Shown: positions 1-64,000 of the stretch, one piece after another
Position numbering within the stretch: the first letter of the stretch is position 1
How the letters are laid out: each line of letters opens with the position of its first letter
Assembly (NCBI RefSeq): GCF_000801295.1
Contig: NZ_AP012978.1
Location: forward strand, 2,339,001-2,403,000
Length of the DNA stretch: 64,000 bases
Source of the DNA: an endosymbiont of unidentified scaly snail isolate Monju
Lineage (GTDB): Bacteria; Pseudomonadota; Gammaproteobacteria; Chromatiales; Chromatiaceae
Reading direction: 5' to 3'
The notes under the pieces: model-generated
Told to the model about the DNA's origin: nothing
What the model saw: only the letters and a program-made list of their open reading frames with translations
Database searches by the model: none
Made by a program: the position numbers and the translations under genes

Positions 1-1541
1 TAATACGTTTGAGTATCCAGAAAACTCTCCGGCATTACTATACCGATCTTCCCGCCTGGTGCGATCCACTGAAGGCATCGTTCAAAAAATAGCATTTCAG
101 GTGGGACGCCTTCAGTATTTCTTTCACCAGTTGAAATATACTCGCCGCTTCTGGTGGACCAGCGAATGCCAGTCGTGAAATTATCCAGTACGTGTGGATC
201 TGTAATTCGCCCCTCTCCGACTCCGGCAAATGGTGGGTTGGTCAAAATAACGGTTGGTTTTCCAAGGCCACAACGTGCAACTACCCGTTCATTTAAATCA
301 GCCACCGGACCCAAAGAATCACCCTGGATCATTCCGGCATGACCATCACCATTCAAGATCATCGCTGTTTTGGCGATTTTGACCAGACGCTTACTAATCT
401 CAACCATAAAGAGATTGGTGCGGTGCTTATCCAATTGCCTTTGCTTAGATATGTCGGTTGCACTGGAATGTAGAATCTTTTTTCTAACGTGTCGCATGGC
501 GCCCGTTAGAAAGCCGCCCGAACCGCCGGCCGGATCAAGGATGATGTCTTGATATTCCGGGTCCACGGCTTGGCAGAGAAAATCTACAACGAGGCGGTTT
601 GTAAAAAATTGGCCTCTTTTCTTTTTTAAGTACGTTGCAGTGTATTGCTCATACGCGTGCCCCATTATATCCCAGTCATCTGGCGCATGCAGATCGCTTA
701 ACAAGCGATAACGCTGTAGTTCAATAACCACATCGCAAATGGCCCGCGGGCCAACTGAAATTTTCTCATGCTCGGAAAATACGTCTCTGTTTTCTGATAC
801 GACTTCCGCAAACAAACTATGAATGCGTGAGGCAACGGCATTTCGCCCTTCCTCTGTCTTGTATTCTTCTGGCGTGCAGTAAAATTCACAGTATTCGCCA
901 GACTTTTCCTCGTCCATAGCCTTCGCGAGAATCAGACGAACCATATCCATGGTGAGATCATCTTCATCGCCATCCACACCACGACCATGCAATTTGTTAT
1001 GGCACTGTCGCAACAATCCTTTGATATCTTTTGGACGTTTTAACTCCGCTTTCTTTCTCCGGCCAAGCGCATCCCATGCCTCTCCCTTTCTAGGGATGCC
1101 TGTCCAGTCAATTAGATCGTTCGTTGGTGAGAACAGGCGGCGATAATATTGTGGGGCCTCGCCGTTGTACCAAACTCCACCTTCTGCACTTGTGTTGTAA
1201 ATATATGAGACAAGCTGGTTATAGCCGCTGGTAATGTTTGGTGCTTTACATTCGACAACCAATGCGATCGCACCTTGATTTCTATCTTTTTTTGCTTTGG
1301 CATTTCGATAGACAACTATGTCAGCTCGAACTGGATTGCCCGACTTGTCTTTTAGTTCTTTGCTTCCATAATAGATTGGAACTTCTCTGGCAAGCACGTT
1401 CTTCGGGTACTGGCATTCAAAATGAAGTACTCGGATGTACTGCTGACGTACAAACTCCTCGGGAGTGGGATCAAGCTCTATACCTTCCAAAAAATCTACG
1501 ATTTTTCCGTTCTCGTTTTTGGTTACTTCAAAGTTGCTCAT
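1..1541 (-). CDS. Nuclease-N6-adenine methylase fusion (type I/IIG-like restriction-modification), integron cassette, partial
   Basis: The ATG is at 1541 and the frame is still open at the window edge, so about 513 residues are seen and the C-terminus is missing. The first ~130 residues look like an HsdR-type PD-(D/E)XK nuclease: Asp74 in RADIVVY and Glu97-Cys-Lys99 in VVECKAPN. The rest is an N6-adenine methylase with SAM motif LDPAGGSGGF near residue 335 (bases 512-541) and catalytic NPPF near residue 435 (bases 228-239). A nuclease and methylase in one chain is typical of type IIG or BREX/type I-like modification enzymes; a specificity domain, if present, would lie beyond base 1. It sits as a cassette behind an attC-like site and is AT-richer than the chromosome after 4640. 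The family call is firm; its role as a self-contained restriction system is inferred. Confidence 0.82.
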   Translation of the reverse strand, partial: MSNFEVTKNENGKIVDFLEGIELDPTPEEFVRQQYIRVLHFECQYPKNVLAREVPIYYGSKELKDKSGNPVRADIVVYRNAKAKKDRNQGAIALVVECKAPNITSGYNQLVSYIYNTSAEGGVWYNGEAPQYYRRLFSPTNDLIDWTGIPRKGEAWDALGRRKKAELKRPKDIKGLLRQCHNKLHGRGVDGDEDDLTMDMVRLILAKAMDEEKSGEYCEFYCTPEEYKTEEGRNAVASRIHSLFAEVVSENRDVFSEHEKISVGPRAICDVVIELQRYRLLSDLHAPDDWDIMGHAYEQYTATYLKKKRGQFFTNRLVVDFLCQAVDPEYQDIILDPAGGSGGFLTGAMRHVRKKILHSSATDISKQRQLDKHRTNLFMVEISKRLVKIAKTAMILNGDGHAGMIQGDSLGPVADLNERVVARCGLGKPTVILTNPPFAGVGEGRITDPHVLDNFTTGIRWSTRSGEYISTGERNTEGVPPEMLFFERCLQWIAPGGKIGIVMPESFLDTQTY

Positions 1542-1581
1542 TCTTTCTCTCAAAGATAGGTAGAAGCGTCAATGTTGAGAC

Positions 1582-1663
1582 GCATCACGCCGCAAATCAC
1601 CGGCGCTAAAAAGCAGAGCGCAGCGGCGCTTTTTGGCGTCCGAGTGGATTTGCCTTGTTAGGC
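1582..1663 (-). other. attC recombination site (degenerate R' box)
   Basis: Read on the minus strand, the R'' core GCCTAAC (1657-1663) overlaps the stop codon of the preceding cassette gene. An imperfect inverted repeat follows: GCAAATC pairs with GATTTGC, and an inner pair surrounds CGCCAAAAAGC/GCTTTTTAGCGC. At the place expected for the R' core GTTAGGC the sequence is GTGATGC (1582-1588). The length (82 bp) matches the neighbouring attC at 2854-2934. The lost GTT triplet suggests this site is no longer recombined efficiently. Confidence 0.75.
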
Positions 1664-2844
1664 ATATCTCTCAGGATACACCAATTTTAATGACCTAGTA
1701 ATTTCTTCCGTTTCATGCCCTTCAATTGAATCCAAGTATGCATGAAAACTATCCCAGTCATTAGCTGACAATGTTTTTGTGCCATATGATGCTAAACCTT
1801 TGGCATCTGGATCATCACACCAAGTTTTCATGGCTCTATCGATGAAAATTGCATTACAATATGGTCCAAATACAGAAATACACTCTGTGTCATAGAAAAG
1901 GCCTGCTAATTTTCTTTTAGCATTATCTGGATTTGTATATGCCCCGTTTTTAACCATCTTTCTTAACACGGCGAATAGCTCGCAAGAAACTTTAACATTT
2001 GGAATGTTGGCAAAATACTCCGATGATAAGAACTCACTTACTCTTTTCAGGCGGAGCTCAATCTCCATAGTATTCGAATCGTAGTGCAATAATGTCTCAA
2101 CGTATGACGCATCTATAGGGGAATGCAAATAATTCATGAAATCCTCAGAAACAGAAGCCACCATCTTTAGATATTGCTCCATAAGTGATCGCCCGTAGCC
2201 TCTTGCTTCTTCAGCTACATCCTCCTGGAAAGAGGTGGTCAATTTTGCCCAGTCAGGGAACAAACCTACTAATGCAGCAATAGCATCTGATTTGCCTTGC
2301 CTCATTGCCTCTAAGTCGCCTAATATTGGGCGAAGATCGATCCAGAAATAATCATCCCACTTATGGATATTTTCATGAAATGCATCTCTTTCATTTATTT
2401 CTATAGCGCTAGAGGCTTGATTGCGAAATGCATCAAATGATTCAACCAATTGGTTTTGTTTTATTTCATATGACTGTCTGAATTTATGACCACGAGCAGT
2501 TTGTTTTATAAACCTATATAGTTCTTCTTGTTGTTCATGGCGCCATAGATGGGTTTCGTCTGTATGTACCGATGAGTAGGGGCAAACCAAAAGTTGCCTT
2601 GCTGCCAATTCCTTTATTCTTTCCGCTGCTTCTACAAAAACTCTTTCTTGCCGCCTAAAAGCATGCGACAGAAAGAACTGATCTAAATAAATTATTTCTT
2701 TTTTTAGTTCTGGAAGCGGAAATCTAAACCACTCGCCACACAAGTCACATCCCCTATTTAGTAAATTGCCACCCTGACGTTACCATAATGCCCAACTTGG
2801 CCACACGATGGACACGGTTCATCTAATTTATGGGTGATTAACAT
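1658..2844 (-). CDS. Zinc-ribbon/PIN-like cassette protein, frameshifted near its N-terminus
   Basis: The ATG at 2844 lies just after the attC core and opens 28 codons carrying a zinc-ribbon half, CPSCG, ending at TAA 2758-2760. The other half, CDLCG, is in the -1 frame at about 2740-2750 and runs on for ~360 codons to 1658; taken alone that part would begin at TTG 2743. A one-base shift around 2757-2766 therefore splits a protein of ~395 residues. The body starts IIYLDQFF, then CPYSSVHTDE about 45 residues later, and near the C-terminus SVFGPYCNAIFIDRAM. This spacing of Asp/Glu/Asp is what PIN-like RNases show, so a toxin or defence nuclease is possible but unproven. The stop TAA falls inside the attC R'' box, as is usual for cassettes. 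Confidence 0.6.
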
Positions 2845-2853
2845 TTATTGCAT

Positions 2854-2934
2854 GCCTAACGCCAGCCGTAACCGGCGCATTTGCAGTAAGCAAAGCGAAC
2901 GAAAAATGCGTCCGCGTTTACGGCCTTGTTAGGC
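2854..2934 (-). other. attC recombination site
   Basis: On the minus strand the 81-bp element begins with GCCTAAC (2928-2934) and ends with GTTAGGC (2854-2860), a perfect complementary pair of R''/R' core boxes. Between them are complementary arms, for example GGCCGTAAACGCG with the later CGGTTACGGC, and AATGCG/CGCATT around the loop. The stop codon of the protease gene upstream (TAA, 2929-2931) is inside R''. This is the standard layout of an integron cassette junction. Confidence 0.88.
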
Positions 2935-3744
2935 ATTTTTTAAGCCTGATTCGACTAGCCAGCTTGAAAATATTTCTGGGGTAATTATAAAGCCTTTGAT
3001 TAAAATACTCTTTTCCGAAAATACTTGCTCCCCATCATTTTGCATATTTTCCTGATTCTTTCCACCTGGTTGACCTTCATACACGATACCAGCCACATCA
3101 TAGAATTCTTCATGTTGTAGAATAATGATTCCTCCACTCATGCCGCTAAAAAAGAAACCGTGAGGTTCATCTAATTCACTAAACAAAGTGATTTTCGTTT
3201 CTCTAGCACCTAAACGGCTAACAACTTCTGCAGTTACATGTAAGCATGGAGCCGACACATATTTTCCTTGATGCTCTTTATGATCAGTGGGATACCCGAA
3301 TGCAGATCCGTATTTGTATTCATCCCATCGTGGTTCTATCCAATTATCGAGGTCTACTGGGCTTTTATGTTTTTTGCTTTCAATTAATTCCCAGTGAAAA
3401 TCCGTTATTGGGCCAATTACAATATCCACCTGTTCGCCTGAAAAATCCGTTCTTAGAGTACGAAAAATATCTTGGCGTTTTTTAGGGTTTTTGGGGTCAA
3501 TAGCCGAAAGCTGCAAAATAACTCGCTCTAGATGTAGAGTTAGTGTTTGCCAGCCATCATTGAGTTCTTTCCTCTTTTTATCGAGTTGTTTGACGACATG
3601 ATGACAAGTGACGGCGTATATGCGCTGTTGATATTTAACAAATGTAACAGTTGCATTATCTGTTTCTTCGTGACGCCCCTCATGCATTGACGATGAATGA
3701 AAAAATGCAGGGAGGCAAAATTCACAACCGTTCTTTTCTTCCAT
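2929..3744 (-). CDS. Trypsin-like serine peptidase, integron cassette
   Basis: A 271-residue protein with a chymotrypsin/trypsin-fold triad: His in AVTCHHVV (about residue 47), Asp in VDIVIG (about residue 105) and Ser in the oxyanion motif GMSGG (about residue 203). The N-terminus has a small CEFC motif and no signal peptide, so it is probably cytoplasmic. Cytoplasmic trypsin-like domains are common effectors in bacterial conflict and anti-phage systems, but no partner domain is visible here. It is the cassette nearest the outer core site at 3761, the position usually best expressed from an integron promoter. The ATG at 3744 is chosen because an ATG at 3755 is in another frame. The peptidase fold is well supported; substrate and role are unknown. 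Confidence 0.7.
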   Translation of the reverse strand: MEEKNGCEFCLPAFFHSSSMHEGRHEETDNATVTFVKYQQRIYAVTCHHVVKQLDKKRKELNDGWQTLTLHLERVILQLSAIDPKNPKKRQDIFRTLRTDFSGEQVDIVIGPITDFHWELIESKKHKSPVDLDNWIEPRWDEYKYGSAFGYPTDHKEHQGKYVSAPCLHVTAEVVSRLGARETKITLFSELDEPHGFFFSGMSGGIIILQHEEFYDVAGIVYEGQPGGKNQENMQNDGEQVFSEKSILIKGFIITPEIFSSWLVESGLKNA

Positions 3745-3760
3745 ACGGGTTCCATTATGT

Positions 3761-3767
3761 GCCTAAC
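3761..3767 (-). other. Outer integron core site (attI or attC R' box)
   Basis: On the minus strand GTTAGGC stands 16 bases ahead of the protease start, where the first cassette of an integron joins attI or a lost upstream cassette. The bases beyond it (GTCTAAGACACT) do not form an attC hairpin, so attI or a truncated junction is more likely. Confidence 0.5.
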
Positions 3768-3770
3768 AGT

Positions 3771-4277
3771 GTCTTAGACGGAATCCCGGTACATCTGGAT
3801 AGACTGAATCCCGGTCCATCGTGATAGGCGGAATCGTCATATGACGGCTCTGCCCTGGCCTGTCAGGCCACCCTTGAGACTCTGTCCTGTTCGCCTTGGA
3901 CCGATTATTCCAGTCACCATCGCTCTCCACCAACTCGGCACCGATGGCCGTTTGGGCAGACTGAACCTGCCTTCATCAGCGCCATTTGAGCGGAAAACCC
4001 GGCCTGATGGCGACAGATCGGGGCAGATTTGACGCCGAAACGCCACCCCGAGACTAGCCCAGGCTCGATCTGAACACAATTCCCTTCCCCGATCAGGGGA
4101 TTCCTGCCACATTCCGTGATTTCAGGCACCACGAGGCACCAACCCTTTTCCAAGGCGCGACAAATACGGACGCTGCCTCCGTCGTGATAGACGGCTTCGG
4201 CCTATCACGGGTGGACATTGGCGATTGTGCGTTCCGTGTTGACTCTCTATCTCGGAGTAAGGAAACAGGATAATGGC
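3771..4277. repeat. Gene-poor stretch with short direct repeats, possible insertion-sequence remnant
   Basis: No convincing gene is seen. Between 3777 and 3837 a motif like GACNGAATCCCGGTNCATC occurs twice at about 26-bp spacing, with a third shorter relative (GGCGGAATCGTC). The phrase TCCRTCGTGATAGRCGG occurs near 3815 and again near 4178, and the second copy is part of a small palindrome with arms GTGATAG/CTATCAC (about 4182-4205). Repeats of this sort are seen at ends of insertion sequences, but no transposase is recognisable. The stretch separates the cassette array from the integrase remnant. Confidence 0.35.
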
Positions 4278-4457
4278 ATGGATGCCGACGACCAACAGGA
4301 AGGCATCCGCAGGTTTTGGAGGGGCTACCTCGCCCATCTGAAGACACAGAGGGTGCAGTCCAGGCAGTTCCCCTGGTATCGCCTGCGCGCCCGGCAATAC
4401 ATCGAGGCATCGGATATGCCTCTGCGGCAGCACGCTGTGGCACAGGTCAACGCCTGA
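4278..4457 (+). pseudogene. intI: Integron integrase (IntI-like) N-terminal remnant
   Basis: ATG 4278 has AAGGAAACAGG just upstream. The 59 residues contain IRRFWRGYL, then FPWYRLRARQYIEA and LRQHAVAQVNA, resembling the SAM-like N-terminal core-binding domain of the long environmental integron integrases (FW..Y...L....V.....WY..RA..YI.A....L..H....V.AYL). Translation stops right after this and no catalytic Arg-His-Arg-Tyr segment follows up to 4640. Its direction, divergent from the minus-strand cassettes, is what an integron needs. The similarity is recalled, not computed. The 186 bases after the stop, up to 4643, hold nothing recognisable. Confidence 0.5.
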
Positions 4458-4643
4458 CACGAACACCTGTGTAAGCAGATTTACGCATGAGCGGGGATTT
4501 CAGAATTTCCCTAATCCGCCAAAGGTAAGCCCACAAAAGCAGTCGCCCACCGCAAGCCTCAACCCATCTCTACGATCCAGAGCCTATGGTCGATGTCGAG
4601 CTGCCGGAGCCTGAGGCCTCATGGGCACTCTCCGCTTAACCTG

Positions 4644-5069
4644 TTACTGCAACCGATACCCCGCATGACAGGCCGTGCACTGCGCCATCACGTCGGCCAG
4701 GGCGCGCAGGGCCGTCGCCGGGTCGCCGCGCACTTCGGCATCGCGTGCGGCCTGGGCGAACCGGCTGGCGGCCCGGTGCATGGCGATGCCGGCCTGGCGC
4801 ATGCCCTCGGGCATGAAAGGCGCCATGTGGGCGGCACCGTGCATCTGCATGGCACTCATGCCCAGGCCCCCTTCGGCCAGCTCGGCGGCGCCCTCGTAAT
4901 CGGCCTGTCCGAGCCGGGTGACGATACTGCGCAGGGTCTCCAGGTGGTCGCGCATGTTGTGCAGCATGTGTTCCCGCATCATGGGCGGCAGCTCCACCAG
5001 GACACGACCGTCCTCTGCAACGGCAGACAGCGGCAACAGGCACAGCAGGATCAGCTTCGTCCGTTTCAT
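4644..5069 (-). CDS. Periplasmic c-type cytochrome (c'/c556-like)
   Basis: A 141-residue protein starting at ATG 5069. Residues 1-18 form a Sec signal peptide (MKRTK, then a Leu-rich core, then AVAED). The single haem motif CTACH is almost at the C-terminus, followed by AGYRLQ, as in cytochrome c' and c556, where a four-helix bundle precedes a C-terminal CXXCH. The body is Met-rich (MSAMQMHGAAHMAPFM), giving candidate axial ligands. It probably acts as a small periplasmic electron carrier or gas-binding haem protein. The longer frame up to 5207 runs into repeat DNA, so the later ATG is preferred. It stands alone, next to repeats on one side and the integron flank on the other. Confidence 0.72.
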   Translation of the reverse strand: MKRTKLILLCLLPLSAVAEDGRVLVELPPMMREHMLHNMRDHLETLRSIVTRLGQADYEGAAELAEGGLGMSAMQMHGAAHMAPFMPEGMRQAGIAMHRAASRFAQAARDAEVRGDPATALRALADVMAQCTACHAGYRLQ

Positions 5070-5150
5070 GGTCTTCTCCAGGTCAATCGCTATCTTGCCC
5101 TCGGCACGCTGCGCTGACCAGCGCTGCACCAACCCGATTCCCGGGCGGGA

Positions 5151-5322
5151 GCCGAATGTTCGCGACGGGGACGTCACTCCCACAGGGTCTGTAGGAGGCC
5201 CGTCCACGGGCCGAATGTTCGCGGCGGGGACGCCGCTCCTGCCACAGGAGGCTCGTCCACGGGCCGAATGTTCGCGACGAGGACGTCGCTCCTACCGTAC
5301 GAGGCTCGTCCACGGGCCGAAC
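5151..5322. repeat. Three tandem copies of a dispersed palindromic repeat
   Basis: The unit GCCGAATGTTCGCG, then a GGACG-rich palindrome and CTCC, occurs at 5151, 5210 and 5263 (period 59 then 53 bp), each followed by GAGGC(C/T)CGTCCACGGGCC. The same two palindromes, inverted, recur at 25062-25145 and 31384-31430. This is a REP/BIME-like family. It fills most of the 328 bases between the cytochrome and speE. Confidence 0.75.
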
Positions 5323-5397
5323 GGTTTGAACTTTTGCCCTGTTGCACCCCCAGCAGTCGCTCGCTATGGTGCGCGAAACGCAACCGGAGGTAGGTTC

Positions 5398-6258
5398 ATG
5401 GCGCTTGACAAAAACTGGTTCACCGAGATCGAGGAAGAGATCCAGTCGGCCTTTTCGCTGAAGGTCCGCAAGAAGCTCCACGAAGAGCAGTCCGCCTTCC
5501 AGAAGATCGAGGTCTACGAGACCGAAGGCTTCGGGCACCTGCTGGTGATCGACGGCTTCACCATGGTGAGCACCCGTGACAATTTCCTCTACCACGAGAT
5601 GATGACCCACCCGGTGCTGTTCACCCATCCCGATCCGAAGCGGGTGGCCATCATCGGCGGCGGCGACTGCGGTTCGCTGCGCGAGGTACTGCGTCACCCG
5701 GGGGTCGAGCATTGCGTGCAGATCGATATCGACGAGCGGGTGACCCGGGTCTCCGAGCAGTTCTTTCCCGAGCTGTGCGAGGCCAACGACGACCCGCGCG
5801 CCGAGCTGCTGTTCATCGACGGCATCCAGTGGATGAAGGATGCCGAGCCGAACTCGCTGGACGTGATCATCGTCGATTCCACCGATCCCATAGGCCCCGG
5901 CGAGGTGCTGTTCTCCACCGAGTTCTACGCCGCCTGTCATCGCGCCCTGGGCGAGGACGGTCTGATCGTGCAGCAGAGCGAGTCGCCGCTGGCGCATCTG
6001 CCCATCCTCGAGCGCATGTACCGCAGCTACCGGGCCGCGGGCTTCCGCGCGGTGCAGACCCTGTTCTTCCCGCAGCCCATCTATCCCACCGGCTGGTGGT
6101 CGGCCACCATCGGCGGCAAGGCCGACAGCTTGCCCGGGTTCCGCGAGGCGGACGCCCGTGACAAGCCCTTTGCCACCCGCTATTACAATGCGGAGATCCA
6201 TCGCGCGGCCTTCGCTCAGCCCGAGTTCTTCCGCGAGGCAGTCGCAAGCTGGCGATGA
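5398..6258 (+). CDS. speE: Polyamine aminopropyltransferase (spermidine synthase)
   Basis: Transfers an aminopropyl group from decarboxylated S-adenosylmethionine to putrescine, making spermidine in the cytoplasm. The 286-residue length is normal. The SAM-binding loop reads IIGGGDCGSLREVLRH (about residues 83-98, where most relatives have GGGDGG), followed by the acidic QIDIDERV; the catalytic and putrescine loop is IIVDSTDPIGPG near residue 160. ATG 5398 is preceded by GGAGG at a good distance; the longer in-frame reading upstream runs through repeat DNA and is discarded. The stop overlaps the start of the next gene (ATGA), so the two are translationally coupled. Confidence 0.95.
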   Translation: MALDKNWFTEIEEEIQSAFSLKVRKKLHEEQSAFQKIEVYETEGFGHLLVIDGFTMVSTRDNFLYHEMMTHPVLFTHPDPKRVAIIGGGDCGSLREVLRHPGVEHCVQIDIDERVTRVSEQFFPELCEANDDPRAELLFIDGIQWMKDAEPNSLDVIIVDSTDPIGPGEVLFSTEFYAACHRALGEDGLIVQQSESPLAHLPILERMYRSYRAAGFRAVQTLFFPQPIYPTGWWSATIGGKADSLPGFREADARDKPFATRYYNAEIHRAAFAQPEFFREAVASWR

Positions 6259-6689
6259 ATACCCTGCTGGCCACCACCCTGCTCAACATGACCCTGATCA
6301 CCACTGTGGTGATCGTGCACTACGAGTTCCTGATCCGCACCTCCGACGCCATCCCACGCCTGTGCCGGCATCACCGCCCACGTATCCTGCTCGGCGTGCT
6401 GGCGGCACTGGTGGCGCACTCGGTGGAGATCTGGATCTTCGGCCTGGGCTACTGGTTCATGCATCACAGCGAGGGCTTCGGACACCTGCAGGGCAACTTC
6501 GACGGCTCGCTGCTGGACGCGGCCTACTTCTCCTTCACCACCTACAGCACCCTGGGCTTTGGCGACATCGAACCGATTGGGCTGTTGCGCTATACCGCCG
6601 GCATGGAGGCGCTCGCCGGCCTGGTGCTGATCACCTGGTCGGCCTCCTTCCTGTACGTGGAGATGCAGCGTTACTGGGACGAACGCTGA
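6255..6689 (+). CDS. Two-pore-helix potassium channel family protein
   Basis: A 144-residue membrane protein overlapping the speE stop by four bases. A first hydrophobic segment spans about residues 5-25, another about 45-70, and a third near the C-terminus (about 118-138). Before the last helix is a pore signature, FTTYSTLGFGD (about residues 95-105), matching the T-X-G-[YF]-G-D selectivity filter of ion channel (Ion_trans_2) proteins. No ligand-binding domain is attached. Coupling to speE may be incidental or may link polyamine and K+ homeostasis; that is inference. Its last 19 bases overlap the end of folA on the other strand. Confidence 0.75.
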   Translation: MNTLLATTLLNMTLITTVVIVHYEFLIRTSDAIPRLCRHHRPRILLGVLAALVAHSVEIWIFGLGYWFMHHSEGFGHLQGNFDGSLLDAAYFSFTTYSTLGFGDIEPIGLLRYTAGMEALAGLVLITWSASFLYVEMQRYWDER

Positions 6690-7177
6690 TAGGTGACGAA
6701 GTGATGGGGGATGGGGTTGCGCTCGTCCACCCGCCCCTCGATGCGTTCCACCTCGCGCCATTCGGCTGGATCGATGGCGGGAAAGAAGGCATCACCCTCG
6801 GGCTCGATATGTACCTCGGTGAGATACAGACGCGCCGCGCGCGGCAAGGCCTGGGCGTAGAGCTGGGCGCCACCGATCAGCATCAACTCGTCGACATCGC
6901 CGAACTGTTCGATGGCCTGGTCCAGCGAGGTCACCACGAAACCACCCTCGGCGCGGTAATCGGGATTGCGGCTGATCACCACGTGCGTACGGTGCGGCAG
7001 CAGGCCGGGCAGGGACTCCCAGGTACGGCGGCCCATGAGGATGGGCTTGCCCAGGGTGAGCCGCTTGAAATGCGCCAGGTCGGCGGGCAGGTGCCAGGGC
7101 AGGCGGTTGTCGATACCGATCACGCCATTATCGGCGACCGCGGCGATGATCGACAGCTTGGGAACGACGGCAGACAT
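6671..7177 (-). CDS. folA: Dihydrofolate reductase
   Basis: Reduces dihydrofolate to tetrahydrofolate with NADPH. The 168 residues have the family landmarks: IAAVADNGVIG at the N-terminus, LPWHLPADLAHFKRLT with the catalytic acidic residue, the NADPH-binding GRRTWESLPG, and IGGAQLYAQALP near residue 100. It lies just downstream of a hairpin and the small acidic gene, and close to thyA, the enzyme whose product it recycles. Confidence 0.95.
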   Translation of the reverse strand: MSAVVPKLSIIAAVADNGVIGIDNRLPWHLPADLAHFKRLTLGKPILMGRRTWESLPGLLPHRTHVVISRNPDYRAEGGFVVTSLDQAIEQFGDVDELMLIGGAQLYAQALPRAARLYLTEVHIEPEGDAFFPAIDPAEWREVERIEGRVDERNPIPHHFVTYQRSSQ

Positions 7178-7193
7178 GCCACCATCGTATCAA

Positions 7194-7220
7194 ACCCGTC
7201 CCGGTCCTTCCGGGACGGGT
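7194..7220 (-). terminator. Rho-independent terminator of the small acidic gene
   Basis: Perfect 11-bp arms ACCCGTCCCGG/CCGGGACGGGT enclose a 5-base loop. On the minus strand the stem is followed by TTTGAT, a short U tract. It lies between the stop of the 44-residue gene (7242) and the folA start (7177). Confidence 0.55.
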
Positions 7221-7241
7221 CTCCTCGTGCGCCTGTGACGT

Positions 7242-7376
7242 TCAGGCGGCCAGCTCTTCACAGAGTTCTTCTTCGGCCTCGATCAGCATCTCGATGATGA
7301 CTTCCATTTCGCGGCTGTTCTCTTCGGCCAGTTCGCGGATCTGCCCGCAGTCGATGGTGAGTGCCTCAGCGTTCAT
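7242..7376 (-). CDS. Small acidic protein, 44 residues, unknown function
   Basis: Starts at ATG 7376 with an excellent AGGAGG eight bases upstream, which makes it a credible small gene despite its size. The protein is strongly acidic: almost a third of it is Glu, ending in IEAEEELCEELAA. It contains two cysteines (DCGQ near residue 10 and LCE near residue 39) and would form one amphipathic helix. It has its own upstream inverted repeat and a downstream hairpin, so it looks like a monocistronic, regulated unit between thyA and folA. No family is recognised. A DNA mimic or a small regulator would fit the charge but is speculation. Confidence 0.6.
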   Translation of the reverse strand: MNAEALTIDCGQIRELAEENSREMEVIIEMLIEAEEELCEELAA

Positions 7377-7401
7377 GACGGTACCTCCTGTCAATGTGTG
7401 C

Positions 7402-7425
7402 ATTAGAAGATTAGTCTCTTCTGAT
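7402..7425. promoter_or_regulatory. Inverted repeat upstream of the small acidic gene
   Basis: Arms ATTAGAAGA (7402-7410) and TCTTCTGAT (7417-7425) pair with one mismatch around a 6-base spacer, 26 bases ahead of the ATG at 7376. An operator or a leader-RNA structure are both possible. A TTGACC sequence lies further upstream on the minus strand (7463-7468), but no good -10 box is seen at the right distance. Confidence 0.4.
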
Positions 7426-7482
7426 GCTCTGACGAGTGGAAAGTTCTCCGTCACCTGATCCTGGTCAACAAAAGAAACCGAC

Positions 7483-8316
7483 TCAGACGGCGACCACACC
7501 CTTGATGTGCGGATGGTGCTGGTAGTCGACCAGCTCGATATCCTCGTAGCCGAAGGCGAACAGGTCATCCACTGCAGGATTCAGGCGCAGACGTGGCAGG
7601 GGGTAGGGCTCGCGGGTGAGCTGCAGGGCGATCTGTTCCTGGTGATTGCTGTAGATGTGGGCATCGCCCAGGGTGTGGACGAACTCACCCGGCTGCAGAC
7701 CCGTGACCTGGGCGATCATGCAGGTGAGCAGGGCGTAGCTGGCGATGTTGAAGGGCACGCCCAGGAACACGTCGGCGCTGCGCTGGTAAAGCTGGCAGGA
7801 CAGGCGCCCCTCGGCAACATAGAACTGGAACAAGGCATGGCAGGGCGCCAGCGCCATCTTGCCCCGGTGCACGTTTTCCTGTGGCGGGATGGTCTCGTCG
7901 GGCAGATCGGCCGGGTTCCAGGCCGAGACGATGATGCGCCGCGAATCGGGCGTGTTGCAGATCTGCTCGATCACCTGGGCGATCTGATCGATATGCCGTC
8001 CGTCTGGCGCCGGCCAGGAGCGCCACTGATAGCCATAGATCGGCCCCAGCTCCCCGTCCTCGGTGGCCCATTCGTCCCAGATGCGCACCCCGTGCTCCTT
8101 CAGGTAGCGCGTATTGGTATCACCGCGCAGGAACCACAGCAGTTCATGGACCACCGACTTGAAATGGATGCGCTTGGTGGTGACCAGCGGAAAACCTTCG
8201 GCCAGGTCGAAACGCATCTGGTAGCCGAACACCGACTGGGTGCCGGTACCGGTGCGGTCGCCCTTGGACACGCCGTGCTCGCGCACGTGACGCAGCAGAT
8301 CGAGATACGCTTTCAT
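7483..8316 (-). CDS. thyA: Thymidylate synthase
   Basis: Methylates dUMP to dTMP using methylene-tetrahydrofolate. At 277 residues it is close to the usual ~264. Seen are the dUMP phosphate-binding Arg region [12 protein letters not shown], the catalytic Cys in [12 protein letters not shown], the following [22 protein letters not shown] signature and HIYSNHQEQ near the C-terminus. ATG 8316 overlaps the lgt stop by four bases; the longer reading to 8703 lies inside lgt and is a shadow. lgt-thyA is a conserved pair in gammaproteobacteria. Confidence 0.96.
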
Positions 8317-9143
8317 GAGCTCATCCTTCGTGATCGGTATACCAGGTACAGCCCAAACAGGATCATCGGCAAGGACAGCAGCTGGCCCATGGTCAGCCAG
8401 CCGAGGGCCAGGTAGCCGATGTGCGAGTCCGGCATGCGCACAAACTCGACCAGAAAACGGAACACCCCGTAACCGAGCAGGAACGAGCCCGACAGGAATC
8501 CCATGCCCGATGGGCGGCGCGCCGCCCACCACAGCAGGGCGAACAGCACCAGCCCCTCCAGCCCGGCCTCGTAGAGCTGGTTGGGGTGCAGCGGTGGCGT
8601 CTCGGGCGTGCCTGGCGGCAACCCCAGCTTGTTCAGGCAGAGGTCGAGATGGCCTGCACACGGCACGCGCATGCCCCAGGGCAGGTGGGTGGGCGCCCCC
8701 CACAGCTCGCCGTTGATGAAATTGCCGATGCGCCCGAAGAACAGACCGATCGGCACCAGTGGGGCAATGAAGTCGGTCACCTGCAGAAAGCGCAGCCCCT
8801 GGCGCCGGGCAAACCAGGCCATTGCCACCAACACCCCCAGCAGGCCGCCGTGGAAGGACATGCCACCTTCCCAGATACGCAGCAACGCCAGCGGGTCGTC
8901 CAGCCAGCGACCGAAATCGTAGAACAGGATATAGCCCAGACGACCACCAACAATCACCCCCAGGGCGCCGAAGAAGATCAGATCCTCGAGCTGCCGCTCA
9001 TCGATCACACTGCCCGGCCGCCGCGCCAGCCGCCGACCCAGCAGCCAGGCCCCGGCGAAGCCCAGCAGGTACATCAGGCCATACCAGCGCACCGCGGCAG
9101 GCCCCAGGTGCAGGATGACAGGATCGAAAGCAGGATATTGCAT
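8313..9143 (-). CDS. lgt: Prolipoprotein diacylglyceryl transferase
   Basis: Inner-membrane enzyme that moves diacylglycerol from phosphatidylglycerol onto the lipobox Cys of prolipoproteins. ATG 9143 is preferred to the in-frame TTG at 9152. The 276-residue protein has about seven membrane segments, starting [19 protein letters not shown]. The Lgt signature [13 protein letters not shown] (about residue 135) contains the essential Arg and Asn, and [12 protein letters not shown] follows near residue 190. It is coupled to thyA downstream. Confidence 0.95.
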
Positions 9144-9237
9144 GGCGCGCAAGTGTATCAGTGAAACCGCTCACATGCCGCCGGTGGACAGGCCCCGGCC
9201 CACCGGCTAGGCTGCCTCGAGGATCAACGGACAGTCC

Positions 9238-10020
9238 ATGCGTACCCTGCTGAAGCTTTTTCTCTGGCTGATCCTGCTCAGCCCCCTGGCCACCGCCCTG
9301 CTGTTCTGGCTCGCGCTCTCACCCACCCCCTTGGTGAGTGAACAATCCGCATTGTCGCATCAGGACCTGTTGCAGGCCCGCCGATTGCTGCACCAACACC
9401 AGCAACAGGCCGGCAGGCAGGAAGACCGGCGCGAGCTCGTATTCATTGCCCGCGACCTGGAAGTGGCCGCGCGCCTGCTGCTGCAACGTCATTTCGAAAG
9501 TGCCGTACGCGTGACCATCGAAGAAGACCGCCTACGCGCCGAGGCCACGTTGCGCATCCCCGGACTGCCCAGCCGCCCCTGGCTCAACCTGGCGCTGACA
9601 CTCCAGGAGCAGCAACGACATCCGGTGCTGGTGCGCATGCAAGCCGGTCCCTTCACCATTCCCCAGCCGACCGCCCGCTGGCTGCTGGCCCGACTGCTGG
9701 AGCGCGCCGCGCAGAGTCCGGAATTCCGCGTCGCGCGCAGCCTGATCGACACCCTCTGGCTGGAGAAAGGCCGCCTGCACCTGCGCTATCGCTGGAGCCA
9801 GGAACTCGCAGCGCATGCCTACGACATGCTCGGTGGCGCCGATCGCGACTTGAACGCCATCTACATCGCGCAACTGCGACAACAGGCGGCCGACGCGTCG
9901 TCGGACCAGCGTCTGGTCCAGGTGCTGCCCCCGCTCTTCGCCCTGGCGCGAGAACGCGCACAGACCTACGGGAATGCGGTCGGCGAGAACCGTGCCCTGC
10001 TCGGAGTACTGGCGGCCTAG
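9238..10020 (+). CDS. Membrane-anchored protein of unknown function, probably cut short by an in-frame TAG
   Basis: A 260-residue protein whose first 25 residues form one membrane anchor (MRTLLKLFLWLILL onward); the rest is hydrophilic, Arg- and Gln-rich and probably periplasmic. Nothing enzymatic is recognised. The TAG at 10018-10020 is followed in the same frame by 98 further sense codons with the same coding character, so the ancestral protein was probably about 358 residues. The gene is monocistronic, downstream of a divergent lgt. Confidence 0.6.
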   Translation: MRTLLKLFLWLILLSPLATALLFWLALSPTPLVSEQSALSHQDLLQARRLLHQHQQQAGRQEDRRELVFIARDLEVAARLLLQRHFESAVRVTIEEDRLRAEATLRIPGLPSRPWLNLALTLQEQQRHPVLVRMQAGPFTIPQPTARWLLARLLERAAQSPEFRVARSLIDTLWLEKGRLHLRYRWSQELAAHAYDMLGGADRDLNAIYIAQLRQQAADASSDQRLVQVLPPLFALARERAQTYGNAVGENRALLGVLAA

Positions 10021-10317
10021 GCACGCCCCGGCGAGGCCGCCCCCCTGCTCGGCCTGGCGGCCGACCGCGCAGGCAGCCGTTTCGGTGCCCTAGCGGTCCA
10101 TCCCGACACGGCCACCGCCTTGCAGGCGCTGATGGCCACGGATGTCACCGAAGACGACCTGATGCCACCGATCGATGCGCTGGCGGAAGGACTGCAACTC
10201 GATCACTTCCGGCACGACTACCGCGACCTGGACTCCCCCCGCTATCGCGCCGCGATCCGCCTGATCGACCGCCGCATCGCGGCCTGCCGCCTCTATCGCA
10301 GCCTGGGCGTGCCCTGA
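10021..10317 (+). pseudogene. In-frame continuation of the preceding membrane protein after an amber stop
   Basis: The frame of the gene at 9238 continues after TAG for 98 codons to a TGA at 10315-10317. It encodes GEAAPLLGLAADRAGSRFG and later RYRAAIRLIDRRIAACRLYR, with strong GC-rich third positions. A separate start is possible at ATG 10132 or in-frame TTG 10120, but neither has a good ribosome-binding site. A nonsense mutation or a sequencing error is the simplest reading. Confidence 0.5.
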
Positions 10318-10409
10318 TCGAAATTCCTGAAATCCCCTGGCAACTCAAGTTTTTCTCCGCACCGCCGTTAGCCCCAGCACACCCCGTGACACCACGAGAG
10401 AAATTGGTT

Positions 10410-10781
10410 ATGAGGCTGATGAGCATGAACGAAAGGAAACGACCGCCTGTGCATCTGCGCACCCTGGGGGAACGGCTGCGCTACTGCCGGCGCCAGATGG
10501 GATGGACGCAAGAACAGCTCGCCGTGCAGGCCGGGACCAACCAGGCCGTGATCCAGAAGATCGAAAACGGCAAAAGCCTGCGTCCGCGCAAGATCGACGA
10601 GATCGCGGCGGTGCTCGAAGTCAACCCGGCCTGGCTGATGTTCGGTGACGACAAGGCCACACCGCTGACCGACGACGCGCGCGAGGTGGCCGAGCTGTGG
10701 ATGGGCCTGCCGGAGTACGACCGCCGACGCATTCTCGAAGAAATCCGCCGCCTGGCCGCACGCAACCCGCGCACCCAATGA
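10410..10781 (+). CDS. XRE-family HTH transcriptional regulator
   Basis: A small DNA-binding protein of about 123 residues. The Cro/cI-type helix-turn-helix covers LGERLRYCRRQMGWTQEQLA and AGTNQAVIQKIENGKS (about residues 20-60), then RKIDEIAAVLEVNPAWLMFG; a short C-terminal tail of about 50 residues lacks a recognisable sensor or peptidase domain. ATG 10410 is chosen; an in-frame GTG at 10386 would add eight residues and ATGs at 10419 and 10425 are also possible. It is convergent with rlmI. No operator was identified. Confidence 0.82.
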   Translation: MRLMSMNERKRPPVHLRTLGERLRYCRRQMGWTQEQLAVQAGTNQAVIQKIENGKSLRPRKIDEIAAVLEVNPAWLMFGDDKATPLTDDAREVAELWMGLPEYDRRRILEEIRRLAARNPRTQ

Positions 10782-10792
10782 AACGGCCGGGG

Positions 10793-11989
10793 TCACATGC
10801 CAGGCAACACCCGCAGATAAAACGCCTTCAGATAGGCCGTCTCGGGGATGGCGGGATGCACTGGGTGATCCGGCCCCTGCTGGCCGCTCTCGAGGAGCTG
10901 CAGGTAACGATCGCCGTGACGTGCGGCCTGCTGCACCACGCGCAGCAGTTCGTCCCGGGGCATGTGGGAGGAACAGGACGCCGTCACCAGTAGACCGTCG
11001 CGCGAAACCAGGCTGATCGCCGCCTCGTTCAGCCGCCGATAGGCCAGGGTGCCCTCTTTCATGTCCTTCCGCCGCTTGATGAAGGCCGGCGGATCCAGCA
11101 CCACCACGTCGAAACGCTCGCCCTCGGCCTTCAGCATGCGCAGGGTATCGAAGGCATCACCCTGCAAGCCATCCACGCGATCTGCCACGCCGTTCGCCTG
11201 CGCATTCTCGCGCACCCCTTCCAGCGCACGGGCCGAGGCGTCCACGCAAACGACCTCGCGCGCGCCCGCATGCGCCGCGCGCACACCCCAGGCCCCGACA
11301 TAGCTGCACACATCCAGCACCCGCGCACCCTCGACCTGCGGCATCAGCCGATCACGGTTGGCCGCCTGATCAAAGAACCAGCCGGTCTTCTGACCCTCGC
11401 TGGGCGACACCTCGAAACGACAGCCTCCTTCTTCGACGACCACCCGGTCGGGCACACGACCGTGCGCCACCTCGACATAACGCTCCAGGCCCTCGAGTTC
11501 ACGCACCGCACTGTCGTTGCGCCACAGGATCGAGGCCGGCGAGAGCACCTTGTCCAGGGCCGCCACGATGTCCTCGCGCAGCCGCTCCATGCCGGCGGTG
11601 CCGATCTGGGCCACCAGGTGATCGCCGTAGCGGTCCACCACCAGACCCGGCAGAGCATCGGACTCGCCAAACACCAGCAGATAAAAAGGCCTGGCATAAC
11701 GACGCTCGCGCAGGGCCAGAGCGATCTTCAGGCGATGCACCAACAGCGAACGGTCCAGCGGATGCTCACGGTCGCGGCTGGTGATGCGTGCACAGATCAG
11801 GGAATGCGGGTTGGCATAGGCATGAGCGATGAAGCGGCCACGCGCGTTCTCGATGACCACCGGCTGGCCCGGCGCCAATCCCTTGAGCGGCGTGGCCGCG
11901 GTGTCGATCTCGTTGGAATAGACCCACAGGTGGCCGGCACGCAGACGGCGGTCCTGGTGAGGCTTGAAACGCAAGACAGGCAGAGACAT
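10793..11989 (-). CDS. rlmI: 23S rRNA (cytosine-C5) methyltransferase, RlmI type
   Basis: A 398-residue class I SAM methyltransferase with an N-terminal PUA-like domain (about residues 1-80, starting MSLPVLRFKPHQDRRLRAGH). The SAM motif is VLDVCSYVGAWGVRAA (about residue 225), the acidic motif VVCVDASARAL, and the catalytic region VVLDPPAF followed by a Cys-containing VTASCSSH. RlmI methylates C1962 of E. coli 23S rRNA; the same site here is inferred. ATG 11989 begins the conserved MSLPVLRF; the upstream extension to 12073 overlaps dsbB and is not conserved in character. Confidence 0.88.
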   Translation of the reverse strand: MSLPVLRFKPHQDRRLRAGHLWVYSNEIDTAATPLKGLAPGQPVVIENARGRFIAHAYANPHSLICARITSRDREHPLDRSLLVHRLKIALALRERRYARPFYLLVFGESDALPGLVVDRYGDHLVAQIGTAGMERLREDIVAALDKVLSPASILWRNDSAVRELEGLERYVEVAHGRVPDRVVVEEGGCRFEVSPSEGQKTGWFFDQAANRDRLMPQVEGARVLDVCSYVGAWGVRAAHAGAREVVCVDASARALEGVRENAQANGVADRVDGLQGDAFDTLRMLKAEGERFDVVVLDPPAFIKRRKDMKEGTLAYRRLNEAAISLVSRDGLLVTASCSSHMPRDELLRVVQQAARHGDRYLQLLESGQQGPDHPVHPAIPETAYLKAFYLRVLPGM

Positions 11990-12041
11990 GGAGCGATCCG
12001 GTAACACGAAAGGGCCGCAAGGGTACCAGATCGGGGCGATC

Positions 12042-12560
12042 TCAGCGTCGTGCCATTCGCCCCAGCCCGGCACCGGTCACCAGCAACCAGGCCAGCAGAT
12101 AGAGGCCGTAGATCACTGCCATCCAGCCCGGCATGCTCAGGCCAAGAAAGGCCCATTGCACCTCGCCACACAGCCCCGTGGGCTGGAACACCGCCGGCCA
12201 CCAGACATCCAGTGGCGCCCAGGAGGGGAAGTCGGCCAGGTAGGTACAGCGCAGATCCACCTCGCCCCACTGGATGCCGACATGCTCCAGGGCCAGCGAC
12301 AACCCCCATCCGGCGGACAACAGCCACAACAGAAGGGCCGACAGTCGCACGACCAACACCTGCGGCGCCACGGCCCCCAGCAGTCCCGCGAGCAGAATGC
12401 CCGCCACCGCGACACGCTCGTAGACACACAGCACGCAGGGGTCGAGCGCCATGCCGTACTGGAAATAGAGGGCGGTCAGCTCCAGGCCCAGCGCCGTGGT
12501 GGCGAGCAGCAGCCAGGGCCAGCGCTGGCGCGGCAGTTCAGCGAGGAAGTCGATCATCAT
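12042..12560 (-). CDS. dsbB: Disulfide bond formation protein B
   Basis: Inner-membrane quinone reductase that reoxidises DsbA. About 172 residues with four membrane helices. The first periplasmic pair is CVLC (in DPCVLCVYER, about residues 42-45) and the second pair lies in the larger periplasmic loop, at LRCTYLADF and TGLCGEVQW. Adjacent ATGs at 12560 and 12557 are equally possible. Followed by rlmI on the same strand. Confidence 0.93.
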   Translation of the reverse strand: MMIDFLAELPRQRWPWLLLATTALGLELTALYFQYGMALDPCVLCVYERVAVAGILLAGLLGAVAPQVLVVRLSALLLWLLSAGWGLSLALEHVGIQWGEVDLRCTYLADFPSWAPLDVWWPAVFQPTGLCGEVQWAFLGLSMPGWMAVIYGLYLLAWLLVTGAGLGRMARR

Positions 12561-12564
12561 GGAT

Positions 12565-13509
12565 CTAGAGTCGCACATCCCTGCCGAAGGTGTCACAGGC
12601 GGTGAAGCTGCCCTGCTCGTAGCCCCGGGTGAACCAGCGCATGCGCTGCTCGGAGCTGCCGTGGGTGAAGGCATCGGGCGAGACTCGCCCGGTAGCCTCG
12701 CGTTGCAGGCGATCGTCACCGATGGCGTTGGCCGCGGTCAGGCCTTCCTCGATGTCGCCCGCCTCCAGCAACTGCCGCGAACGGCTGGCATGGTACGCCC
12801 AGACCCCGGCATAGCAGTCGGCCTGCAACTCCAGGCGCACCGACAGGCGGTTGCCCTCGACCTTGCCCACACGCTGCCGCGCCTGGTGCACCTTGCCGGA
12901 GATGCCGAGCAGGTTCTGTACGTGATGGCCGATCTCGTGCGCAATCACGTAGGCCTGGGCGAAATCCCCGGGCGCACCGTGGCGGCGTGCCAGCTCGTCA
13001 AAGAAACCCAGGTCGAGATAAACCTTCCGGTCGCCCGGGCAATAGAAGGGACCCATCGCCGCCTGTCCCAGTCCGCACGCCGAGCGCACCGCGCCGCGGT
13101 ACAGCACCACGGTGGGTTCTCGATAGGCCTTGTCCGCCTGGCGGAACAGCGCATGCCAGGTATCCTCGGTATCGGCAAGCACCGTCTTGACGAACGCAAC
13201 CTGCTCCTGTTCGGCGGCCGAGGCCTTGCCCCCGGTCTGGGTGGCCGCAGGCCGGGTCGCCACGCCCCCGCCACCAAGCAGGCTGCCGAGGTCACCGCCG
13301 CCGAAGAACATCCAGGCGCCGAGGGCCAGTGCCGCCAGCAGGGTGCCCTTGGGTCCAAGCACACGAAACAGCAGCGGCAACAGGCGCAGCAGGCCACCAC
13401 CGCCTCCACCCAGACCGCCGAGACGTCCGATGCCGCCAACACCGCCGACAGGCGCGTCGAAACGGTGATCCTCCATGTTGCTGCTCTGCCTGCGACCACG
13501 CCAGCGCAT
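12565..13509 (-). CDS. ypfJ: YpfJ-type neutral zinc metallopeptidase
   Basis: A 314-residue protein with the zinc-binding HEIGHHVQ motif (about residue 190), preceded by VYLDLGFFDEL as in the YpfJ/KPN_02809 family. One membrane segment (about residues 50-75) is preceded by a Gly-rich run (GGVGGIGRLGGLGGG), so the catalytic domain probably faces the periplasm. Substrates of this family are not known to me. It is followed closely by dsbB on the same strand. Confidence 0.85.
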   Translation of the reverse strand: MRWRGRRQSSNMEDHRFDAPVGGVGGIGRLGGLGGGGGGLLRLLPLLFRVLGPKGTLLAALALGAWMFFGGGDLGSLLGGGGVATRPAATQTGGKASAAEQEQVAFVKTVLADTEDTWHALFRQADKAYREPTVVLYRGAVRSACGLGQAAMGPFYCPGDRKVYLDLGFFDELARRHGAPGDFAQAYVIAHEIGHHVQNLLGISGKVHQARQRVGKVEGNRLSVRLELQADCYAGVWAYHASRSRQLLEAGDIEEGLTAANAIGDDRLQREATGRVSPDAFTHGSSEQRMRWFTRGYEQGSFTACDTFGRDVRL

Positions 13510-13512
13510 GAC

Positions 13513-13887
13513 TCATTCTCCCAGCAGGTCGCCGACACGGCGGGCCAGATCGCCGCCACCTCGTTGCTCGAGAAAACTGCTCAGCAGGGGCACGAAGCGC
13601 CCGAGCATCGAGGCATCCATGTCCAGACCGGAAAAGCCATCAGCCAGCTTCGCCAGGTCACCGGCGCCGCCACCGAGCAGCGAACCGGCCATGCCCAGCA
13701 GGCCCCCACCACCAGTGACGGGGGCCTGATCGGCCAGTTGCGCCGCCTCGGGCAGGGCCTCGCCCAATTGCGAGAAATCGCCGCCCAGCTTGTCGCGCAG
13801 CAGGTTCAGGGTCAGCCCCAGGCCACCCTCGGCCTGCCATTGATCCACGCCCAGACTGCTCATCAGTTGTTGCACCAGTTCGCTCAT
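13513..13887 (-). CDS. DUF2780-like (VcgC/VcgE) small protein
   Basis: 124 residues from ATG 13887, with AGGAGG at ideal spacing. The sequence has the layout of DUF2780 proteins: [14 protein letters not shown] at the start, a Gly-rich middle ([16 protein letters not shown]) and a C-terminal [14 protein letters not shown]. No catalytic residues are apparent and the function of the family is unknown. It is transcribed just ahead of ypfJ, with a three-base gap, so the two probably form an operon. Confidence 0.7.
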
Positions 13888-14008
13888 TGTATTGCCTCCT
13901 CCGGCTCGCATCCGAGCCGCCAGTTTACGGCGTACCCGGGGCCCGGGGCCCGATGCGGCAATGGCTTGCGTGTCGCCATACTGCGACAAACAGGGAGAAT
14001 CATCGACC

Positions 14009-15505
14009 ATGGAAGACAACACCCTCCTGCTCGGCGGCAATGGCGAGCGCCAGATCGTGCTGGATGCCGCCATGGCCAACCGCCACGGCCTGATCACCGG
14101 CGCCACCGGCACCGGCAAGACCGTCACCCTGCAGGTGCTGGCCGAGTCCTTTTCGCGCCTCGGCGTGCCCGTGTTCGCAGCCGACATCAAGGGCGACCTC
14201 TCCGGACTGGCCACCGCCGGCAAGCCACATCCGAAGATCGACGAACGCATCGACCACATCGGCATCGAGGGCCATGCCTTCGAGGGTTGCCCGACCCTGT
14301 TCTGGGACCTGTTCGGCGACAAGGGCCACCCGCTGCGCACCACCGTCTCCGAGATGGGGCCACTGCTGCTGGCCAGCCTGCTGGAACTCAACGAGACCCA
14401 GGAAGGCATCCTGCACATCGCCTTCGCGGTGGCCGACGACGAAGGCCTGCTGCTGCTCGACCTCAAGGACCTGCGCGCCATGCTCAACTGGGTGGCCGAC
14501 AACGCCAGGGAACTGGGTCGTGAATACGGCAACATCTCGCGCACCAGCGTGAACGCCATCCTGCGCCGCCTGCTGGTGCTCGAGGAGTCGGGCGGCGAGC
14601 AGTTCTTCGGCGAACCCGGCCTGCACATCGAGCACCTGATGCAGACCGACTTCTCCGGTCGCGGGGTGATCAGCCTGCTCGATGCCACCAGGCTGTACCA
14701 CTCGCCGCGCATCTACGCCACCTTCCTGCTGTGGCTGCTCTCGGAACTCATGGAAGAACTGCCCGAGCGCGGCGACGCCGAGCGGCCGCGCCTGGTGTTC
14801 TTCTTCGACGAGGCGCACCTGCTGTTCTCCACCGCCCCCAGGGCGCTGCTGGAGAAGATCACCCAGGTGGTGCGCCTCATCCGTTCCAAGGGCGTGGGCG
14901 TGTTCTTCATAACCCAGTATCCCAATGACGTGCCCGACGAGGTCATCGGCCAGCTCGGCAACCGCATCCAGCACGCCCTGCGCGCCTTCACGCCCCGCGA
15001 CAAGAAGGCGGTGAAGGTCGCCGCCGAGACCTTCCGTCCCAACCCCGCCTTCGACACCTTCGAGGCCATCACCCGGCTTGGCGTGGGCGAGGCCCTGGTC
15101 TCCACCCTCGACGAGAAGGGCGTGCCATCGGTGGTCGAGCGCACCCTCATGGCCCCGCCGCGCTCGCGCATTGGCCCGCTGAGCGATGCAGAACGCAGCG
15201 AACTGCGCGAACGCTCACCGCTCAAGGGCCTGTACGAGCAGGCCATCGACCGCGAATCGGCCTATGAACGGCTCAGGAAGCGCGAGCAGGAACTCGAAGA
15301 AAGACGCCGCACCGAACTGCAGGCCGAAGAGGAACGCAGACGTCGCGAGAAGGAAACGAAGGCCGCCGAGCGTCGCACGCGCGGTGGCGGGCGCCGTCGC
15401 CAGGGCGTGCTCGAGGCAATGGCCAAGTCGGTGGCGCGCTCGATCGGCTCGAGCATCGGGCGGCGTATCGTGCGAGGCATCCTCGGCTCGATCATCGGGC
15501 GCTGA
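14009..15505 (+). CDS. yjgR: HerA-like/DUF853 (YjgR) P-loop ATPase
   Basis: 498 residues, the same size as E. coli YjgR. The Walker A is [12 protein letters not shown] (about residue 27) right after [20 protein letters not shown], Walker B is [12 protein letters not shown] (about residue 265), and an arginine-finger-like region follows in [20 protein letters not shown]. The C-terminal 60 residues are Arg/Glu-rich (a coiled coil: [16 protein letters not shown]) and end in a short Gly/Ile helix. HerA-FtsK ATPases pump DNA or peptides; the substrate of this subfamily is not established. GGGAG precedes ATG 14009. Confidence 0.88.
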
Positions 15506-15761
15506 GCCCACCCGGCAAATCACAGCAGCGCCAAGGCCACAAAGCCCCCCGCACAAGCGCACCGCCCCCCTGCACCCGAAGGGCGGGAGCGCCCAAAAAC
15601 CCGGGTGAAACGTTCCGGAAACTGCCTGTGCCGGGCGGAAAATCGTGTCAACCCGGATATTTCACCGGCATCCCGAGAACCGGCGGAATTCGCAGCCGCT
15701 CACGAGAAACCCCTGCAATCGCGACGTTTCCCCACCCTTCCCCGGCGCCTATGATGGTGGC

Positions 15762-17765
15762 ATGAGCCAGAATCGCCTTACCGACGCCACCAGCCCCTAT
15801 CTGCAACAGCATGCGGACAACCCCGTGCACTGGTGGCCCTGGTGCGAGGAGGCGCTGAGCGAGGCGCGCAGCACCGACCGCCCGATCCTGCTGTCCATCG
15901 GCTATTCGGCCTGCCACTGGTGTCACGTGATGGCCCACGAGTCCTTCGAGGACCCTGCCACCGCCGAACTGATGAACCGGCTGTTCATCAACATCAAGGT
16001 GGACCGCGAGGAGCGCCCCGACCTGGACCGCATCTACCAGAACGCCCACCAGCTGCTGGCACAGCGTCCCGGCGGGTGGCCCTTGACGGTATTCCTCGAC
16101 CCGCACGACCTCACGCCGTTTTTCGCCGGCACCTATTTCCCGCCGGAGTCCCGCCACGGTCTGCCGTCCTTCAGCCAGGTACTCGAATCGATCGACCGCG
16201 CCTGGCGCGAACAGCGCGAGGCCATCGGCGAACAGAACCACGCCATGCGCGCGGCACTGACGCGACTGGAGACCACCACGGCCGGCGAGCGCCCTGGACG
16301 TGAGACCATCGAGCAGGTACTGCACGAACTGGCGCGGCATTTCGACCCCACCCATGGCGGCATCGGCCAGGCCCCCAAGTTTCCCCACCCGGCGACCTTC
16401 TCCTTCCTGCTGCACCAGGGCGCGCACCACGGGCACGGAGAGGCACGGCACATGGCCCTGTTCACCCTCGAGCGCATGGCCGAGGGCGGCCTCTTCGATC
16501 AGCTCGGCGGCGGCTTCTACCGCTACTCGGTGGACGAGCGCTGGGAGATCCCGCATTTCGAAAAGATGCTCTACGACAACGGCCCGCTGCTGGCGCTGTA
16601 CGCCGAAGCCTGGGCGCTGGACGACCGGCGGCCACTGTTCCGGCACGTCTGCGAGCGTACCGCCGAATGGGTACTGCGCGAGATGCAATCGCCAGAGGGC
16701 GGATTCTGGTCCAGCCTGGACGCCGACAGCGAGGGCGAGGAAGGCCGCTTCTATCTCTGGGACCGCGAGGAGGTGGCCAGCCTGCTCGACGAACCCACCC
16801 ACGACCTGTTCGCCGCACGCTTCGGGCTCGATGGTCCGGCCAACTTCGAAGGACGCTGGCACCTGCGCGTGACCACCGCGACCGACGCCCTGGCAGAACG
16901 CTTTGGCCTGCCCCCGCGTGCCGTGCGGCATCACCTGAAGAGCGCGCGCGAGACCCTGTTTGCCGCGCGCGAGCAGCGCGTGCACCCGGGGCGGGACGAG
17001 AAGGTGCTCACCAGCTGGAATGCGCTGATGATCCACGGCATGGCCCGTGCCGGGCGCCTGCTCGACCGCCCCGAATGGATCGATTCGGCCGCACGCGCCC
17101 TGGACTTCCTGTACCAGCATCACTGGAAAGATGGGCGCCTGCTGGCCACCAGCCGCGACGGCGAGGCAAGGCTCCCCGCCTACCTGGACGATCACGCCTA
17201 CCTGATCGATGCCATCCTCGAGCTGTTGCAGGCACGCTGGTCGGACACCCATCTCGGCTTCGCCGTCGAACTGGCCGAACGCCTGCTCACACACTTTGCC
17301 GATACCGACCAGGGCGGCTTCTATTTCACCGCCGACGACCACGAGACCCTGCCGGTGCGGCCACGCCCCTTCAGCGACGACGCCCTGCCCTCGGGCAATG
17401 CCATCGCCGCCCGCGCCCTGCTGCTGCTCGGCTGGCTGCTGGCAGAACCGCGCTACCTGGAGGCCGCAGAAGGCGTGTTCCCCGCCGCCGACTCGCTGCG
17501 CCACACCCCTCACACAGCCACTGGCCTGCTCGACGCGCTGGACCTGGCACTCGACCCACCGACCATCCACATCGCACGCGGCAGTACCGAGTCGCTCGAT
17601 GCCTGGCAGCCCGAATCGCTGGTTCCCGGGGACCTGGTATACCGCATCCCGGACGACGCACAGCTATCGCCCGCCCTCGCCACCAAGCGAGCCGAGCCAG
17701 GGCGGCTGCTGGTCTATCGCTGCACCGGCACCCGCTGCGAGACACCGTTCGAGCCCGAGGCCTGA
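15762..17765 (+). CDS. Thioredoxin-domain protein, YyaL/SPATA20 family
   Basis: 667 residues. The N-terminal thioredoxin-like domain (DUF255) begins [22 protein letters not shown] and has the CxxC-type motif SACHWCHVM (about residues 45-53). The larger C-terminal part is an (alpha/alpha)6-barrel resembling N-acylglucosamine epimerases and glucanases, with [25 protein letters not shown] near residue 250. Biochemistry is unsettled. The 255 bases upstream (15506-15761) hold no gene or clear promoter. Confidence 0.88.
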
Positions 17766-17887
17766 ACGACTCGCCCCGCGCTGCCTCTCCCGTCCCCACC
17801 CGCCGGAAACGACAGAACGGCCCGCCATCGAATCCCGCGGGCTTTCCGCTACAATGTCCCCATCCCGGCCACCGCGAGAAACCGCCC

Positions 17888-18493
17888 ATGAAACAGCTCC
17901 CCCTGCTCATTGTTGCCCTCGCCAGCATCGCCCTCGGCATCTGGTTCGGCCTGCAATCACCGGGCGACGACGAGGACCCCTATGCCCACCTCGGCGGTGA
18001 CTTCACCCTGCAATCCGACAAGGGGCCGGTCAGCCTGAGCGATTTCCGCGGCAAGGTGGTGGCCCTGTACTTCGGCTACACCCGCTGCCCCGACGTGTGC
18101 ATCACCGCGCTCACCAAGGTCTCGCAGGCGATGCGGGCACTCGACGAGAAGGAACGCGAACAGATCCAGCCGATCTTCGTCAGCATCGACCCCGAACGCG
18201 ACACCCCGCAGATCGCCAGCGAATACGCGCGCTATTTCTACCCCGGTGCAGTCGGCCTGAGCGGCAGCCCGGAGGAAATCGCCAAGGTCGCGAAACGCTA
18301 CCTGGTGATCTACGAGAAGGTGCCGATGAAAGATTCCGCCATGGGCTATTCCATGGACCACTCTTCCATCATCTACGTCATCGGGCGTGACGGAAAGATC
18401 CACTCGCTGGTACATCACGCCGATACCGCCGAGGCACTGGTGAAATACCTGCGCGAGGCGCTGGCCGGCAACCCCTCGAAAAGCCCTGCCTGA
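17888..18493 (+). CDS. SCO1/SenC family copper chaperone
   Basis: A 201-residue membrane-anchored periplasmic thioredoxin-fold protein. Residues 1-22 are a signal anchor (LPLLIVALASIALGIWFGL). The copper ligands are present: CPDVC (about residues 72-76, in YTRCPDVCITALT) and the distal His in MDHSSIIYVIG (about residue 161). SCO proteins deliver copper to the CuA site of cytochrome oxidase or defend against thiol oxidation. No oxidase genes are in the window, so the target is inferred. Confidence 0.92.
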   Translation: MKQLPLLIVALASIALGIWFGLQSPGDDEDPYAHLGGDFTLQSDKGPVSLSDFRGKVVALYFGYTRCPDVCITALTKVSQAMRALDEKEREQIQPIFVSIDPERDTPQIASEYARYFYPGAVGLSGSPEEIAKVAKRYLVIYEKVPMKDSAMGYSMDHSSIIYVIGRDGKIHSLVHHADTAEALVKYLREALAGNPSKSPA

Positions 18494-18546
18494 CCCGACA
18501 CTTGCCGGCCCCTGCCGGGTCGGGCATACCGTGCACCCGACAAATA

Positions 18547-18589
18547 ACCAAGTTGTTTACTTGGTAATTCCCTCCGCAGCGTCTATACC
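18547..18589 (+). promoter_or_regulatory. Candidate sigma-70 promoter with overlapping operator for the DsrC-like gene
   Basis: A -35-like TTGGTA (18561-18566) and a -10-like TATACC (18584-18589) are separated by 17 bases. A perfect inverted repeat, ACCAAGT (18547-18553) and ACTTGGT (18559-18565) around TGTTT, covers the -35 box, the classic place for a repressor. The start codon is 100 bases downstream. Confidence 0.5.
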
Positions 18590-18602
18590 TGAAGGGTGAG
18601 TC

Positions 18603-18626
18603 GCCCCTCTCTTTCGAGAGAGGGGC
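18603..18626 (+). promoter_or_regulatory. 5'-UTR hairpin with UUCG tetraloop ahead of the DsrC-like gene
   Basis: Perfect 10-bp arms GCCCCTCTCT and AGAGAGGGGC close a TTCG loop, an unusually stable RNA hairpin. It lies between the candidate promoter and the ribosome-binding site and has no T tract, so an mRNA-stabilising leader or an attenuator half is more likely than a terminator. Confidence 0.55.
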
Positions 18627-18688
18627 GGCCACCGGGGTCAATCGGCCCCCGAAACACGACCCAGAGTGAGATTGGAGGAACGATTTCG

Positions 18689-19033
18689 ATGCAACATACA
18701 TCCCCATTGGTGACCGAGCGCAGGGACCTGCCGGAAGGATTCGAAGACTGGACCAGGGAAAAGGCCATGAAGCTGGCCCAGAAAGAAGGCATCGAACTGA
18801 CCGATGCCCACTGGGAGGTCATTCACTTCCTGCGCCACCACTGCAAGGCCCGTGGCGCCTCGTGCAGCGCCCGGCACGTGCTCAAGGCGCTGACCAGACG
18901 CTTCGCCGAACAGGGGGGCAAGCGCTACCTGTACCGCCTGTTCCCGCACGGTCCGATCTACCAGGCCTGCAAGATCGCCGGCCTGCCACTGCCGCCGAGC
19001 ACCACGGACCTGTCCTTCGGCAGCGTGCACTGA
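18689..19033 (+). CDS. DsrC/TusE-like protein lacking the C-terminal cysteine
   Basis: 114 residues from ATG 18689 (TTGGAGGAA upstream). The DsrC/TusE fold is clear: GFEDWTREKAMKLAQKEGIELTDAHWEVIHFLR at the N-terminal half, then LYRLFPHGPIYQACKIAGLP. True DsrC proteins end in a flexible arm with two cysteines, the last residue but one being the persulfide-carrying Cys. Here the upstream Cys (QACKIAG) is kept, but the tail reads PLPPSTTDLSFGSVH with no Cys. It therefore resembles the DsrC-related or regulatory homologues found in sulfur oxidisers rather than a full sulfur carrier. It is transcribed alone with its own leader. Confidence 0.82.
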   Translation: MQHTSPLVTERRDLPEGFEDWTREKAMKLAQKEGIELTDAHWEVIHFLRHHCKARGASCSARHVLKALTRRFAEQGGKRYLYRLFPHGPIYQACKIAGLPLPPSTTDLSFGSVH

Positions 19034-19045
19034 TCGATTCACCGG

Positions 19046-19065
19046 CGGGACGGCAGACCGTCCCG
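19046..19065. terminator. Hairpin between convergent genes, candidate bidirectional terminator
   Basis: Arms CGGGACGG and CCGTCCCG enclose CAGA, placed between the stop of the DsrC-like gene (19033) and the stop of the convergent membrane protein (19072). No long T tract follows on either strand, so activity is uncertain. Confidence 0.4.
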
Positions 19066-19071
19066 TCACCT

Positions 19072-19407
19072 TCAGTCTCGCGGCTCACCGCGACGGTCGA
19101 GCGCCTGTGCCAGTCGCCACAACGCAAGGCCGCTCCCGAAGACGATCATGGCCGGGCCTGTCAGCAACAGCAACGCCTGCCAGCCCTCCGGCCCACCCCG
19201 GCCCAGGCCATGCAGAAAGGCCGGCCCCAGCACGGCCGCCATAGCCAGCAGCATGCCTGCCATACCGAGCAATGCGATCAACGCCATACTGGCTCGTCGC
19301 CGCGCCACCGCGCGCCCGGCCGACAGCAACAGGCGCGCGCTGACCGCCAGCGCCACCACCGGCATGGCCGCGGCCAACAGGACCTCGAACAGGCGAATCA
19401 ATGACAT
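19072..19407 (-). CDS. Small membrane protein, unknown function
   Basis: 111 residues from ATG 19407. Three hydrophobic helices (about 5-25, 38-62 and 75-100) separated by short Arg-rich loops (GRAVARRRA) predict an inner-membrane protein with the N-terminus outside. Nothing in it identifies a family. It begins 18 bases downstream of the tRNA-Gly gene on the same strand, so it may be read from the tRNA promoter. The longer reading to 19452 overlaps the tRNA and is discarded. Confidence 0.6.
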   Translation of the reverse strand: MSLIRLFEVLLAAAMPVVALAVSARLLLSAGRAVARRRASMALIALLGMAGMLLAMAAVLGPAFLHGLGRGGPEGWQALLLLTGPAMIVFGSGLALWRLAQALDRRGEPRD

Positions 19408-19424
19408 TGTGGAGAAGGAAGAAA

Positions 19425-19498
19425 TGGAGCGGGTGATGGGAGTCGAACCCACGTTAGAAGCTTGGGAAGCTCCTATTCTACCATTGAACTACACCCGC
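19425..19498 (-). tRNA. tRNA-Gly, anticodon CCC
   Basis: The minus strand folds as a complete tRNA: acceptor GCGGGTG/CACCCGC, D-arm with AATGGTA, anticodon stem GGAGC/GCTTC around loop TTCCCAA (anticodon CCC, reading GGG), T-arm GTGGG-TTCGACT-CCCAT, discriminator T, and an encoded CCA. The length is 74 with CCA. It is the only RNA gene seen in the window. Confidence 0.96.
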
Positions 19499-19526
19499 GT
19501 GCGACAGATTGTACGACATTCGCGGT

Positions 19527-21359
19527 TCAACCGGCAGGCCCGCCATCGTACAAGGCCTCGATCTCGGCGGCGTAACGTTCCATCACCTTGGGACGCTTGA
19601 CCTTGAGCGTGGGCGTGATCAGGCCGTCGTCGATGGTCCAGGGCTCCAGCGTGAGGAATACGCGGCGGATCTTGGCATAGCCGGGAAAATCCTTGAGCGC
19701 CGCCTGCACCCGACGCTGCACGGCCTTGAGCACCTTCTCGTCGCGCAGCGAGTCGGGGTCGAGCGGGTCCAGCCCCAGGTCCTGGGCGAAGCCGGGCCAG
19801 TGATCGGCCTCGAGCACGATCAGGGCCGCCAGGTAGGGCCTGCCCTCGCCAACCACCATCACCTGCTCGAACAACGGGTCCAGCTGGATGGCCATCTCCA
19901 TGTCGCCCGGGGGGATCTTTTCGCCATTGGACAGCACCAGGATGTCCTTGATGCGACCGGTGATGTACAGGTGCCCGGTCTCGCCGATGCGCGCCTGGTC
20001 TCCGGTATGCAGCCAGCCGTCCGGGTCGATGACCTGGGCGGTGGCCTTGTGGTTGTTCCAGTAGCCCTGCATCACCCCGGACCCCTTGACCAGCAGTTCG
20101 TCGTTCTCGCCGATGCGCACCTTGACGCCACGGATCGGCAGGCCAACGCTGGCCGGGATGTTGTTCTCCAGCGGGTTCACGCTGACCACCGGCGAGGTCT
20201 CGGTCAGGCCATAGCCCTGCACGATGGGGATCCCCAAGGCGATGAACACCCGCGCCACCTCTTCGCTGAGCGCCGCCCCCCCGCTGACCGCGGCGCGCAA
20301 CCGCCCACCGAGGCGGGCGCGCACCTTGCTGGCCAGCAGGCGATCGAGCAGGGGCCACAGGAGTTGCCCCAGCGTCCAGCCGCCACGCCCCTGCTGGCGC
20401 AGGAAGCGCTGCCATCCGATGCACGTGGCAGCACGGAACAGCAACGGCGCCAGGCCGCCGCGTTTCGCCATCTGCTCGGCGAGCCGGGCATGCACCCGCT
20501 CGAAGATGCGCGGCACCGCGATCAGCACCGTGGGCCGTATCTGTTGCAGGTCTTCGGCAAGCTGAGCCACCGAACGCGCATAGGCCACGGTGGAACCGGT
20601 CATGATGGGCAGGTAGTACCCGGCCGTGCGCTCCAGAGTGTGCGACAAGGGCAGGAAAGAGAGGAAGCTGTCTTCCTCGTAGACATTGAGCATGGTCACC
20701 CCGCCATGCGCCACCGAGAGCATGTTGTGATGACTGAGCATCACGCCCTTGGGCCGCCCCGTGGTACCCGAGGTATAGACGATGGAGGCCAGGGCGTGCG
20801 GATCGGTGTCCTTGCGCACGCGCAGTTCACCGGCCTGCGCGGGCAGCCAGTCGGAGATCAGGCGCACCCGCTCGTCCTCGGCGGCCAATTGACGCGCGGC
20901 CTCGCTGTCGTCGAGCAGCAGCACCCGCTGCAGAGGCCCCTCGTCGGGGATCACCTTCGACAGGCGACGCCAGCGCCCGGCGTCCTGCACCAGCAGCAGG
21001 CGCACGCCCGCCTCCTCGAGGATATAGGCGATATTGTCGGGCCGGTCGTCGGTATACAGCGGTACCGTGACCAGGCCCTGGCTCAGGGCCGCCTGGTCGA
21101 ACATGACCCACTCGGGGCAGTTGCGCAATTGCAGGGCCACGCGGTCGCCTTCCTGCAGGGCCTCGGCGGCAAAGGCCTGCTGCCAGCGCGCCACCACCCG
21201 GCCCATGTCGTGCCAACTCAGTTCGCGCCACTCCCGGGCCTCGCGGTCGTGATACACGTAGGCCGGGCGCTCCGGGCTGCGCCGGATGCGCAGGGCAAAC
21301 AGGCCGTCCAGCGTGCGCGCATGATCAGGTGAAATCAGGTTTTCGTGAAGTCTGGCCAC
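19527..21359 (-). CDS. Long-chain acyl-CoA synthetase (AMP-forming), FAA1/FadD15 type
   Basis: A 610-residue adenylate-forming enzyme that activates a fatty acid with ATP and CoA. The P-loop [18 protein letters not shown] (about residues 193-210), motif [10 protein letters not shown] (about residue 385), [12 protein letters not shown] (about residue 445) and the hinge/Lys region [14 protein letters not shown] complete the family set. The start is GTG 21359, preceded by GAGGGGGGAG. It has no operon partner on its strand; the divergent thiS begins 125 bases away. The exact substrate chain length cannot be read. Confidence 0.9.
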
Positions 21360-21484
21360 GTACTCCCCCCTCGATTACCCCGGCTTCTGGCCGGCCGGGT
21401 GACATCTCCCCCTCTCCTTGAGTCCGCGCAGTTTAGTGTAAGATTGCCCTGTATTTCCATTTCGTCATCGAAACCGCCCCCGAA

Positions 21485-21685
21485 ATGCAGATCCTCCTCA
21501 ACGGCCAGCCCGAACGGCTCGTCGACGACCTCACACTGGCGCAACTGGTCGAACAGCTCGGCCTCATCGGCAAGCGCATCGCCATCGAGGTCAACGACGA
21601 GCTGGTGCCGCGCAGCGAACACGGCACACACAGGCTGTGCGACGGCGACCGCGTGGAGATCGTGCAGGCCATCGGCGGCGGCTGA
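21485..21685 (+). CDS. thiS: Thiamine biosynthesis sulfur-carrier protein
   Basis: 66 residues with the beta-grasp fold and a C-terminal Gly-Gly (QAIGGG), which becomes adenylated and then a thiocarboxylate to give the thiazole sulfur. It starts [12 protein letters not shown] and directly precedes thiG, its partner. Confidence 0.95.
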
Positions 21686-21698
21686 AGCAGGACTCGCC

Positions 21699-22493
21699 AT
21701 GAACGACACCCCGCAAGACCCGCTCGTCATCGCCGGGCGGACCTTTCATTCCCGCCTGCTGGTGGGCACCGGCAAGTACAAGGACATGGCCGAGACCCGG
21801 GCGGCCATCGACGCCTCCGGCGCCGAGATCGTGACCATCGCGGTGCGCCGCACCAACCTCGGCCAGAACGCCGACGAGCCCAACATCCTCGAGGTGCTGC
21901 CGCCGGACGAGTTCACCTACCTGCCCAATACCGCGGGCTGCTATGATGCGAAGACCGCGGTACGCACCTGCAAGCTGGCTCGCGAGCTGCTCGACGGCCA
22001 CGACCTGGTCAAACTGGAAGTGCTGGGCGACGAGAAGACCCTGTTCCCCGACGTGATCGCCACCCTGAAGGCGGCCGAGGAGCTGATCGCCGACGGTTTC
22101 AAGGTCATGGTCTATACCAATGACGATCCCATCATGGCACGCGAATTCGAACAGATGGGCTGTGTGGCAGTAATGCCGCTGGCTGCCCCCATCGGCTCGG
22201 GTCTGGGCATTCGCAACCGGCTGAACATCCGCACCATTGTAGAGAACGCCAATGTCCCCGTGCTGGTCGACGCCGGCGTGGGTACCGCCTCGGACGCGGC
22301 CATCGCCATGGAGCTGGGCTGCGACGGCGTGCTCATGAACACCGCCATCGCCGCAGCCAATGATCCGGTACTGATGGCCTCGGCCATGAAGAAGGCCATC
22401 CAGGCCGGGCGCGAGGCCTACCTGGCCGGGCGCATGGCACCGCGTCGCTTCGCCTCGGCCTCCTCGCCGACCGACGGCCTGTTCTTCGACTGA
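21699..22493 (+). CDS. thiG: Thiazole synthase
   Basis: 264 residues. Builds the thiazole ring of thiamine from deoxyxylulose 5-phosphate, dehydroglycine and ThiS thiocarboxylate. Landmarks are [12 protein letters not shown] at the N-terminus, [10 protein letters not shown], the Schiff-base Lys in VKLEVLGD (about residue 105), [11 protein letters not shown] and [10 protein letters not shown] (about residue 188). ATG 21699 follows thiS by 13 bases; the long upstream reading is a shadow of thiS. It is followed without a gap by trmB. Confidence 0.96.
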
Positions 22494-23183
22494 ATGAACG
22501 ACGAGACCCGTCCGCACCGCCCGGTGCGCAGCTTCGTGTTGCGCACCGGGCGCATGACCCCGGGCCAGCGACGCGCCTTCGAGCGCCTCTGGCCGCGTTT
22601 CGGCCTCGACTACCGCCCCGGGCCACTAGACCTGCCCGCGCTGTTCGGCAACGAACACCCGGTATACCTCGAGATCGGCTTCGGCAACGGTGACGCCCTG
22701 GCGGAGATGGCCCAGCGCCATCCCGGGGGCAACTACCTGGGCATCGAGGTCCACACCCCCGGAGTTGGCCACCTGCTGCGCCGGCTGGAAGAACAGGGCA
22801 GCGAGAACGTGCGCGTGCTGCGTCATGACGCGGTCGAGGTATTGGGCGACATGATTCCCGACGCTGCGCTCGCCGGGGCCTACCTGTTCTTCCCCGACCC
22901 CTGGCACAAGAAACGCCATCACAAGCGGCGTATCGTGCAGCCGGCCTTCGCAGAACTGCTGGCGCGCAAGCTCGTACCAGGTGGCTTCTTCCACGCAGCG
23001 ACCGACTGGGAGGACTATGCCCTGCACATGCTCGAGGTGCTCGATGCCTGTCCCGCCCTGCACAATACCGCGTCCGACGGCCGCTTCGTGCCCCGCCCCG
23101 AAGACCGGCCGCTGACCCGCTTCGAGCAACGCGGGCTGCGCCTGGGGCACGGGGTATGGGACCTGGTGTACGAGCGCCGCTGA
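22494..23183 (+). CDS. trmB: tRNA (guanine46-N7)-methyltransferase
   Basis: 229 residues. Methylates G46 in the tRNA variable loop. The SAM motif is [15 protein letters not shown] (about residue 57), followed by GIEVHTPG, and the TrmB signature [18 protein letters not shown] near residue 128. Its ATG follows the thiG stop directly and its stop overlaps the next start by one base, so the thiSG-trmB-fetAB genes probably form one operon. Confidence 0.95.
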
Positions 23184-23770
23184 TGGCCGAGTTGTGGATC
23201 GAACGACTGGAACGCCCCGGCCTGCACATCACGGACCTGCGGGTGCCCGGCGGCCACATCCTCTGCCTGCACGGCCCCTCGGGCAGCGGCAAGACCCTGC
23301 TGCTTCGCGCCATCGCCGACCTCGACCCCAATAACGGCCAGGTCTGGCTGGGCGATCGGGTCCGCGAGCGCCTGCCCGCCGCGCAATGGCGACGCCAGGT
23401 GATCTATGTTCCGCCCGAATCACACTGGTGGGCCGAGACGGTACGCCCGCACGCCGCACGCTGGGCCGAAGACATGCTGGCCGCGCTCGGCTTCGAACGT
23501 GACGTGCTCGACTGGTCGGTGCGCCGCCTGTCCACCGGCGAGCGCCAGCGCCTGGCGGTGCTGCGCGCCCTGGCGCGCGAACCCGAAGCCTTGCTGCTCG
23601 ACGAGCCGACCGCCAACCTCGACCCCGCCAATACGGAACGCATGGAGAAGCTGTTGCGTGACTTCGCCCGCGAACGGCAGGCGCCCCTGTTGTGGGTCAG
23701 CCACGACCCGGCACAACGCGCACGGGTGGGCGACGCCGAACACCGCCTCGTCGAGGGGCGGCTGCAATGA
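23183..23770 (+). CDS. fetA: Iron-export ABC transporter ATP-binding protein (FetA type)
   Basis: 195-residue ABC ATPase: Walker A GPSGSGKTLLL (about residues 31-41), signature LSTGERQRLAVLRAL (about residue 115) and Walker B ALLLDEPTANLD (about residue 138). The Q-loop region is VIYVPPESHWW. It overlaps fetB by four bases, which decides the FetA call, since FetAB pairs are a soluble ATPase plus a UPF0014-type permease implicated in iron export under peroxide stress. Confidence 0.85.
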   Translation: MAELWIERLERPGLHITDLRVPGGHILCLHGPSGSGKTLLLRAIADLDPNNGQVWLGDRVRERLPAAQWRRQVIYVPPESHWWAETVRPHAARWAEDMLAALGFERDVLDWSVRRLSTGERQRLAVLRALAREPEALLLDEPTANLDPANTERMEKLLRDFARERQAPLLWVSHDPAQRARVGDAEHRLVEGRLQ

Positions 23771-24564
23771 ACGGGGGGGTGATCCCGCTCGGGGGATTCG
23801 AGCTCGGCCTGGCCGCTTCCCTGCTGGCACTCGCCGGCGCCCTTTCATGGCGCCTGCAAATGGGAGTGGAACGCCGCCTGCTGGTGGCCGCGGTGCGCGC
23901 CGCCGTTCAGCTCTCGCTGCTGGGACTGGTGTTGCAGCAGCTCTTTCGCACCCTCTCGCCCTGGCTGATCGCGGCGGTCGCCGGCTTCATGCTGGCGGTC
24001 GCCGGCTACGAGGTGTGGTCGCGCCAGAGCCGGCGCCTGAAGGGCTGGTGGGGCTACGGCACGGGCACCCTGTCGATGCTGCTCTCCTCGGTGAGCATCG
24101 CCCTGATCACCGTACAGGTGATACTGCAGCCGAACCCCTGGTTTCATCCGCAGTATCTGATCCCGCTGCTGGGCATGCTGCTGGGCAATACCATGACGGG
24201 CATCGCCGTGGCCATGGACACCCTGGGGCGCGAAACCTGGAACCGGCAAGGCGAGATCGAGGCCCAACTGATGCTCGGAGAACGCGCCATCGAGGCCATT
24301 GGCGATATCCGGCGCGCCGCCCTGCGCGCTGGACTGATCCCCATTCTCAACAGCATGGCGGCCGCCGGCGTGGTCAGCCTGCCCGGCATGATGACCGGCC
24401 AGATCCTTGCCGGCGGCGACCCCCTGCTGGCGGCGCGCTACCAGATCCTGATCCTGTTCCTGATCGCCGCGGGCACCGCCCTGGGTGCCGCCAGTGCGGT
24501 ACTCATCGCCTCGCACCGGCTGTTCGACAACCGCGAACGCCTGCGCCTCGACCGTCTGAGTTGA
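23767..24564 (+). CDS. fetB: Iron-export ABC transporter permease (FetB, UPF0014)
   Basis: 265 residues with about seven membrane helices. The UPF0014 family signature is seen in VRAAVQLSLLGLVLQQLF at the N-terminus, IPLLGMLLGNTMTGIAVAMDTL in the middle and VSLPGMMTGQILAGGDP near residue 205. It functions with FetA. Iron as the exported ion is taken from E. coli and not proven here. Confidence 0.92.
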   Translation: MNGGVIPLGGFELGLAASLLALAGALSWRLQMGVERRLLVAAVRAAVQLSLLGLVLQQLFRTLSPWLIAAVAGFMLAVAGYEVWSRQSRRLKGWWGYGTGTLSMLLSSVSIALITVQVILQPNPWFHPQYLIPLLGMLLGNTMTGIAVAMDTLGRETWNRQGEIEAQLMLGERAIEAIGDIRRAALRAGLIPILNSMAAAGVVSLPGMMTGQILAGGDPLLAARYQILILFLIAAGTALGAASAVLIASHRLFDNRERLRLDRLS

Positions 24565-24593
24565 CCAGCGGTCGAATGTGACACAATGCAGGG

Positions 24594-24974
24594 ATGGCAA
24601 CAGCCCTGTTACTTATCGTTGTGTTCGGAATTCTCGCTGGCCTCTGGGCCGACGGTGCGCGGGCGCGCGAGCTGGCCACACGGTTGGGGCAGGCATTGTG
24701 CAACCGGCGCGGCCTGCAGTTCCTCGACGGCACGGTGGTGTTGCGCCGCATGGGCCTGCGCTGGACCCGGGCCGGCCTGCGCTTCCGCCGCATGTTCAGC
24801 TTCGACTACAGCCGTGAGGGTAGTGGCCGGCACACGGCCTGGCTGATCCTGCTGGGTACCGAGGTCGAGCAGGTGGTACTCGACGAACCCGAGGAACCAC
24901 AGCCGGCCACACCGGCACCGCACGAGGCGGACAGCAAGGTGGTGCCCTTCCGCCGCCCCCGCAAGGGACCGTGA
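24594..24974 (+). CDS. DUF3301 family membrane-anchored protein
   Basis: 126 residues. One N-terminal helix (LLLIVVFGILAGLWADG) is followed by a basic domain with ARELATRLGQALCNRRGLQFLDGTV and LRWTRAGLRFRRMFSFDYS, matching the DUF3301 layout. The C-terminal 35 residues are acidic and Pro-rich, then basic (RRPRKGP). Function unknown. It follows fetB on the same strand after 29 bases. Confidence 0.75.
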   Translation: MATALLLIVVFGILAGLWADGARARELATRLGQALCNRRGLQFLDGTVVLRRMGLRWTRAGLRFRRMFSFDYSREGSGRHTAWLILLGTEVEQVVLDEPEEPQPATPAPHEADSKVVPFRRPRKGP

Positions 24975-25061
24975 TTCACATCGTCAACCGCCCTTGCGCC
25001 GGCAAAGGGGGCAGCCCGGAGATGGACCTCCTGCAGAGGTAACGGTATTCCCGGCGTGAAT

Positions 25062-25145
25062 GATTCGGCCCGAGGACGGGCCTCCTACGGGAAGGCGCGG
25101 CGTCCTCGCCGCGAATATCCGGCTCCGGGGCGGATCTCCTGCGCA
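25062..25145. repeat. Dispersed palindromic repeat, copy 2
   Basis: Two palindromic blocks, CGGCCCGAGGACGGGCC and GGCGTCCTCGCCGCGAA, separated by TCCTACGGG, match in inverse orientation the tandem array at 5151-5322 and the copy at 31384-31430. It sits in the 225-base gap between DUF3301 and sspB, where nothing else is recognised. Confidence 0.7.
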
Positions 25146-25199
25146 CCTGTCACACACCCTGCCCTTCCCGCAGGGCTTCCCCACACCCCCTGGCAGGCG

Positions 25200-25583
25200 C
25201 TACTTGACCACCTTGAGGGCGGGGCGACCGCCGGCAGGTGGCTCGGGCGGGGTGTCGTCCGAAGGACCTTGCGGGTCTTCGTCGGGAAACAGCATCCCCT
25301 GGCCGTTCTCGCGCGAATAGACCCCCAGCACCGCGCTGGGCGGAAAGATCACCTCCATGGCATGCCCGGAGAAGCGCGCGGAGAAACGGATGAAATCGTT
25401 ACCCAGATCGAGATCGCGCACCGCGCCCGGCGCCAGATTCAGCACGATGCGCCCGTCCTCGACATAATCGCGCGGCACGATCACGTTTTCGCGATCGGCG
25501 TCCACGAGAAAATACGGCGTCTGGCGGTTGTCCACCAGCCACTCGTAAAGGGCACGGATCAGGTAGGGCCGATTGGAGGTCAT
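25200..25583 (-). CDS. sspB: ClpXP specificity-enhancing factor (stringent starvation protein B)
   Basis: 127 residues. Tethers ssrA-tagged proteins to ClpXP. The substrate-binding domain runs from SNRPYLIRALYEWLVDN to about residue 105 (IRFSARFSGHAMEVIFPPSAVLGVYSRENGQGMLF), and the C-terminal tail ends in ALKVVK, the conserved ClpX-docking peptide. ATG 25583 lies one base from the sspA stop, giving the standard sspAB operon. Confidence 0.94.
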   Translation of the reverse strand: MTSNRPYLIRALYEWLVDNRQTPYFLVDADRENVIVPRDYVEDGRIVLNLAPGAVRDLDLGNDFIRFSARFSGHAMEVIFPPSAVLGVYSRENGQGMLFPDEDPQGPSDDTPPEPPAGGRPALKVVK

Positions 25584-25584
25584 C

Positions 25585-26214
25585 TCACCCGCCGCGCATC
25601 TCGCGCTCGGCCTCGCTGAGGCTGCGGGCAAACCCGGGGCGCTTGAACATGTGTGCGGCATAGGTATTGACCTGCTTGCCGGCTGCCCCACCCAGCTCGA
25701 TGCCCAGCATTGGCAGACGCCACAGCAGGGGCGTCAGGGTGGCATCGACCAGGGTGTATTCCTCGCTCATGAAGAAGGGATTGGCCGCCAGCACCGGGGC
25801 GGCGGCGACTAACCCCTCTTTCAGTTCCTTGCGTGCCTTGGTGGCCGCCTTGCCCCCGGCGAGGATGGTATCGACCAGCGGATACCAGTCGTTCTCCACG
25901 CGAAACATGTACAAGCGGGTGGTTGCGCGGGAGACCGGATCGACCGGCAACAGGGGCGGATGGGGAAAGCGTTCGTCGATGTACTCGCAGACGATGCGCG
26001 AATCGTACAGCGCCAGTTCACGGTCGACCAATGTGGGCAGGGTGCCGTAGGGGTTGAGATCCACCACGTCTTCCGGCAGCTCCAACGGGTCGACATCCAC
26101 GATCTCGCAGGTGACGTTCTTCTCTGCGAGCACCAGCCGTACCCGATGACTGTAGATGCTGGCCGGGTCGGAAAAGAGGGTCATCGTGGCTCTTCTGCTG
26201 GGTACTACGGTCAT
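25585..26214 (-). CDS. sspA: Stringent starvation protein A (GST-fold RNA polymerase-associated)
   Basis: 209 residues. A glutathione S-transferase fold without the catalytic residue: N-terminal thioredoxin half (TLFSDPASIYSHRVRLVLAEKNV, then LNPYGTLPTLVDRELALYDSRIVCEYIDERFPHP) and a helical C-terminal half. SspA binds RNA polymerase and alters sigma-70 transcription in stationary phase. It is upstream of sspB and follows the petABC terminator. Confidence 0.93.
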   Translation of the reverse strand: MTVVPSRRATMTLFSDPASIYSHRVRLVLAEKNVTCEIVDVDPLELPEDVVDLNPYGTLPTLVDRELALYDSRIVCEYIDERFPHPPLLPVDPVSRATTRLYMFRVENDWYPLVDTILAGGKAATKARKELKEGLVAAAPVLAANPFFMSEEYTLVDATLTPLLWRLPMLGIELGGAAGKQVNTYAAHMFKRPGFARSLSEAEREMRGG

Positions 26215-26267
26215 CCTCGCATCTCCTTGTCGTCTGGCGGGCGGCCGGCGCCTGTGTCGCGGACCAC

Positions 26268-26304
26268 AAAAAAGGCGCAGAGTATAACAAACTGTGCGCC
26301 TTTC
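26268..26304 (-). terminator. Terminator after petABC, with an extended -10 in its loop
   Basis: On the minus strand AAAGGCGCA and TGCGCCTTT form a 9-bp stem followed by a run of six T. The loop carries TGTTATACT, an extended -10 sequence (TGnTATACT) that could start sspAB transcription, since the sspA ATG is only 54 bases beyond the stem. One element may end the bc1 operon and start the next. Confidence 0.7.
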
Positions 26305-26360
26305 CTGTGGCCGCCCCCCGGACCGCCCTTAAAGGCGCGGCCCGGAGCCCCTGGCGAAGA

Positions 26361-27158
26361 TCAGTGCACGTCCTTCCACCACTCCTTCTTGGTGACGTAG
26401 GCAAGCACGGTGAAGATCACCAGGAACAGCAATACCCAGACACCCAGGCGCTGCCGCTCGAGCTTGATCGGCTCGGCGATGTAGCTCAGGTAGGTGGTCA
26501 GGTCACGCACCACCTGGTCGAACTCGCCGGCACTCATCTTGCCCGGGCGGACCGGGTTGAAATGGTCCACCACCTTCTCGACACGGGCCCCTTCACCCAG
26601 CTCCCTGGCCTTGGCCTCGGATTCGAACTCGGCGACCACGTGCCCGCCCTCGTGCACCTCGTAGCGATAGACCGGGTCCTTGATGCCCTCGAGCTCCCAC
26701 AGCACGTTGGGCATACCGACGTTGTGGAACACCACGTTGTTCACCCCGGTCAGGCGCGACGGATCGGTGTAGAAGCTCTTGAGGTAGGTGTAGATCCAGT
26801 CGGCGCTGCGACGACGGGCCTCCAGCGTGAGGTCCGGCGCAGGGGCACCGAAGGCGGTGGCCGCGTAGTCGCCGGCCATGGCATTGGTCATCAGACCGCC
26901 CACCTTGCTGCCGTTGAAGATCAGGTTGTCCTTGATCTGCTGCTCGGTCAGGCCGACCTTGGTGAACAGCTTGTAACGGACGTACTGAGCCGAATGGCAG
27001 CCCATGCAGTAGTTGATAAAGTACTTGGCACCACGCTGGATGGCCGCCTCGTTGTGCAGGTCGATGTTGGCCGACTCCAGCTTCACGCCTTCGCCCGTGT
27101 TGGCCATCGAAGCGACCGGCAGGAGTGCCAAGGCAATTACAGCAATCAGTTTTTTCAT
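26361..27158 (-). CDS. petC: Cytochrome c1 of the bc1 complex
   Basis: 265 residues. Signal peptide (MKKLIAVIALALLPVASMAN), haem motif CMGCHS (about residue 51), the Met ligand region in the C-terminal half, and a C-terminal membrane anchor (GVWVLLFLVIFTVLAYV) ending KKEWWKDVH. It carries electrons from the Rieske protein to soluble cytochromes c. ATG 27158 overlaps the petB stop by four bases. Last gene of petABC, before the terminator. Confidence 0.96.
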   Translation of the reverse strand: MKKLIAVIALALLPVASMANTGEGVKLESANIDLHNEAAIQRGAKYFINYCMGCHSAQYVRYKLFTKVGLTEQQIKDNLIFNGSKVGGLMTNAMAGDYAATAFGAPAPDLTLEARRRSADWIYTYLKSFYTDPSRLTGVNNVVFHNVGMPNVLWELEGIKDPVYRYEVHEGGHVVAEFESEAKARELGEGARVEKVVDHFNPVRPGKMSAGEFDQVVRDLTTYLSYIAEPIKLERQRLGVWVLLFLVIFTVLAYVTKKEWWKDVH

Positions 27159-28384
27159 TGGGTCACCCTCTCCGGCACCGGCTTGGTCTTGTCGATTTTC
27201 GAATACCAAGGCATCAACAGGAAGAACGCGAAATAGACGCCCGTGAAGATGCGGGCCAGCAAGGTCTTGGTCGGCGTTACCGGCTGCAGGCCCAGGTAAG
27301 CCAGCACCACGAAGGTGACGGCGAACACGGCCAGTGCGAACTTGAAGAGCGGCCCCTTGTAGCGCACGGACTTGACCGGCGAACGGTCCAGCCAGGGCAG
27401 GAAGAACATGATGAGGATGGAGGCAAACATCACCACCACGCCCGGGAACTGCGAGTTGAACATCGGCGGCACCGCCCGCAGCATGGCGTAGAAGGGGGTG
27501 AAGTACCACACCGGCGCGATGTGCGGCGGGGTCTTCAGCGGGTTCGCCGGCTCGAAGTTGGGCGCCTCGAGGAACAGGCCACCGAAATCGGGCCAGAAGA
27601 AGATCACCGCGGTGAAGAAGATCAGGAACACGCCCACGCCGAAGATGTCCTTCACCGAGTAGTACGGATGGAAGGGGATGCCGTCGGCCGGCGCGTCCGG
27701 GCTCCAGCGGTTGCCCTTGGGACCCTTCTTGATCTCGATGCCGTCCGGGTTGTTGGAACCCACCTTGTGCAGCGCCACGATGTGGATGAACACCAGCGCT
27801 GCGAGGATGAACGGCAGCAGGAAATGCAGTGCGAAGAAGCGGTTCAAGGTCGCATCCGAGATGACGTAGTCACCGCGAATCCACAGCGAGAGATCGTCAC
27901 CCACGAAGGGCACCGCCGCGAACAGGTTGACAATCACCTGGGCGCCCCAGTAGGACATCTGTCCCCAGGGCAGCAGGTAACCGAAGAAGGCAGTGGCCAT
28001 CATCACCAGATAGATGATCAGGCCGATGATCCACAGCAGCTCGCGCGGCTTGCGGTAGGAGCCGTACATCAGGCCGCGGAACATGTGCAGATAGACCACG
28101 ATGAAGAAGGCCGACGCACCGGTGGAGTGCATGTAGCGCAGCAGCCAGCCATAGTCCATGTCGCGCATGATGTATTCGACCGAACCGAAGGCCAGGTTGG
28201 CGTCCGGCTTGTAGGCCATGGCCAGCCAGACACCGGTGGCAATCTGGTTGACCAGCACCAGCATGGCGAGCGAGCCGAAGAAATACCATGCATTGAAGTT
28301 CTTGGGCGCGTAGTACTGGGCCAGGTGCTCGTTCCACACCTTGGTCAGCGGAAAGCGCTCATCGATCCAGCTAATCAAGCTCAT
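27155..28384 (-). CDS. petB: Cytochrome b of the bc1 complex
   Basis: 409 residues with eight to nine helices. The haem-b His ligands lie in MHSTGASAFFIVVYLHMFRG and in the fourth helix (LHFLLPFILAALVFIHIVALH); the quinol-site PEWY motif appears here as the variant PVWY in IAPVWYFTPFYAMLRA. It catalyses quinol oxidation and the Q-cycle. Coupled to petA and petC by four-base overlaps. Confidence 0.96.
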   Translation of the reverse strand: MSLISWIDERFPLTKVWNEHLAQYYAPKNFNAWYFFGSLAMLVLVNQIATGVWLAMAYKPDANLAFGSVEYIMRDMDYGWLLRYMHSTGASAFFIVVYLHMFRGLMYGSYRKPRELLWIIGLIIYLVMMATAFFGYLLPWGQMSYWGAQVIVNLFAAVPFVGDDLSLWIRGDYVISDATLNRFFALHFLLPFILAALVFIHIVALHKVGSNNPDGIEIKKGPKGNRWSPDAPADGIPFHPYYSVKDIFGVGVFLIFFTAVIFFWPDFGGLFLEAPNFEPANPLKTPPHIAPVWYFTPFYAMLRAVPPMFNSQFPGVVVMFASILIMFFLPWLDRSPVKSVRYKGPLFKFALAVFAVTFVVLAYLGLQPVTPTKTLLARIFTGVYFAFFLLMPWYSKIDKTKPVPERVTQ

Positions 28385-28977
28385 GCTCCTGCCTCCTGGT
28401 CAACGCCGATCAGGATCTTGTCGTCCGACAGATACTTGTGCGGCGGAATGTTCAGATTGGTCGGCGCCGGCGAGCCCTTGAAGACCCGGCCAGCCAGGTC
28501 GAACCGCGAACCGTGGCAGGGGCAGAAGAAACCACCCTTCCACTCCGGACCGAGATCGGCCGGCGCAATTTCCGGGCGATAGGTCGGCGAGCAACCCAGG
28601 TGGGTGCAGATACCGATGGCCACCAGGTATTCCGGCTTGATCGAGCGCGTCGGGTTCTTGCAGTACTCGGGCTGATGCGGCACTTCGGAGGTCGGATCGG
28701 ACAGCATCGGATCGAGCGTCGGCAGATCCTTGATGTTCTCCTCGGTGCGATGCACCACCCAACACACCTTGCCACGCCACTTCACGCGCAACAGAGCGCC
28801 CGGCTCCAGGCGGCTGATGTCCGCCTCTTCGGGCGCACCGGCCGCCTTGGCCCGCTCGGACGGATTCCAGTTGGCAATGAAGGGGACTACAGCAAACCCT
28901 GCACCAACCGCTCCGACCACTGCCGTGGTGGCAGTGAGGAAGCGGCGTTTCTTGAGGTCTACGCCTTCTGAACTCAT
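28381..28977 (-). CDS. petA: Rieske iron-sulfur protein of the bc1 complex
   Basis: 198 residues. A Tat-like N-terminus (LKKRRFLTATTAVVGAVGAG) forms the membrane anchor. The [2Fe-2S] ligands are in CTHLGC (about residue 134) and CPCHGS (about residue 157), in the order and spacing of proteobacterial bc1 Rieske proteins. First gene of petABC; the 146 bases upstream contain a GC-rich palindrome (GGGGATTTTCGCCC around 29070-29085) but no clear promoter. Confidence 0.96.
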   Translation of the reverse strand: MSSEGVDLKKRRFLTATTAVVGAVGAGFAVVPFIANWNPSERAKAAGAPEEADISRLEPGALLRVKWRGKVCWVVHRTEENIKDLPTLDPMLSDPTSEVPHQPEYCKNPTRSIKPEYLVAIGICTHLGCSPTYRPEIAPADLGPEWKGGFFCPCHGSRFDLAGRVFKGSPAPTNLNIPPHKYLSDDKILIGVDQEAGA

Positions 28978-29123
28978 GAATCGCTCCCCACGGTCCAAGC
29001 CTGAACAGGCAGGCGGGGTGACCCGGACCGAATAAGATGTAAGAATATTCTGATATACCCCGATTGGGCGGGGATTTTCGCCCAAGGCGAATCCCCGGTC
29101 AAGACTGCGGGTACTGATCGATA

Positions 29124-29864
29124 TCAAACGGGGTTGTCCAACTCTACATAATAGTGCCGCAGTCCGAAGCGTTCGGCCAGCACCTCGCCGAGCCCCCGCA
29201 CGCCGAAAGTCTCGGTGGCATGATGCCCCGCTGCCAGATAGAGGACCCCCAGCTCATGTGCCAGGTGATACGTCTGCTCGGACACCTCGCCACTGATGAA
29301 GGCATCGAATCCGGCCTCGGCGGCCTCGATCAGAGCCCCCTGCGCCGCACCGGTACACCAGGCGATGCGGCGTATCGGGCGCTCCGGGCCCAGGCGCAGC
29401 GGCTCGCGCCCCAGCGCAGCGGCCACCTGGTCGGCGAGCGTGGCGCCTTCCAGCGGCTGATCCAGGGTCGCGCCCCACACCAGGGAACCTTCTTCCAGCG
29501 GCGCGCCGTGGAACCCGAGGGCGCGTCCCAGGCCAGCGTTGTTACCAACCTCGGGATGGGCATCCAGCGGCAGATGATAGGCCAGGAGGCTGATGCCATG
29601 ACGCATCAGTGCGCGTACCCGCCGACCCTTGATGCCGGTCAGCGGCGCTGGCTCGTTCTTCCAGAAGTAACCGTGGTGGACCAGCAGCACATCGGCCTCG
29701 CGCTCGATGGCCGCCTCGATGAGCGCCAGGCTGGCCGTCACCCCACTGACCACGACCTGCACCTGCTCGCCGGCCTCGACTTGCAGGCCATTGGGGCAAT
29801 AGTCGGAAAACCGTTCGACAGCGAGATAATCGTCACACCACGACGCCAGTTCGCGGATATTCAT
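29124..29864 (-). CDS. Nif3-like dinuclear metal-centre protein (YbgI family)
   Basis: 246 residues, the usual YbgI length. Conserved metal-site residues are in VLLVHHGYFWKNE (about residue 63), YHLPLDAHPEVGNN (about residue 97), and near the C-terminus YLAAGHHATETFG with a Glu/His pair. These hexameric proteins are of debated function; some act as GTP cyclohydrolase-like or metal-chaperone proteins. Divergent from the DegS-like gene. Confidence 0.9.
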   Translation of the reverse strand: MNIRELASWCDDYLAVERFSDYCPNGLQVEAGEQVQVVVSGVTASLALIEAAIEREADVLLVHHGYFWKNEPAPLTGIKGRRVRALMRHGISLLAYHLPLDAHPEVGNNAGLGRALGFHGAPLEEGSLVWGATLDQPLEGATLADQVAAALGREPLRLGPERPIRRIAWCTGAAQGALIEAAEAGFDAFISGEVSEQTYHLAHELGVLYLAAGHHATETFGVRGLGEVLAERFGLRHYYVELDNPV

Positions 29865-29953
29865 ATGTCAGGACACTCCGTGATAGCGACAGGCGGCGAC
29901 CGATTCCGTAACCTATGTCGCCAAAACCCATGGTACAGACCCGCCCCTCACCG

Positions 29954-31083
29954 ATGAAACTCTATCGCGTCGCCGCCTTTCTGTTCACATCCATCGCCAC
30001 CGGCCTGGCCGCAGCCTTCATTGTATTGCTGTTGCGTCCCGAGCTGCTGAGCCCCCGCGACGAGAGCACGCCCCCGCCGCCGGCAACCGAGGGGCCGGTC
30101 TCCTATGCCGACGCCGTGGCCCGCGCCCCCCCTCGGTCGTCAACGTGTTCGCTACCAAGGTCACCCGCAGCAAGCCCAACCCACTGTTCGAAGACCCGTT
30201 GTTCCGGCGCTTCTTCGGTGACAAGCTGCGCCAGCCCACCTACCGGCGCGAGAACAGCCTGGGCTCGGGCGTCATCGTAGATGAAAACGGGTACATCCTG
30301 ACCAACAATCATGTGATCCGCGGCGCAAGCGAGGTCCAGGTGGTGCTGCGCGACGGGCGCCACTTCCCCGCACGCATCGTCGGTACCGACCCGGAGACCG
30401 ACCTCGCGGTCCTGCAGGCCGCCGGCAGCCATCTGCCGGTCGCTGCGCTCGGCCGGTCTGACCAGTTGCGGGTGGGTGACGTGGTGATGGCCATCGGCAA
30501 CCCCTTCGGGGTCGGCCAGACCGTGACCCTGGGCATCGTCAGCGCTACCGGCCGCGACCAGCTCGGCATCGCGGCGATCGAGAACTTCATCCAGACCGAC
30601 GCAGCCATCAATCCAGGCAACTCCGGCGGCGCGCTGATCAACGCACGCGGCGAGGTGGTGGGCATCAACACCGCCATCTTCTCCGAGAGCGGGGGCTCGC
30701 ACGGCATCGGCTTTGCCATCCCGGTACGCATCGCGCGCACCGTGCTCGAACAGATCACGAAACACGGGCGGGTGATCCGCGGCTGGATCGGGGTCAACGG
30801 CCAGGAGGTCACCCCTGCACTGGCCGAATCCTTCCATTTCCGCTACCGCAAGGGGCTGCTCATCTCGGGTGTTCTCGAGGGCGGACCGGCGGACCGCGCG
30901 GGCATCCAGCCGGGCGACCTGCTGGTTAGCATCGACGGTCAGCCCGTGGTCTCCGCCGCCCAGGCCCTGGATCTGATCGCCGGCCACGCCCCCGGCGAGC
31001 AGCTGACCCTGGGCATCGAGCGCGACGGTCGGTTGCTGGAAGTGGAAACCACGGTGGCCGAGCGCCCGCCACAGAAAGGTTAG
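29954..31083 (+). pseudogene. degS: DegS-type periplasmic serine protease, frameshifted in a C7 tract
   Basis: The start is ATG 29954 (MKLYRVAAFLFTSIATGL, a signal anchor); the frame is lost at a run of seven C (30125-30131). Adding one C restores ...DAVARAAPSVVNVFATK, typical of this family, and the rest runs to 31083 (about 376 residues if repaired). Triad: His in LTNNHVI, Asp in DLAVLQ, Ser in NPGNSGGALIN; one PDZ domain from about residue 275. One PDZ plus a membrane anchor fits DegS, which senses misfolded outer-membrane proteins. The 5' part alone would be inactive, so this is a real lesion, a phase-variable tract or a read error. An internal ATG at 30145 would lack the anchor. Confidence 0.82.
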
Positions 31084-31088
31084 GCAGA

Positions 31089-31376
31089 ATGGGGCTGTTC
31101 GACTTCCTGAAGACCGAAGAGCAGAAACGCGACGAGGTGGCCCGGGAGATCGCCTGCCGCACCGGGGTACTGGAACGCTGCCCGGTGTGCCGCGCCCTGT
31201 TCGATCGTGGCCACGACGAGCGCCTGCCTGCCGCCGATGCGCTGGCCCACGAGCTGTTCGAGCGCAACGATCCGCTGATCGCCGTTTTCCAGGGCGACCG
31301 CGACGACCTGCTGCAACGCCTGCGCAGCGCCCGCGAACCCCTTCCCTACGCCTGCACCTGCGAGGACGCCGGCTGA
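31089..31376 (+). CDS. Small protein with two cysteine pairs, unknown function
   Basis: 95 residues, starting MGLFDFLKTEEQKRDEVA, five bases after the degS stop. Cysteines CPVC (about residue 31) and CTC at the C-terminus (about residue 90) could bind a metal, but the spacing is not a standard zinc ribbon. A central segment (ADALAHELFERNDPLIAVFQGDRDDLLQRLRSA) is helical and acidic. Unknown family; likely co-transcribed with degS. Confidence 0.6.
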   Translation: MGLFDFLKTEEQKRDEVAREIACRTGVLERCPVCRALFDRGHDERLPAADALAHELFERNDPLIAVFQGDRDDLLQRLRSAREPLPYACTCEDAG

Positions 31377-31383
31377 ACCTTTC

Positions 31384-31430
31384 GGCCCGCGGACGGGCCT
31401 CCTACGGTAGGAGCGGCGCCCTCGCCGCGA
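31384..31430. repeat. Dispersed palindromic repeat, copy 3
   Basis: CGGCCCGCGGACGGGCC, then TCCTACGG, then GGCGCCCTCGCCGCGAA: the same two-palindrome unit as at 25062 and, inverted, 5151-5322. It lies exactly between the small protein and the hisC stop. Confidence 0.7.
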
Positions 31431-31436
31431 ACTCGA

Positions 31437-32531
31437 TCAGTGCCCAGCCAGGGCCGCCAGCGCCTCTGCCACCGCCTCGTTCTCTTCGGGGCGACCGACG
31501 GTGATGCGCAGGCAGTCCTCGAGCAGCGGGTGGGCACCGTGCAGGCTCTTGATGAGGATGCCACGCCCCTTCAGACCCTCGAACCAGGCGCTCGCCCGCC
31601 CGGCTGGGGTGCGAACCAGCAGGAAGTTGGCCTCGGAAGGAAAGACCGTCACACCCGGCAGCGCTGCCAGCGCCTCGGCCAGGCGCGTGCGCTCGGTGCG
31701 GATGCGCGCGGTCTGCTCATCGAACACCGCCTTGTGGCGCAGGGCGAACTCGGCGCTCACCTGGGTGAGCACATTGATGTTGTAGGGCAGCCGCACCTTG
31801 TCGATCTCTTCCAGCCAGGCCGGCGGGCCGGCGAGAAAGCCCAGGCGAAGGCCGGCCAGCCCCATCTTGGAGACAGTGCGCATCACCAGCAGGTTGTCGT
31901 ACTCGCCCAGGACGCCCATGAAGGTAGTGTCGGTAAAGGGCGCATAAGCCTCGTCGATCACCACCAGCCCAGGTGCGGCCTCGATGACCTCGCGCACCGC
32001 CGCTTCGTCGAACAGGTTCCCGGTCGGGTTGTTGGGACAGGCCAGATAGACGATTGCCGGCTGCTGCTCCTCCATCGCCTGGCGCAAGGCCGGCAGGTCG
32101 AGCGCAAAATCGTCGGCACGCAAGGGCACTCCCACGTAGGGCATGCCACAGAAGGTGGCGATCATGCGATACATGACAAACCCGGGATCGACCGAGAGCA
32201 CGCAGCGCCCCGGCGCAGCCAGCGCCATGCCCAGCATCTGGATGATTTCATCCGAACCGTTGCCCAGGAGCACCCGCATGCCCTCGGGCACCCCCATGGT
32301 CTCGGCCAGGCGGTCGGTGAGCGCGCGTGCCGCCGGGTCGGGATAACGGTTGACGTCGGTCTGCCGCAGCAACGTCACCCATTCCTCGCGCAATGCGTCC
32401 GGCCAGGTCCAGGGGTTCTCCATGGCGTCCAGTTTGATCGATCCGGCCGCATCCTGCACATGGTAGGCGGACAGGGCACGGATCTCGGGGCGAATCCAAT
32501 GGGAGACCAGTTTATCGATGGTGTCGCTCAT
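31437..32531 (-). CDS. hisC: Histidinol-phosphate aminotransferase
   Basis: 364 residues from ATG 32531. A PLP enzyme of fold type I: LLGNGSDEIIQMLG (PLP phosphate site), CPNNPTGNLF, VIDEAYAPF with the PLP-N1 Asp, and the Schiff-base Lys in RTVSKMGLAGLRLGF (about residue 225). It carries out the eighth step of histidine synthesis. In relatives hisC follows hisD directly; here the hydrogenase island stands between them. Confidence 0.95.
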   Translation of the reverse strand: MSDTIDKLVSHWIRPEIRALSAYHVQDAAGSIKLDAMENPWTWPDALREEWVTLLRQTDVNRYPDPAARALTDRLAETMGVPEGMRVLLGNGSDEIIQMLGMALAAPGRCVLSVDPGFVMYRMIATFCGMPYVGVPLRADDFALDLPALRQAMEEQQPAIVYLACPNNPTGNLFDEAAVREVIEAAPGLVVIDEAYAPFTDTTFMGVLGEYDNLLVMRTVSKMGLAGLRLGFLAGPPAWLEEIDKVRLPYNINVLTQVSAEFALRHKAVFDEQTARIRTERTRLAEALAALPGVTVFPSEANFLLVRTPAGRASAWFEGLKGRGILIKSLHGAHPLLEDCLRITVGRPEENEAVAEALAALAGH

Positions 32532-32870
32532 GGGCCGTGCTCGGTGATGAATCGGGAGCGCCAGTTTACCCTGCCTGACTATGTGACCCGGTACCAATCC
32601 ATGCCATCCTCAGGACATCAGACAGAAGTCAGAACGCGGCGCGCTTCGCGGGCAATGGTCATTCCATTGGCAAGAAGCGCAACAACGTGCTGGCTTCTAT
32701 ATCTGACGTCCCGATCCTTTTGACATTCAACCGGTCTGGCCACCACGAGCGCCTCCGTGGACTTCGTTGCCGCACCTCGACAGGGAATGTACCCTGCCTT
32801 CGGCACGGCGCCTCGCCACGGTCGCGCTCGTGGTGGCTGAGGGCGACATGGATTGGTGTCGGGTTAATAG
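32532..32870. other. Non-coding left border of the hydrogenase island
   Basis: Upstream of hisC and downstream of the hydrogenase terminator. The only open frame of note, minus 32618-32806 (62 residues, ending LLANGMTIAREARRVLTSV), has no recognised family and no ribosome-binding site. The hisC promoter must lie here, reading on the minus strand, but I see no clear boxes. The base composition is lower in GC than either flank, which suggests an old insertion border. Confidence 0.4.
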
Positions 32871-32898
32871 AAAAAAAGGCGCGATTGGAAATCGCGCC
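32871..32898 (-). terminator. Rho-independent terminator of hupSLC
   Basis: Perfect 9-bp stem GGCGCGATT/AATCGCGCC with a 3-base loop, followed on the minus strand by seven T (32871-32877). It lies about 100 bases after the hupC stop. Confidence 0.85.
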
Positions 32899-32933
32899 AG
32901 ACCGGAAGAGATTGCACCTGGAAGCCTCCGACC

Positions 32934-32963
32934 GCCCCCCCTCGTAGGGACGGGGGGGGGGGG
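32934..32963. repeat. C-run/G-run inverted repeat with a G12 homopolymer
   Basis: A run of seven C (about 32935-32941) is followed by TCGTAGGGAC and then twelve G (32952-32963). The arms can pair as a very strong hairpin and the G run could form a quadruplex. It sits between hupC and its terminator. Its length is likely to vary between cells or between assemblies. Confidence 0.6.
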
Positions 32964-32994
32964 AGTACGTCTTCGGAAGCTCCCTGAAGGTCGA

Positions 32995-33696
32995 TCAGAA
33001 CTCGTCACCCTCGGTTCTGCGGGTGTCCTTGAAGGTGCGCCAGCCGCTGATCATGGAACTGATGATCGACTGCCGCGACATGATGTCCTCGCGCACCGCG
33101 ACGTACACGTGAATGATGACGAAGACGATGATGTACCACATGATCAGGTGATGCCAGGTATGCACATCCTGGCTCTGGCCGAACAGGGGAATCACCCAGG
33201 CACTGAACAGTTCGTACTGCCAGGACCCCATGCCCGTACCCTCCCCGTACAGCGCGAAGCCGGTCACGATCATGAACACGATGCCCCAGACGAACACCAC
33301 ATACATCACCAGCTGGGCCAGTGGATTGTGACCGATGTATTTCTTCGGTTCTTTTGTCAGGAAAAGGTACCAGCGCACCTCGTGGATTACCCCCTTCCAC
33401 CACTCCGCACTGAACAGAGGAGGCAGAATGATCTGCCGCGCGTGCTCGTTGCCCATAAACGCCCAGTAGATGCGGAACAGGAAACCGATGGCGACCACGT
33501 AGCCCGCCGCGAAGTGAGCGAAGCGGATATACCCCATCAGGAAGTTGTCGATGGCTTCGCCCGGCATGCTGGGCAACGGGCTACCGATGAAATACCCGGT
33601 GATCGCCAGCGCATTGACCCAGTGCCACAGGCGCACCGGTGCCTCGTAGACATACACCGCCGGCTCGGCATGTACCCTGGCTGCTTTGCTTGTCAT
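32995..33696 (-). CDS. hupC: Ni/Fe-hydrogenase b-type cytochrome subunit
   Basis: 233 residues from ATG 33696, chosen because GGAGG lies 8 bases ahead; an ATG at 33711 is in the same frame. Four membrane helices hold two haems: conserved His in VRLWHWVNALAI (helix 1), FAHFAAGYV (helix 2) and the pair TWHHLIMWYIIVFVIIHVY (helix 4). It anchors HupSL on the periplasmic side and passes electrons to quinone. Third gene of hupSLC. Confidence 0.95.
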   Translation of the reverse strand: MTSKAARVHAEPAVYVYEAPVRLWHWVNALAITGYFIGSPLPSMPGEAIDNFLMGYIRFAHFAAGYVVAIGFLFRIYWAFMGNEHARQIILPPLFSAEWWKGVIHEVRWYLFLTKEPKKYIGHNPLAQLVMYVVFVWGIVFMIVTGFALYGEGTGMGSWQYELFSAWVIPLFGQSQDVHTWHHLIMWYIIVFVIIHVYVAVREDIMSRQSIISSMISGWRTFKDTRRTEGDEF

Positions 33697-33748
33697 GGAC
33701 TTGTCCTCCATCGAGCGGCCCCTTGCGGGGCCGCGGTCGGTTGGTCGC

Positions 33749-35563
33749 TCAGCGGATCTTGACTTCGGTCAGCTCCTCGCCGTCTTCGCTCATCACGTGC
33801 GTGGAACAGGCGAGACAGGGATCGAAGCTGTGCAGGCTGCGCAGGATTTCCACCGGCTCGTCCGGGCGCTCCATCGGCGTGTTCAGCAGGCAGGCCTCGA
33901 AAGCGCCGATGTTGCCGGCCGGATCACGCGGCGAACCGTTCCAGGTAGTGGGCACTACACACTGGTAGTTCTCGATGCGCCCGTCCTTGATATGGATCCA
34001 GTGCCCCAGCGCTCCGCGCGGCGCGGCCACGGTACCCACGCCCTTGGCCTCCTTCGGCCAGGTCGAGGGATCCCACTTCTCCATGTTGGCGGTGGCCGTG
34101 TCGCCGGCCTTGATATTGGCAATCAGCTCGTTCCAGTCGTCCACCATCATGTCGGCGCAGTACTCGGCCTCGAGCGCACGCGCCAGGGTGCGGCCGATGG
34201 TGGAGTTCAGCGCGGTCTTGACATCCAGATTGGTGCCCGCCAGACGGTTGAAGGCGGCCAGACTGGTATCCACCTGGTTGCGCACGTATTCGACGCCGTG
34301 CGCATAGGCCAGGGTGTAGCGCGACAGCGGGCCGACCTCGACCGCATGGCCGCGCCAGCGCGGGGCCTTGATCCAGGAGTACTTGGCGCTCTCGTCGAGC
34401 TCCTGGATGTTGGTACGGGTGCCCTTGGTCTTCGGTCCCAGCTCATAGTTCGGCTCGGTGATGCCGTCCCAGGGATGCAGGCCGACCGACTCGTCGGGAT
34501 AGCTGTACCAGGAATGCGCCACGAACTCCTGCACCTGCTCGGGGTCGCGCGGATCGATCTCGTAGATCTCGTCCCAGTTGCCATTGAGGATGACGCCGCC
34601 GGGCAGCTGGTCGGTGGACTTGTCGTAGTTGACCTTGGGATAGGCACCATAGTCCATGACGTTGATCGCACCGTGACCGCCGCCATAGAGCCAGTCCTTG
34701 TAGAAACTGGCGATGGCGATGACATCGGGCAGGTAGACGTTCTTGCAGAAGTCCACCATCTCCTGGATGCGCGCGCGCACGAAGTTGAGCCGTTCCATGT
34801 TCAGCGGGGCACCGGCCGAAAGATCGCCGTCCATGTTGATCGCGCAGGGCACGCCACCCACCAGGTAGTTGGGGTGCGGGTTCTTGCCGCCGAAGACAGT
34901 GTGAACCTTGACGAACTCCTTCTGCAGATCCAGCGCCTCGAGATAATGGGCCACCGCCATCAGGTCGGCTTCGGGCGGCAGCTTGTAGGCCGGGTTGTCC
35001 CAGTAGCCATTCTTGAAGGGACCCAGCTGACCCGACTCGATGAACTTGCGGATGCGCGTCTGGATGTCACGGAAGTAACCGGGACTGGAGAGCGGGTGGC
35101 GCGGCGAGACGCTCTGCTGCAACACCGAGGTCGCCTTGGGGTCGGCCTTCAGGGCGTTGACCGGGTTCACCCAGTCGAGCGCGTGCAGGTGATAGAAGTG
35201 CACCACGTGGTCGTGGACCTGAAGGGTCTTGGCCATCATCTCGCGGATCAGGTGCGCATTCTTGGGGATGCGGATGCCCAGCGCATCCTCCACCGCGCGC
35301 ACCGAGGTGAGCGCGTGACAGCCGGTGCACACGCCGCAGATACGCTCCACGAAGGCCCAGGCGTCGCGCGGGTCGCGCCCCTTGAGAATCACCTCGAGGC
35401 CGCGCCACATGGTGCCGGTGGACACCGCGTTGCGGATCACGTTGTTCTCGTCCACGTTGACCTCGCAACGCATGTGACCCTCGATACGGCTCACCGGATC
35501 GACGACCACGCGCCGACCGCTGCTGTCCAGGGTATAACCGTTGGGTGTCTTGATGACGCTCAT
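33749..35563 (-). CDS. hupL: [NiFe]-hydrogenase large subunit, membrane-bound uptake type
   Basis: 604 residues. The nickel-iron site is held by [10 protein letters not shown] (Cys76, Cys79) and DPCLACSTH (Cys583, Cys586). After His589 is a 15-residue extension, [15 protein letters not shown], removed by the HupD protease after nickel insertion. The extra Cys82 in CTGCHA is typical of group 1d O2-tolerant enzymes such as Ralstonia HoxG. Splits H2 in the periplasm, with electrons passing to HupS and then HupC. The gene is intact. Confidence 0.97.
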
Positions 35564-35568
35564 TTAGA

Positions 35569-36636
35569 TCACTCCTCTCCCTTGTTGGCGGCACGCTTGA
35601 CGGCGCTCACGGCGGCATGGGCGGCAACCGCGCCGCCCACCACGGCGGCCACGCCTCCACCCACGGCATCAGCGTTGCTCTCGATGCCGAACTGGTTGAT
35701 ATCGGTCAGACGGGCATACCAGGAACCCTTGTCCCAGAAGCCATCCTCGGAACAGCCGATGCAGCCGTGCCCGGCCTGGATGGGGAACGAGGTCCCTTCG
35801 TTCCAGCGAATGGTGGAACAGGCGTTGTAGGTGGTCGGCCCCTTGCAGCCCATCTTGTACAGGCAGTAGCCCTTGCGCGCGCCCTCGTCGTCCCAGGACT
35901 CGACGAACTGGCCGGCGTCGAAATGCGGCCGGCGGTAGCAGTTGTCGTGGATGCGCTGGCTGTAGAACATCTTGGGCCGCCCCTGGCGGTCCAGTTCGGG
36001 CATGCGCTCGAAGGTGAGCATGTAGGTGACCACCGCGGTCATCACCTCGGCGATGGGCGGGCAGCCCGGCACCTTGATGATCGGCTTGTCGGTGATGACC
36101 TTGTGCACCGACGTGGCCCGCGTCGAGTTGGGCTTGGCCGCCTGCACGCAACCATAGGACGCGCACGACCCCCAGGAGATGATGGCCTTGCAGTGCTCGG
36201 TCGCGTAACGCAGCTGTTCGACGAAGGGCTTGCCGCCGACGATGCAATACATGCCGTCTTCGTTGAGCGGCGGATTACCCTCGACCGCCACGATGTAGTT
36301 GCCCTTGTACTTCTCGACGATCTCATCGACGATGGCCTCGGCCTGGTGCCCGGACGCCGCCATGATGGTGTCGTCGTAGTCCAGCGAGACCATGGACAGG
36401 ATCACGTCCTTGGCCAGGGGGTGGGCCGAACGGATGAACGACTCGGAACAGCAGGTGCATTCAAGACCGTGCAGCCAAAGGATGGGAATGCGCGGCTTGT
36501 TCTCCATCGCGTGGGCGATCTTGCCGGCGAACTCCGGCCCCAGCCCCAGTGCCGCAGCGGTGAGACTGCAGAACTTGAGGAAACTGCGTCGGGATATCCC
36601 TTGCCGCCGCATCACTTCGTAAAAGGTTTCGGTCAT
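35569..36636 (-). CDS. hupS: [NiFe]-hydrogenase small subunit, O2-tolerant signature, Tat-exported
   Basis: 355 residues. A twin-Arg signal (Arg16-Arg17 in SRRSFLKF) exports the folded HupSL heterodimer. The proximal cluster region reads [11 protein letters not shown], with the extra Cys beyond the usual CxxC, and a second extra Cys is in [10 protein letters not shown]. These six cysteines mark the [4Fe-3S] cluster of O2-tolerant enzymes. The medial and distal cluster region is [10 protein letters not shown] to CIGCSED. The C-terminal membrane helix is [20 protein letters not shown]. First gene of the operon, behind a sigma-54-like promoter. Confidence 0.97.
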
Positions 36637-36691
36637 CGCTTGGATTCCTCCGGATTCTCGGTTCGGTACCCCCTTTGGGTCGCTTTGGCCT

Positions 36692-36707
36692 TTCAAAACC
36701 CGTGCCA
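36692..36707 (-). promoter_or_regulatory. Candidate sigma-54 promoter of hupSLC
   Basis: Minus-strand TGGCACG, 4 bases, TTGAA: the -24 box is perfect and the -12 box has TTGAA instead of TTGC(A/T), a single mismatch. About 55 bases separate it from the hupS ATG. A sigma-54 promoter fits the presence of the NtrC-family regulator HupR in the divergent operon. Confidence 0.65.
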
Positions 36708-36764
36708 ACAGAAAAAATCTGATATAAAACCGCTACTTGCCATCCTCTCTCCAAAACTTCCGGC

Positions 36765-36776
36765 GACAAATTTGTC
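36765..36776. promoter_or_regulatory. Palindromic upstream activating site candidate
   Basis: GACAAATTTGTC is a perfect 12-bp palindrome, extended to 18 bp with one mismatched pair (GGYGACAAATTTGTCRCC). It lies about 65 bases upstream of the -24 box of hupSLC, a normal distance for an NtrC-type activator such as HupR. It also lies about 200 bases from the divergent promoter. Binding by HupR is inferred. Confidence 0.45.
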
Positions 36777-36873
36777 ACCCTCCCTGTCCACCACCCGCCC
36801 GCGATGGAAAGTCCGCTTCCAATGGCGACCAATCACTCCAGAGCGTCCCCACGCCTGCCACTTCAGCCAATGA

Positions 36874-36894
36874 ACCGGAAGGATTTCTTCCGGT
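36874..36894. promoter_or_regulatory. Second inverted repeat in the divergent hydrogenase promoter region
   Basis: ACCGGAAG and CTTCCGGT, 8-bp perfect arms with a GATTT spacer. No T tract follows, so an activator or repressor site is more likely than a terminator. It is about 80 bases upstream of the plus-strand sigma-54-like promoter. The rest of 36637-37025 has no gene. Confidence 0.4.
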
Positions 36895-36969
36895 CAAAAC
36901 ACCCCGATGAACAGCGATCGCGGCCAAAACGACAGAAAAGCTGCCGCCTGCGCTGCACTCGACCCCAGT

Positions 36970-36985
36970 TGGCCCAGCTCTTGCT
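36970..36985 (+). promoter_or_regulatory. Candidate sigma-54 promoter of the accessory operon
   Basis: TGGCCCA, GCTC, TTGCT: the invariant GG (36971-36972) and GC (36983-36984) are ten bases apart, as sigma-54 needs. Transcription would start near 36997, about 30 bases before the hupD ATG. Together with the minus-strand site it makes the 389-base gap a divergent, HupR-type control region. Confidence 0.6.
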
Positions 36986-37025
36986 CACAACTGAGACACC
37001 CGCCGTAAAGCAAACGACCACCGAC

Positions 37026-37730
37026 ATGAACGAACCGACAGACAAGCAGGTACTGATTCTCGGCATCGGCAACATCCTCTGGGCCGACGAGGGTTTCGGC
37101 GTACGTGCGGTCGAGACGCTCAACCAGCGCTACACCTTCGCCGACAACGTCACCCTGATGGATGGCGGCACCCAGGGCATCTACCTGGTCCAGCACGTGC
37201 AGTCCGCCGATTACCTGGTGGTGTTCGACGCCATCGACTACGGCCTGCCCCCGGGCACCCTGAAATGCATCGAGGATGACGCGGTGCCGCAATTCATGGG
37301 CGCCAAGAAGATGAGCCTGCACCAGACCGGCTTCCAGGAAGTGCTGGCGATGGCGCAACTGCTCGGCGACTATCCCGAGCGCCTGCTGCTGGTCGGGGTG
37401 CAGCCCAAAGAACTCGAAGACTACGGCGGGAGCCTGCGCCCCGTGGTGCGCGCGCAGATCGAACCGGCCATCGAAGCCGCACTGGACTGGCTGGGCGCGC
37501 TCGGCGTCGTCGCCCGGCCGCGCGCCACCCCGCTGCCCGAGGATGCGCGCCTGACCCCGCCGCAGATCGATCTCGAACCCTACGAGCGCGACCGCCCACC
37601 GGAAGAGGCCGCGCCGCGTCTCGGCGATGCCCGCATCCTCGCGCGCGACGACGTGCGCTTCGACCCCAAACCTGTCGAATTCGACGGCCCACGCCTGAGC
37701 GTGTGCATAGACCACCGGAGAGACGACTGA
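37026..37730 (+). CDS. hupD: Hydrogenase maturation endopeptidase
   Basis: 234 residues. Cleaves the C-terminal extension of HupL after nickel insertion. The family start ILGIGNILWADEGFGVRAVE includes the metal-sensing Glu/Asp, then LMDGGTQGIYLVQHVQ and VVFDAIDYGLPPG with the second acidic residue; the His ligand lies in SLHQTGFQEVL. The C-terminal ~50 residues are an unusual Pro/Arg-rich tail (RPRATPLPEDARLTP onward). ATG 37026 has no strong Shine-Dalgarno. Its stop overlaps hupF. Confidence 0.95.
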   Translation: MNEPTDKQVLILGIGNILWADEGFGVRAVETLNQRYTFADNVTLMDGGTQGIYLVQHVQSADYLVVFDAIDYGLPPGTLKCIEDDAVPQFMGAKKMSLHQTGFQEVLAMAQLLGDYPERLLLVGVQPKELEDYGGSLRPVVRAQIEPAIEAALDWLGALGVVARPRATPLPEDARLTPPQIDLEPYERDRPPEEAAPRLGDARILARDDVRFDPKPVEFDGPRLSVCIDHRRDD

Positions 37731-38062
37731 TGTGTATCGGCATCCCCATGCAGATCCTGCACAGCGAGGGCCTGCAGGCGACCTGCGTCCACCAGGGCGA
37801 GGAGCGCCAGATCGATCTCACCCTGGTCGGCGAGCAGCCGCCGGGCACCTGGGTGATGACCTTTCTCGACGCCGCGCGCGAGGTTATCGACGAGACCACA
37901 GCGCGCCAGAACTTGGCCGCCATCGAAGCGGTCGAACAGGTGATGCGTGGCCAAACCGCCGGCATCGAGGCCCTGTTCGCCGACCTGATCGACCGTGAAC
38001 CCGAACTGCCGCCGCATCTCGCCGCGCAAGTGCAACGACAGACCACCGAGGAGAACTCATGA
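37730..38062 (+). CDS. hupF: HypC-type hydrogenase chaperone
   Basis: 110 residues starting MCIGIPMQI, the HypC/HupF family hallmark with the N-terminal Cys2 that holds the Fe(CN)2CO unit or the large subunit. HupF is thought to protect HupL under O2. A second HypC is encoded at 49102, consistent with division of labour between a general and a HupL-specific chaperone. Confidence 0.93.
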   Translation: MCIGIPMQILHSEGLQATCVHQGEERQIDLTLVGEQPPGTWVMTFLDAAREVIDETTARQNLAAIEAVEQVMRGQTAGIEALFADLIDREPELPPHLAAQVQRQTTEENS

Positions 38063-38499
38063 ACCCGGCCACCGCCCACGCCGAATCCGCCACACCACCG
38101 CTGATCCAGCGCCTGATCGACGACTACGGCTACCCGATGCTCGGCGCCGCCGACATCGACGCCTTGCCCGCAGACGACCGAGTGAACGTGCTGTTCTTCA
38201 CCGAAGACCCGAAAAAATACCCCGAAACCCTGGATGTCGCGGTGGTATTGCCCGAACTGGTCGCCCACTACGGCGCGCGCCTGCACCCGGTCATCGTGGC
38301 CCGCGCCGACGAAAAGGCCCTGCAGGAGCGCTACGGTTTCGCCCAGTGGCCGACCCTGGTGTTCCTGCGCGGCCGCGACTACCTGGGCGCGATCAGCCGC
38401 ATCCAGGACTGGCACGTCTACCTGGAACGCATCGACGAACTGCTCACCGCCGAGCCGACCCGCCCGCCGGGGGTGGGCGTGCCGGTGGTCGGCGCCTGA
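38059..38499 (+). CDS. hupG: HyaE/HupG thioredoxin-like hydrogenase chaperone
   Basis: 146 residues with a thioredoxin fold lacking CXXC: NVLFFTEDPKKYPETLDVAVVLPEL, then GFAQWPTLVFLRGRDYLGAISRIQDW, where the cis-Pro of thioredoxins is kept. HyaE/HoxO members bind the Tat signal of the small subunit and prevent early export. Overlaps hupF by four bases. Confidence 0.9.
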   Translation: MNPATAHAESATPPLIQRLIDDYGYPMLGAADIDALPADDRVNVLFFTEDPKKYPETLDVAVVLPELVAHYGARLHPVIVARADEKALQERYGFAQWPTLVFLRGRDYLGAISRIQDWHVYLERIDELLTAEPTRPPGVGVPVVGA

Positions 38500-38522
38500 C
38501 GAACGCCCGGAGGAGGAACCCA

Positions 38523-39377
38523 ATGAAACCCATCGACATCCCCGTAGTCGGCATCGGCCCCGGCAGCCAACCCGACGACGGCGACCAATTCGAATTCATG
38601 AACATGCCGCGCGGCATGTTCCGGCACGACCTGATCAGCCTGCCCGAGCCCGAAGACATCGCCGATCTGCCGGCTGCGCGCCGCCTGCTGCTCGACCTGA
38701 AGGCAGCGATCGGCCACTACCGCTGCGGCGATCCGGCAATCCGCCTCGACATGAACGGCCTGGGGGCACGCGAACGCGACCTGCTCGCCCAGATCCTCGG
38801 CGAGGGCGAGGTCAGCATCACCGTCGAGCAGGACGGGCATCGCATCCAGATCCAGGAGTCGGTGCTCACCGGCGTGTGGCGGGTGCAGACCCTCGACGCC
38901 GGCAACCGCCTGCTCGACGACGCCCTGGAGATCGCCGATATCCCCGCGGCGGTGCGCAGCGCCCGCACGGCGGACGACCGCCACCTCGACACCTCGCTCG
39001 AAGGCCTGCCCGAGGGCGTACAGAACGCGCCCGCCCTGCTGGTGGAGATCTCCGACCAGCTCGCCTCGCATCAGCCCGGCGACCCGGCGCATGTCATCAA
39101 CCTCACCCTGCTGCCGCTCACCAATGAAGACCTGATCGTGCTCGGCGAACGCCTGGGCGCGGGGCCGGTGACCATCCTCTCGCGCGGCTACGGCAACTGC
39201 CGCATCGGCAGCACCGCCTTCCCCGGCCTGTGGTGGATCAAGTACTACAACTCGCAGGACGCGCTGATCCTCAACACCATCGAGATCGTGGACATCCCCT
39301 CGGTAGCGCTGGCCGCGCCCGAAGACATCGAAGCCCCGGCCGAGCGCGTGAACGAAATCGCGGAGCTCTACGCATGA
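38523..39377 (+). CDS. hupH: HupH/HyaF hydrogenase expression protein
   Basis: 284 residues. The C-terminal HupH domain is recognisable: LVEISDQLASHQPGDPAHVINLTLLPLTNEDL, then GPVTILSRGYGNCRIGSTAFPGLWWIKYYNSQD. With HupG it is needed for small-subunit maturation in O2-tolerant enzymes. Preceded by GGAGGAACCCA at ATG 38523 and coupled to the rubredoxin gene. Confidence 0.92.
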   Translation: MKPIDIPVVGIGPGSQPDDGDQFEFMNMPRGMFRHDLISLPEPEDIADLPAARRLLLDLKAAIGHYRCGDPAIRLDMNGLGARERDLLAQILGEGEVSITVEQDGHRIQIQESVLTGVWRVQTLDAGNRLLDDALEIADIPAAVRSARTADDRHLDTSLEGLPEGVQNAPALLVEISDQLASHQPGDPAHVINLTLLPLTNEDLIVLGERLGAGPVTILSRGYGNCRIGSTAFPGLWWIKYYNSQDALILNTIEIVDIPSVALAAPEDIEAPAERVNEIAELYA

Positions 39378-39595
39378 AAACCTTCGAAGGCTCCTACATG
39401 GGCGACAATACGCGCATCCCTGACGATGCGCGCATGGAGTGCAAAGTCTGCTGGTACGTCTATGACCCCGCCGAGGGGGACGACTACTGGCAGATCCCAC
39501 CCGGCACGCCCTTCAGCCAGCTCCCCGATCACTGGCGCTGCCCGCAATGCGAGGGCGCCCGTGAGCAATTCATGGTGATCCTGGAGGACCGATGA
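39374..39595 (+). CDS. hupI: Hydrogenase-associated rubredoxin
   Basis: 73 residues with both iron-binding knuckles: CKVCWYVYDPAEGD (about residue 23) and CPQCEGAREQF (about residue 55). HupI/HoxR rubredoxins supply or protect the special proximal cluster during aerobic assembly, which suits the O2-tolerant HupS here. Translationally coupled on both sides. Confidence 0.94.
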   Translation: MKTFEGSYMGDNTRIPDDARMECKVCWYVYDPAEGDDYWQIPPGTPFSQLPDHWRCPQCEGAREQFMVILEDR

Positions 39596-40110
39596 GCGGC
39601 ATGGCCAACACCCTGGCGGGCGGACTGGAGCGGGTGTTCACGCAGATCCAGGCACAACGCATGGACGGTGTGCCGGTGATCAACCCCCGGCTGCGGGTGC
39701 AGGCCGTCGGCTTCCATCCGCGCGACGGTGCCTTTCTCGGCGTGCTCATCACCCCCTGGTTCATGAACCTGGTGCTGTTGCCCGAAGAGGGCGACGGCTG
39801 GCAGGAGTTGCCGGTGGGCAGCACCGTGCGCCACCGCTTTCCTGCTGGCGAATACGACTTCATCGTCGGCCACGAGGAAGGGCTGGGGCGCTACCAGAGC
39901 TGCTCGCTGTTCTCCCCCATGTTCGAGCTCGCCGACATGGAGGCCGCGGTGGCCACCGCCGAGGCCGCGCTCGAGGCCCTGCTCGCCCCCGCCGAGGAGG
40001 CGCCCGAAGCAGCCACACCCACACCGGTCGAGACCGTGGTCGAACGCCGCCTGGAGCGCCCGGTGAGCCGCCGCGAGATGCTGCGTGGCCCGTTCAGCGG
40101 CGGAGAATGA
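39592..40110 (+). CDS. hupJ: HybE/HupJ family hydrogenase assembly chaperone
   Basis: 172 residues. The HybE domain covers MDGVPVINPRLRVQAVGF, LGVLITPWFMNLVLLP and YDFIVGHEEGLGRYQSCSLFSPMFE. The C-terminal part is a Glu/Ala-rich helix ending in PVSRREMLRG, which resembles a twin-Arg-like mimic, a curious similarity with the Tat motif SRRSFL. Overlaps the rubredoxin gene by four bases. Confidence 0.9.
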   Translation: MSGMANTLAGGLERVFTQIQAQRMDGVPVINPRLRVQAVGFHPRDGAFLGVLITPWFMNLVLLPEEGDGWQELPVGSTVRHRFPAGEYDFIVGHEEGLGRYQSCSLFSPMFELADMEAAVATAEAALEALLAPAEEAPEAATPTPVETVVERRLERPVSRREMLRGPFSGGE

Positions 40111-40114
40111 GAGA

Positions 40115-41209
40115 ATGAGCATGGCGCTGCACGACCAACACCTGCACTGCCAGCTGCACTGGGACGGGCACCGCGTCACCGGCGTGACCCTCCACTCCGG
40201 GCGCCTGTTGGAGGTTTCCCGGCTGTTCACGGGCCGCACCCCGGAAGAGGTGCTGACCCTGCTGCCACGGCTCTACACCCTCTGCGGCCAGGCACACGCC
40301 GCGGCAGCCCGGCTGGCGCTGTACCCCGACAGCCTCCCGGCGACCGAGACACGGCGCCGCGTACAGATCGAAAACCTGCGCGAGCACCTGCTCTATTTGT
40401 TCATGCACTGGCCCGAGGCCAGTGAGCAGACCCCGGCGGCCGGCGAGCTGGCCCCGGCGCTCGCCCTGGCCAGCCGCCAGCTCGCCACACCACACGAAAC
40501 CGGCACCCGGCGCGAACTGCTCACCTGGGTCGAGACGAACGTGCTCGGCATGCCGGCCGGCGACTTTCTGGCGCTCGATGACACCGGACTGCGCACCTGG
40601 GCGCTGCAAGAAAGCACCCTGCCCGCCCGCCTGCTGCGCGACACCCATGCGCTGCCTGTCGTTCCCGAACCCACAGTCCAGCCGTTGCGTCGCGACGACC
40701 TGGAGGCAGTGGCCCGGGCGCTCGCAGCAACCGATGCCGCACGCTTTGTCGCCTGCCCCGCGCTGGATGACGGCTGCCGCCACACCGGCCCAGCCACCGA
40801 GGAACCGCCAGCCGGGCCCGACACCCCGCTGCCTCCGCTGGGACGACATCTGGCCGCACGCCTGCGCACCCTGGCCCGCCTGTGCCGCAACCTGGCGTCC
40901 CCCGAAGCCGTGGACGACAGCCTGTTCCGCACCGCGGGACTGGCCTGCGCCGAGACCTCGCGCGGCCTGCTGGTGCATCACGCAAAGGTGACGGATGGCC
41001 GGGTGAGCGACTATCGCATCCTCGCGCCGACCGAGTGGAATTTCCATCCGCGCGGCCTGGCCGCGCGCTGGCTGGCACGCATCGAGACCGACGACCGCAC
41101 GACCCTGTACCGGCTGGCAGCCCGCATCGTGCGCGCTATCGATCCCTGCGTGGCTTTCGACATCGGCATCGACGAACCCGACACCCTGCCGGAGGCCGCC
41201 CATGCATGA
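40115..41209 (+). CDS. hupK: HupK/HoxV large-subunit-like scaffold
   Basis: 364 residues. Resembles the hydrogenase large subunit at the C-terminus (VSDYRILAPTEWNFHPRG, then IDPCVAFDIG) but lacks the complete CxxC ligand pairs, so it cannot hold a NiFe site. HoxV is thought to act as a transient scaffold for the Fe(CN)2CO group during aerobic maturation. ATG 40115 follows the hupJ stop by four bases; an earlier frame start is discarded. Confidence 0.9.
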   Translation: MSMALHDQHLHCQLHWDGHRVTGVTLHSGRLLEVSRLFTGRTPEEVLTLLPRLYTLCGQAHAAAARLALYPDSLPATETRRRVQIENLREHLLYLFMHWPEASEQTPAAGELAPALALASRQLATPHETGTRRELLTWVETNVLGMPAGDFLALDDTGLRTWALQESTLPARLLRDTHALPVVPEPTVQPLRRDDLEAVARALAATDAARFVACPALDDGCRHTGPATEEPPAGPDTPLPPLGRHLAARLRTLARLCRNLASPEAVDDSLFRTAGLACAETSRGLLVHHAKVTDGRVSDYRILAPTEWNFHPRGLAARWLARIETDDRTTLYRLAARIVRAIDPCVAFDIGIDEPDTLPEAAHA

Positions 41210-41543
41210 AATGTCACTGTGCGAGGGCATCGTGCAGGTCCTCGAGGACCAGGCCGAGGCCCAGCGCTATACCCGGGTCAAGCAGGTCTGGCTGGAGATC
41301 GGTACACTGGCCGGCGTCGAGATCGAGGCCATGCGCTTCAGCTTCGACGTGGTCACCCGGGGCACTCTGGCCGAACACGCGCAATTGCACATCATCGAGA
41401 CACCGGGACAGGGTTGGTGCCCGCCCTGTGCCAAGACCATCAGCATCTCCCAACGCCACGATCCCTGCCCCGACTGCGGCAGCTACCAGATCCAGGTCAC
41501 AGGCGGCGACGAGATGCGCATCAAGGAACTGGAGGTGGAATAA
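41202..41543 (+). CDS. hypA: Hydrogenase nickel insertion protein HypA
   Basis: 113 residues. Begins [11 protein letters not shown] with the nickel-binding His2-Glu3; the zinc site is two Cys pairs, CPPC (about residue 73) and CPDC (about residue 88). Delivers nickel with HypB. Overlaps hupK by eight bases. Confidence 0.95.
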
Positions 41544-41545
41544 CC

Positions 41546-42424
41546 ATGTGTACTGTCTGCGGCTGCGGCGACGGCGAAACCCGGATCGAGGGCGAGGAGC
41601 ATCGCCACGACGAAGGTCACGACCACGCCCATCAACATTCCCATGCCCACGACCACGCTCACGCTCATGATCACGGGCACGACCACCATCACTACGGGCA
41701 GGGGCCGGCGCGCGCGCACGCCCCCGGACTCAGCCAGGCACGCATGGTGCAGATCGAGCAGGACATCCTGTCCAAGAACGACCGCTACGCCGCGGCCAAC
41801 CGCGGCTGGCTGGCCGCGCGCGGGGTATTGGCGCTCAACCTGGTCTCCAGTCCCGGCGCGGGCAAGACCAGCCTGCTCACCCGCACCCTCGAGGATCTGC
41901 GCGAAGAGATCCCCATGAGCGTGATCGAGGGCGACCAGGAAACCGCCAATGACGCCGAGCGCATCCGTGCCACCGGCGCGCGCGCCATCCAGATCAACAC
42001 CGGCAAGGGTTGCCACCTGGATGCCCACCAGGTGGGACATGCACTCGAGCACCTCGACCCCGAAGCCGGCTCGGTGCTGTTCATCGAGAACGTCGGCAAC
42101 CTGGTCTGTCCCGCCGCCTTCGACCTGGGCGAGGCGCACAAGGTCGCCATCCTCTCGGTCACGGAGGGCGAGGACAAACCGATCAAGTATCCCGACATGT
42201 TCGCCGCCGCCGGGCTGCTGCTGCTCAACAAGATCGACCTGCTCCCGCATCTCGACTTCGACGTGGCGCGCTGCATCGAATACGCACGGCGCATCAACCC
42301 CGGCATCCAGGTCCTCCAGGTCTCGGCGCGCAGCGGCGAAGGCCTGGACGACTGGTACCGCTGGCTGCGCCTGCAACGCGAGGCGCGACAGATCGGCCAT
42401 GCGCCGACGGGAAGCGCAGCCTGA
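41546..42424 (+). CDS. hypB: Hydrogenase nickel insertion GTPase HypB
   Basis: 292 residues. N-terminal MCTVCGCG is the high-affinity nickel site; residues 19-49 are His-rich (18 His in about 30), a nickel store. Then a SIMIBI GTPase: Walker [12 protein letters not shown] (about residue 101), [15 protein letters not shown], the second metal site [13 protein letters not shown], and NKIDLLPH. The stop is one base from hupR. Confidence 0.97.
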
Positions 42425-42425
42425 G

Positions 42426-43924
<1,499 letters not shown>

Positions 43925-43925
<1 letters not shown>

Positions 43926-45228
43926 TGCACCGCAGCGAACCAGTCAATGACAGCACCACCTTCACCGAACTGGCCGACCAGGCCCTGTCCTCGGGCGGCC
44001 TGGGCGAAGAGGCCTGGGCGAAGAGGCCTGGGTCGAGGTCATCCGCCGCATGGACACCATCTATGCCGACCTGGTGCACTACCAGGTCGAACTCGAGCAC
44101 AAGAACGAGGAGCTCGAGGAGGCCCAGCACTTCATCGACTCGGTACTCTCGGCCATGTCCGACGTGCTGGTGGTGGCCGACATCAACGGCCGCATCCAGC
44201 GCGTCAACCAGGCCATGCTGGACATGACCGGCAAGCGCGCAGAGGAACTGCTCGAGCGGGACATCACCATCCTGTTCACCGGCGACTCGGTGAATATGGT
44301 GCGCGAGTTTCCGCAGAGGGTGCGCGACCATGCCATCACCGACTGCGAGGCCGAGATGCTCGGCGCCGATGGCGAGGCAGTGCCCATCGCCATCAACTGC
44401 AGCCCACGCTACGACAGCAACGGCGTGCTCTCCGGCATGGTCATCACCGGTCGTCAGCTCGGCGAGCTGCGCCGCGCCTACCGCGAGTTGCAGGACGCCC
44501 ACCAGCGCCTCAAGGATGCCCAGCGCCAACTGGTGCAATCCGAGAAGATGGCCTCGCTCGGCCGCCTGGTGGCCGGGGTCGCGCACGAGCTGAACAACCC
44601 CATCAGTTTCGTCTTCGGCAACATGCACGCACTCAAGCGCTACGAAGGCCGCCTGCTCAAGGACATCGGCCCCCTGATCGACGGCTCGCTCGAGGGCGCC
44701 GAGCGGGTCAGCACCATCGTGCAGAACCTGCGCCGCTTCGCCACGCCCAATCACCAGGGGCAGAACTGGTTCGACCTGAGCCGGCTGGTCGAGAACGCCG
44801 TCACCTGGGTAGCCAAGACCACGCGCACCACACCCGAACTGTACTTCGACATGCCCGAAGAACTGCCGGTGCACGGCAGCGAGGGCCATGTGCATCAGAT
44901 CCTGATCAACCTGGTGCAGAACGCCATCGACGCCATGGAGGACCTGCCGCAACCGCGGCTCGACATCCACGTGATCCGGCAGCCAAACCGCGTCGAGGTC
45001 CACATCCGCGACCACGGTCCCGGCATCCCCGAAGAACACCTGCTGCACATCTTCGATCCCTTCTTCACCACCAAGGAGATCGGCAAGGGCACCGGGCTGG
45101 GGCTGTACATCAGCTACGGCCTGGCCACCGAGCAGTGCGGCGGCGACCTGAGCGCAACCAACCATCCCGAAGGCGGCGCCGAGTTCGTGCTCTCCCTGCC
45201 GCTGGAACACGGAGGCACGAGCACATGA
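43925..45228 (+). pseudogene. hupT: H2-signalling sensor histidine kinase HupT/HoxJ, broken by a 14-bp tandem duplication
   Basis: ATG 43925 overlaps the hupR stop. The reading frame is lost at 44001-44028, where a 14-bp unit (TGGGCGAAGAGGCC) is present twice; removing one copy restores ...GEEAWVEVIRRMDTIYADLVHYQ and a 429-residue protein. The rest holds a PAS domain (about 75-180), the H-box VAGVAHELNNPISFV with the phospho-His, and the N and G boxes (INLVQNAID, DHGPGIP, GTGLGLY). A shorter start at ATG 44050 would keep the kinase core but lose about 40 N-terminal residues. HupT normally phosphorylates HupR when no H2 is sensed. Confidence 0.85.
44001..44028 (+). repeat. 14-bp perfect tandem duplication in hupT
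   Basis: TGGGCGAAGAGGCC twice in a row, then TGGG. The extra 14 bases change the reading frame by +2. No other gene in the cluster has such an insertion in that place. Confidence 0.9.
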
Positions 45229-46268
45229 GCGAGCGCCTCACTCTGCTTTGGCTCCAATCCGGCGGTTGCGGCGGTTGCGGCGGTTGCGGCGGTTGCGGCG
45301 GTTGCGGCGGTTGCAGCATGTCGCTGCTCGATGCCGAGCACCCCGATCTCTACGGTGCACTCGAACTGTCGGACATCGAACTGCTCTGGCACCCTTCCTT
45401 GAGCGAGGCCAGTGCCGAGGAGTTTCTCGACCTGCTCGGACGCATCTCGCGCGGCGAACAACGCCTCGACATCCTCTGCCTCGAGGGCTCGGTGATGCAA
45501 GGCCCGGACGGCACCGGCCGCTTCCACCTGCTCGCCGGCAGCGGCCGCCCCATGCGCGACTGGCTTCGTGAACTGGCCGGGCTGGCGCGCCACGTGGTCG
45601 CCATCGGCAGTTGCGCGGCCTTCGGCGGCATCACCGCTGCCGGCGACAACCCCGGCGAGGCCTGTGGCCTGCAATACACGGGCGAACACCCCGGCGGCCT
45701 GCTTGGCGAGGACTGGCAGGCTGCCGGCGGCCTGCCGGTGATCAACATTGCCGGCTGCCCCATCCACCCCGGCTGGGTACTCGACTGCCTGGCACAGTTG
45801 GCGCTGGATGAACTGGACGAAGACGCACTCGACGAATACCACCGCCCGCGCAACTACACCGATCATCTGGTCCACCACGGCTGCCCGCGCAACGAGTACT
45901 ACGAATTCAAGGCCAGCGCCGAGAAGCCCGGCGATCAGGGCTGCATGATGGAGCACATGGGCTGTCTGGGCACCCAGGCGCGCGCCGATTGCAATATCCG
46001 CCCCTGGAACGGCGGCGGCTCCTGCCTCAAGGGCGGCTATGCCTGCATCAACTGCACCGCACCGGCCTTCGAAACCCCCAATCACCCCTTCCAGGAGACG
46101 CCCAAGCTGGGGGGTATTCCGATCGGCCTGCCCAGCGATATGCCCAAGGCCTGGTTCGTGGCCCTGGCCTCGCTGGCCAAGGCCGCCATCCCCGAACGTC
46201 TGCGCCGCAACGCGGTGGCCGAACACATCGAGGTGCCGCCCACCGGCGGCCGGCGGAGGCGACCATGA
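45225..46268 (+). CDS. hupU: Regulatory (H2-sensing) hydrogenase small subunit, with repeat-expanded cluster motif
   Basis: 347 residues, no signal peptide, so cytoplasmic as expected for HupU/HoxB. Other cluster ligands are in place: GSCAAFGG, NIAGCPIHPGW, HHGCPRNEYYEF, CMMEHMGCLG and CIN-type motifs. The N-terminal proximal motif normally reads SGGCGGC before SMSLL; here the Gly-Gly-Cys triplet is repeated six times (bases 45261-45314), adding about 12 residues and four cysteines compared with the usual two repeats. It partners HupV and reports H2 to HupT. In frame, but perhaps inactive. Confidence 0.9.
   Translation: MSERLTLLWLQSGGCGGCGGCGGCGGCGGCSMSLLDAEHPDLYGALELSDIELLWHPSLSEASAEEFLDLLGRISRGEQRLDILCLEGSVMQGPDGTGRFHLLAGSGRPMRDWLRELAGLARHVVAIGSCAAFGGITAAGDNPGEACGLQYTGEHPGGLLGEDWQAAGGLPVINIAGCPIHPGWVLDCLAQLALDELDEDALDEYHRPRNYTDHLVHHGCPRNEYYEFKASAEKPGDQGCMMEHMGCLGTQARADCNIRPWNGGGSCLKGGYACINCTAPAFETPNHPFQETPKLGGIPIGLPSDMPKAWFVALASLAKAAIPERLRRNAVAEHIEVPPTGGRRRRP
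45261..45314 (+). repeat. GGCGGTTGC nine-base tandem array, six copies
   Basis: Six perfect copies of GGCGGTTGC in the hupU frame encode (Gly-Gly-Cys)6. The proximal [4Fe-4S] ligand motif CxxC lies inside the array. Unit perfection implies recent expansion by slippage. Confidence 0.92.
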
Positions 46269-47712
46269 GCCGGCGGCTATACGGTCCTTTCAACCGTGTC
46301 GAGGGCGATCTCGAGGTGCAGGTCGAGATCGAAGACGGCCGTATCAAAGCCGCCTGGGTCAACTCGCCCCTGTTCCGCGGCTTCGAACAGATCCTGCACG
46401 GCCGCGACCCACGCGACGCCCTGGTCTACACACCCCTCGCATCTGCGGCATCTGCTCGGTCTCGCAGTCGGTGGCCGCGGCCTCCGCGCTGCGCGAGGCC
46501 ATGGGGCTCGAGATGCCCGACAACGGCCGCCTGGCGACCAACCTGGTGCTCGCCTGCGAGAACCTGGCCGATCACCTGACCCATTTCTACCTGTTCTTCA
46601 TGCCCGATTTCGCGCGCGAGGCCTACGCCGATCACCCTTGGCACGCGGCCATTACGGAACGCTTTCGCGCGCAGACCGGACGCTGCGCACGCGAGGTGCT
46701 GCCTGCGCGTGCAGCCTTCCTGCACCTGACCGGCATCCTCGCCGGCAAGTGGCCGCACAGCCTGAGCATCCAGCCCGGCGGCTCGACCCGCCCGCTCGAG
46801 CCCCAGGAGCGCATCCGCCTGCGCCAGATCGTCGGCCAGTTCCGACAGTTCCTCGAGACCACCCTGTTCGGCGACGCACTCGAATCGGTCGCTGCGCTGG
46901 ACTCCCCCGACGCGCTGGACGACTGGGCCGAACGTCACGCCGACAGCGACTTCGGGCGTTTCCTGCAGGTCGCCGGGGCGCTGGATCTCGCCACCATCGG
47001 CCGCGGCCCCGACCGCTTCCTGAGCTTCGGCGCCTACGCACAGGCCGATGGCCACCTGTTCGCGCGCGGCACCTGGGCAGATGGCGAACGCGGTGCGCTC
47101 GATCCCTCGGCCATCCGCGAGGACGTGAGCTGCAGCTGGATGCGGTCGCAGAACGGCCCGCGCCATCCACGCGAAGGCGCCACCCTGCCAGCCGCCGACA
47201 AGCCCGGGGCCTACAGCTGGTGCAAGGCGCCGCGCCTGGATGGCCAGGTGATGGAGACCGGCGCACTGGCTCGCCAGCTGATCGACGACCACCCGCTGAT
47301 CCGCGCCCTGGTCGCCCAGAGCGGTGGCAATGTGCGCAACCGCGTGATCGCGCGCCTGCTGGAGCTGGCGCGCCTGGTGCCGGTAATGGAAGACTGGGTG
47401 TTGGAGCTGCGCCCGCGCGAGCCCTTCTGCCTCGACGCCCCGGTCCCCGACGAGGCCGAGGGTGCCGGGCTGGTGGAGGCCGCGCGCGGCAGCCTGGGCC
47501 ACTGGCTGCGGATACGCAACGGGCGCATCCTCAACTACCAGATCATCGCCCCGACCACCTGGAACTTCTCGCCGCGCGACGCCGAAGGCACCCCTGGCGC
47601 GCTGGAGCAGGCGCTCGTCGGGTTGGCCGTCGGGCCAGACGGGCGCGACGCGGTGGCCATCCAGCACGTGGTGCGCTCCTTCGACCCCTGCATGGTCTGC
47701 ACGGTGCACTGA
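46265..47712 (+). pseudogene. hupV: Regulatory hydrogenase large subunit, frameshifted by an AC duplication
   Basis: The start ATG 46265 overlaps the hupU stop. The frame shifts at (AC)3, bases 46428-46433, just before the first metal-site motif; with (AC)2 it reads ...DALVYTPRICGICSVSQS, as in HupV/HoxC (about 481 residues). L1 is RICGICSVS and L2 is DPCMVCTVH ending the protein, without the cleavable tail, which is the regulatory type. As read, translation from 46265 ends early at 46577-46579, so no complete HupV is made. Confidence 0.87.
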
Positions 47713-47713
47713 G

Positions 47714-49096
47714 ATGAACGCCCTGAGCCGCCTCGCCACCGACCAACCGACCACCTGGCGCATCCGTGTGCGTGGCATCGTGCAGGGCGTGGGCTTCCGC
47801 CCGGCGGTGTGGCGGCTGGCGCGCACGCTGGGCCTGTCCGGCGAGGTCCTCAACGATGGTGACGGCGTGGCGATCCGCCTGCACGGCCTGGCCGCCGAGA
47901 TCGACGACTTCATGACCCGGCTGCGCCGCGATCCGCCCCCGCTGGCACGCATCGACACCCTCGAGACACTGCGCCAGCGCAAGCGGCGGCCGCGCAAGCC
48001 GCTGGCGCTGATGGCGCGCGACCTCGAGGTGATCGCACGCTACCGCACCCTCTCCACCACCGAGCAGCGCGCGCTGGAGGACCGCGCCGCCCCCATCGTG
48101 CTGCTCGAGCACCCCGGCCCCGAGCAACTGCCCGAGGCCGTCGCTCCCGGTAGCGGCGCACTGGGCTTCATGCTGCCCCATTCGCCACTGCATCACCTGC
48201 TGGCGCGGCATTTCGACACCCCGCTGGTCTTCACCTCGGGTAACGCCTCGGGCCGCCCCCAGTGCACCGACAACGACGAAGCACTCGCCAGACTGGGCGC
48301 GATCGCCGACGCCTTCCTGCTGCACGACCGCGCCATCGTCAACCGCGTGGACGACTCGGTGCTGCGCCTGATCGATGGCACACCCGCGCCCCTGCGCCGT
48401 GCACGCGGCTTCGCGCCCACGCCCCTGCCCCTGCCGCCGGGGCTGGAGGACGCCCCGCCGCTGCTCGCCCTCGGCGGCGAGCTGAAGAACACCTTCTGCC
48501 TGCTGCGCGAGGGGCAGGCCACCCTCTCGCAGCACATCGGAGACCTGGAGCAGGCCGACACCTGGCGCGACTGGCAGGACCAGCTCGAACGCTTTGCCAG
48601 GCTGTTCGCACACCGCCCCCAGGCCATCGCCATCGACGGCCATCCCGGCTACCGCAGCAGTGCCTGGGGCCGCGACCGGGCCACGCGCGAGGGCCTGCCG
48701 CTGATCACCGTGCAACATCATCACGCCCACCTGGCCGCCTGCCTGGCCGAGCACGGCGTGCCGGCGGATGCCGGTCCCTCGCTGGGTATCGTGCTCGACG
48801 GCATCGGCCACGGCGAGGACGGCAGCGGCTGGGGCGGTGAACTGCTGGTTGGCGACTACCGGGACTTCCGCCGAATCGCGCGGCTGCGTCCGGCGGCCCT
48901 GCCCGGCGGCGCGCAGGCCATGCGCGAACCTTGGCGCAACTTGGCCGCGCGGCTGCTGGCCGAGCAGCTCTGCGAGCGCCTGCGTGCGGCAGATCTGCAA
49001 GTACTTATTCACCGGCAGGTACCTGCCAACGATGGGGGGCTGGCGCTCGGCCAGGCCTGCATTGCGGCGGCGCGCCTGCGCGAGCAACGGAGGTAG
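47714..49096 (+). CDS. hypF: HypF carbamoyltransferase, reduced form with two apparent internal deletions
   Basis: 460 residues against about 750 in E. coli HypF. The acylphosphatase domain is present (RGIVQGVGFRPAVW, about residue 20) and the Kae1-like part has VQHHHAHLAACLAEHG and DGIGHGEDGSGWGGE. After ARIDTLETL the chain goes straight to RQRKRRPRKPLALM, so both Cys4 zinc motifs and the first part of the YrdC domain are missing. A second gap follows EPWRNLAARLL, where the SxGRLFDA region is absent before PANDGGLALGQA. Each junction is in frame. HypF makes the cyanide ligands; whether this form works is doubtful. Confidence 0.88.
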   Translation: MNALSRLATDQPTTWRIRVRGIVQGVGFRPAVWRLARTLGLSGEVLNDGDGVAIRLHGLAAEIDDFMTRLRRDPPPLARIDTLETLRQRKRRPRKPLALMARDLEVIARYRTLSTTEQRALEDRAAPIVLLEHPGPEQLPEAVAPGSGALGFMLPHSPLHHLLARHFDTPLVFTSGNASGRPQCTDNDEALARLGAIADAFLLHDRAIVNRVDDSVLRLIDGTPAPLRRARGFAPTPLPLPPGLEDAPPLLALGGELKNTFCLLREGQATLSQHIGDLEQADTWRDWQDQLERFARLFAHRPQAIAIDGHPGYRSSAWGRDRATREGLPLITVQHHHAHLAACLAEHGVPADAGPSLGIVLDGIGHGEDGSGWGGELLVGDYRDFRRIARLRPAALPGGAQAMREPWRNLAARLLAEQLCERLRAADLQVLIHRQVPANDGGLALGQACIAAARLREQRR

Positions 49097-49101
49097 GAAT
49101 C

Positions 49102-49386
49102 ATGTGTCTGGGCATTCCGGGACAGATCGTGGAGATCGTCGATCACGAAAACCTGCTGGCGCGGGTGGACGTCTCCGGCGTGCGCCGCGAGATCAACATC
49201 GCCTGCATCGTCGATGACGCGCACCCGCCCGAGGCCTGCGTCGGCGACTGGGTGCTGGTGCATGTCGGCTTCGCCATGAGCCGCATCGACGAGGCCGAGG
49301 CGCGCAAGACACTCGCGCTGCTCGACCAGCTCGGCGAGGTGGAGGCCGAACTCGCGACCATGCGCGCCAGCGAGGCGCCAGCATGA
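49102..49386 (+). CDS. hypC: Hydrogenase maturation chaperone HypC
   Basis: 94 residues starting MCLGIPGQIVEI, with Cys2 as iron-delivery ligand and the conserved GDWVLVHVGFAMSRIDEAEA. It forms the HypCD complex where the Fe(CN)2CO group is built. Preceded by GGAGG. A coupled start follows for the SIS-domain gene. Confidence 0.96.
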   Translation: MCLGIPGQIVEIVDHENLLARVDVSGVRREINIACIVDDAHPPEACVGDWVLVHVGFAMSRIDEAEARKTLALLDQLGEVEAELATMRASEAPA

Positions 49387-50063
49387 ACGATACCCTCGAC
49401 GCCCTCTACCCCTTTCTCGCCGGCGGCGCCAAGGACCCGCAGGCCGAGCAGGAGGCGCTGTGCGAGTCGGTGCGCCGCAAGGCCACGCACAGCGTGGAGG
49501 TCAAGCAGGACTTCTTCGCGCGCAACACCGAGGCGCTGATCGCCTGTGCCCGCGACCTGGCCGCACGCTACCGTGAAGGCGGGCGCCTGTTCACCATGGG
49601 CAACGGCGGCTCGAGCTGCGATGCGGCCCACCTGGCAGTGGAGTTCCAGCACCCGGTGACCACCGGGCGGCCCGCGCTGCCGGCGATGAACCTGGTCATG
49701 GACGCCGCCATGTGCTCGGCGGTGGCCAATGACGTGGGCGTGGAGCATGTCTTCGTGCGCCAACTCGAGGCCCATGCCCGCGCCGGCGACGCCCTGGCCG
49801 GCTTCTCCACCAGCGGCAATTCCGCCAACCTGATGCGTGCCTTCGCCCGTGCCCGCGAACTGGGCCTGTTGACCATCGGCTTCGCCGGAGGTGACGGCGG
49901 CGAGATGCGCGCCTCGGGCCTGCTGGACCACTGCCTGGTGGTCGAGACCGACTCCATCCACCGTGTGCAGGAAGTGCACGTGGCCTGTTACCACATCCTC
50001 TGGGATCTGACACACACACTGCTCGCCGACAGCCGCGGGCATGCGGGAGGGAAGACATCATGA
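49383..50063 (+). CDS. SIS-domain sugar isomerase-like protein (GmhA-like) inside the hyp operon
   Basis: 226 residues. The SIS domain resembles sedoheptulose-7-phosphate isomerase GmhA: FTMGNGGSSCDAAHLAVEFQHPV (phosphate loop, about residues 69-91), FSTSGNSANLMRAFARA (about 140), VVETDSIHRVQEVHVACYHILWDL at the end with the His/Glu pair. It overlaps hypC and hypD by four bases each, so it is a true operon member and not a stray gene. Heptose synthesis is normally encoded with LPS genes, so a maturation-linked role, for example on a small phosphosugar or a ligand source, is possible but unproven. Confidence 0.82.
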   Translation: MNDTLDALYPFLAGGAKDPQAEQEALCESVRRKATHSVEVKQDFFARNTEALIACARDLAARYREGGRLFTMGNGGSSCDAAHLAVEFQHPVTTGRPALPAMNLVMDAAMCSAVANDVGVEHVFVRQLEAHARAGDALAGFSTSGNSANLMRAFARARELGLLTIGFAGGDGGEMRASGLLDHCLVVETDSIHRVQEVHVACYHILWDLTHTLLADSRGHAGGKTS

Positions 50064-51052
50064 AATTCGTCGACGAGTTCCGCGACCCGGACAAGGCACG
50101 CGCCCTGATCCGCGAGATCGAGACCCTGCTGCCGCACATTCCGCGCGCAGACGAGCGGCCGCTGCAAATCATGGAATTCTGCGGGGGACACACCCACACC
50201 ATCTTCCGCTACGGCCTGGAGCAGATGCTGCCCGGGGCCATCGAGCTGGTGCACGGCCCCGGCTGCCCGGTGTGCGTGCTGCCGATGGGGCGGGTGGACG
50301 ACTGCGTGGCGCTGGCCGAGCGTCCCGAGGTGATCTTCTTCGCACTCGGCTTCGAGACCACCATGCCCAGCACCGCGCTCACCGTGCTGGCGGCCGAGCG
50401 CGAGGGCATCGACAACTTCTCACTGTTCTGCAACCACATCACCACGGTGCCGACCATCAAGGCCATCCTCGATTCGCCGGACATGCAGATCGACGCCTTC
50501 CTCGCACCGGGACACGTGAGCATGGTGGTCGGTGAGGCGCCCTTCCGCTTCGTCGCCGAAGACTACGGCAAGCCCATCGTCATCACCGGCTTCGAGCCAC
50601 TCGACATCCTGCAATCGCTGTGGATGGTGATCCGCCAGCTCGCCGAGGGCCGCTGCGAGGTCGAGAACCAGTACCGGCGCATCGTGCCGCCCGAGGGCAA
50701 CAGCGCCGGCCTGGAAGCGGTGGCCAAGGTCTTCGAGCTGCGCGAGTTCTTCGAGTGGCGCGGCCTGGGCTCGATCGACCATTCGGGCGTGCGCATGCGC
50801 GAGGAATACGCGCACTTCGACGCCGAACGCAAGTTCCCGGTGCCCAGCCTGAAGATCGCCGATCCGCGCTCCTGCCAGTGCGGCGAGGTGCTCAAGGGCG
50901 TGATCCGCCCCTGGGAGTGCAAGGTCTACGGGCGCCAGTGCACCCCGCAGACACCGATGGGCGCGCTCATGGTCTCCTCCGAGGGAACCTGCGCCGCCTA
51001 CTACCAGTACGGCCGCCTGGCCGTCGAGGCACAGCGAGGGCAGGCAGGATGA
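50060..51052 (+). CDS. hypD: Hydrogenase maturation protein HypD, apparent internal deletion
   Basis: 330 residues against about 373. N-terminal KFVDEFRDP, the active Cys in CGGHTHTIF, GPGCPVCVLP and the C-terminal 4Fe-4S region (CQCGEVLKG, CKVYGRQCTP, SSEGTCAAYYQY) are present. After ALAERPEVIF the next residues are FALGFETTMP, whereas HypD relatives have about 47 residues here, including the highly conserved FGDxxRVPG motif. The gap is in frame. HypD carries the iron centre for CN and CO attachment, so loss of this segment probably abolishes function. Confidence 0.88.
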   Translation: MKFVDEFRDPDKARALIREIETLLPHIPRADERPLQIMEFCGGHTHTIFRYGLEQMLPGAIELVHGPGCPVCVLPMGRVDDCVALAERPEVIFFALGFETTMPSTALTVLAAEREGIDNFSLFCNHITTVPTIKAILDSPDMQIDAFLAPGHVSMVVGEAPFRFVAEDYGKPIVITGFEPLDILQSLWMVIRQLAEGRCEVENQYRRIVPPEGNSAGLEAVAKVFELREFFEWRGLGSIDHSGVRMREEYAHFDAERKFPVPSLKIADPRSCQCGEVLKGVIRPWECKVYGRQCTPQTPMGALMVSSEGTCAAYYQYGRLAVEAQRGQAG

Positions 51053-52071
51053 ACGGAACCATCACCCTGGCGCACGGCGCCGGCGGGCGGGCGATGCGTG
51101 AGCTGATCGACACGCTGTTCGTCGGCGGCTATGGCAACGACCTGCTGGCCGCGCTCGAGGACCAGGCACGACTGGAACTCGATGCCCTGGTCGCGCGCGG
51201 CGACCGCCTGGCCTTCACCACCGACAGCTACGTCGTCGATCCGCTGTTCTTTCCCGGCGGCGACATCGGCAAGCTGGCGATCACCGGCACGGTCAACGAC
51301 CTGGCCGTCGGCGGCGCCCGCCCACTGTACCTCTCCTGCGGGATGATCCTCGAGGAGGGCCTGCCGCTGGACACCCTGCGTCGGGTGGTCGCCTCCATGA
51401 AGGCCACCGCCGACGAGGCCGGGGTGCAGATCGTCACCGGCGACACCAAGGTCGTGCACCGGGGCGCGGCCGACAAGCTGTTCATCAACACCGCCGGCAT
51501 CGGGGTCATCCCTGCCGGGGTGGACATCCGCGCGGCACGTGCCCGACCGGGTGACCGCATCCTGGTCAACGGCTGGATCGGCGATCACGGTGCGGCCATC
51601 GTCGATGCCCGGGGCGAGCTGGCGCTGGACAACCCGGTGGAGACCGACTGCCAGCCACTCGGTGGCCTGGTGGAGGCCATGCTCGCCGCCTGCCCCGACA
51701 TCCACTGCCTGCGCGACGCCACCCGCGGGGGACTCGCCGGGGTACTCAACGAGTTCGCCACCGCCAGCAGCTGTGCGCTGCACATCGAGGAGACGGCCGT
51801 GCCGATCCGCGATACGGTGCGCGGGGTATGCGAGATCCTCGGCCTGGACCCGCTGTACCTGGCCAACGAGGGCAAGCTGGTGGCCATCGTCGCACCCGAG
51901 GACGCCGAGCCCGTGCTCGAGGCCATGCGCGCCCACCCGGCCGGGCGCGACGCCGCCATCATCGGCGAGGTGACCGAGTCGCCCGCCGGCAGCGTGATCC
52001 TGCACACCGGCTTCGGTGGCGAACGCATCGTCGATCTGCTGGTTGGCGAACAACTCCCGAGAATCTGCTGA
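51049..52071 (+). CDS. hypE: Hydrogenase maturation protein HypE
   Basis: 340 residues, normal. The N-terminal LAHGAGGRAMRELI, the ATP region DSYVVDPLFFPGGDIGKLAITGTVNDLAVGGA, DATRGGLAGVLNE and the C-terminal Cys in QLPRIC that carries thiocyanate. It dehydrates carbamoyl-Cys from HypF. Appears intact, unlike hypF and hypD. Confidence 0.96.
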   Translation: MNGTITLAHGAGGRAMRELIDTLFVGGYGNDLLAALEDQARLELDALVARGDRLAFTTDSYVVDPLFFPGGDIGKLAITGTVNDLAVGGARPLYLSCGMILEEGLPLDTLRRVVASMKATADEAGVQIVTGDTKVVHRGAADKLFINTAGIGVIPAGVDIRAARARPGDRILVNGWIGDHGAAIVDARGELALDNPVETDCQPLGGLVEAMLAACPDIHCLRDATRGGLAGVLNEFATASSCALHIEETAVPIRDTVRGVCEILGLDPLYLANEGKLVAIVAPEDAEPVLEAMRAHPAGRDAAIIGEVTESPAGSVILHTGFGGERIVDLLVGEQLPRIC

Positions 52072-52080
52072 GGACTCCCC

Positions 52081-52785
52081 ATGACCATCCTGAGCGTCCT
52101 GTTGATGAGCCTGCTGATCGGCATGCGCCACGCCCTGGAGAGCGATCACCTCGCCGCCGTGGCCTCGCTGGCCACCCGTTCGCCTTCGCTGCGCCAGACC
52201 GTGCGCCTGGGCGCCACCTGGGGCCTGGGCCACACCCTCACCCTGTTCCTCTTCGGCTCGGTGGTACTGTGGATGGATACGGTGATGCCGGAGCGGCTGG
52301 CGCACTGGCTGGAGTTCGCCGTCGGCCTGATGCTGGTGGGGCTCGGCATCGACGTGCTGCGCCGCCTGTGGCGCGAGCGGGTGCACTTCCACGTGCATCG
52401 CCACAACGACGGCACCGTGCACTTCCATGCCCATTCCCACCAGGGACAACGCGCCCACGACACGGACGCACACCGGCACGAGCACCCGCAGGGCTTCCCG
52501 CTGCGCGCCCTGCTGGTCGGCCTGGTGCACGGCATGGCCGGCTCGGCCGCACTGATCCTGCTCACCCTGCAGACCCTGCACGACCCCTGGCTGGGCATGC
52601 TCTACATGCTGGTGTTCGGGATCGGCTCCATCCTCGGCATGGGCGCCGTCTCGGTGGTCATCGCCTGGCCGCTGAAGGCCACCGGCCGGCGCCTGACCTG
52701 GGCCCACAACGGCCTGCAGGCCACCATCGGCCTGTTCACCCTGGGCAGCGGGCTGTGGATCGCGTTGGAGAGTGCGCCGGTGTAA
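52081..52785 (+). CDS. Nickel/cobalt transporter (UreH/NicO-like)
   Basis: 234 residues with about six membrane helices. The nickel-binding helix reads LLIGMRHALESDHLAAV (HxxxxDH, about residues 17-23), and HGMAGSAALILL follows near residue 158. A His-rich loop of about 45 residues (HFHVHRHNDGTVHFHAHSH) between helices 3 and 4 suits metal capture. It ends the hydrogenase operon, nine bases after hypE, so nickel supply for HupSL is its likely job. Confidence 0.87.
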   Translation: MTILSVLLMSLLIGMRHALESDHLAAVASLATRSPSLRQTVRLGATWGLGHTLTLFLFGSVVLWMDTVMPERLAHWLEFAVGLMLVGLGIDVLRRLWRERVHFHVHRHNDGTVHFHAHSHQGQRAHDTDAHRHEHPQGFPLRALLVGLVHGMAGSAALILLTLQTLHDPWLGMLYMLVFGIGSILGMGAVSVVIAWPLKATGRRLTWAHNGLQATIGLFTLGSGLWIALESAPV

Positions 52786-52791
52786 CTCCTC

Positions 52792-52889
52792 GATGGGCAC
52801 GCTACGCTTTGCCCATCCTACAGACCCTCCTGGATTTCATATCCATTCCGAGCACGTAGGATGGGCAAAGGCCGCAGCCCGTGCCCATC
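52792..52889. repeat. BIME-like inverted repeat at the right border of the hydrogenase island
   Basis: Left arm 52792-52821 (GATGGGCACG...TTTGCCCATCCTAC) and right arm 52856-52889 (GTAGGATGGGCAAAG...CGTGCCCATC) are inverted copies around 34 bases. The right arm runs into the hisD stop. Elements of this look are common REP-type palindromes; here it may also end both convergent genes. Confidence 0.75.
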
Positions 52890-54201
52890 AGGGCCGACCA
52901 CGATCCTTCAGACGATACTCCGCCGAGCGCGCATGCGCCTCCAGGCCCTCGCCGCGCGCCAGGGTGGACGCGGTGCGCCCCAAGGTGTCGGCACCCTCGG
53001 GCGAGACCAGGATCAGGCTGGAGCGTTTCTGGAAGTCATAGACACCCAGCGGCGAGCTGAAGCGCGCGGTGCGCGAGGTGGGCAGCACGTGGTTGGGGCC
53101 GGCGCAGTAGTCGCCCAGCGGCTCGGAGGTATGGCGGCCCATGAAGATGGCGCCGGCATGGCGAATCTTCTCCGCGTATTCGCGCGGGTTCTCCACTGAC
53201 AGCTCCAGGTGCTCGGGCGCGATGTGGTTGGCCACCTCGGCGGCCTCGTCGAGGTCGCGCACGCGGATCAGGGCACCGCGGGTGCGCAGCGCCGTTTCGA
53301 TGATCTCGCGCCGCTGCATGCCGGGCAGCAGGCGGTCGATGGCGGCCTCGACCTGGTCCAGGAATTCGCCGTCGGGACAGAGCAGGATGGATTGGGCGTC
53401 CTCGTCGTGCTCGGCCTGCGAGAACAGGTCCATGGCGATCCACTCCGGATCGGTCTTGCCGTCGCAGATCACCAGAATCTCGGAAGGGCCGGCGACCATG
53501 TCGATGCCGACCTGGCCGAACACGGTGCGCTTGGCGGTGGCCACATAGATGTTGCCGGGGCCGACGATCTTGTCCACCGCGGGCACCGACTCGGTGCCAT
53601 AGGCCAGCGCGGCCACGGCCTGGGCGCCACCGACGCGGAACACCCGGTCCACGCCGCACTCGAAGGCCGCGGCCAGCACCAGCTCGTTGAACTCGCCGCC
53701 GGGAGTGGGCACCACCATGATCAGTTCACCCACGCCGGCAACCTTGGCCGGCAGGGCGTTCATCAGCACCGAGGAGGGATAGGCCGCCTTGCCTCCGGGC
53801 ACGTACAGCCCGACCCGGTCGAGCGGGGTGACCTTCTGGCCGAGCAGGGTGCCGTCGGCCTCGGTGTACTCCCAGCCGGCGAGCTTCTGGTGTTCGGCAT
53901 AGGCGCGCACCCGGTCGGCGGCGTGCTTGAGCGCCTGCTGCTGCTCGGCGGGGATGGCGTGCCACGCCTGCTCCAGGCGCGCCAGCGGCACCTCGAGATC
54001 GGCCGCGTCACCAGCCTGCCAGCCATCGAAGCGGTTGGTGTAGTCGATCAGCGCCGCGTCGCCGCGCGCGCGGATCTCGGCGATGACCTCCTGCACCACC
54101 TGGTTGACCCCGGCATCCGAGACCGAATCCCAGGCCAGCAGGGCATCGAGGCGCTGCATGAAGTCCCCGTCGGAGGAGTCGAGTTTGTGTATCTCGGCCA
54201 T
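52888..54201 (-). CDS. hisD: Histidinol dehydrogenase
   Basis: 437 residues. A zinc enzyme doing the last two NAD-dependent steps of histidine synthesis. Landmarks: [19 protein letters not shown] (about residue 130), [24 protein letters not shown], the catalytic [14 protein letters not shown] with His and Glu, and [26 protein letters not shown]. The neighbouring hisG is upstream; hisC, normally next, is 20 kb away. Confidence 0.97.
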
Positions 54202-54230
54202 TGGCTCTTGCCTCAGTTCAATTCGGTTTC

Positions 54231-54421
54231 ACCACCAAGACCACGAAGCACACAAGGTCTTCGACAGCTGCAATCCCGGTCACCCTCGGGAAACTGAACA
54301 AGTGCACCTTCTCCTCCCCCATGAGATGGGGAGGCTGGGAGGCCCCCCTCCCGACCTCCCCCGCTTGCGGGGGAGGAGCCTTGTCCGGCGTTTCCTTCGT
54401 GTCCTTCGTGCTCTTTGTGGT
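54231..54421. repeat. MITE-like palindromic element between hisG and hisD
   Basis: Imperfect terminal inverted repeats of about 27 bp: ACCACCAAGACCACGAAGC... (54231-54256) and ...CCTTCGTGCTCTTTGTGGT (54394-54421). Inside is a perfect 10-bp stem, CCTCCCCCGC/GCGGGGGAGG (54355-54376). No open frame of meaning is present. The element breaks the usual tight spacing of hisG and hisD and could act as a terminator or RNA-stability site. Confidence 0.7.
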
Positions 54422-54431
54422 CGGTAAAAAA

Positions 54432-55076
54432 TCAGTCCGCCGCTTCCACCGCCTCGCGCAGGCGCTCGACCAGGGCGTGACAGTCGGCGTGCTTCATCTT
54501 CCACGAGGCCTTGTTCACCACCAGCCGCGAGCTGATGTCGTGCATGTACTCGAGCGGCACCAGGCCGTTGGCCTTGAGGGTATTGCCGGACTCGACCAGG
54601 TCCACGATCAGGTCAGCGAGGCCGACGATGGGCGCCAGCTCCATCGAGCCGTAGAGCTTGATGGTCTCGACCTGCTGGCCGCGCGCGCCGAAAAAGTCAC
54701 GCGCCGCGCGCACATACTTGGTGGCCACGCGCAGGCGTCGCGCGTGCACGTCGGCGCCGGGGAAACCGGCCACCCACATCTGGCAGCGGGCGATGCCCAG
54801 ATCCAGCGGTTCGTACAACCCTTCGCCGCCGTGCTCCATGAGCACGTCCTTGCCGGTCACGCCGAAATCGGCCGCGCCCCACTGCACATAGGTGGGTACG
54901 TCGGTCGCCCGGATCAATACCAGCTTTACGTTCGGGTGATTGGTGTCCAGGATCAGCTTGCGGGTCTTGTCCGCGTCTTCGGCCGGCTCGATACCGGCAC
55001 GCGCCAGCAGCGGCAGGGTGTCGCGGAAGATGCGGCCCTTGGACAGGGCGATGGTGATGGGGGCCTGGAAATTCAT
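54432..55076 (-). CDS. hisG: ATP phosphoribosyltransferase, short form
   Basis: 214 residues, the short HisG that needs HisZ for regulation. [23 protein letters not shown] at the N-terminus, [20 protein letters not shown] and [27 protein letters not shown] (phosphoribosyl site) are clear. First committed enzyme of histidine synthesis. It follows murA by three bases in the same direction. Confidence 0.95.
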
Positions 55077-55078
55077 GG

Positions 55079-56434
<1,356 letters not shown>

Positions 56435-56734
56435 TCAATCGAGGCCCAGTAGACCGCGCACGCCCGAAAGCTCGGCCAACTCGCGGAGGTTGTCGGGAAC
56501 CGCCTCGAAGCGCAGTTCGCGGCCACAGGACTGCGCCCGCTCGCGCGCCTCCAGCAGCAGGGCCAGCGCCGCGCTGTTGGCCTGCTCGACCCCGGCGAGC
56601 GACAGCGACAGCGGATCGCCCGGCCCCAGGTGGGCGCGCAACGCCGGCCACAGCCGCGGCACGGAATCGAAGTCCAGCTCCCCGCTCAGTTCGAGGCGCC
56701 CTTCACCGTTCTGGCGTACCGCCGCCTCGTTCAT
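56435..56734 (-). CDS. mlaB: STAS-domain lipid transport protein MlaB
   Basis: 99 residues. A STAS fold with LELSGELDFDSVPRLWPALRAHL and LSLAGVEQANSAALALLLEARERA, where the phosphorylatable Ser/Asn position lies in the loop. MlaB binds and stabilises the MlaF ATPase. It overlaps mlaC by four bases and closes the mla operon. Confidence 0.87.
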   Translation of the reverse strand: MNEAAVRQNGEGRLELSGELDFDSVPRLWPALRAHLGPGDPLSLSLAGVEQANSAALALLLEARERAQSCGRELRFEAVPDNLRELAELSGVRGLLGLD

Positions 56735-57417
56735 CCCGCGCTCTGCTCCTTCTTCTGGCCCGAGGCGTCGTTCTTCGCCGAGAGGGTGGCGATCAGGTGA
56801 TCAATGCCCACCTGCATGCGCTGCGCCGGATTCTTCGCCTTGCGCGCACCCTCGCGGATCAGCCGCGCAAAGCTGCTGCGATAGTTGGTCACCAGGCTGA
56901 CGCTGTCGATGACCACATCATAGACCAACCACTCGCCGCGTTTCTCATCCCACTTCAGGCGGTAGTCGATGGGAATGGGCGGGCCACCGGCCGCGCGGAT
57001 GCGGGTGGAGACCACCACCTTGCTGGCGTCTTCGGGATAACGCCCCGTTGGGTACTCGATGGTCTGCCCGGAATAGCCCAGCAGGGCCGTCGCGTAGGTG
57101 CGCACCAGCATCTCCTGAAACTCCGCGACCAGGCGCCGTTTCTGCTGTTCGGTGGCACGGCGCCAGAAGCGCCCCATGACCGAGCGGGTCATGGCGGTGA
57201 AATCGAAATGCGGCACCACGGTGTCCTTGACCAGACTGTAGAGCTGGGAGGGATCGGCCTCCAGCTCGGTCTTGCGCGCGGTCACCTCGGCGAGCACCTT
57301 TTCCGCAGTCTCGCGCACCACCTGTTGCGGATCGATCCGCGCCTCGGCCGCGGACGCCGCCATGGTCATCACCAGCAACATCCCTGTCAGCAAGCCATGC
57401 AATCGTTTCTTCATCAT
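56731..57417 (-). CDS. mlaC: Periplasmic phospholipid carrier MlaC
   Basis: 228 residues. Signal peptide ends AASAAEA; the mature part has DPQQVVRETAEKVLAEV, VVPHFDFTAMTRSVMGRFWRRAT and VYDVVIDSVSLVTNYRSSFARLI, the MlaC/Ttg2 family pattern. It ferries phospholipid between MlaFEDB and the outer membrane. The C-terminal tail is Lys/Gln-rich. Confidence 0.92.
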   Translation of the reverse strand: MMKKRLHGLLTGMLLVMTMAASAAEARIDPQQVVRETAEKVLAEVTARKTELEADPSQLYSLVKDTVVPHFDFTAMTRSVMGRFWRRATEQQKRRLVAEFQEMLVRTYATALLGYSGQTIEYPTGRYPEDASKVVVSTRIRAAGGPPIPIDYRLKWDEKRGEWLVYDVVIDSVSLVTNYRSSFARLIREGARKAKNPAQRMQVGIDHLIATLSAKNDASGQKKEQSAG

Positions 57418-57893
57418 TCCGTTCCCGCTCCTTCCTGGCTCTTGCCAAAGATGAACTGGCCGATGACCTCCTCGAGTACCAGCACCGACTGGGTGATGCT
57501 GATCTCGCTGCCCTCCTTGAGCGTGTCCTCGCTGCCACCGGGGTCGATGCCAATGTACTGCTCACCGAGCAGGCCCGCCGTGAGGATCTTGGCAAAACTG
57601 TCGTCCGGGATCTTGCCCAGATACTGGCCCTGGATGCCCAGCACCACCACCGCGCGGAAGTCGTCCGGATCGTAGCGGATCTCCTGCACCCGCCCGACCT
57701 CGACGCCCGCGATGGTGACCGGCGCCTTCACCTTGAGACCGCCGATATTGTCGAAGCGTGCCGTCACGTGGAACAGTTCGCCCGAGTAGGCCGTACCCAG
57801 GTTGCTGATCTTCATGGCGAGCAGAAACAGCGCCGCGAAGCCGATCGCCATGAACACCCCGACCCATATTTCGATTTGTCTCTTGCGGTTCAC
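57414..57893 (-). CDS. mlaD: MCE-domain lipid transport protein MlaD
   Basis: 159 residues. One N-terminal helix (IWVGVFMAIGFAALFLLAM) and a single MCE domain (LFHVTARFDNIGGLKVKAPVTIAGVEVGRV, then GLLGEQYIGIDPGG). MlaD forms the hexameric periplasmic ring on MlaE. Overlaps mlaC by four bases. Confidence 0.94.
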   Translation of the reverse strand: MNRKRQIEIWVGVFMAIGFAALFLLAMKISNLGTAYSGELFHVTARFDNIGGLKVKAPVTIAGVEVGRVQEIRYDPDDFRAVVVLGIQGQYLGKIPDDSFAKILTAGLLGEQYIGIDPGGSEDTLKEGSEISITQSVLVLEEVIGQFIFGKSQEGAGTE

Positions 57894-57909
57894 ATCAGTT
57901 CCTCTCAGG

Positions 57910-58686
57910 TCAACCGAACATCAGGGCGGTAAGCACGAAATCCAGGCCCAGCACAGCGAGCGAGGAGTGCACCACGGTGCGCGTGGTGGCACGGCTCACG
58001 CCCTCGGAGGTGGGCACGCAGTCATAGCCCTGGAAAATGGCGATCCAGGTGCACACGAAGCCGAACACCAGCGACTTGATCACGCCGTTGATGATGTCGT
58101 CATTGAAATCGATACCGTCCTGCATGCCGTTCCAGAACGCCGCCTGATCCACGCCCAGCAGGCCACCACCGACCATCCAGCCACCGAGCACCCCCAGGCA
58201 GCTGAACAGGGCCGCGAGCATCGGCACCGCGATCAGGCCGGCGAAGAAGCGCGGCGCCAGTACCCGGTGTTCCGGATTGACCGCCATCATCTCCAGCCCC
58301 GAGAGCTGCTCGGTGGCCTTCATCAGGCCGATCTCGGCGGTCAGTGCAGAACCCGCACGCCCGGCGAACAGCAGGGCGGTGAGCACCGGCCCCAGCTCGC
58401 GCACCAGCGAGGCGGCGACCATGAAGCCCAGCGCCGTCTCGCCACCGAAGCGCGACAGCACGTTGTATCCCTGCAGGGCCAGCACCATGCCCACGAACAG
58501 CCCGGCCACGCCGATGATGAGCAGCGTCAGCACCCCCACCGAGAACAACTGGTCCACCAGCAGGCGCGGGCGACGCAGAATCTCGATCAGCCCGCGAAAC
58601 AGCGACAGCAGCAGCAGGTGCGCGCGCCCCAGCCGGGTCAGCGCCTGCAATCCCCAGGCCCCCAGATCCCCCAGCAGGTTCAGCAT
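57910..58686 (-). CDS. mlaE: Lipid transport ABC permease MlaE
   Basis: 258 residues, about five to six helices. The family signature is LALQGYNVLSRFGGETALGFMVAASLVRELGPVLTALLFAGRAGSALTAEIG, with EHRVLAPRFFAGLIAVPML after it. Start ATG 58686 overlaps the mlaF stop by seven bases. Moves phospholipid across the inner membrane with MlaF. Confidence 0.95.
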   Translation of the reverse strand: MLNLLGDLGAWGLQALTRLGRAHLLLLSLFRGLIEILRRPRLLVDQLFSVGVLTLLIIGVAGLFVGMVLALQGYNVLSRFGGETALGFMVAASLVRELGPVLTALLFAGRAGSALTAEIGLMKATEQLSGLEMMAVNPEHRVLAPRFFAGLIAVPMLAALFSCLGVLGGWMVGGGLLGVDQAAFWNGMQDGIDFNDDIINGVIKSLVFGFVCTWIAIFQGYDCVPTSEGVSRATTRTVVHSSLAVLGLDFVLTALMFG

Positions 58687-59516
58687 GCCGCCCCCTGCAA
58701 CAGGTCGTCCGCCAGTGGCAGCGCCGGGTAGTGAAAGGGCACGGGCCCGTCGGGCAGGCCCTGGATGAACTGCCGGGTCCATTCGCCACCGCTCTCGGCC
58801 AGCTCGGCCGGGGAACCCGACTCGACCACCCGTCCGCCGGAAATGACGTACACCCTGTCCGCGATCTGCAGGGTCTCGGCCACGTCGTGCGAGACCAGGA
58901 TGCTGGTCAGGTGCGCGGCATCGTTGAGCTGGCGGATCAACTGCACCAAGACCCCCATGGAGATGGGATCCTGGCCGGTAAACGGTTCGTCGTACATGAT
59001 CATCATGGGATCGAGCGCGATGGCACGCGCCAGCGCCACGCGGCGTGCCATGCCGCCCGAGAGCTGGGCGGGCATCAGGTCGCGCGCACCGCGCAGGCCG
59101 ACCGCCTCGAGCTTGAGCAGCACCAGTTTGCGGATCATGGACTCGGTCAGGCGCGTGTGTTCGCGCAGCGGAAAGGCGACATTGTCGAACACGCTCAGAT
59201 CGGTGAGCAAGGCCCCGCTCTGGAACAGCATGCCCATGCGCATGCGCAGCCGATAGAGCTCGGCGGTGGACAGGGCATGGACGTTGTGCCCATCCACCTC
59301 GATGCTGCCCTCATCGGGCACCAGCTGGCCGCCGATCAACTTCAGCAGGGTGGTCTTGCCAGTGCCGGAAGGCCCCATGATGGCGGTGATGCCACCGCGC
59401 GGGATGTCGATGTCCAGGCCATCGAAGATCCAGCGCTCGCCCCGGCGAAAGCGCAGCCCGCGGATGCGCACCAGTGGTTCTTGCCGATTGTCTGCCGGAG
59501 ACTGTTCCAAGGACAC
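58680..59516 (-). CDS. mlaF: Lipid transport ABC ATPase MlaF
   Basis: About 278 residues from GTG 59516 (GAGGGAAA upstream); an in-frame GTG at 59561 would add 15 residues. Walker A GPSGTGKTTLLK, signature LSGGMARRVALARA and Walker B MMIMYDEPFTGQDP are clear. First gene of mlaFEDCB, which removes misplaced phospholipid from the outer membrane and keeps its asymmetry. Confidence 0.94.
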   Translation of the reverse strand: MSLEQSPADNRQEPLVRIRGLRFRRGERWIFDGLDIDIPRGGITAIMGPSGTGKTTLLKLIGGQLVPDEGSIEVDGHNVHALSTAELYRLRMRMGMLFQSGALLTDLSVFDNVAFPLREHTRLTESMIRKLVLLKLEAVGLRGARDLMPAQLSGGMARRVALARAIALDPMMIMYDEPFTGQDPISMGVLVQLIRQLNDAAHLTSILVSHDVAETLQIADRVYVISGGRVVESGSPAELAESGGEWTRQFIQGLPDGPVPFHYPALPLADDLLQGAAC

Positions 59517-59634
59517 TTTCCCTCTGCCGTTTGCGATAGGCCCCTGTGGTGCACCCGCCACAATGGCTGGACGTTATATCAGAGGTTCCTGAACAAATGC
59601 TGAACCCGCATTCTGTTGAACCCACCCTGCCGGG

Positions 59635-60198
59635 TCAAGCAATGCCGAGCAGTTCCGCGAGGGTACGCAACTCGCCAAGCCGGGCCGGCGTCACGTCCTC
59701 GAGCACCAGTGCCCGGGCCTGTGCCGGCAACACCTGCAGGCGCCGACGCAGGCTGCGCAGGTCCTCGCCGGCAATACGCCAGCGCACCAGCTGCCGCCCG
59801 CCCGGGCCTCGCCATGCGTCCTCGCCGGTCGGCCGCCACACCGGCAGGCCCGCCGGGGGCTCATTGTCACTCTCAGCCAGCACCCCACCGAGATGGTCTC
59901 CAAACGCGGCCAGCCGCGCGTCGGCCGGATCGGCGCCGGCCGGCCACTCCAGCCAGAAGCGGAAGAAGGCCGGGGCATCCTCGCACCAGTCGGCGATCGT
60001 CTCGGCATCCAGCGCCAGCCAGTCGGCCGCCGGCAGCAACAGGCAACCCGCCTCGTTGGCATAATACGCAAAGCGCCAGTCTTCAGGCAGGTCCTCGGGA
60101 AACCAGGCATCCACCCATTCCGGGTGCGGCCAGCCCGCCATGCCCAGCAACAGGCGGGCGTCATCGGTATCATCGGTTTCCATATTCATATCGCACAC
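59635..60198 (-). CDS. Conserved acidic protein of unknown function
   Basis: 187 residues, no signal or helix. The N-terminal part reads LLLGMAGWPHPEWVDAWFPEDLPEDWRFAYYANE, faintly like the start of DUF72 proteins (GxxGWxxxxWxxxFYP), but the barrel that should follow is absent. The C-terminal half has an Arg-rich helix (RSLRRRLQVLPAQARALVLED). Alternative starts at ATG 60189 and 60183. Divergent from the small zinc protein. Confidence 0.6.
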   Translation of the reverse strand: MCDMNMETDDTDDARLLLGMAGWPHPEWVDAWFPEDLPEDWRFAYYANEAGCLLLPAADWLALDAETIADWCEDAPAFFRFWLEWPAGADPADARLAAFGDHLGGVLAESDNEPPAGLPVWRPTGEDAWRGPGGRQLVRWRIAGEDLRSLRRRLQVLPAQARALVLEDVTPARLGELRTLAELLGIA

Positions 60199-60210
60199 CA
60201 GCAGTTCGAG

Positions 60211-60396
60211 ATGGCCGATATCCTAACCTTCAAACGCCCCAAGGCCAGCGAACGCCACAAGGGCAAGAGCCTGTGCCGCCACGGCCATCACAAGTGGGTG
60301 GTGGACAAGGAGAGCGTGTTCGACAGCAAGCAGGGACGGCTGGTGACCCGCTACCGCTGCGCGCGCTGCGGCAAGATCCGCATCAAGGCCCTTTGA
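60211..60396 (+). CDS. Small zinc-ribbon protein, 61 residues
   Basis: Starts MADILTFKRPKASERHKGKSLC. Cysteines at CRHGHHKW (about residue 22) and CARCGKIR (about residue 50) with nearby His form a probable zinc ribbon. Strongly basic and conserved in gammaproteobacterial chromosomes as far as I recall; function unknown. The longer frame upstream to 59893 is opposite to the acidic gene and is ignored. Confidence 0.65.
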   Translation: MADILTFKRPKASERHKGKSLCRHGHHKWVVDKESVFDSKQGRLVTRYRCARCGKIRIKAL

Positions 60397-60466
60397 ATGG
60401 CCGGTCTTGGACAGGCCCCCGCGCTTCGGCCAAAATGCGCCCCCGTATCATCCGTAGAGAGACCCC

Positions 60467-61450
60467 ATGCTGCTAGCCTCCGGCGCCATCCTTGTCGGCT
60501 TCGTCGTGCTCATCTGGGGCGCGGACCGCTTCGTTATCGGCGCGGCTGCGCTGGCACGCAACCTGGGCGTCTCGCCACTGCTGATCGGGCTGACCGTGGT
60601 CGGCCTGGGCACCTCGGCACCGGAGATCCTGGTCTCCATCATGGCCGCCATGCAGGGCAACCCCGAGCTGGCAGTGGGCAATGCGGTCGGTTCGAACATC
60701 GCCAACATCGGCCTGATCCTGGGAGTGAGCGCCCTGGTCGCGCCACTCACGGTGAAGTCGCACGTGCTGTGGCGGGAGTACCCCCTGCTCGCCGGCGTCT
60801 CGCTGGCGGTCTACCTGATGCTCGCGGACGGGCATCTGGGACAGCTCGACGGCCTGCTGATGCTGACCGGGCTGGTCGGCGCCATGGTCTGGATCGTGCA
60901 CCTGGGCCGGCAACGCGCCGCGGTGGAGCCGCTGGAAGACGAGTTCGCCGAGGAGATCCCCACCGACATGGGCACCGGCGCGGCTCTGGTCTGGACCTTC
61001 CTCGGTCTGCTGTTGCTGATCGCCAGCTCGCGCCTGCTGGTGTGGGGAGCGGTCGAGGTCGCCACCGCACTGGGGGTGAGCGACCTGGTGATCGGCCTGA
61101 CCATCGTCGCCATTGGCACCAGCCTTCCGGAACTGGCCGCCAGCGTGGCCGCCACCCTCAAGGGCGAGGACGGCCTGGCGGTGGGCAACGTGATCGGCTC
61201 CAACCTGTTCAACATGCTCGCGGTGCTCAGCGTCCCCGGGCTGATCGCGCCGGCGGCGGTGAGCGCCTCGGTGCTCAGCCGCGACATGCCACTGATGCTG
61301 GCGCTGACCGCGGCACTCTTCTTCATGGGCCGGGGCGAGCACGGCCACGGCACCATCAACCGCCTGGAGGGTGGCCTGCTGCTGGCGGTTTTCCTCGCCT
61401 ACCAGACCTGGCTGTATCTCTCCAGCCAGCCGACCCTTCCCGGAGCCTGA
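60467..61450 (+). CDS. yrbG: Calcium/sodium antiporter, CaCA family
   Basis: 327 residues in two inverted halves. The alpha-repeat signatures are GLTVVGLGTSAPEILVSI with GNAVGSNIANIGLILG in the first half and GLTIVAIGTSLPELAASV with GNVIGSNLFNMLAVL in the second. About ten helices. It stands just ahead of kdsD as in E. coli (yrbG-kdsD-kdsC-lptC-lptA-lptB). Confidence 0.94.
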   Translation: MLLASGAILVGFVVLIWGADRFVIGAAALARNLGVSPLLIGLTVVGLGTSAPEILVSIMAAMQGNPELAVGNAVGSNIANIGLILGVSALVAPLTVKSHVLWREYPLLAGVSLAVYLMLADGHLGQLDGLLMLTGLVGAMVWIVHLGRQRAAVEPLEDEFAEEIPTDMGTGAALVWTFLGLLLLIASSRLLVWGAVEVATALGVSDLVIGLTIVAIGTSLPELAASVAATLKGEDGLAVGNVIGSNLFNMLAVLSVPGLIAPAAVSASVLSRDMPLMLALTAALFFMGRGEHGHGTINRLEGGLLLAVFLAYQTWLYLSSQPTLPGA

Positions 61451-61453
61451 ACC

Positions 61454-62431
61454 ATGGTCAACGACAGTGAACGCATGATCGAACTCGGCCGCGAGGTGGT
61501 GGACATCGAGCGTAACGCGGTCGCCGCCCTGCACGAGCGCATCGGCGAGGCCTTCGCCCACGCCTGCGTACTGATGATGAACTGCGAGGGCCGGGTGGTG
61601 GTGACCGGCATGGGCAAATCCGGACACATCGGCAGCAAGATCGCGGCCACCCTGGCCAGCACCGGCACCCCCGCTTTCTTCGTGCACCCCGGCGAGGCCA
61701 GCCACGGCGACCTGGGCATGATCACCCCCGGCGACGTGGTGCTGGCGCTGTCCAATTCGGGCGAGACCGGCGAGGTGCTGACCATCCTGCCCCTGCTCAA
61801 GCGCATGGGCGTGCCGCTGATCGCACTCACCGGCAATGCCGGATCCACCCTGGCACGCGAAGCCGAGGTACACCTGGACGTGGGCGTCGAGAAGGAAGCC
61901 TGCCCGCTGGACCTGGCACCCACCGCCAGCACCACCGCCGCGCTGGTGATGGGCGACGCCCTGGCCATCGCCCTGTTGCAGGCGCGCGGCTTCACCCACG
62001 AGGACTTCGCCCTGTCACACCCCGGTGGCAGCCTGGGCAAGCGCCTGCTGCTGCGGGTCTCCGACCTGATGCACGAGGGCGAGCGCCTGCCGGTGGTGCG
62101 CGAGTCCGACCCGCTGCGCGAGGCCCTGCTGGAGATGACCGCCAAGGGCCTGGGCATGACCGCCATCCTCGACGCCAGCGACACCTTGATCGGCGTCTTC
62201 ACCGACGGCGATCTGCGGCGCTGTTTCGATGCCCGCCACGACCTGCACGACGCGCGAGTGGGTGACGTCATGACCCGCGGCGGGGTGCGTATCCAGGCCG
62301 ACCGCCTGGCTGCCGAGGCATTGAAACTCATGCAGGACCGCCAGATCAATGCCCTGCTGGTCGTCGACAGCGAAGACCGCCTGGTCGGCGCGCTCAACAT
62401 GCACGATCTGCTGCGCGCGGGCGTGGTCTGA
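61454..62431 (+). CDS. kdsD: Arabinose-5-phosphate isomerase
   Basis: 325 residues. SIS domain (VVTGMGKSGHIGSKIAATLASTGTPAFFVHPGEASHGDLGM) followed by two CBS domains (about residues 205-325). Makes arabinose 5-phosphate for Kdo. Three bases after yrbG. Confidence 0.95.
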   Translation: MVNDSERMIELGREVVDIERNAVAALHERIGEAFAHACVLMMNCEGRVVVTGMGKSGHIGSKIAATLASTGTPAFFVHPGEASHGDLGMITPGDVVLALSNSGETGEVLTILPLLKRMGVPLIALTGNAGSTLAREAEVHLDVGVEKEACPLDLAPTASTTAALVMGDALAIALLQARGFTHEDFALSHPGGSLGKRLLLRVSDLMHEGERLPVVRESDPLREALLEMTAKGLGMTAILDASDTLIGVFTDGDLRRCFDARHDLHDARVGDVMTRGGVRIQADRLAAEALKLMQDRQINALLVVDSEDRLVGALNMHDLLRAGVV

Positions 62432-62449
62432 GACGAGGGAGGAAGCGAG

Positions 62450-62974
62450 ATGCAGGACCTACAGGCACGAGCCCGCCAGATCGAACTGGTGATCTTCGAC
62501 GTGGACGGGGTACTCACCGACGGCAGCCTGTTCCTGGGCGACGACGGCCAGGAATACAAGGCCTTCAATTCCAAGGACGGCCACGGCATGAAGATGCTGC
62601 AACAGGCCGGCGTGAAGATCGCCATCATCACCGGCCGCACCTCCGAGGTGGTGCGCATCCGCATGCAGAGCCTGGGGATAGAGCACGTCTTCCAGGGCAT
62701 CGAGAACAAGCTCGAGGCCTACGAGGAACTGAAACGGCGCCTGCGGCTGGACGACGCACAGATCGCCTACGTCGGCGACGACGTGGTGGACTTGCCGGTG
62801 ATGACCCGGGTCGGCCTGGCCATCTGTGTGGCCGACGGTCACGCCCTGGTGCGGCGGCATGCACACTGGACCACCAGCCACGCCGGTGGCCGCGGCGCCG
62901 CGCGCGAAGTCTGCGAGCTGCTGATGGACGCCCAGGGCAAGCTCGCCGCCGCCCTCGACGCCTACCTGGCCTGA
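62450..62974 (+). CDS. kdsC: 3-deoxy-D-manno-octulosonate 8-phosphate phosphatase
   Basis: 174-residue HAD phosphatase, cap-less type C0. Nucleophile Asp in VIFDVDGVLTDG, motif II IITGRTSEVV, and the metal-binding YVGDDVVDLPVM. Yields Kdo for LPS. The AGGGAGGAAG ribosome site precedes ATG 62450. Confidence 0.95.
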   Translation: MQDLQARARQIELVIFDVDGVLTDGSLFLGDDGQEYKAFNSKDGHGMKMLQQAGVKIAIITGRTSEVVRIRMQSLGIEHVFQGIENKLEAYEELKRRLRLDDAQIAYVGDDVVDLPVMTRVGLAICVADGHALVRRHAHWTTSHAGGRGAAREVCELLMDAQGKLAAALDAYLA

Positions 62975-62978
62975 GCCC

Positions 62979-63545
62979 ATGCGCCACCCCCTGTTCGTGT
63001 GGACCCTGGTGGCGCTGCTCGCCGGCCTGAGCTGGTGGCTGGCCGAACGCCCCGCCCCCCCGCGCGAGCAGGCGACCGTGCACGCCGACGTACGCCGGGT
63101 GGACTATTACCTGCGCGAACTGGGCGTCACCACCATGGGCAGGGACGGCCGACCGGCACGCACCCTGCGCGCCGCCGAGCTGCGCCACTACAGTGACGAC
63201 GACACCACCGGGGTGCGCACCCTCCGCCTCACCCTCCACTCGCGCGATGCCCCACCGTGGGAGATCCGCGCGGACACCGGCTGGGTCTCGGCGTCAGGCG
63301 ACCTCGTCCTGCTCGACGGCGAGGTGCACATCACCCGCGAAGGGGCGGAAGGTGTCCGCCCGATGCGCATCGACACCCGCAACCTGCGCATCCAGCCGGA
63401 ACAGGGCTATGCGGAGACCGACGAACGGGTTAGGGTACGCTCGAGGCGGGACCGACTGGATGCCAGCGGCATGCAGGCCTGGTTCCACCATCCGGCACGC
63501 ATCAAGTTTCTAGCCGACGTAAAGGGATACTATGCGCCACCTTGA
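62979..63545 (+). CDS. lptC: LPS export protein LptC
   Basis: 188 residues. One N-terminal anchor (FVWTLVALLAGLSWWLAERP), then a beta-jellyroll: DYYLRELGVTTMGRDGRPARTLRAAELRHY and GWVSASGDLVLLDGEVHI. Bridges LptBFG to LptA. Overlaps lptA by 14 bases. Confidence 0.92.
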   Translation: MRHPLFVWTLVALLAGLSWWLAERPAPPREQATVHADVRRVDYYLRELGVTTMGRDGRPARTLRAAELRHYSDDDTTGVRTLRLTLHSRDAPPWEIRADTGWVSASGDLVLLDGEVHITREGAEGVRPMRIDTRNLRIQPEQGYAETDERVRVRSRRDRLDASGMQAWFHHPARIKFLADVKGYYAPP

Positions 63546-64000
63546 ACACTTCCTGCTCGCCCTGCTGCTGACCTGGAGCAGCCTGAGTACGGCACTGGAC
63601 AGCGACCGCCGCCAGCCTGTGGACCTGGCCGCCGACAGCGTGGACATCGACGAGGGCCGCCAGGTCGCCATCTACAAGGGCAACGTCGAACTGCGGCAGG
63701 GCAGCATGCACCTGCGCGCCGACCGCGTCACCATCCACCACCGCCAGCGCAAGCCCGACCGCATCGTCGCCGAGGGCCGGCCGGTGCGCTTCGAACAGGA
63801 TACTGGTCGCGGTCGCATCAAGGCGCGCGCGCGCAAGGCCGAATACGTGGTGAACAGCGAGATCCTCTACCTCATCGGCGACGCGGTACTGGTACAGAAC
63901 GGCAACACCATGAAGAGCGACCGCATCGTCTACGACCGGGTGAAACACAAGGTGCGGGCCGGCGCCGCCGCCAAGGGCAAGCAACGGGTGCGCATCACCA
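63532..64000 (+). CDS. lptA: LPS transport periplasmic protein LptA, partial
   Basis: Cut by the window end after about 156 residues. Signal peptide MRHLEHFLLALLLTWSSLSTALD; the LptA jellyroll repeats DLAADSVDIDEGRQVAIYKGNVELRQGSMHLRADRVTI and AEYVVNSEILYLIGDAVLVQNGNTMKSDRIVYD are clear. Forms the periplasmic bridge for LPS. Confidence 0.93.
   Translation, partial: MRHLEHFLLALLLTWSSLSTALDSDRRQPVDLAADSVDIDEGRQVAIYKGNVELRQGSMHLRADRVTIHHRQRKPDRIVAEGRPVRFEQDTGRGRIKARARKAEYVVNSEILYLIGDAVLVQNGNTMKSDRIVYDRVKHKVRAGAAAKGKQRVRIT

Follow-up and report, generated by a model that had tools for sequence, protein, structure and literature searches.

The gene at 47714..49096 of the window (the whole stretch of 64,000 nucleotides that we analysed, positions 2339001-2403000 of a single contig of 2,597,759 bp) is most likely a broken hypF, a member of a known family disrupted by a known kind of event, and not a new minimal enzyme. 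In the maturation of NiFe hydrogenases, HypF is the source of the carbamoyl group, and HypD serves as the scaffold on which the Fe(CN)2CO unit is built. We think it probable that the H2-sensing genes and the maturation functions of HypD and HypF have undergone a recent, repeat-mediated decay that is real in the organism. The original prediction had described an internally shortened HypF, and the coordinates, the length of 460 residues and the open frame all agree with this description.

We compared the region with Chromatiaceae bacterium CTD079 (CP037918), the closest complete relative found, and with the metagenome-assembled genomes M1 and GammaLau-197, which share 93-97% DNA identity with it. 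Between 44.0 and 52.1 kb the genes run in the order sensor histidine kinase, hoxB, hoxC, hypF, hypC, SIS-domain gene, hypD, hypE, preceded by hypB, which appears intact, and an NtrC-type regulator. The features of this run are as follows.

44050..45228, + strand: hoxJ-like PAS sensor histidine kinase, 28 amino acids lost
44649..44656, + strand: deletion junction in the kinase gene, 84 bp lost, 8-bp repeat CCGCCTGC
45228..46268, + strand: hoxB-like small subunit of a regulatory (H2-sensing) hydrogenase, 59% identity with the Cupriavidus necator regulatory hydrogenase small subunit
45260..45314, + strand: 9-bp tandem array CGGCGGTTG in hoxB, 6.1 copies, at the CxxC (CGGC) FeS motif
46265..47712, + strand: hoxC-like regulatory hydrogenase large subunit, frameshifted, 55% identity with the C. 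necator counterpart
46428..46429, + strand: hoxC frameshift, +2 nt (an extra AC in TACACC), absent from the three relatives
47714..49096, + strand: hypF, internally deleted, 460 amino acids (∼776 in CTD079)
47953..47966, + strand: hypF deletion junction 1, 489 bp lost; in the relatives the segment is flanked by a 12-16 bp imperfect direct repeat CGACACCCTCGAgac
48950..48963, + strand: hypF deletion junction 2, 459 bp lost between copies of CTGCTGkCCGA
49102..49386, + strand: hypC, intact
50060..51052, + strand: hypD, 330 amino acids (379 in CTD079), 49 lost including the TFGDAMRVPGSK segment
50326..50338, + strand: hypD deletion junction, 147 bp lost, exact 13-bp repeat CGAGGTGATCTTC
51055..52071, + strand: hypE, intact

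The hypF frame contains no internal stop codon. Pfam searches identify the acylphosphatase domain in the encoded protein (PF00708, 3.4e-19, profile positions 1-75 of 85), which had been expected to be kept. The match to YrdC covers profile positions 27-177 of 178, so the domain is incomplete, lacking about its first 26 positions; this is ∼15% of the profile and not the half that had been proposed. HypF_C is complete (2-99 of 99), but HypF_C_2 is present in two pieces (1-58 and 207-241 of 241), and the absence of positions 59-206 (∼148) leaves the Kae1-like domain incomplete. The second Kae1-like subdomain is therefore the larger loss compared with YrdC. No match to zf-HYPF and neither of the two Cys4 motifs is found in the window protein, whereas every one of these domains is complete in CTD079 HypF, including two zf-HYPF stretches. 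The TIGR00143 score of 444.2 bits falls below the curated cut-off of 466.1. Alignments show that the protein has lost conserved elements, namely the Cys4 motifs, KGxGGF (a strand of YrdC) and SGGVxQN (in the Kae1-like fold), and that it has retained the acylphosphatase motif, HHHAH, DGIG and DGGLALGQ. AlphaFold2, run with comparable alignments, returned a pLDDT of 77.1 and a pTM of 0.61 for the short protein (87.7 and 0.88 for an intact orthologue), and the leftover YrdC residues score ∼44-83 as compared with ∼82-94 in the orthologue; the YrdC remnant is predicted to fold poorly.

All three relatives encode a full-length HypF at the matching position and with the same neighbours, in an open frame of 885 codons there, and the residues kept in the window protein are 94-95% identical to theirs. 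Regional alignment reveals two clean gaps in the window gene, of 489 bp (163 amino acids) and 459 bp (153 amino acids), and these residues are carried by CTD079, M1 and GammaLau-197. Both gaps are in frame, as had been predicted; the second agrees with an anticipated loss of ∼150 residues near the C terminus, and the first does remove both Cys4 motifs but is somewhat shorter than the ∼170-200 residues that had been estimated. In the relatives, a CGACAC..TCGA-type repeat lies on either side of the segment missing at junction 1. At each hypF deletion site a single repeat copy is left, as is characteristic of deletion by short homology. The short layout is absent from all 80 homologues in other genomes, of which 79 contain two Cys4 motifs; the remaining one (L047) has one motif, its open reading frame lacking the N-terminal one. 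The gaps are therefore specific to the window genome when compared with three relatives and 80 of 80 homologues, and are not due to chance.

Comparison with the two HypF proteins encoded on pHG1 of C. necator places the window protein in the same family but in neither architecture. HypF2 (819 amino acids) is complete, with all five Pfam domains, and its gene precedes hypC and a SIS-domain gene, as does the window hypF. HypF1 (394 amino acids) is likewise a short HypF from a hyp operon, but it lacks the acylphosphatase, zinc and YrdC domains and consists of a complete Kae1-like domain alone. The window protein is the opposite of HypF1, having kept the acylphosphatase and lost most of the Kae1-like domain, and the layout of the Ralstonia HypF1 is indeed different, as originally noted. 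The SIS-domain (GmhA-like) gene of the window occupies positions 49383-50063, between hypC and hypD.

The hypF losses are accompanied by further damage. The hoxB and hoxC products resemble their C. necator counterparts, the large subunit ends in DPCxxCTVH and the kinase and NtrC-type regulator adjoin, as in a regulatory hydrogenase, but hoxC is frameshifted: the frame shifts after ∼57 codons, and the N-terminal MSRRLYGPFNRVEG... sits in another frame. The hoxB array has four units fewer in all three relatives; the additional 36 bp in the window insert 12 amino acids and convert SGGCGGCS into SGGCGGCGGCGGCGGCGGCS at the FeS motif. In total, six changes are private to the window genome within 6 kb (one each in the kinase gene, hoxB, hoxC and hypD, and two in hypF), and none of these sites is altered in any of the three relatives. 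Each of the six is linked to repeats. The genome contains neither a second hypF nor a second hypD.

Does the preservation of the reading frame speak for function? We used direct repeats spaced 80-600 bp within 373 genes predicted in one stretch of CTD079 as a repeat-phase null, and found that 95% lie in frame when the repeat measures 12 bp or more, and 98% when it measures 13 bp or more. Four in-frame deletions are thus expected from the repeats alone, and selection cannot be deduced from the in-frame pattern. The hoxC frameshift, moreover, shows that open frames are not maintained throughout this stretch. Slipped-strand deletions at short direct repeats, and bacterial pseudogene decay, likewise keep one repeat copy and lose the segment in between, within 1 kb. 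Unlike typical events of this type, several occur here in one functional module and most are in frame, the latter because the repeats are codon-phased.

In our preferred reading, slippage or recombination at short direct repeats would have removed two internal segments from a normal, full-length hypF, yielding a non-functional gene with a frame that is still open, as part of the group of six changes across one 6-kb H2-sensing and maturation stretch. We infer that the changes exist in living cells, that activity has been lost and that selection for H2 use is relaxed. The co-occurrence of deletions, an array expansion and a dinucleotide gain within a single functional module supports decay; the intact appearance of hypB, hypC, hypE, hupSL and the maturation protease counts against it. 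Private point changes are scarce (six in hypF, of which five are synonymous and one nonsynonymous, three in hypD and one in hypE), and hence the deletions are either very recent or artefacts.

We sampled stretches covering 459 kb (18%) of the genome. In 374 kb of aligned sequence there were 21 repeat-flanked deletions, four of them in the hypF stretch, a clustering that is marginal when deletions alone are counted (scan P ∼0.06). Elsewhere in the contig, a group of repeat-flanked deletions affects a GGDEF protein, a PilB/GspE-like ATPase and a DUF6701 protein (2473458-2484239), and napA has a 1-nt frameshift relative to CTD079 (∼2431765). Two adjacent ubiquinone hydroxylase genes are apparently fused and partly deleted compared with CTD079 (2515520-2517373; 33, 110, 120 and 327 bp), and a third is intact (2142507-2143649). 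Both mutS and recA are present, and their loss is thus not the cause of the changes.

A local sequencing or assembly artefact is a serious contender, although we give it rather less than an even chance. Such an artefact could have arisen by template switching, by deletion in a clone or by faulty closure of gaps at the short repeats of this GC-rich stretch, and would leave hypF, hypD and hoxC of the organism itself normal. The near absence of private point changes beside several large deletions is in line with this, as are similar clean deletions elsewhere in the 459-kb sample, among them the broken-looking ubiquinone hydroxylase pair, further odd indels of 1-2 nt such as that in napA, and the lack of large within-gene deletions in the three relatives across a shared 21 kb. 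However, a four-unit expansion and a dinucleotide gain are unusual for clone or PCR deletion, and the small indels lie mostly outside long homopolymers, which speaks against homopolymer-type sequencing error. The quinone genes are not decisive proof of an artefact, since all four genomes have a menA homologue.

It is improbable, in our view, that repeats in the H2-sensing and maturation genes act as switches, possibly reversible ones, that make symbiont strains differ in their hydrogen use from vent to vent or from host to host; the candidate elements would be the hoxB 9-bp array, AC slippage in hoxC and the deletion-prone repeats of hypF and hypD. Least credible is a working minimal HypF, in which acylphosphatase, reduced YrdC and Kae1-like core would suffice to carbamoylate HypE: the open frame and the retained motifs speak for it, but SGGVxQN, KGxGGF, both Cys4 motifs and 148 of 241 HypF_C_2 positions are gone, YrdC is poorly folded in the prediction, HypD, HoxB and HoxC are damaged as well, no homologue shares the layout (0 of 80) and the in-frame spacing is uninformative. 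Between the novel minimal and the dead HypF originally envisaged, the evidence, including the broken hypD and hoxC, favours a dead or mis-assembled one.

The window also encodes a membrane-bound hydrogenase.

32995..36708, - strand: uptake hydrogenase hupS, hupL and b-type cytochrome, motifs read in the translations
37053..37493, + strand: hydrogenase maturation protease (HupD/HycI, TIGR00072), intact

The hupS, hupL and cytochrome genes have no large gap relative to the relatives, and a Tat signal is present. Damage to both HypF and HypD is expected to leave the cell without an active NiFe hydrogenase: the still intact membrane enzyme could not be matured, since both proteins are needed for its Fe(CN)2CO centre, and H2 sensing would be lost too.

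H2 use by the scaly-foot snail symbiont has been described as unclear in a study that includes CTD079 as an outgroup and that reports the maturation protease to be absent in Kairei symbionts (PMC9381778). As the TIGR00072 gene is intact here, that absence must refer to some other feature or to a different annotation. Whether the changes are real or not, the preservation of the frame says little in favour of function where deletions arise at repeats in genes that are GC-rich and codon-biased. If they are artefacts, altered genes stand in a reference genome on which later population studies of the scaly-foot snail holobiont have relied. If they are real, they provide a concrete reason why the symbiont may be unable to use hydrogen despite its reported hydrogenase cluster.
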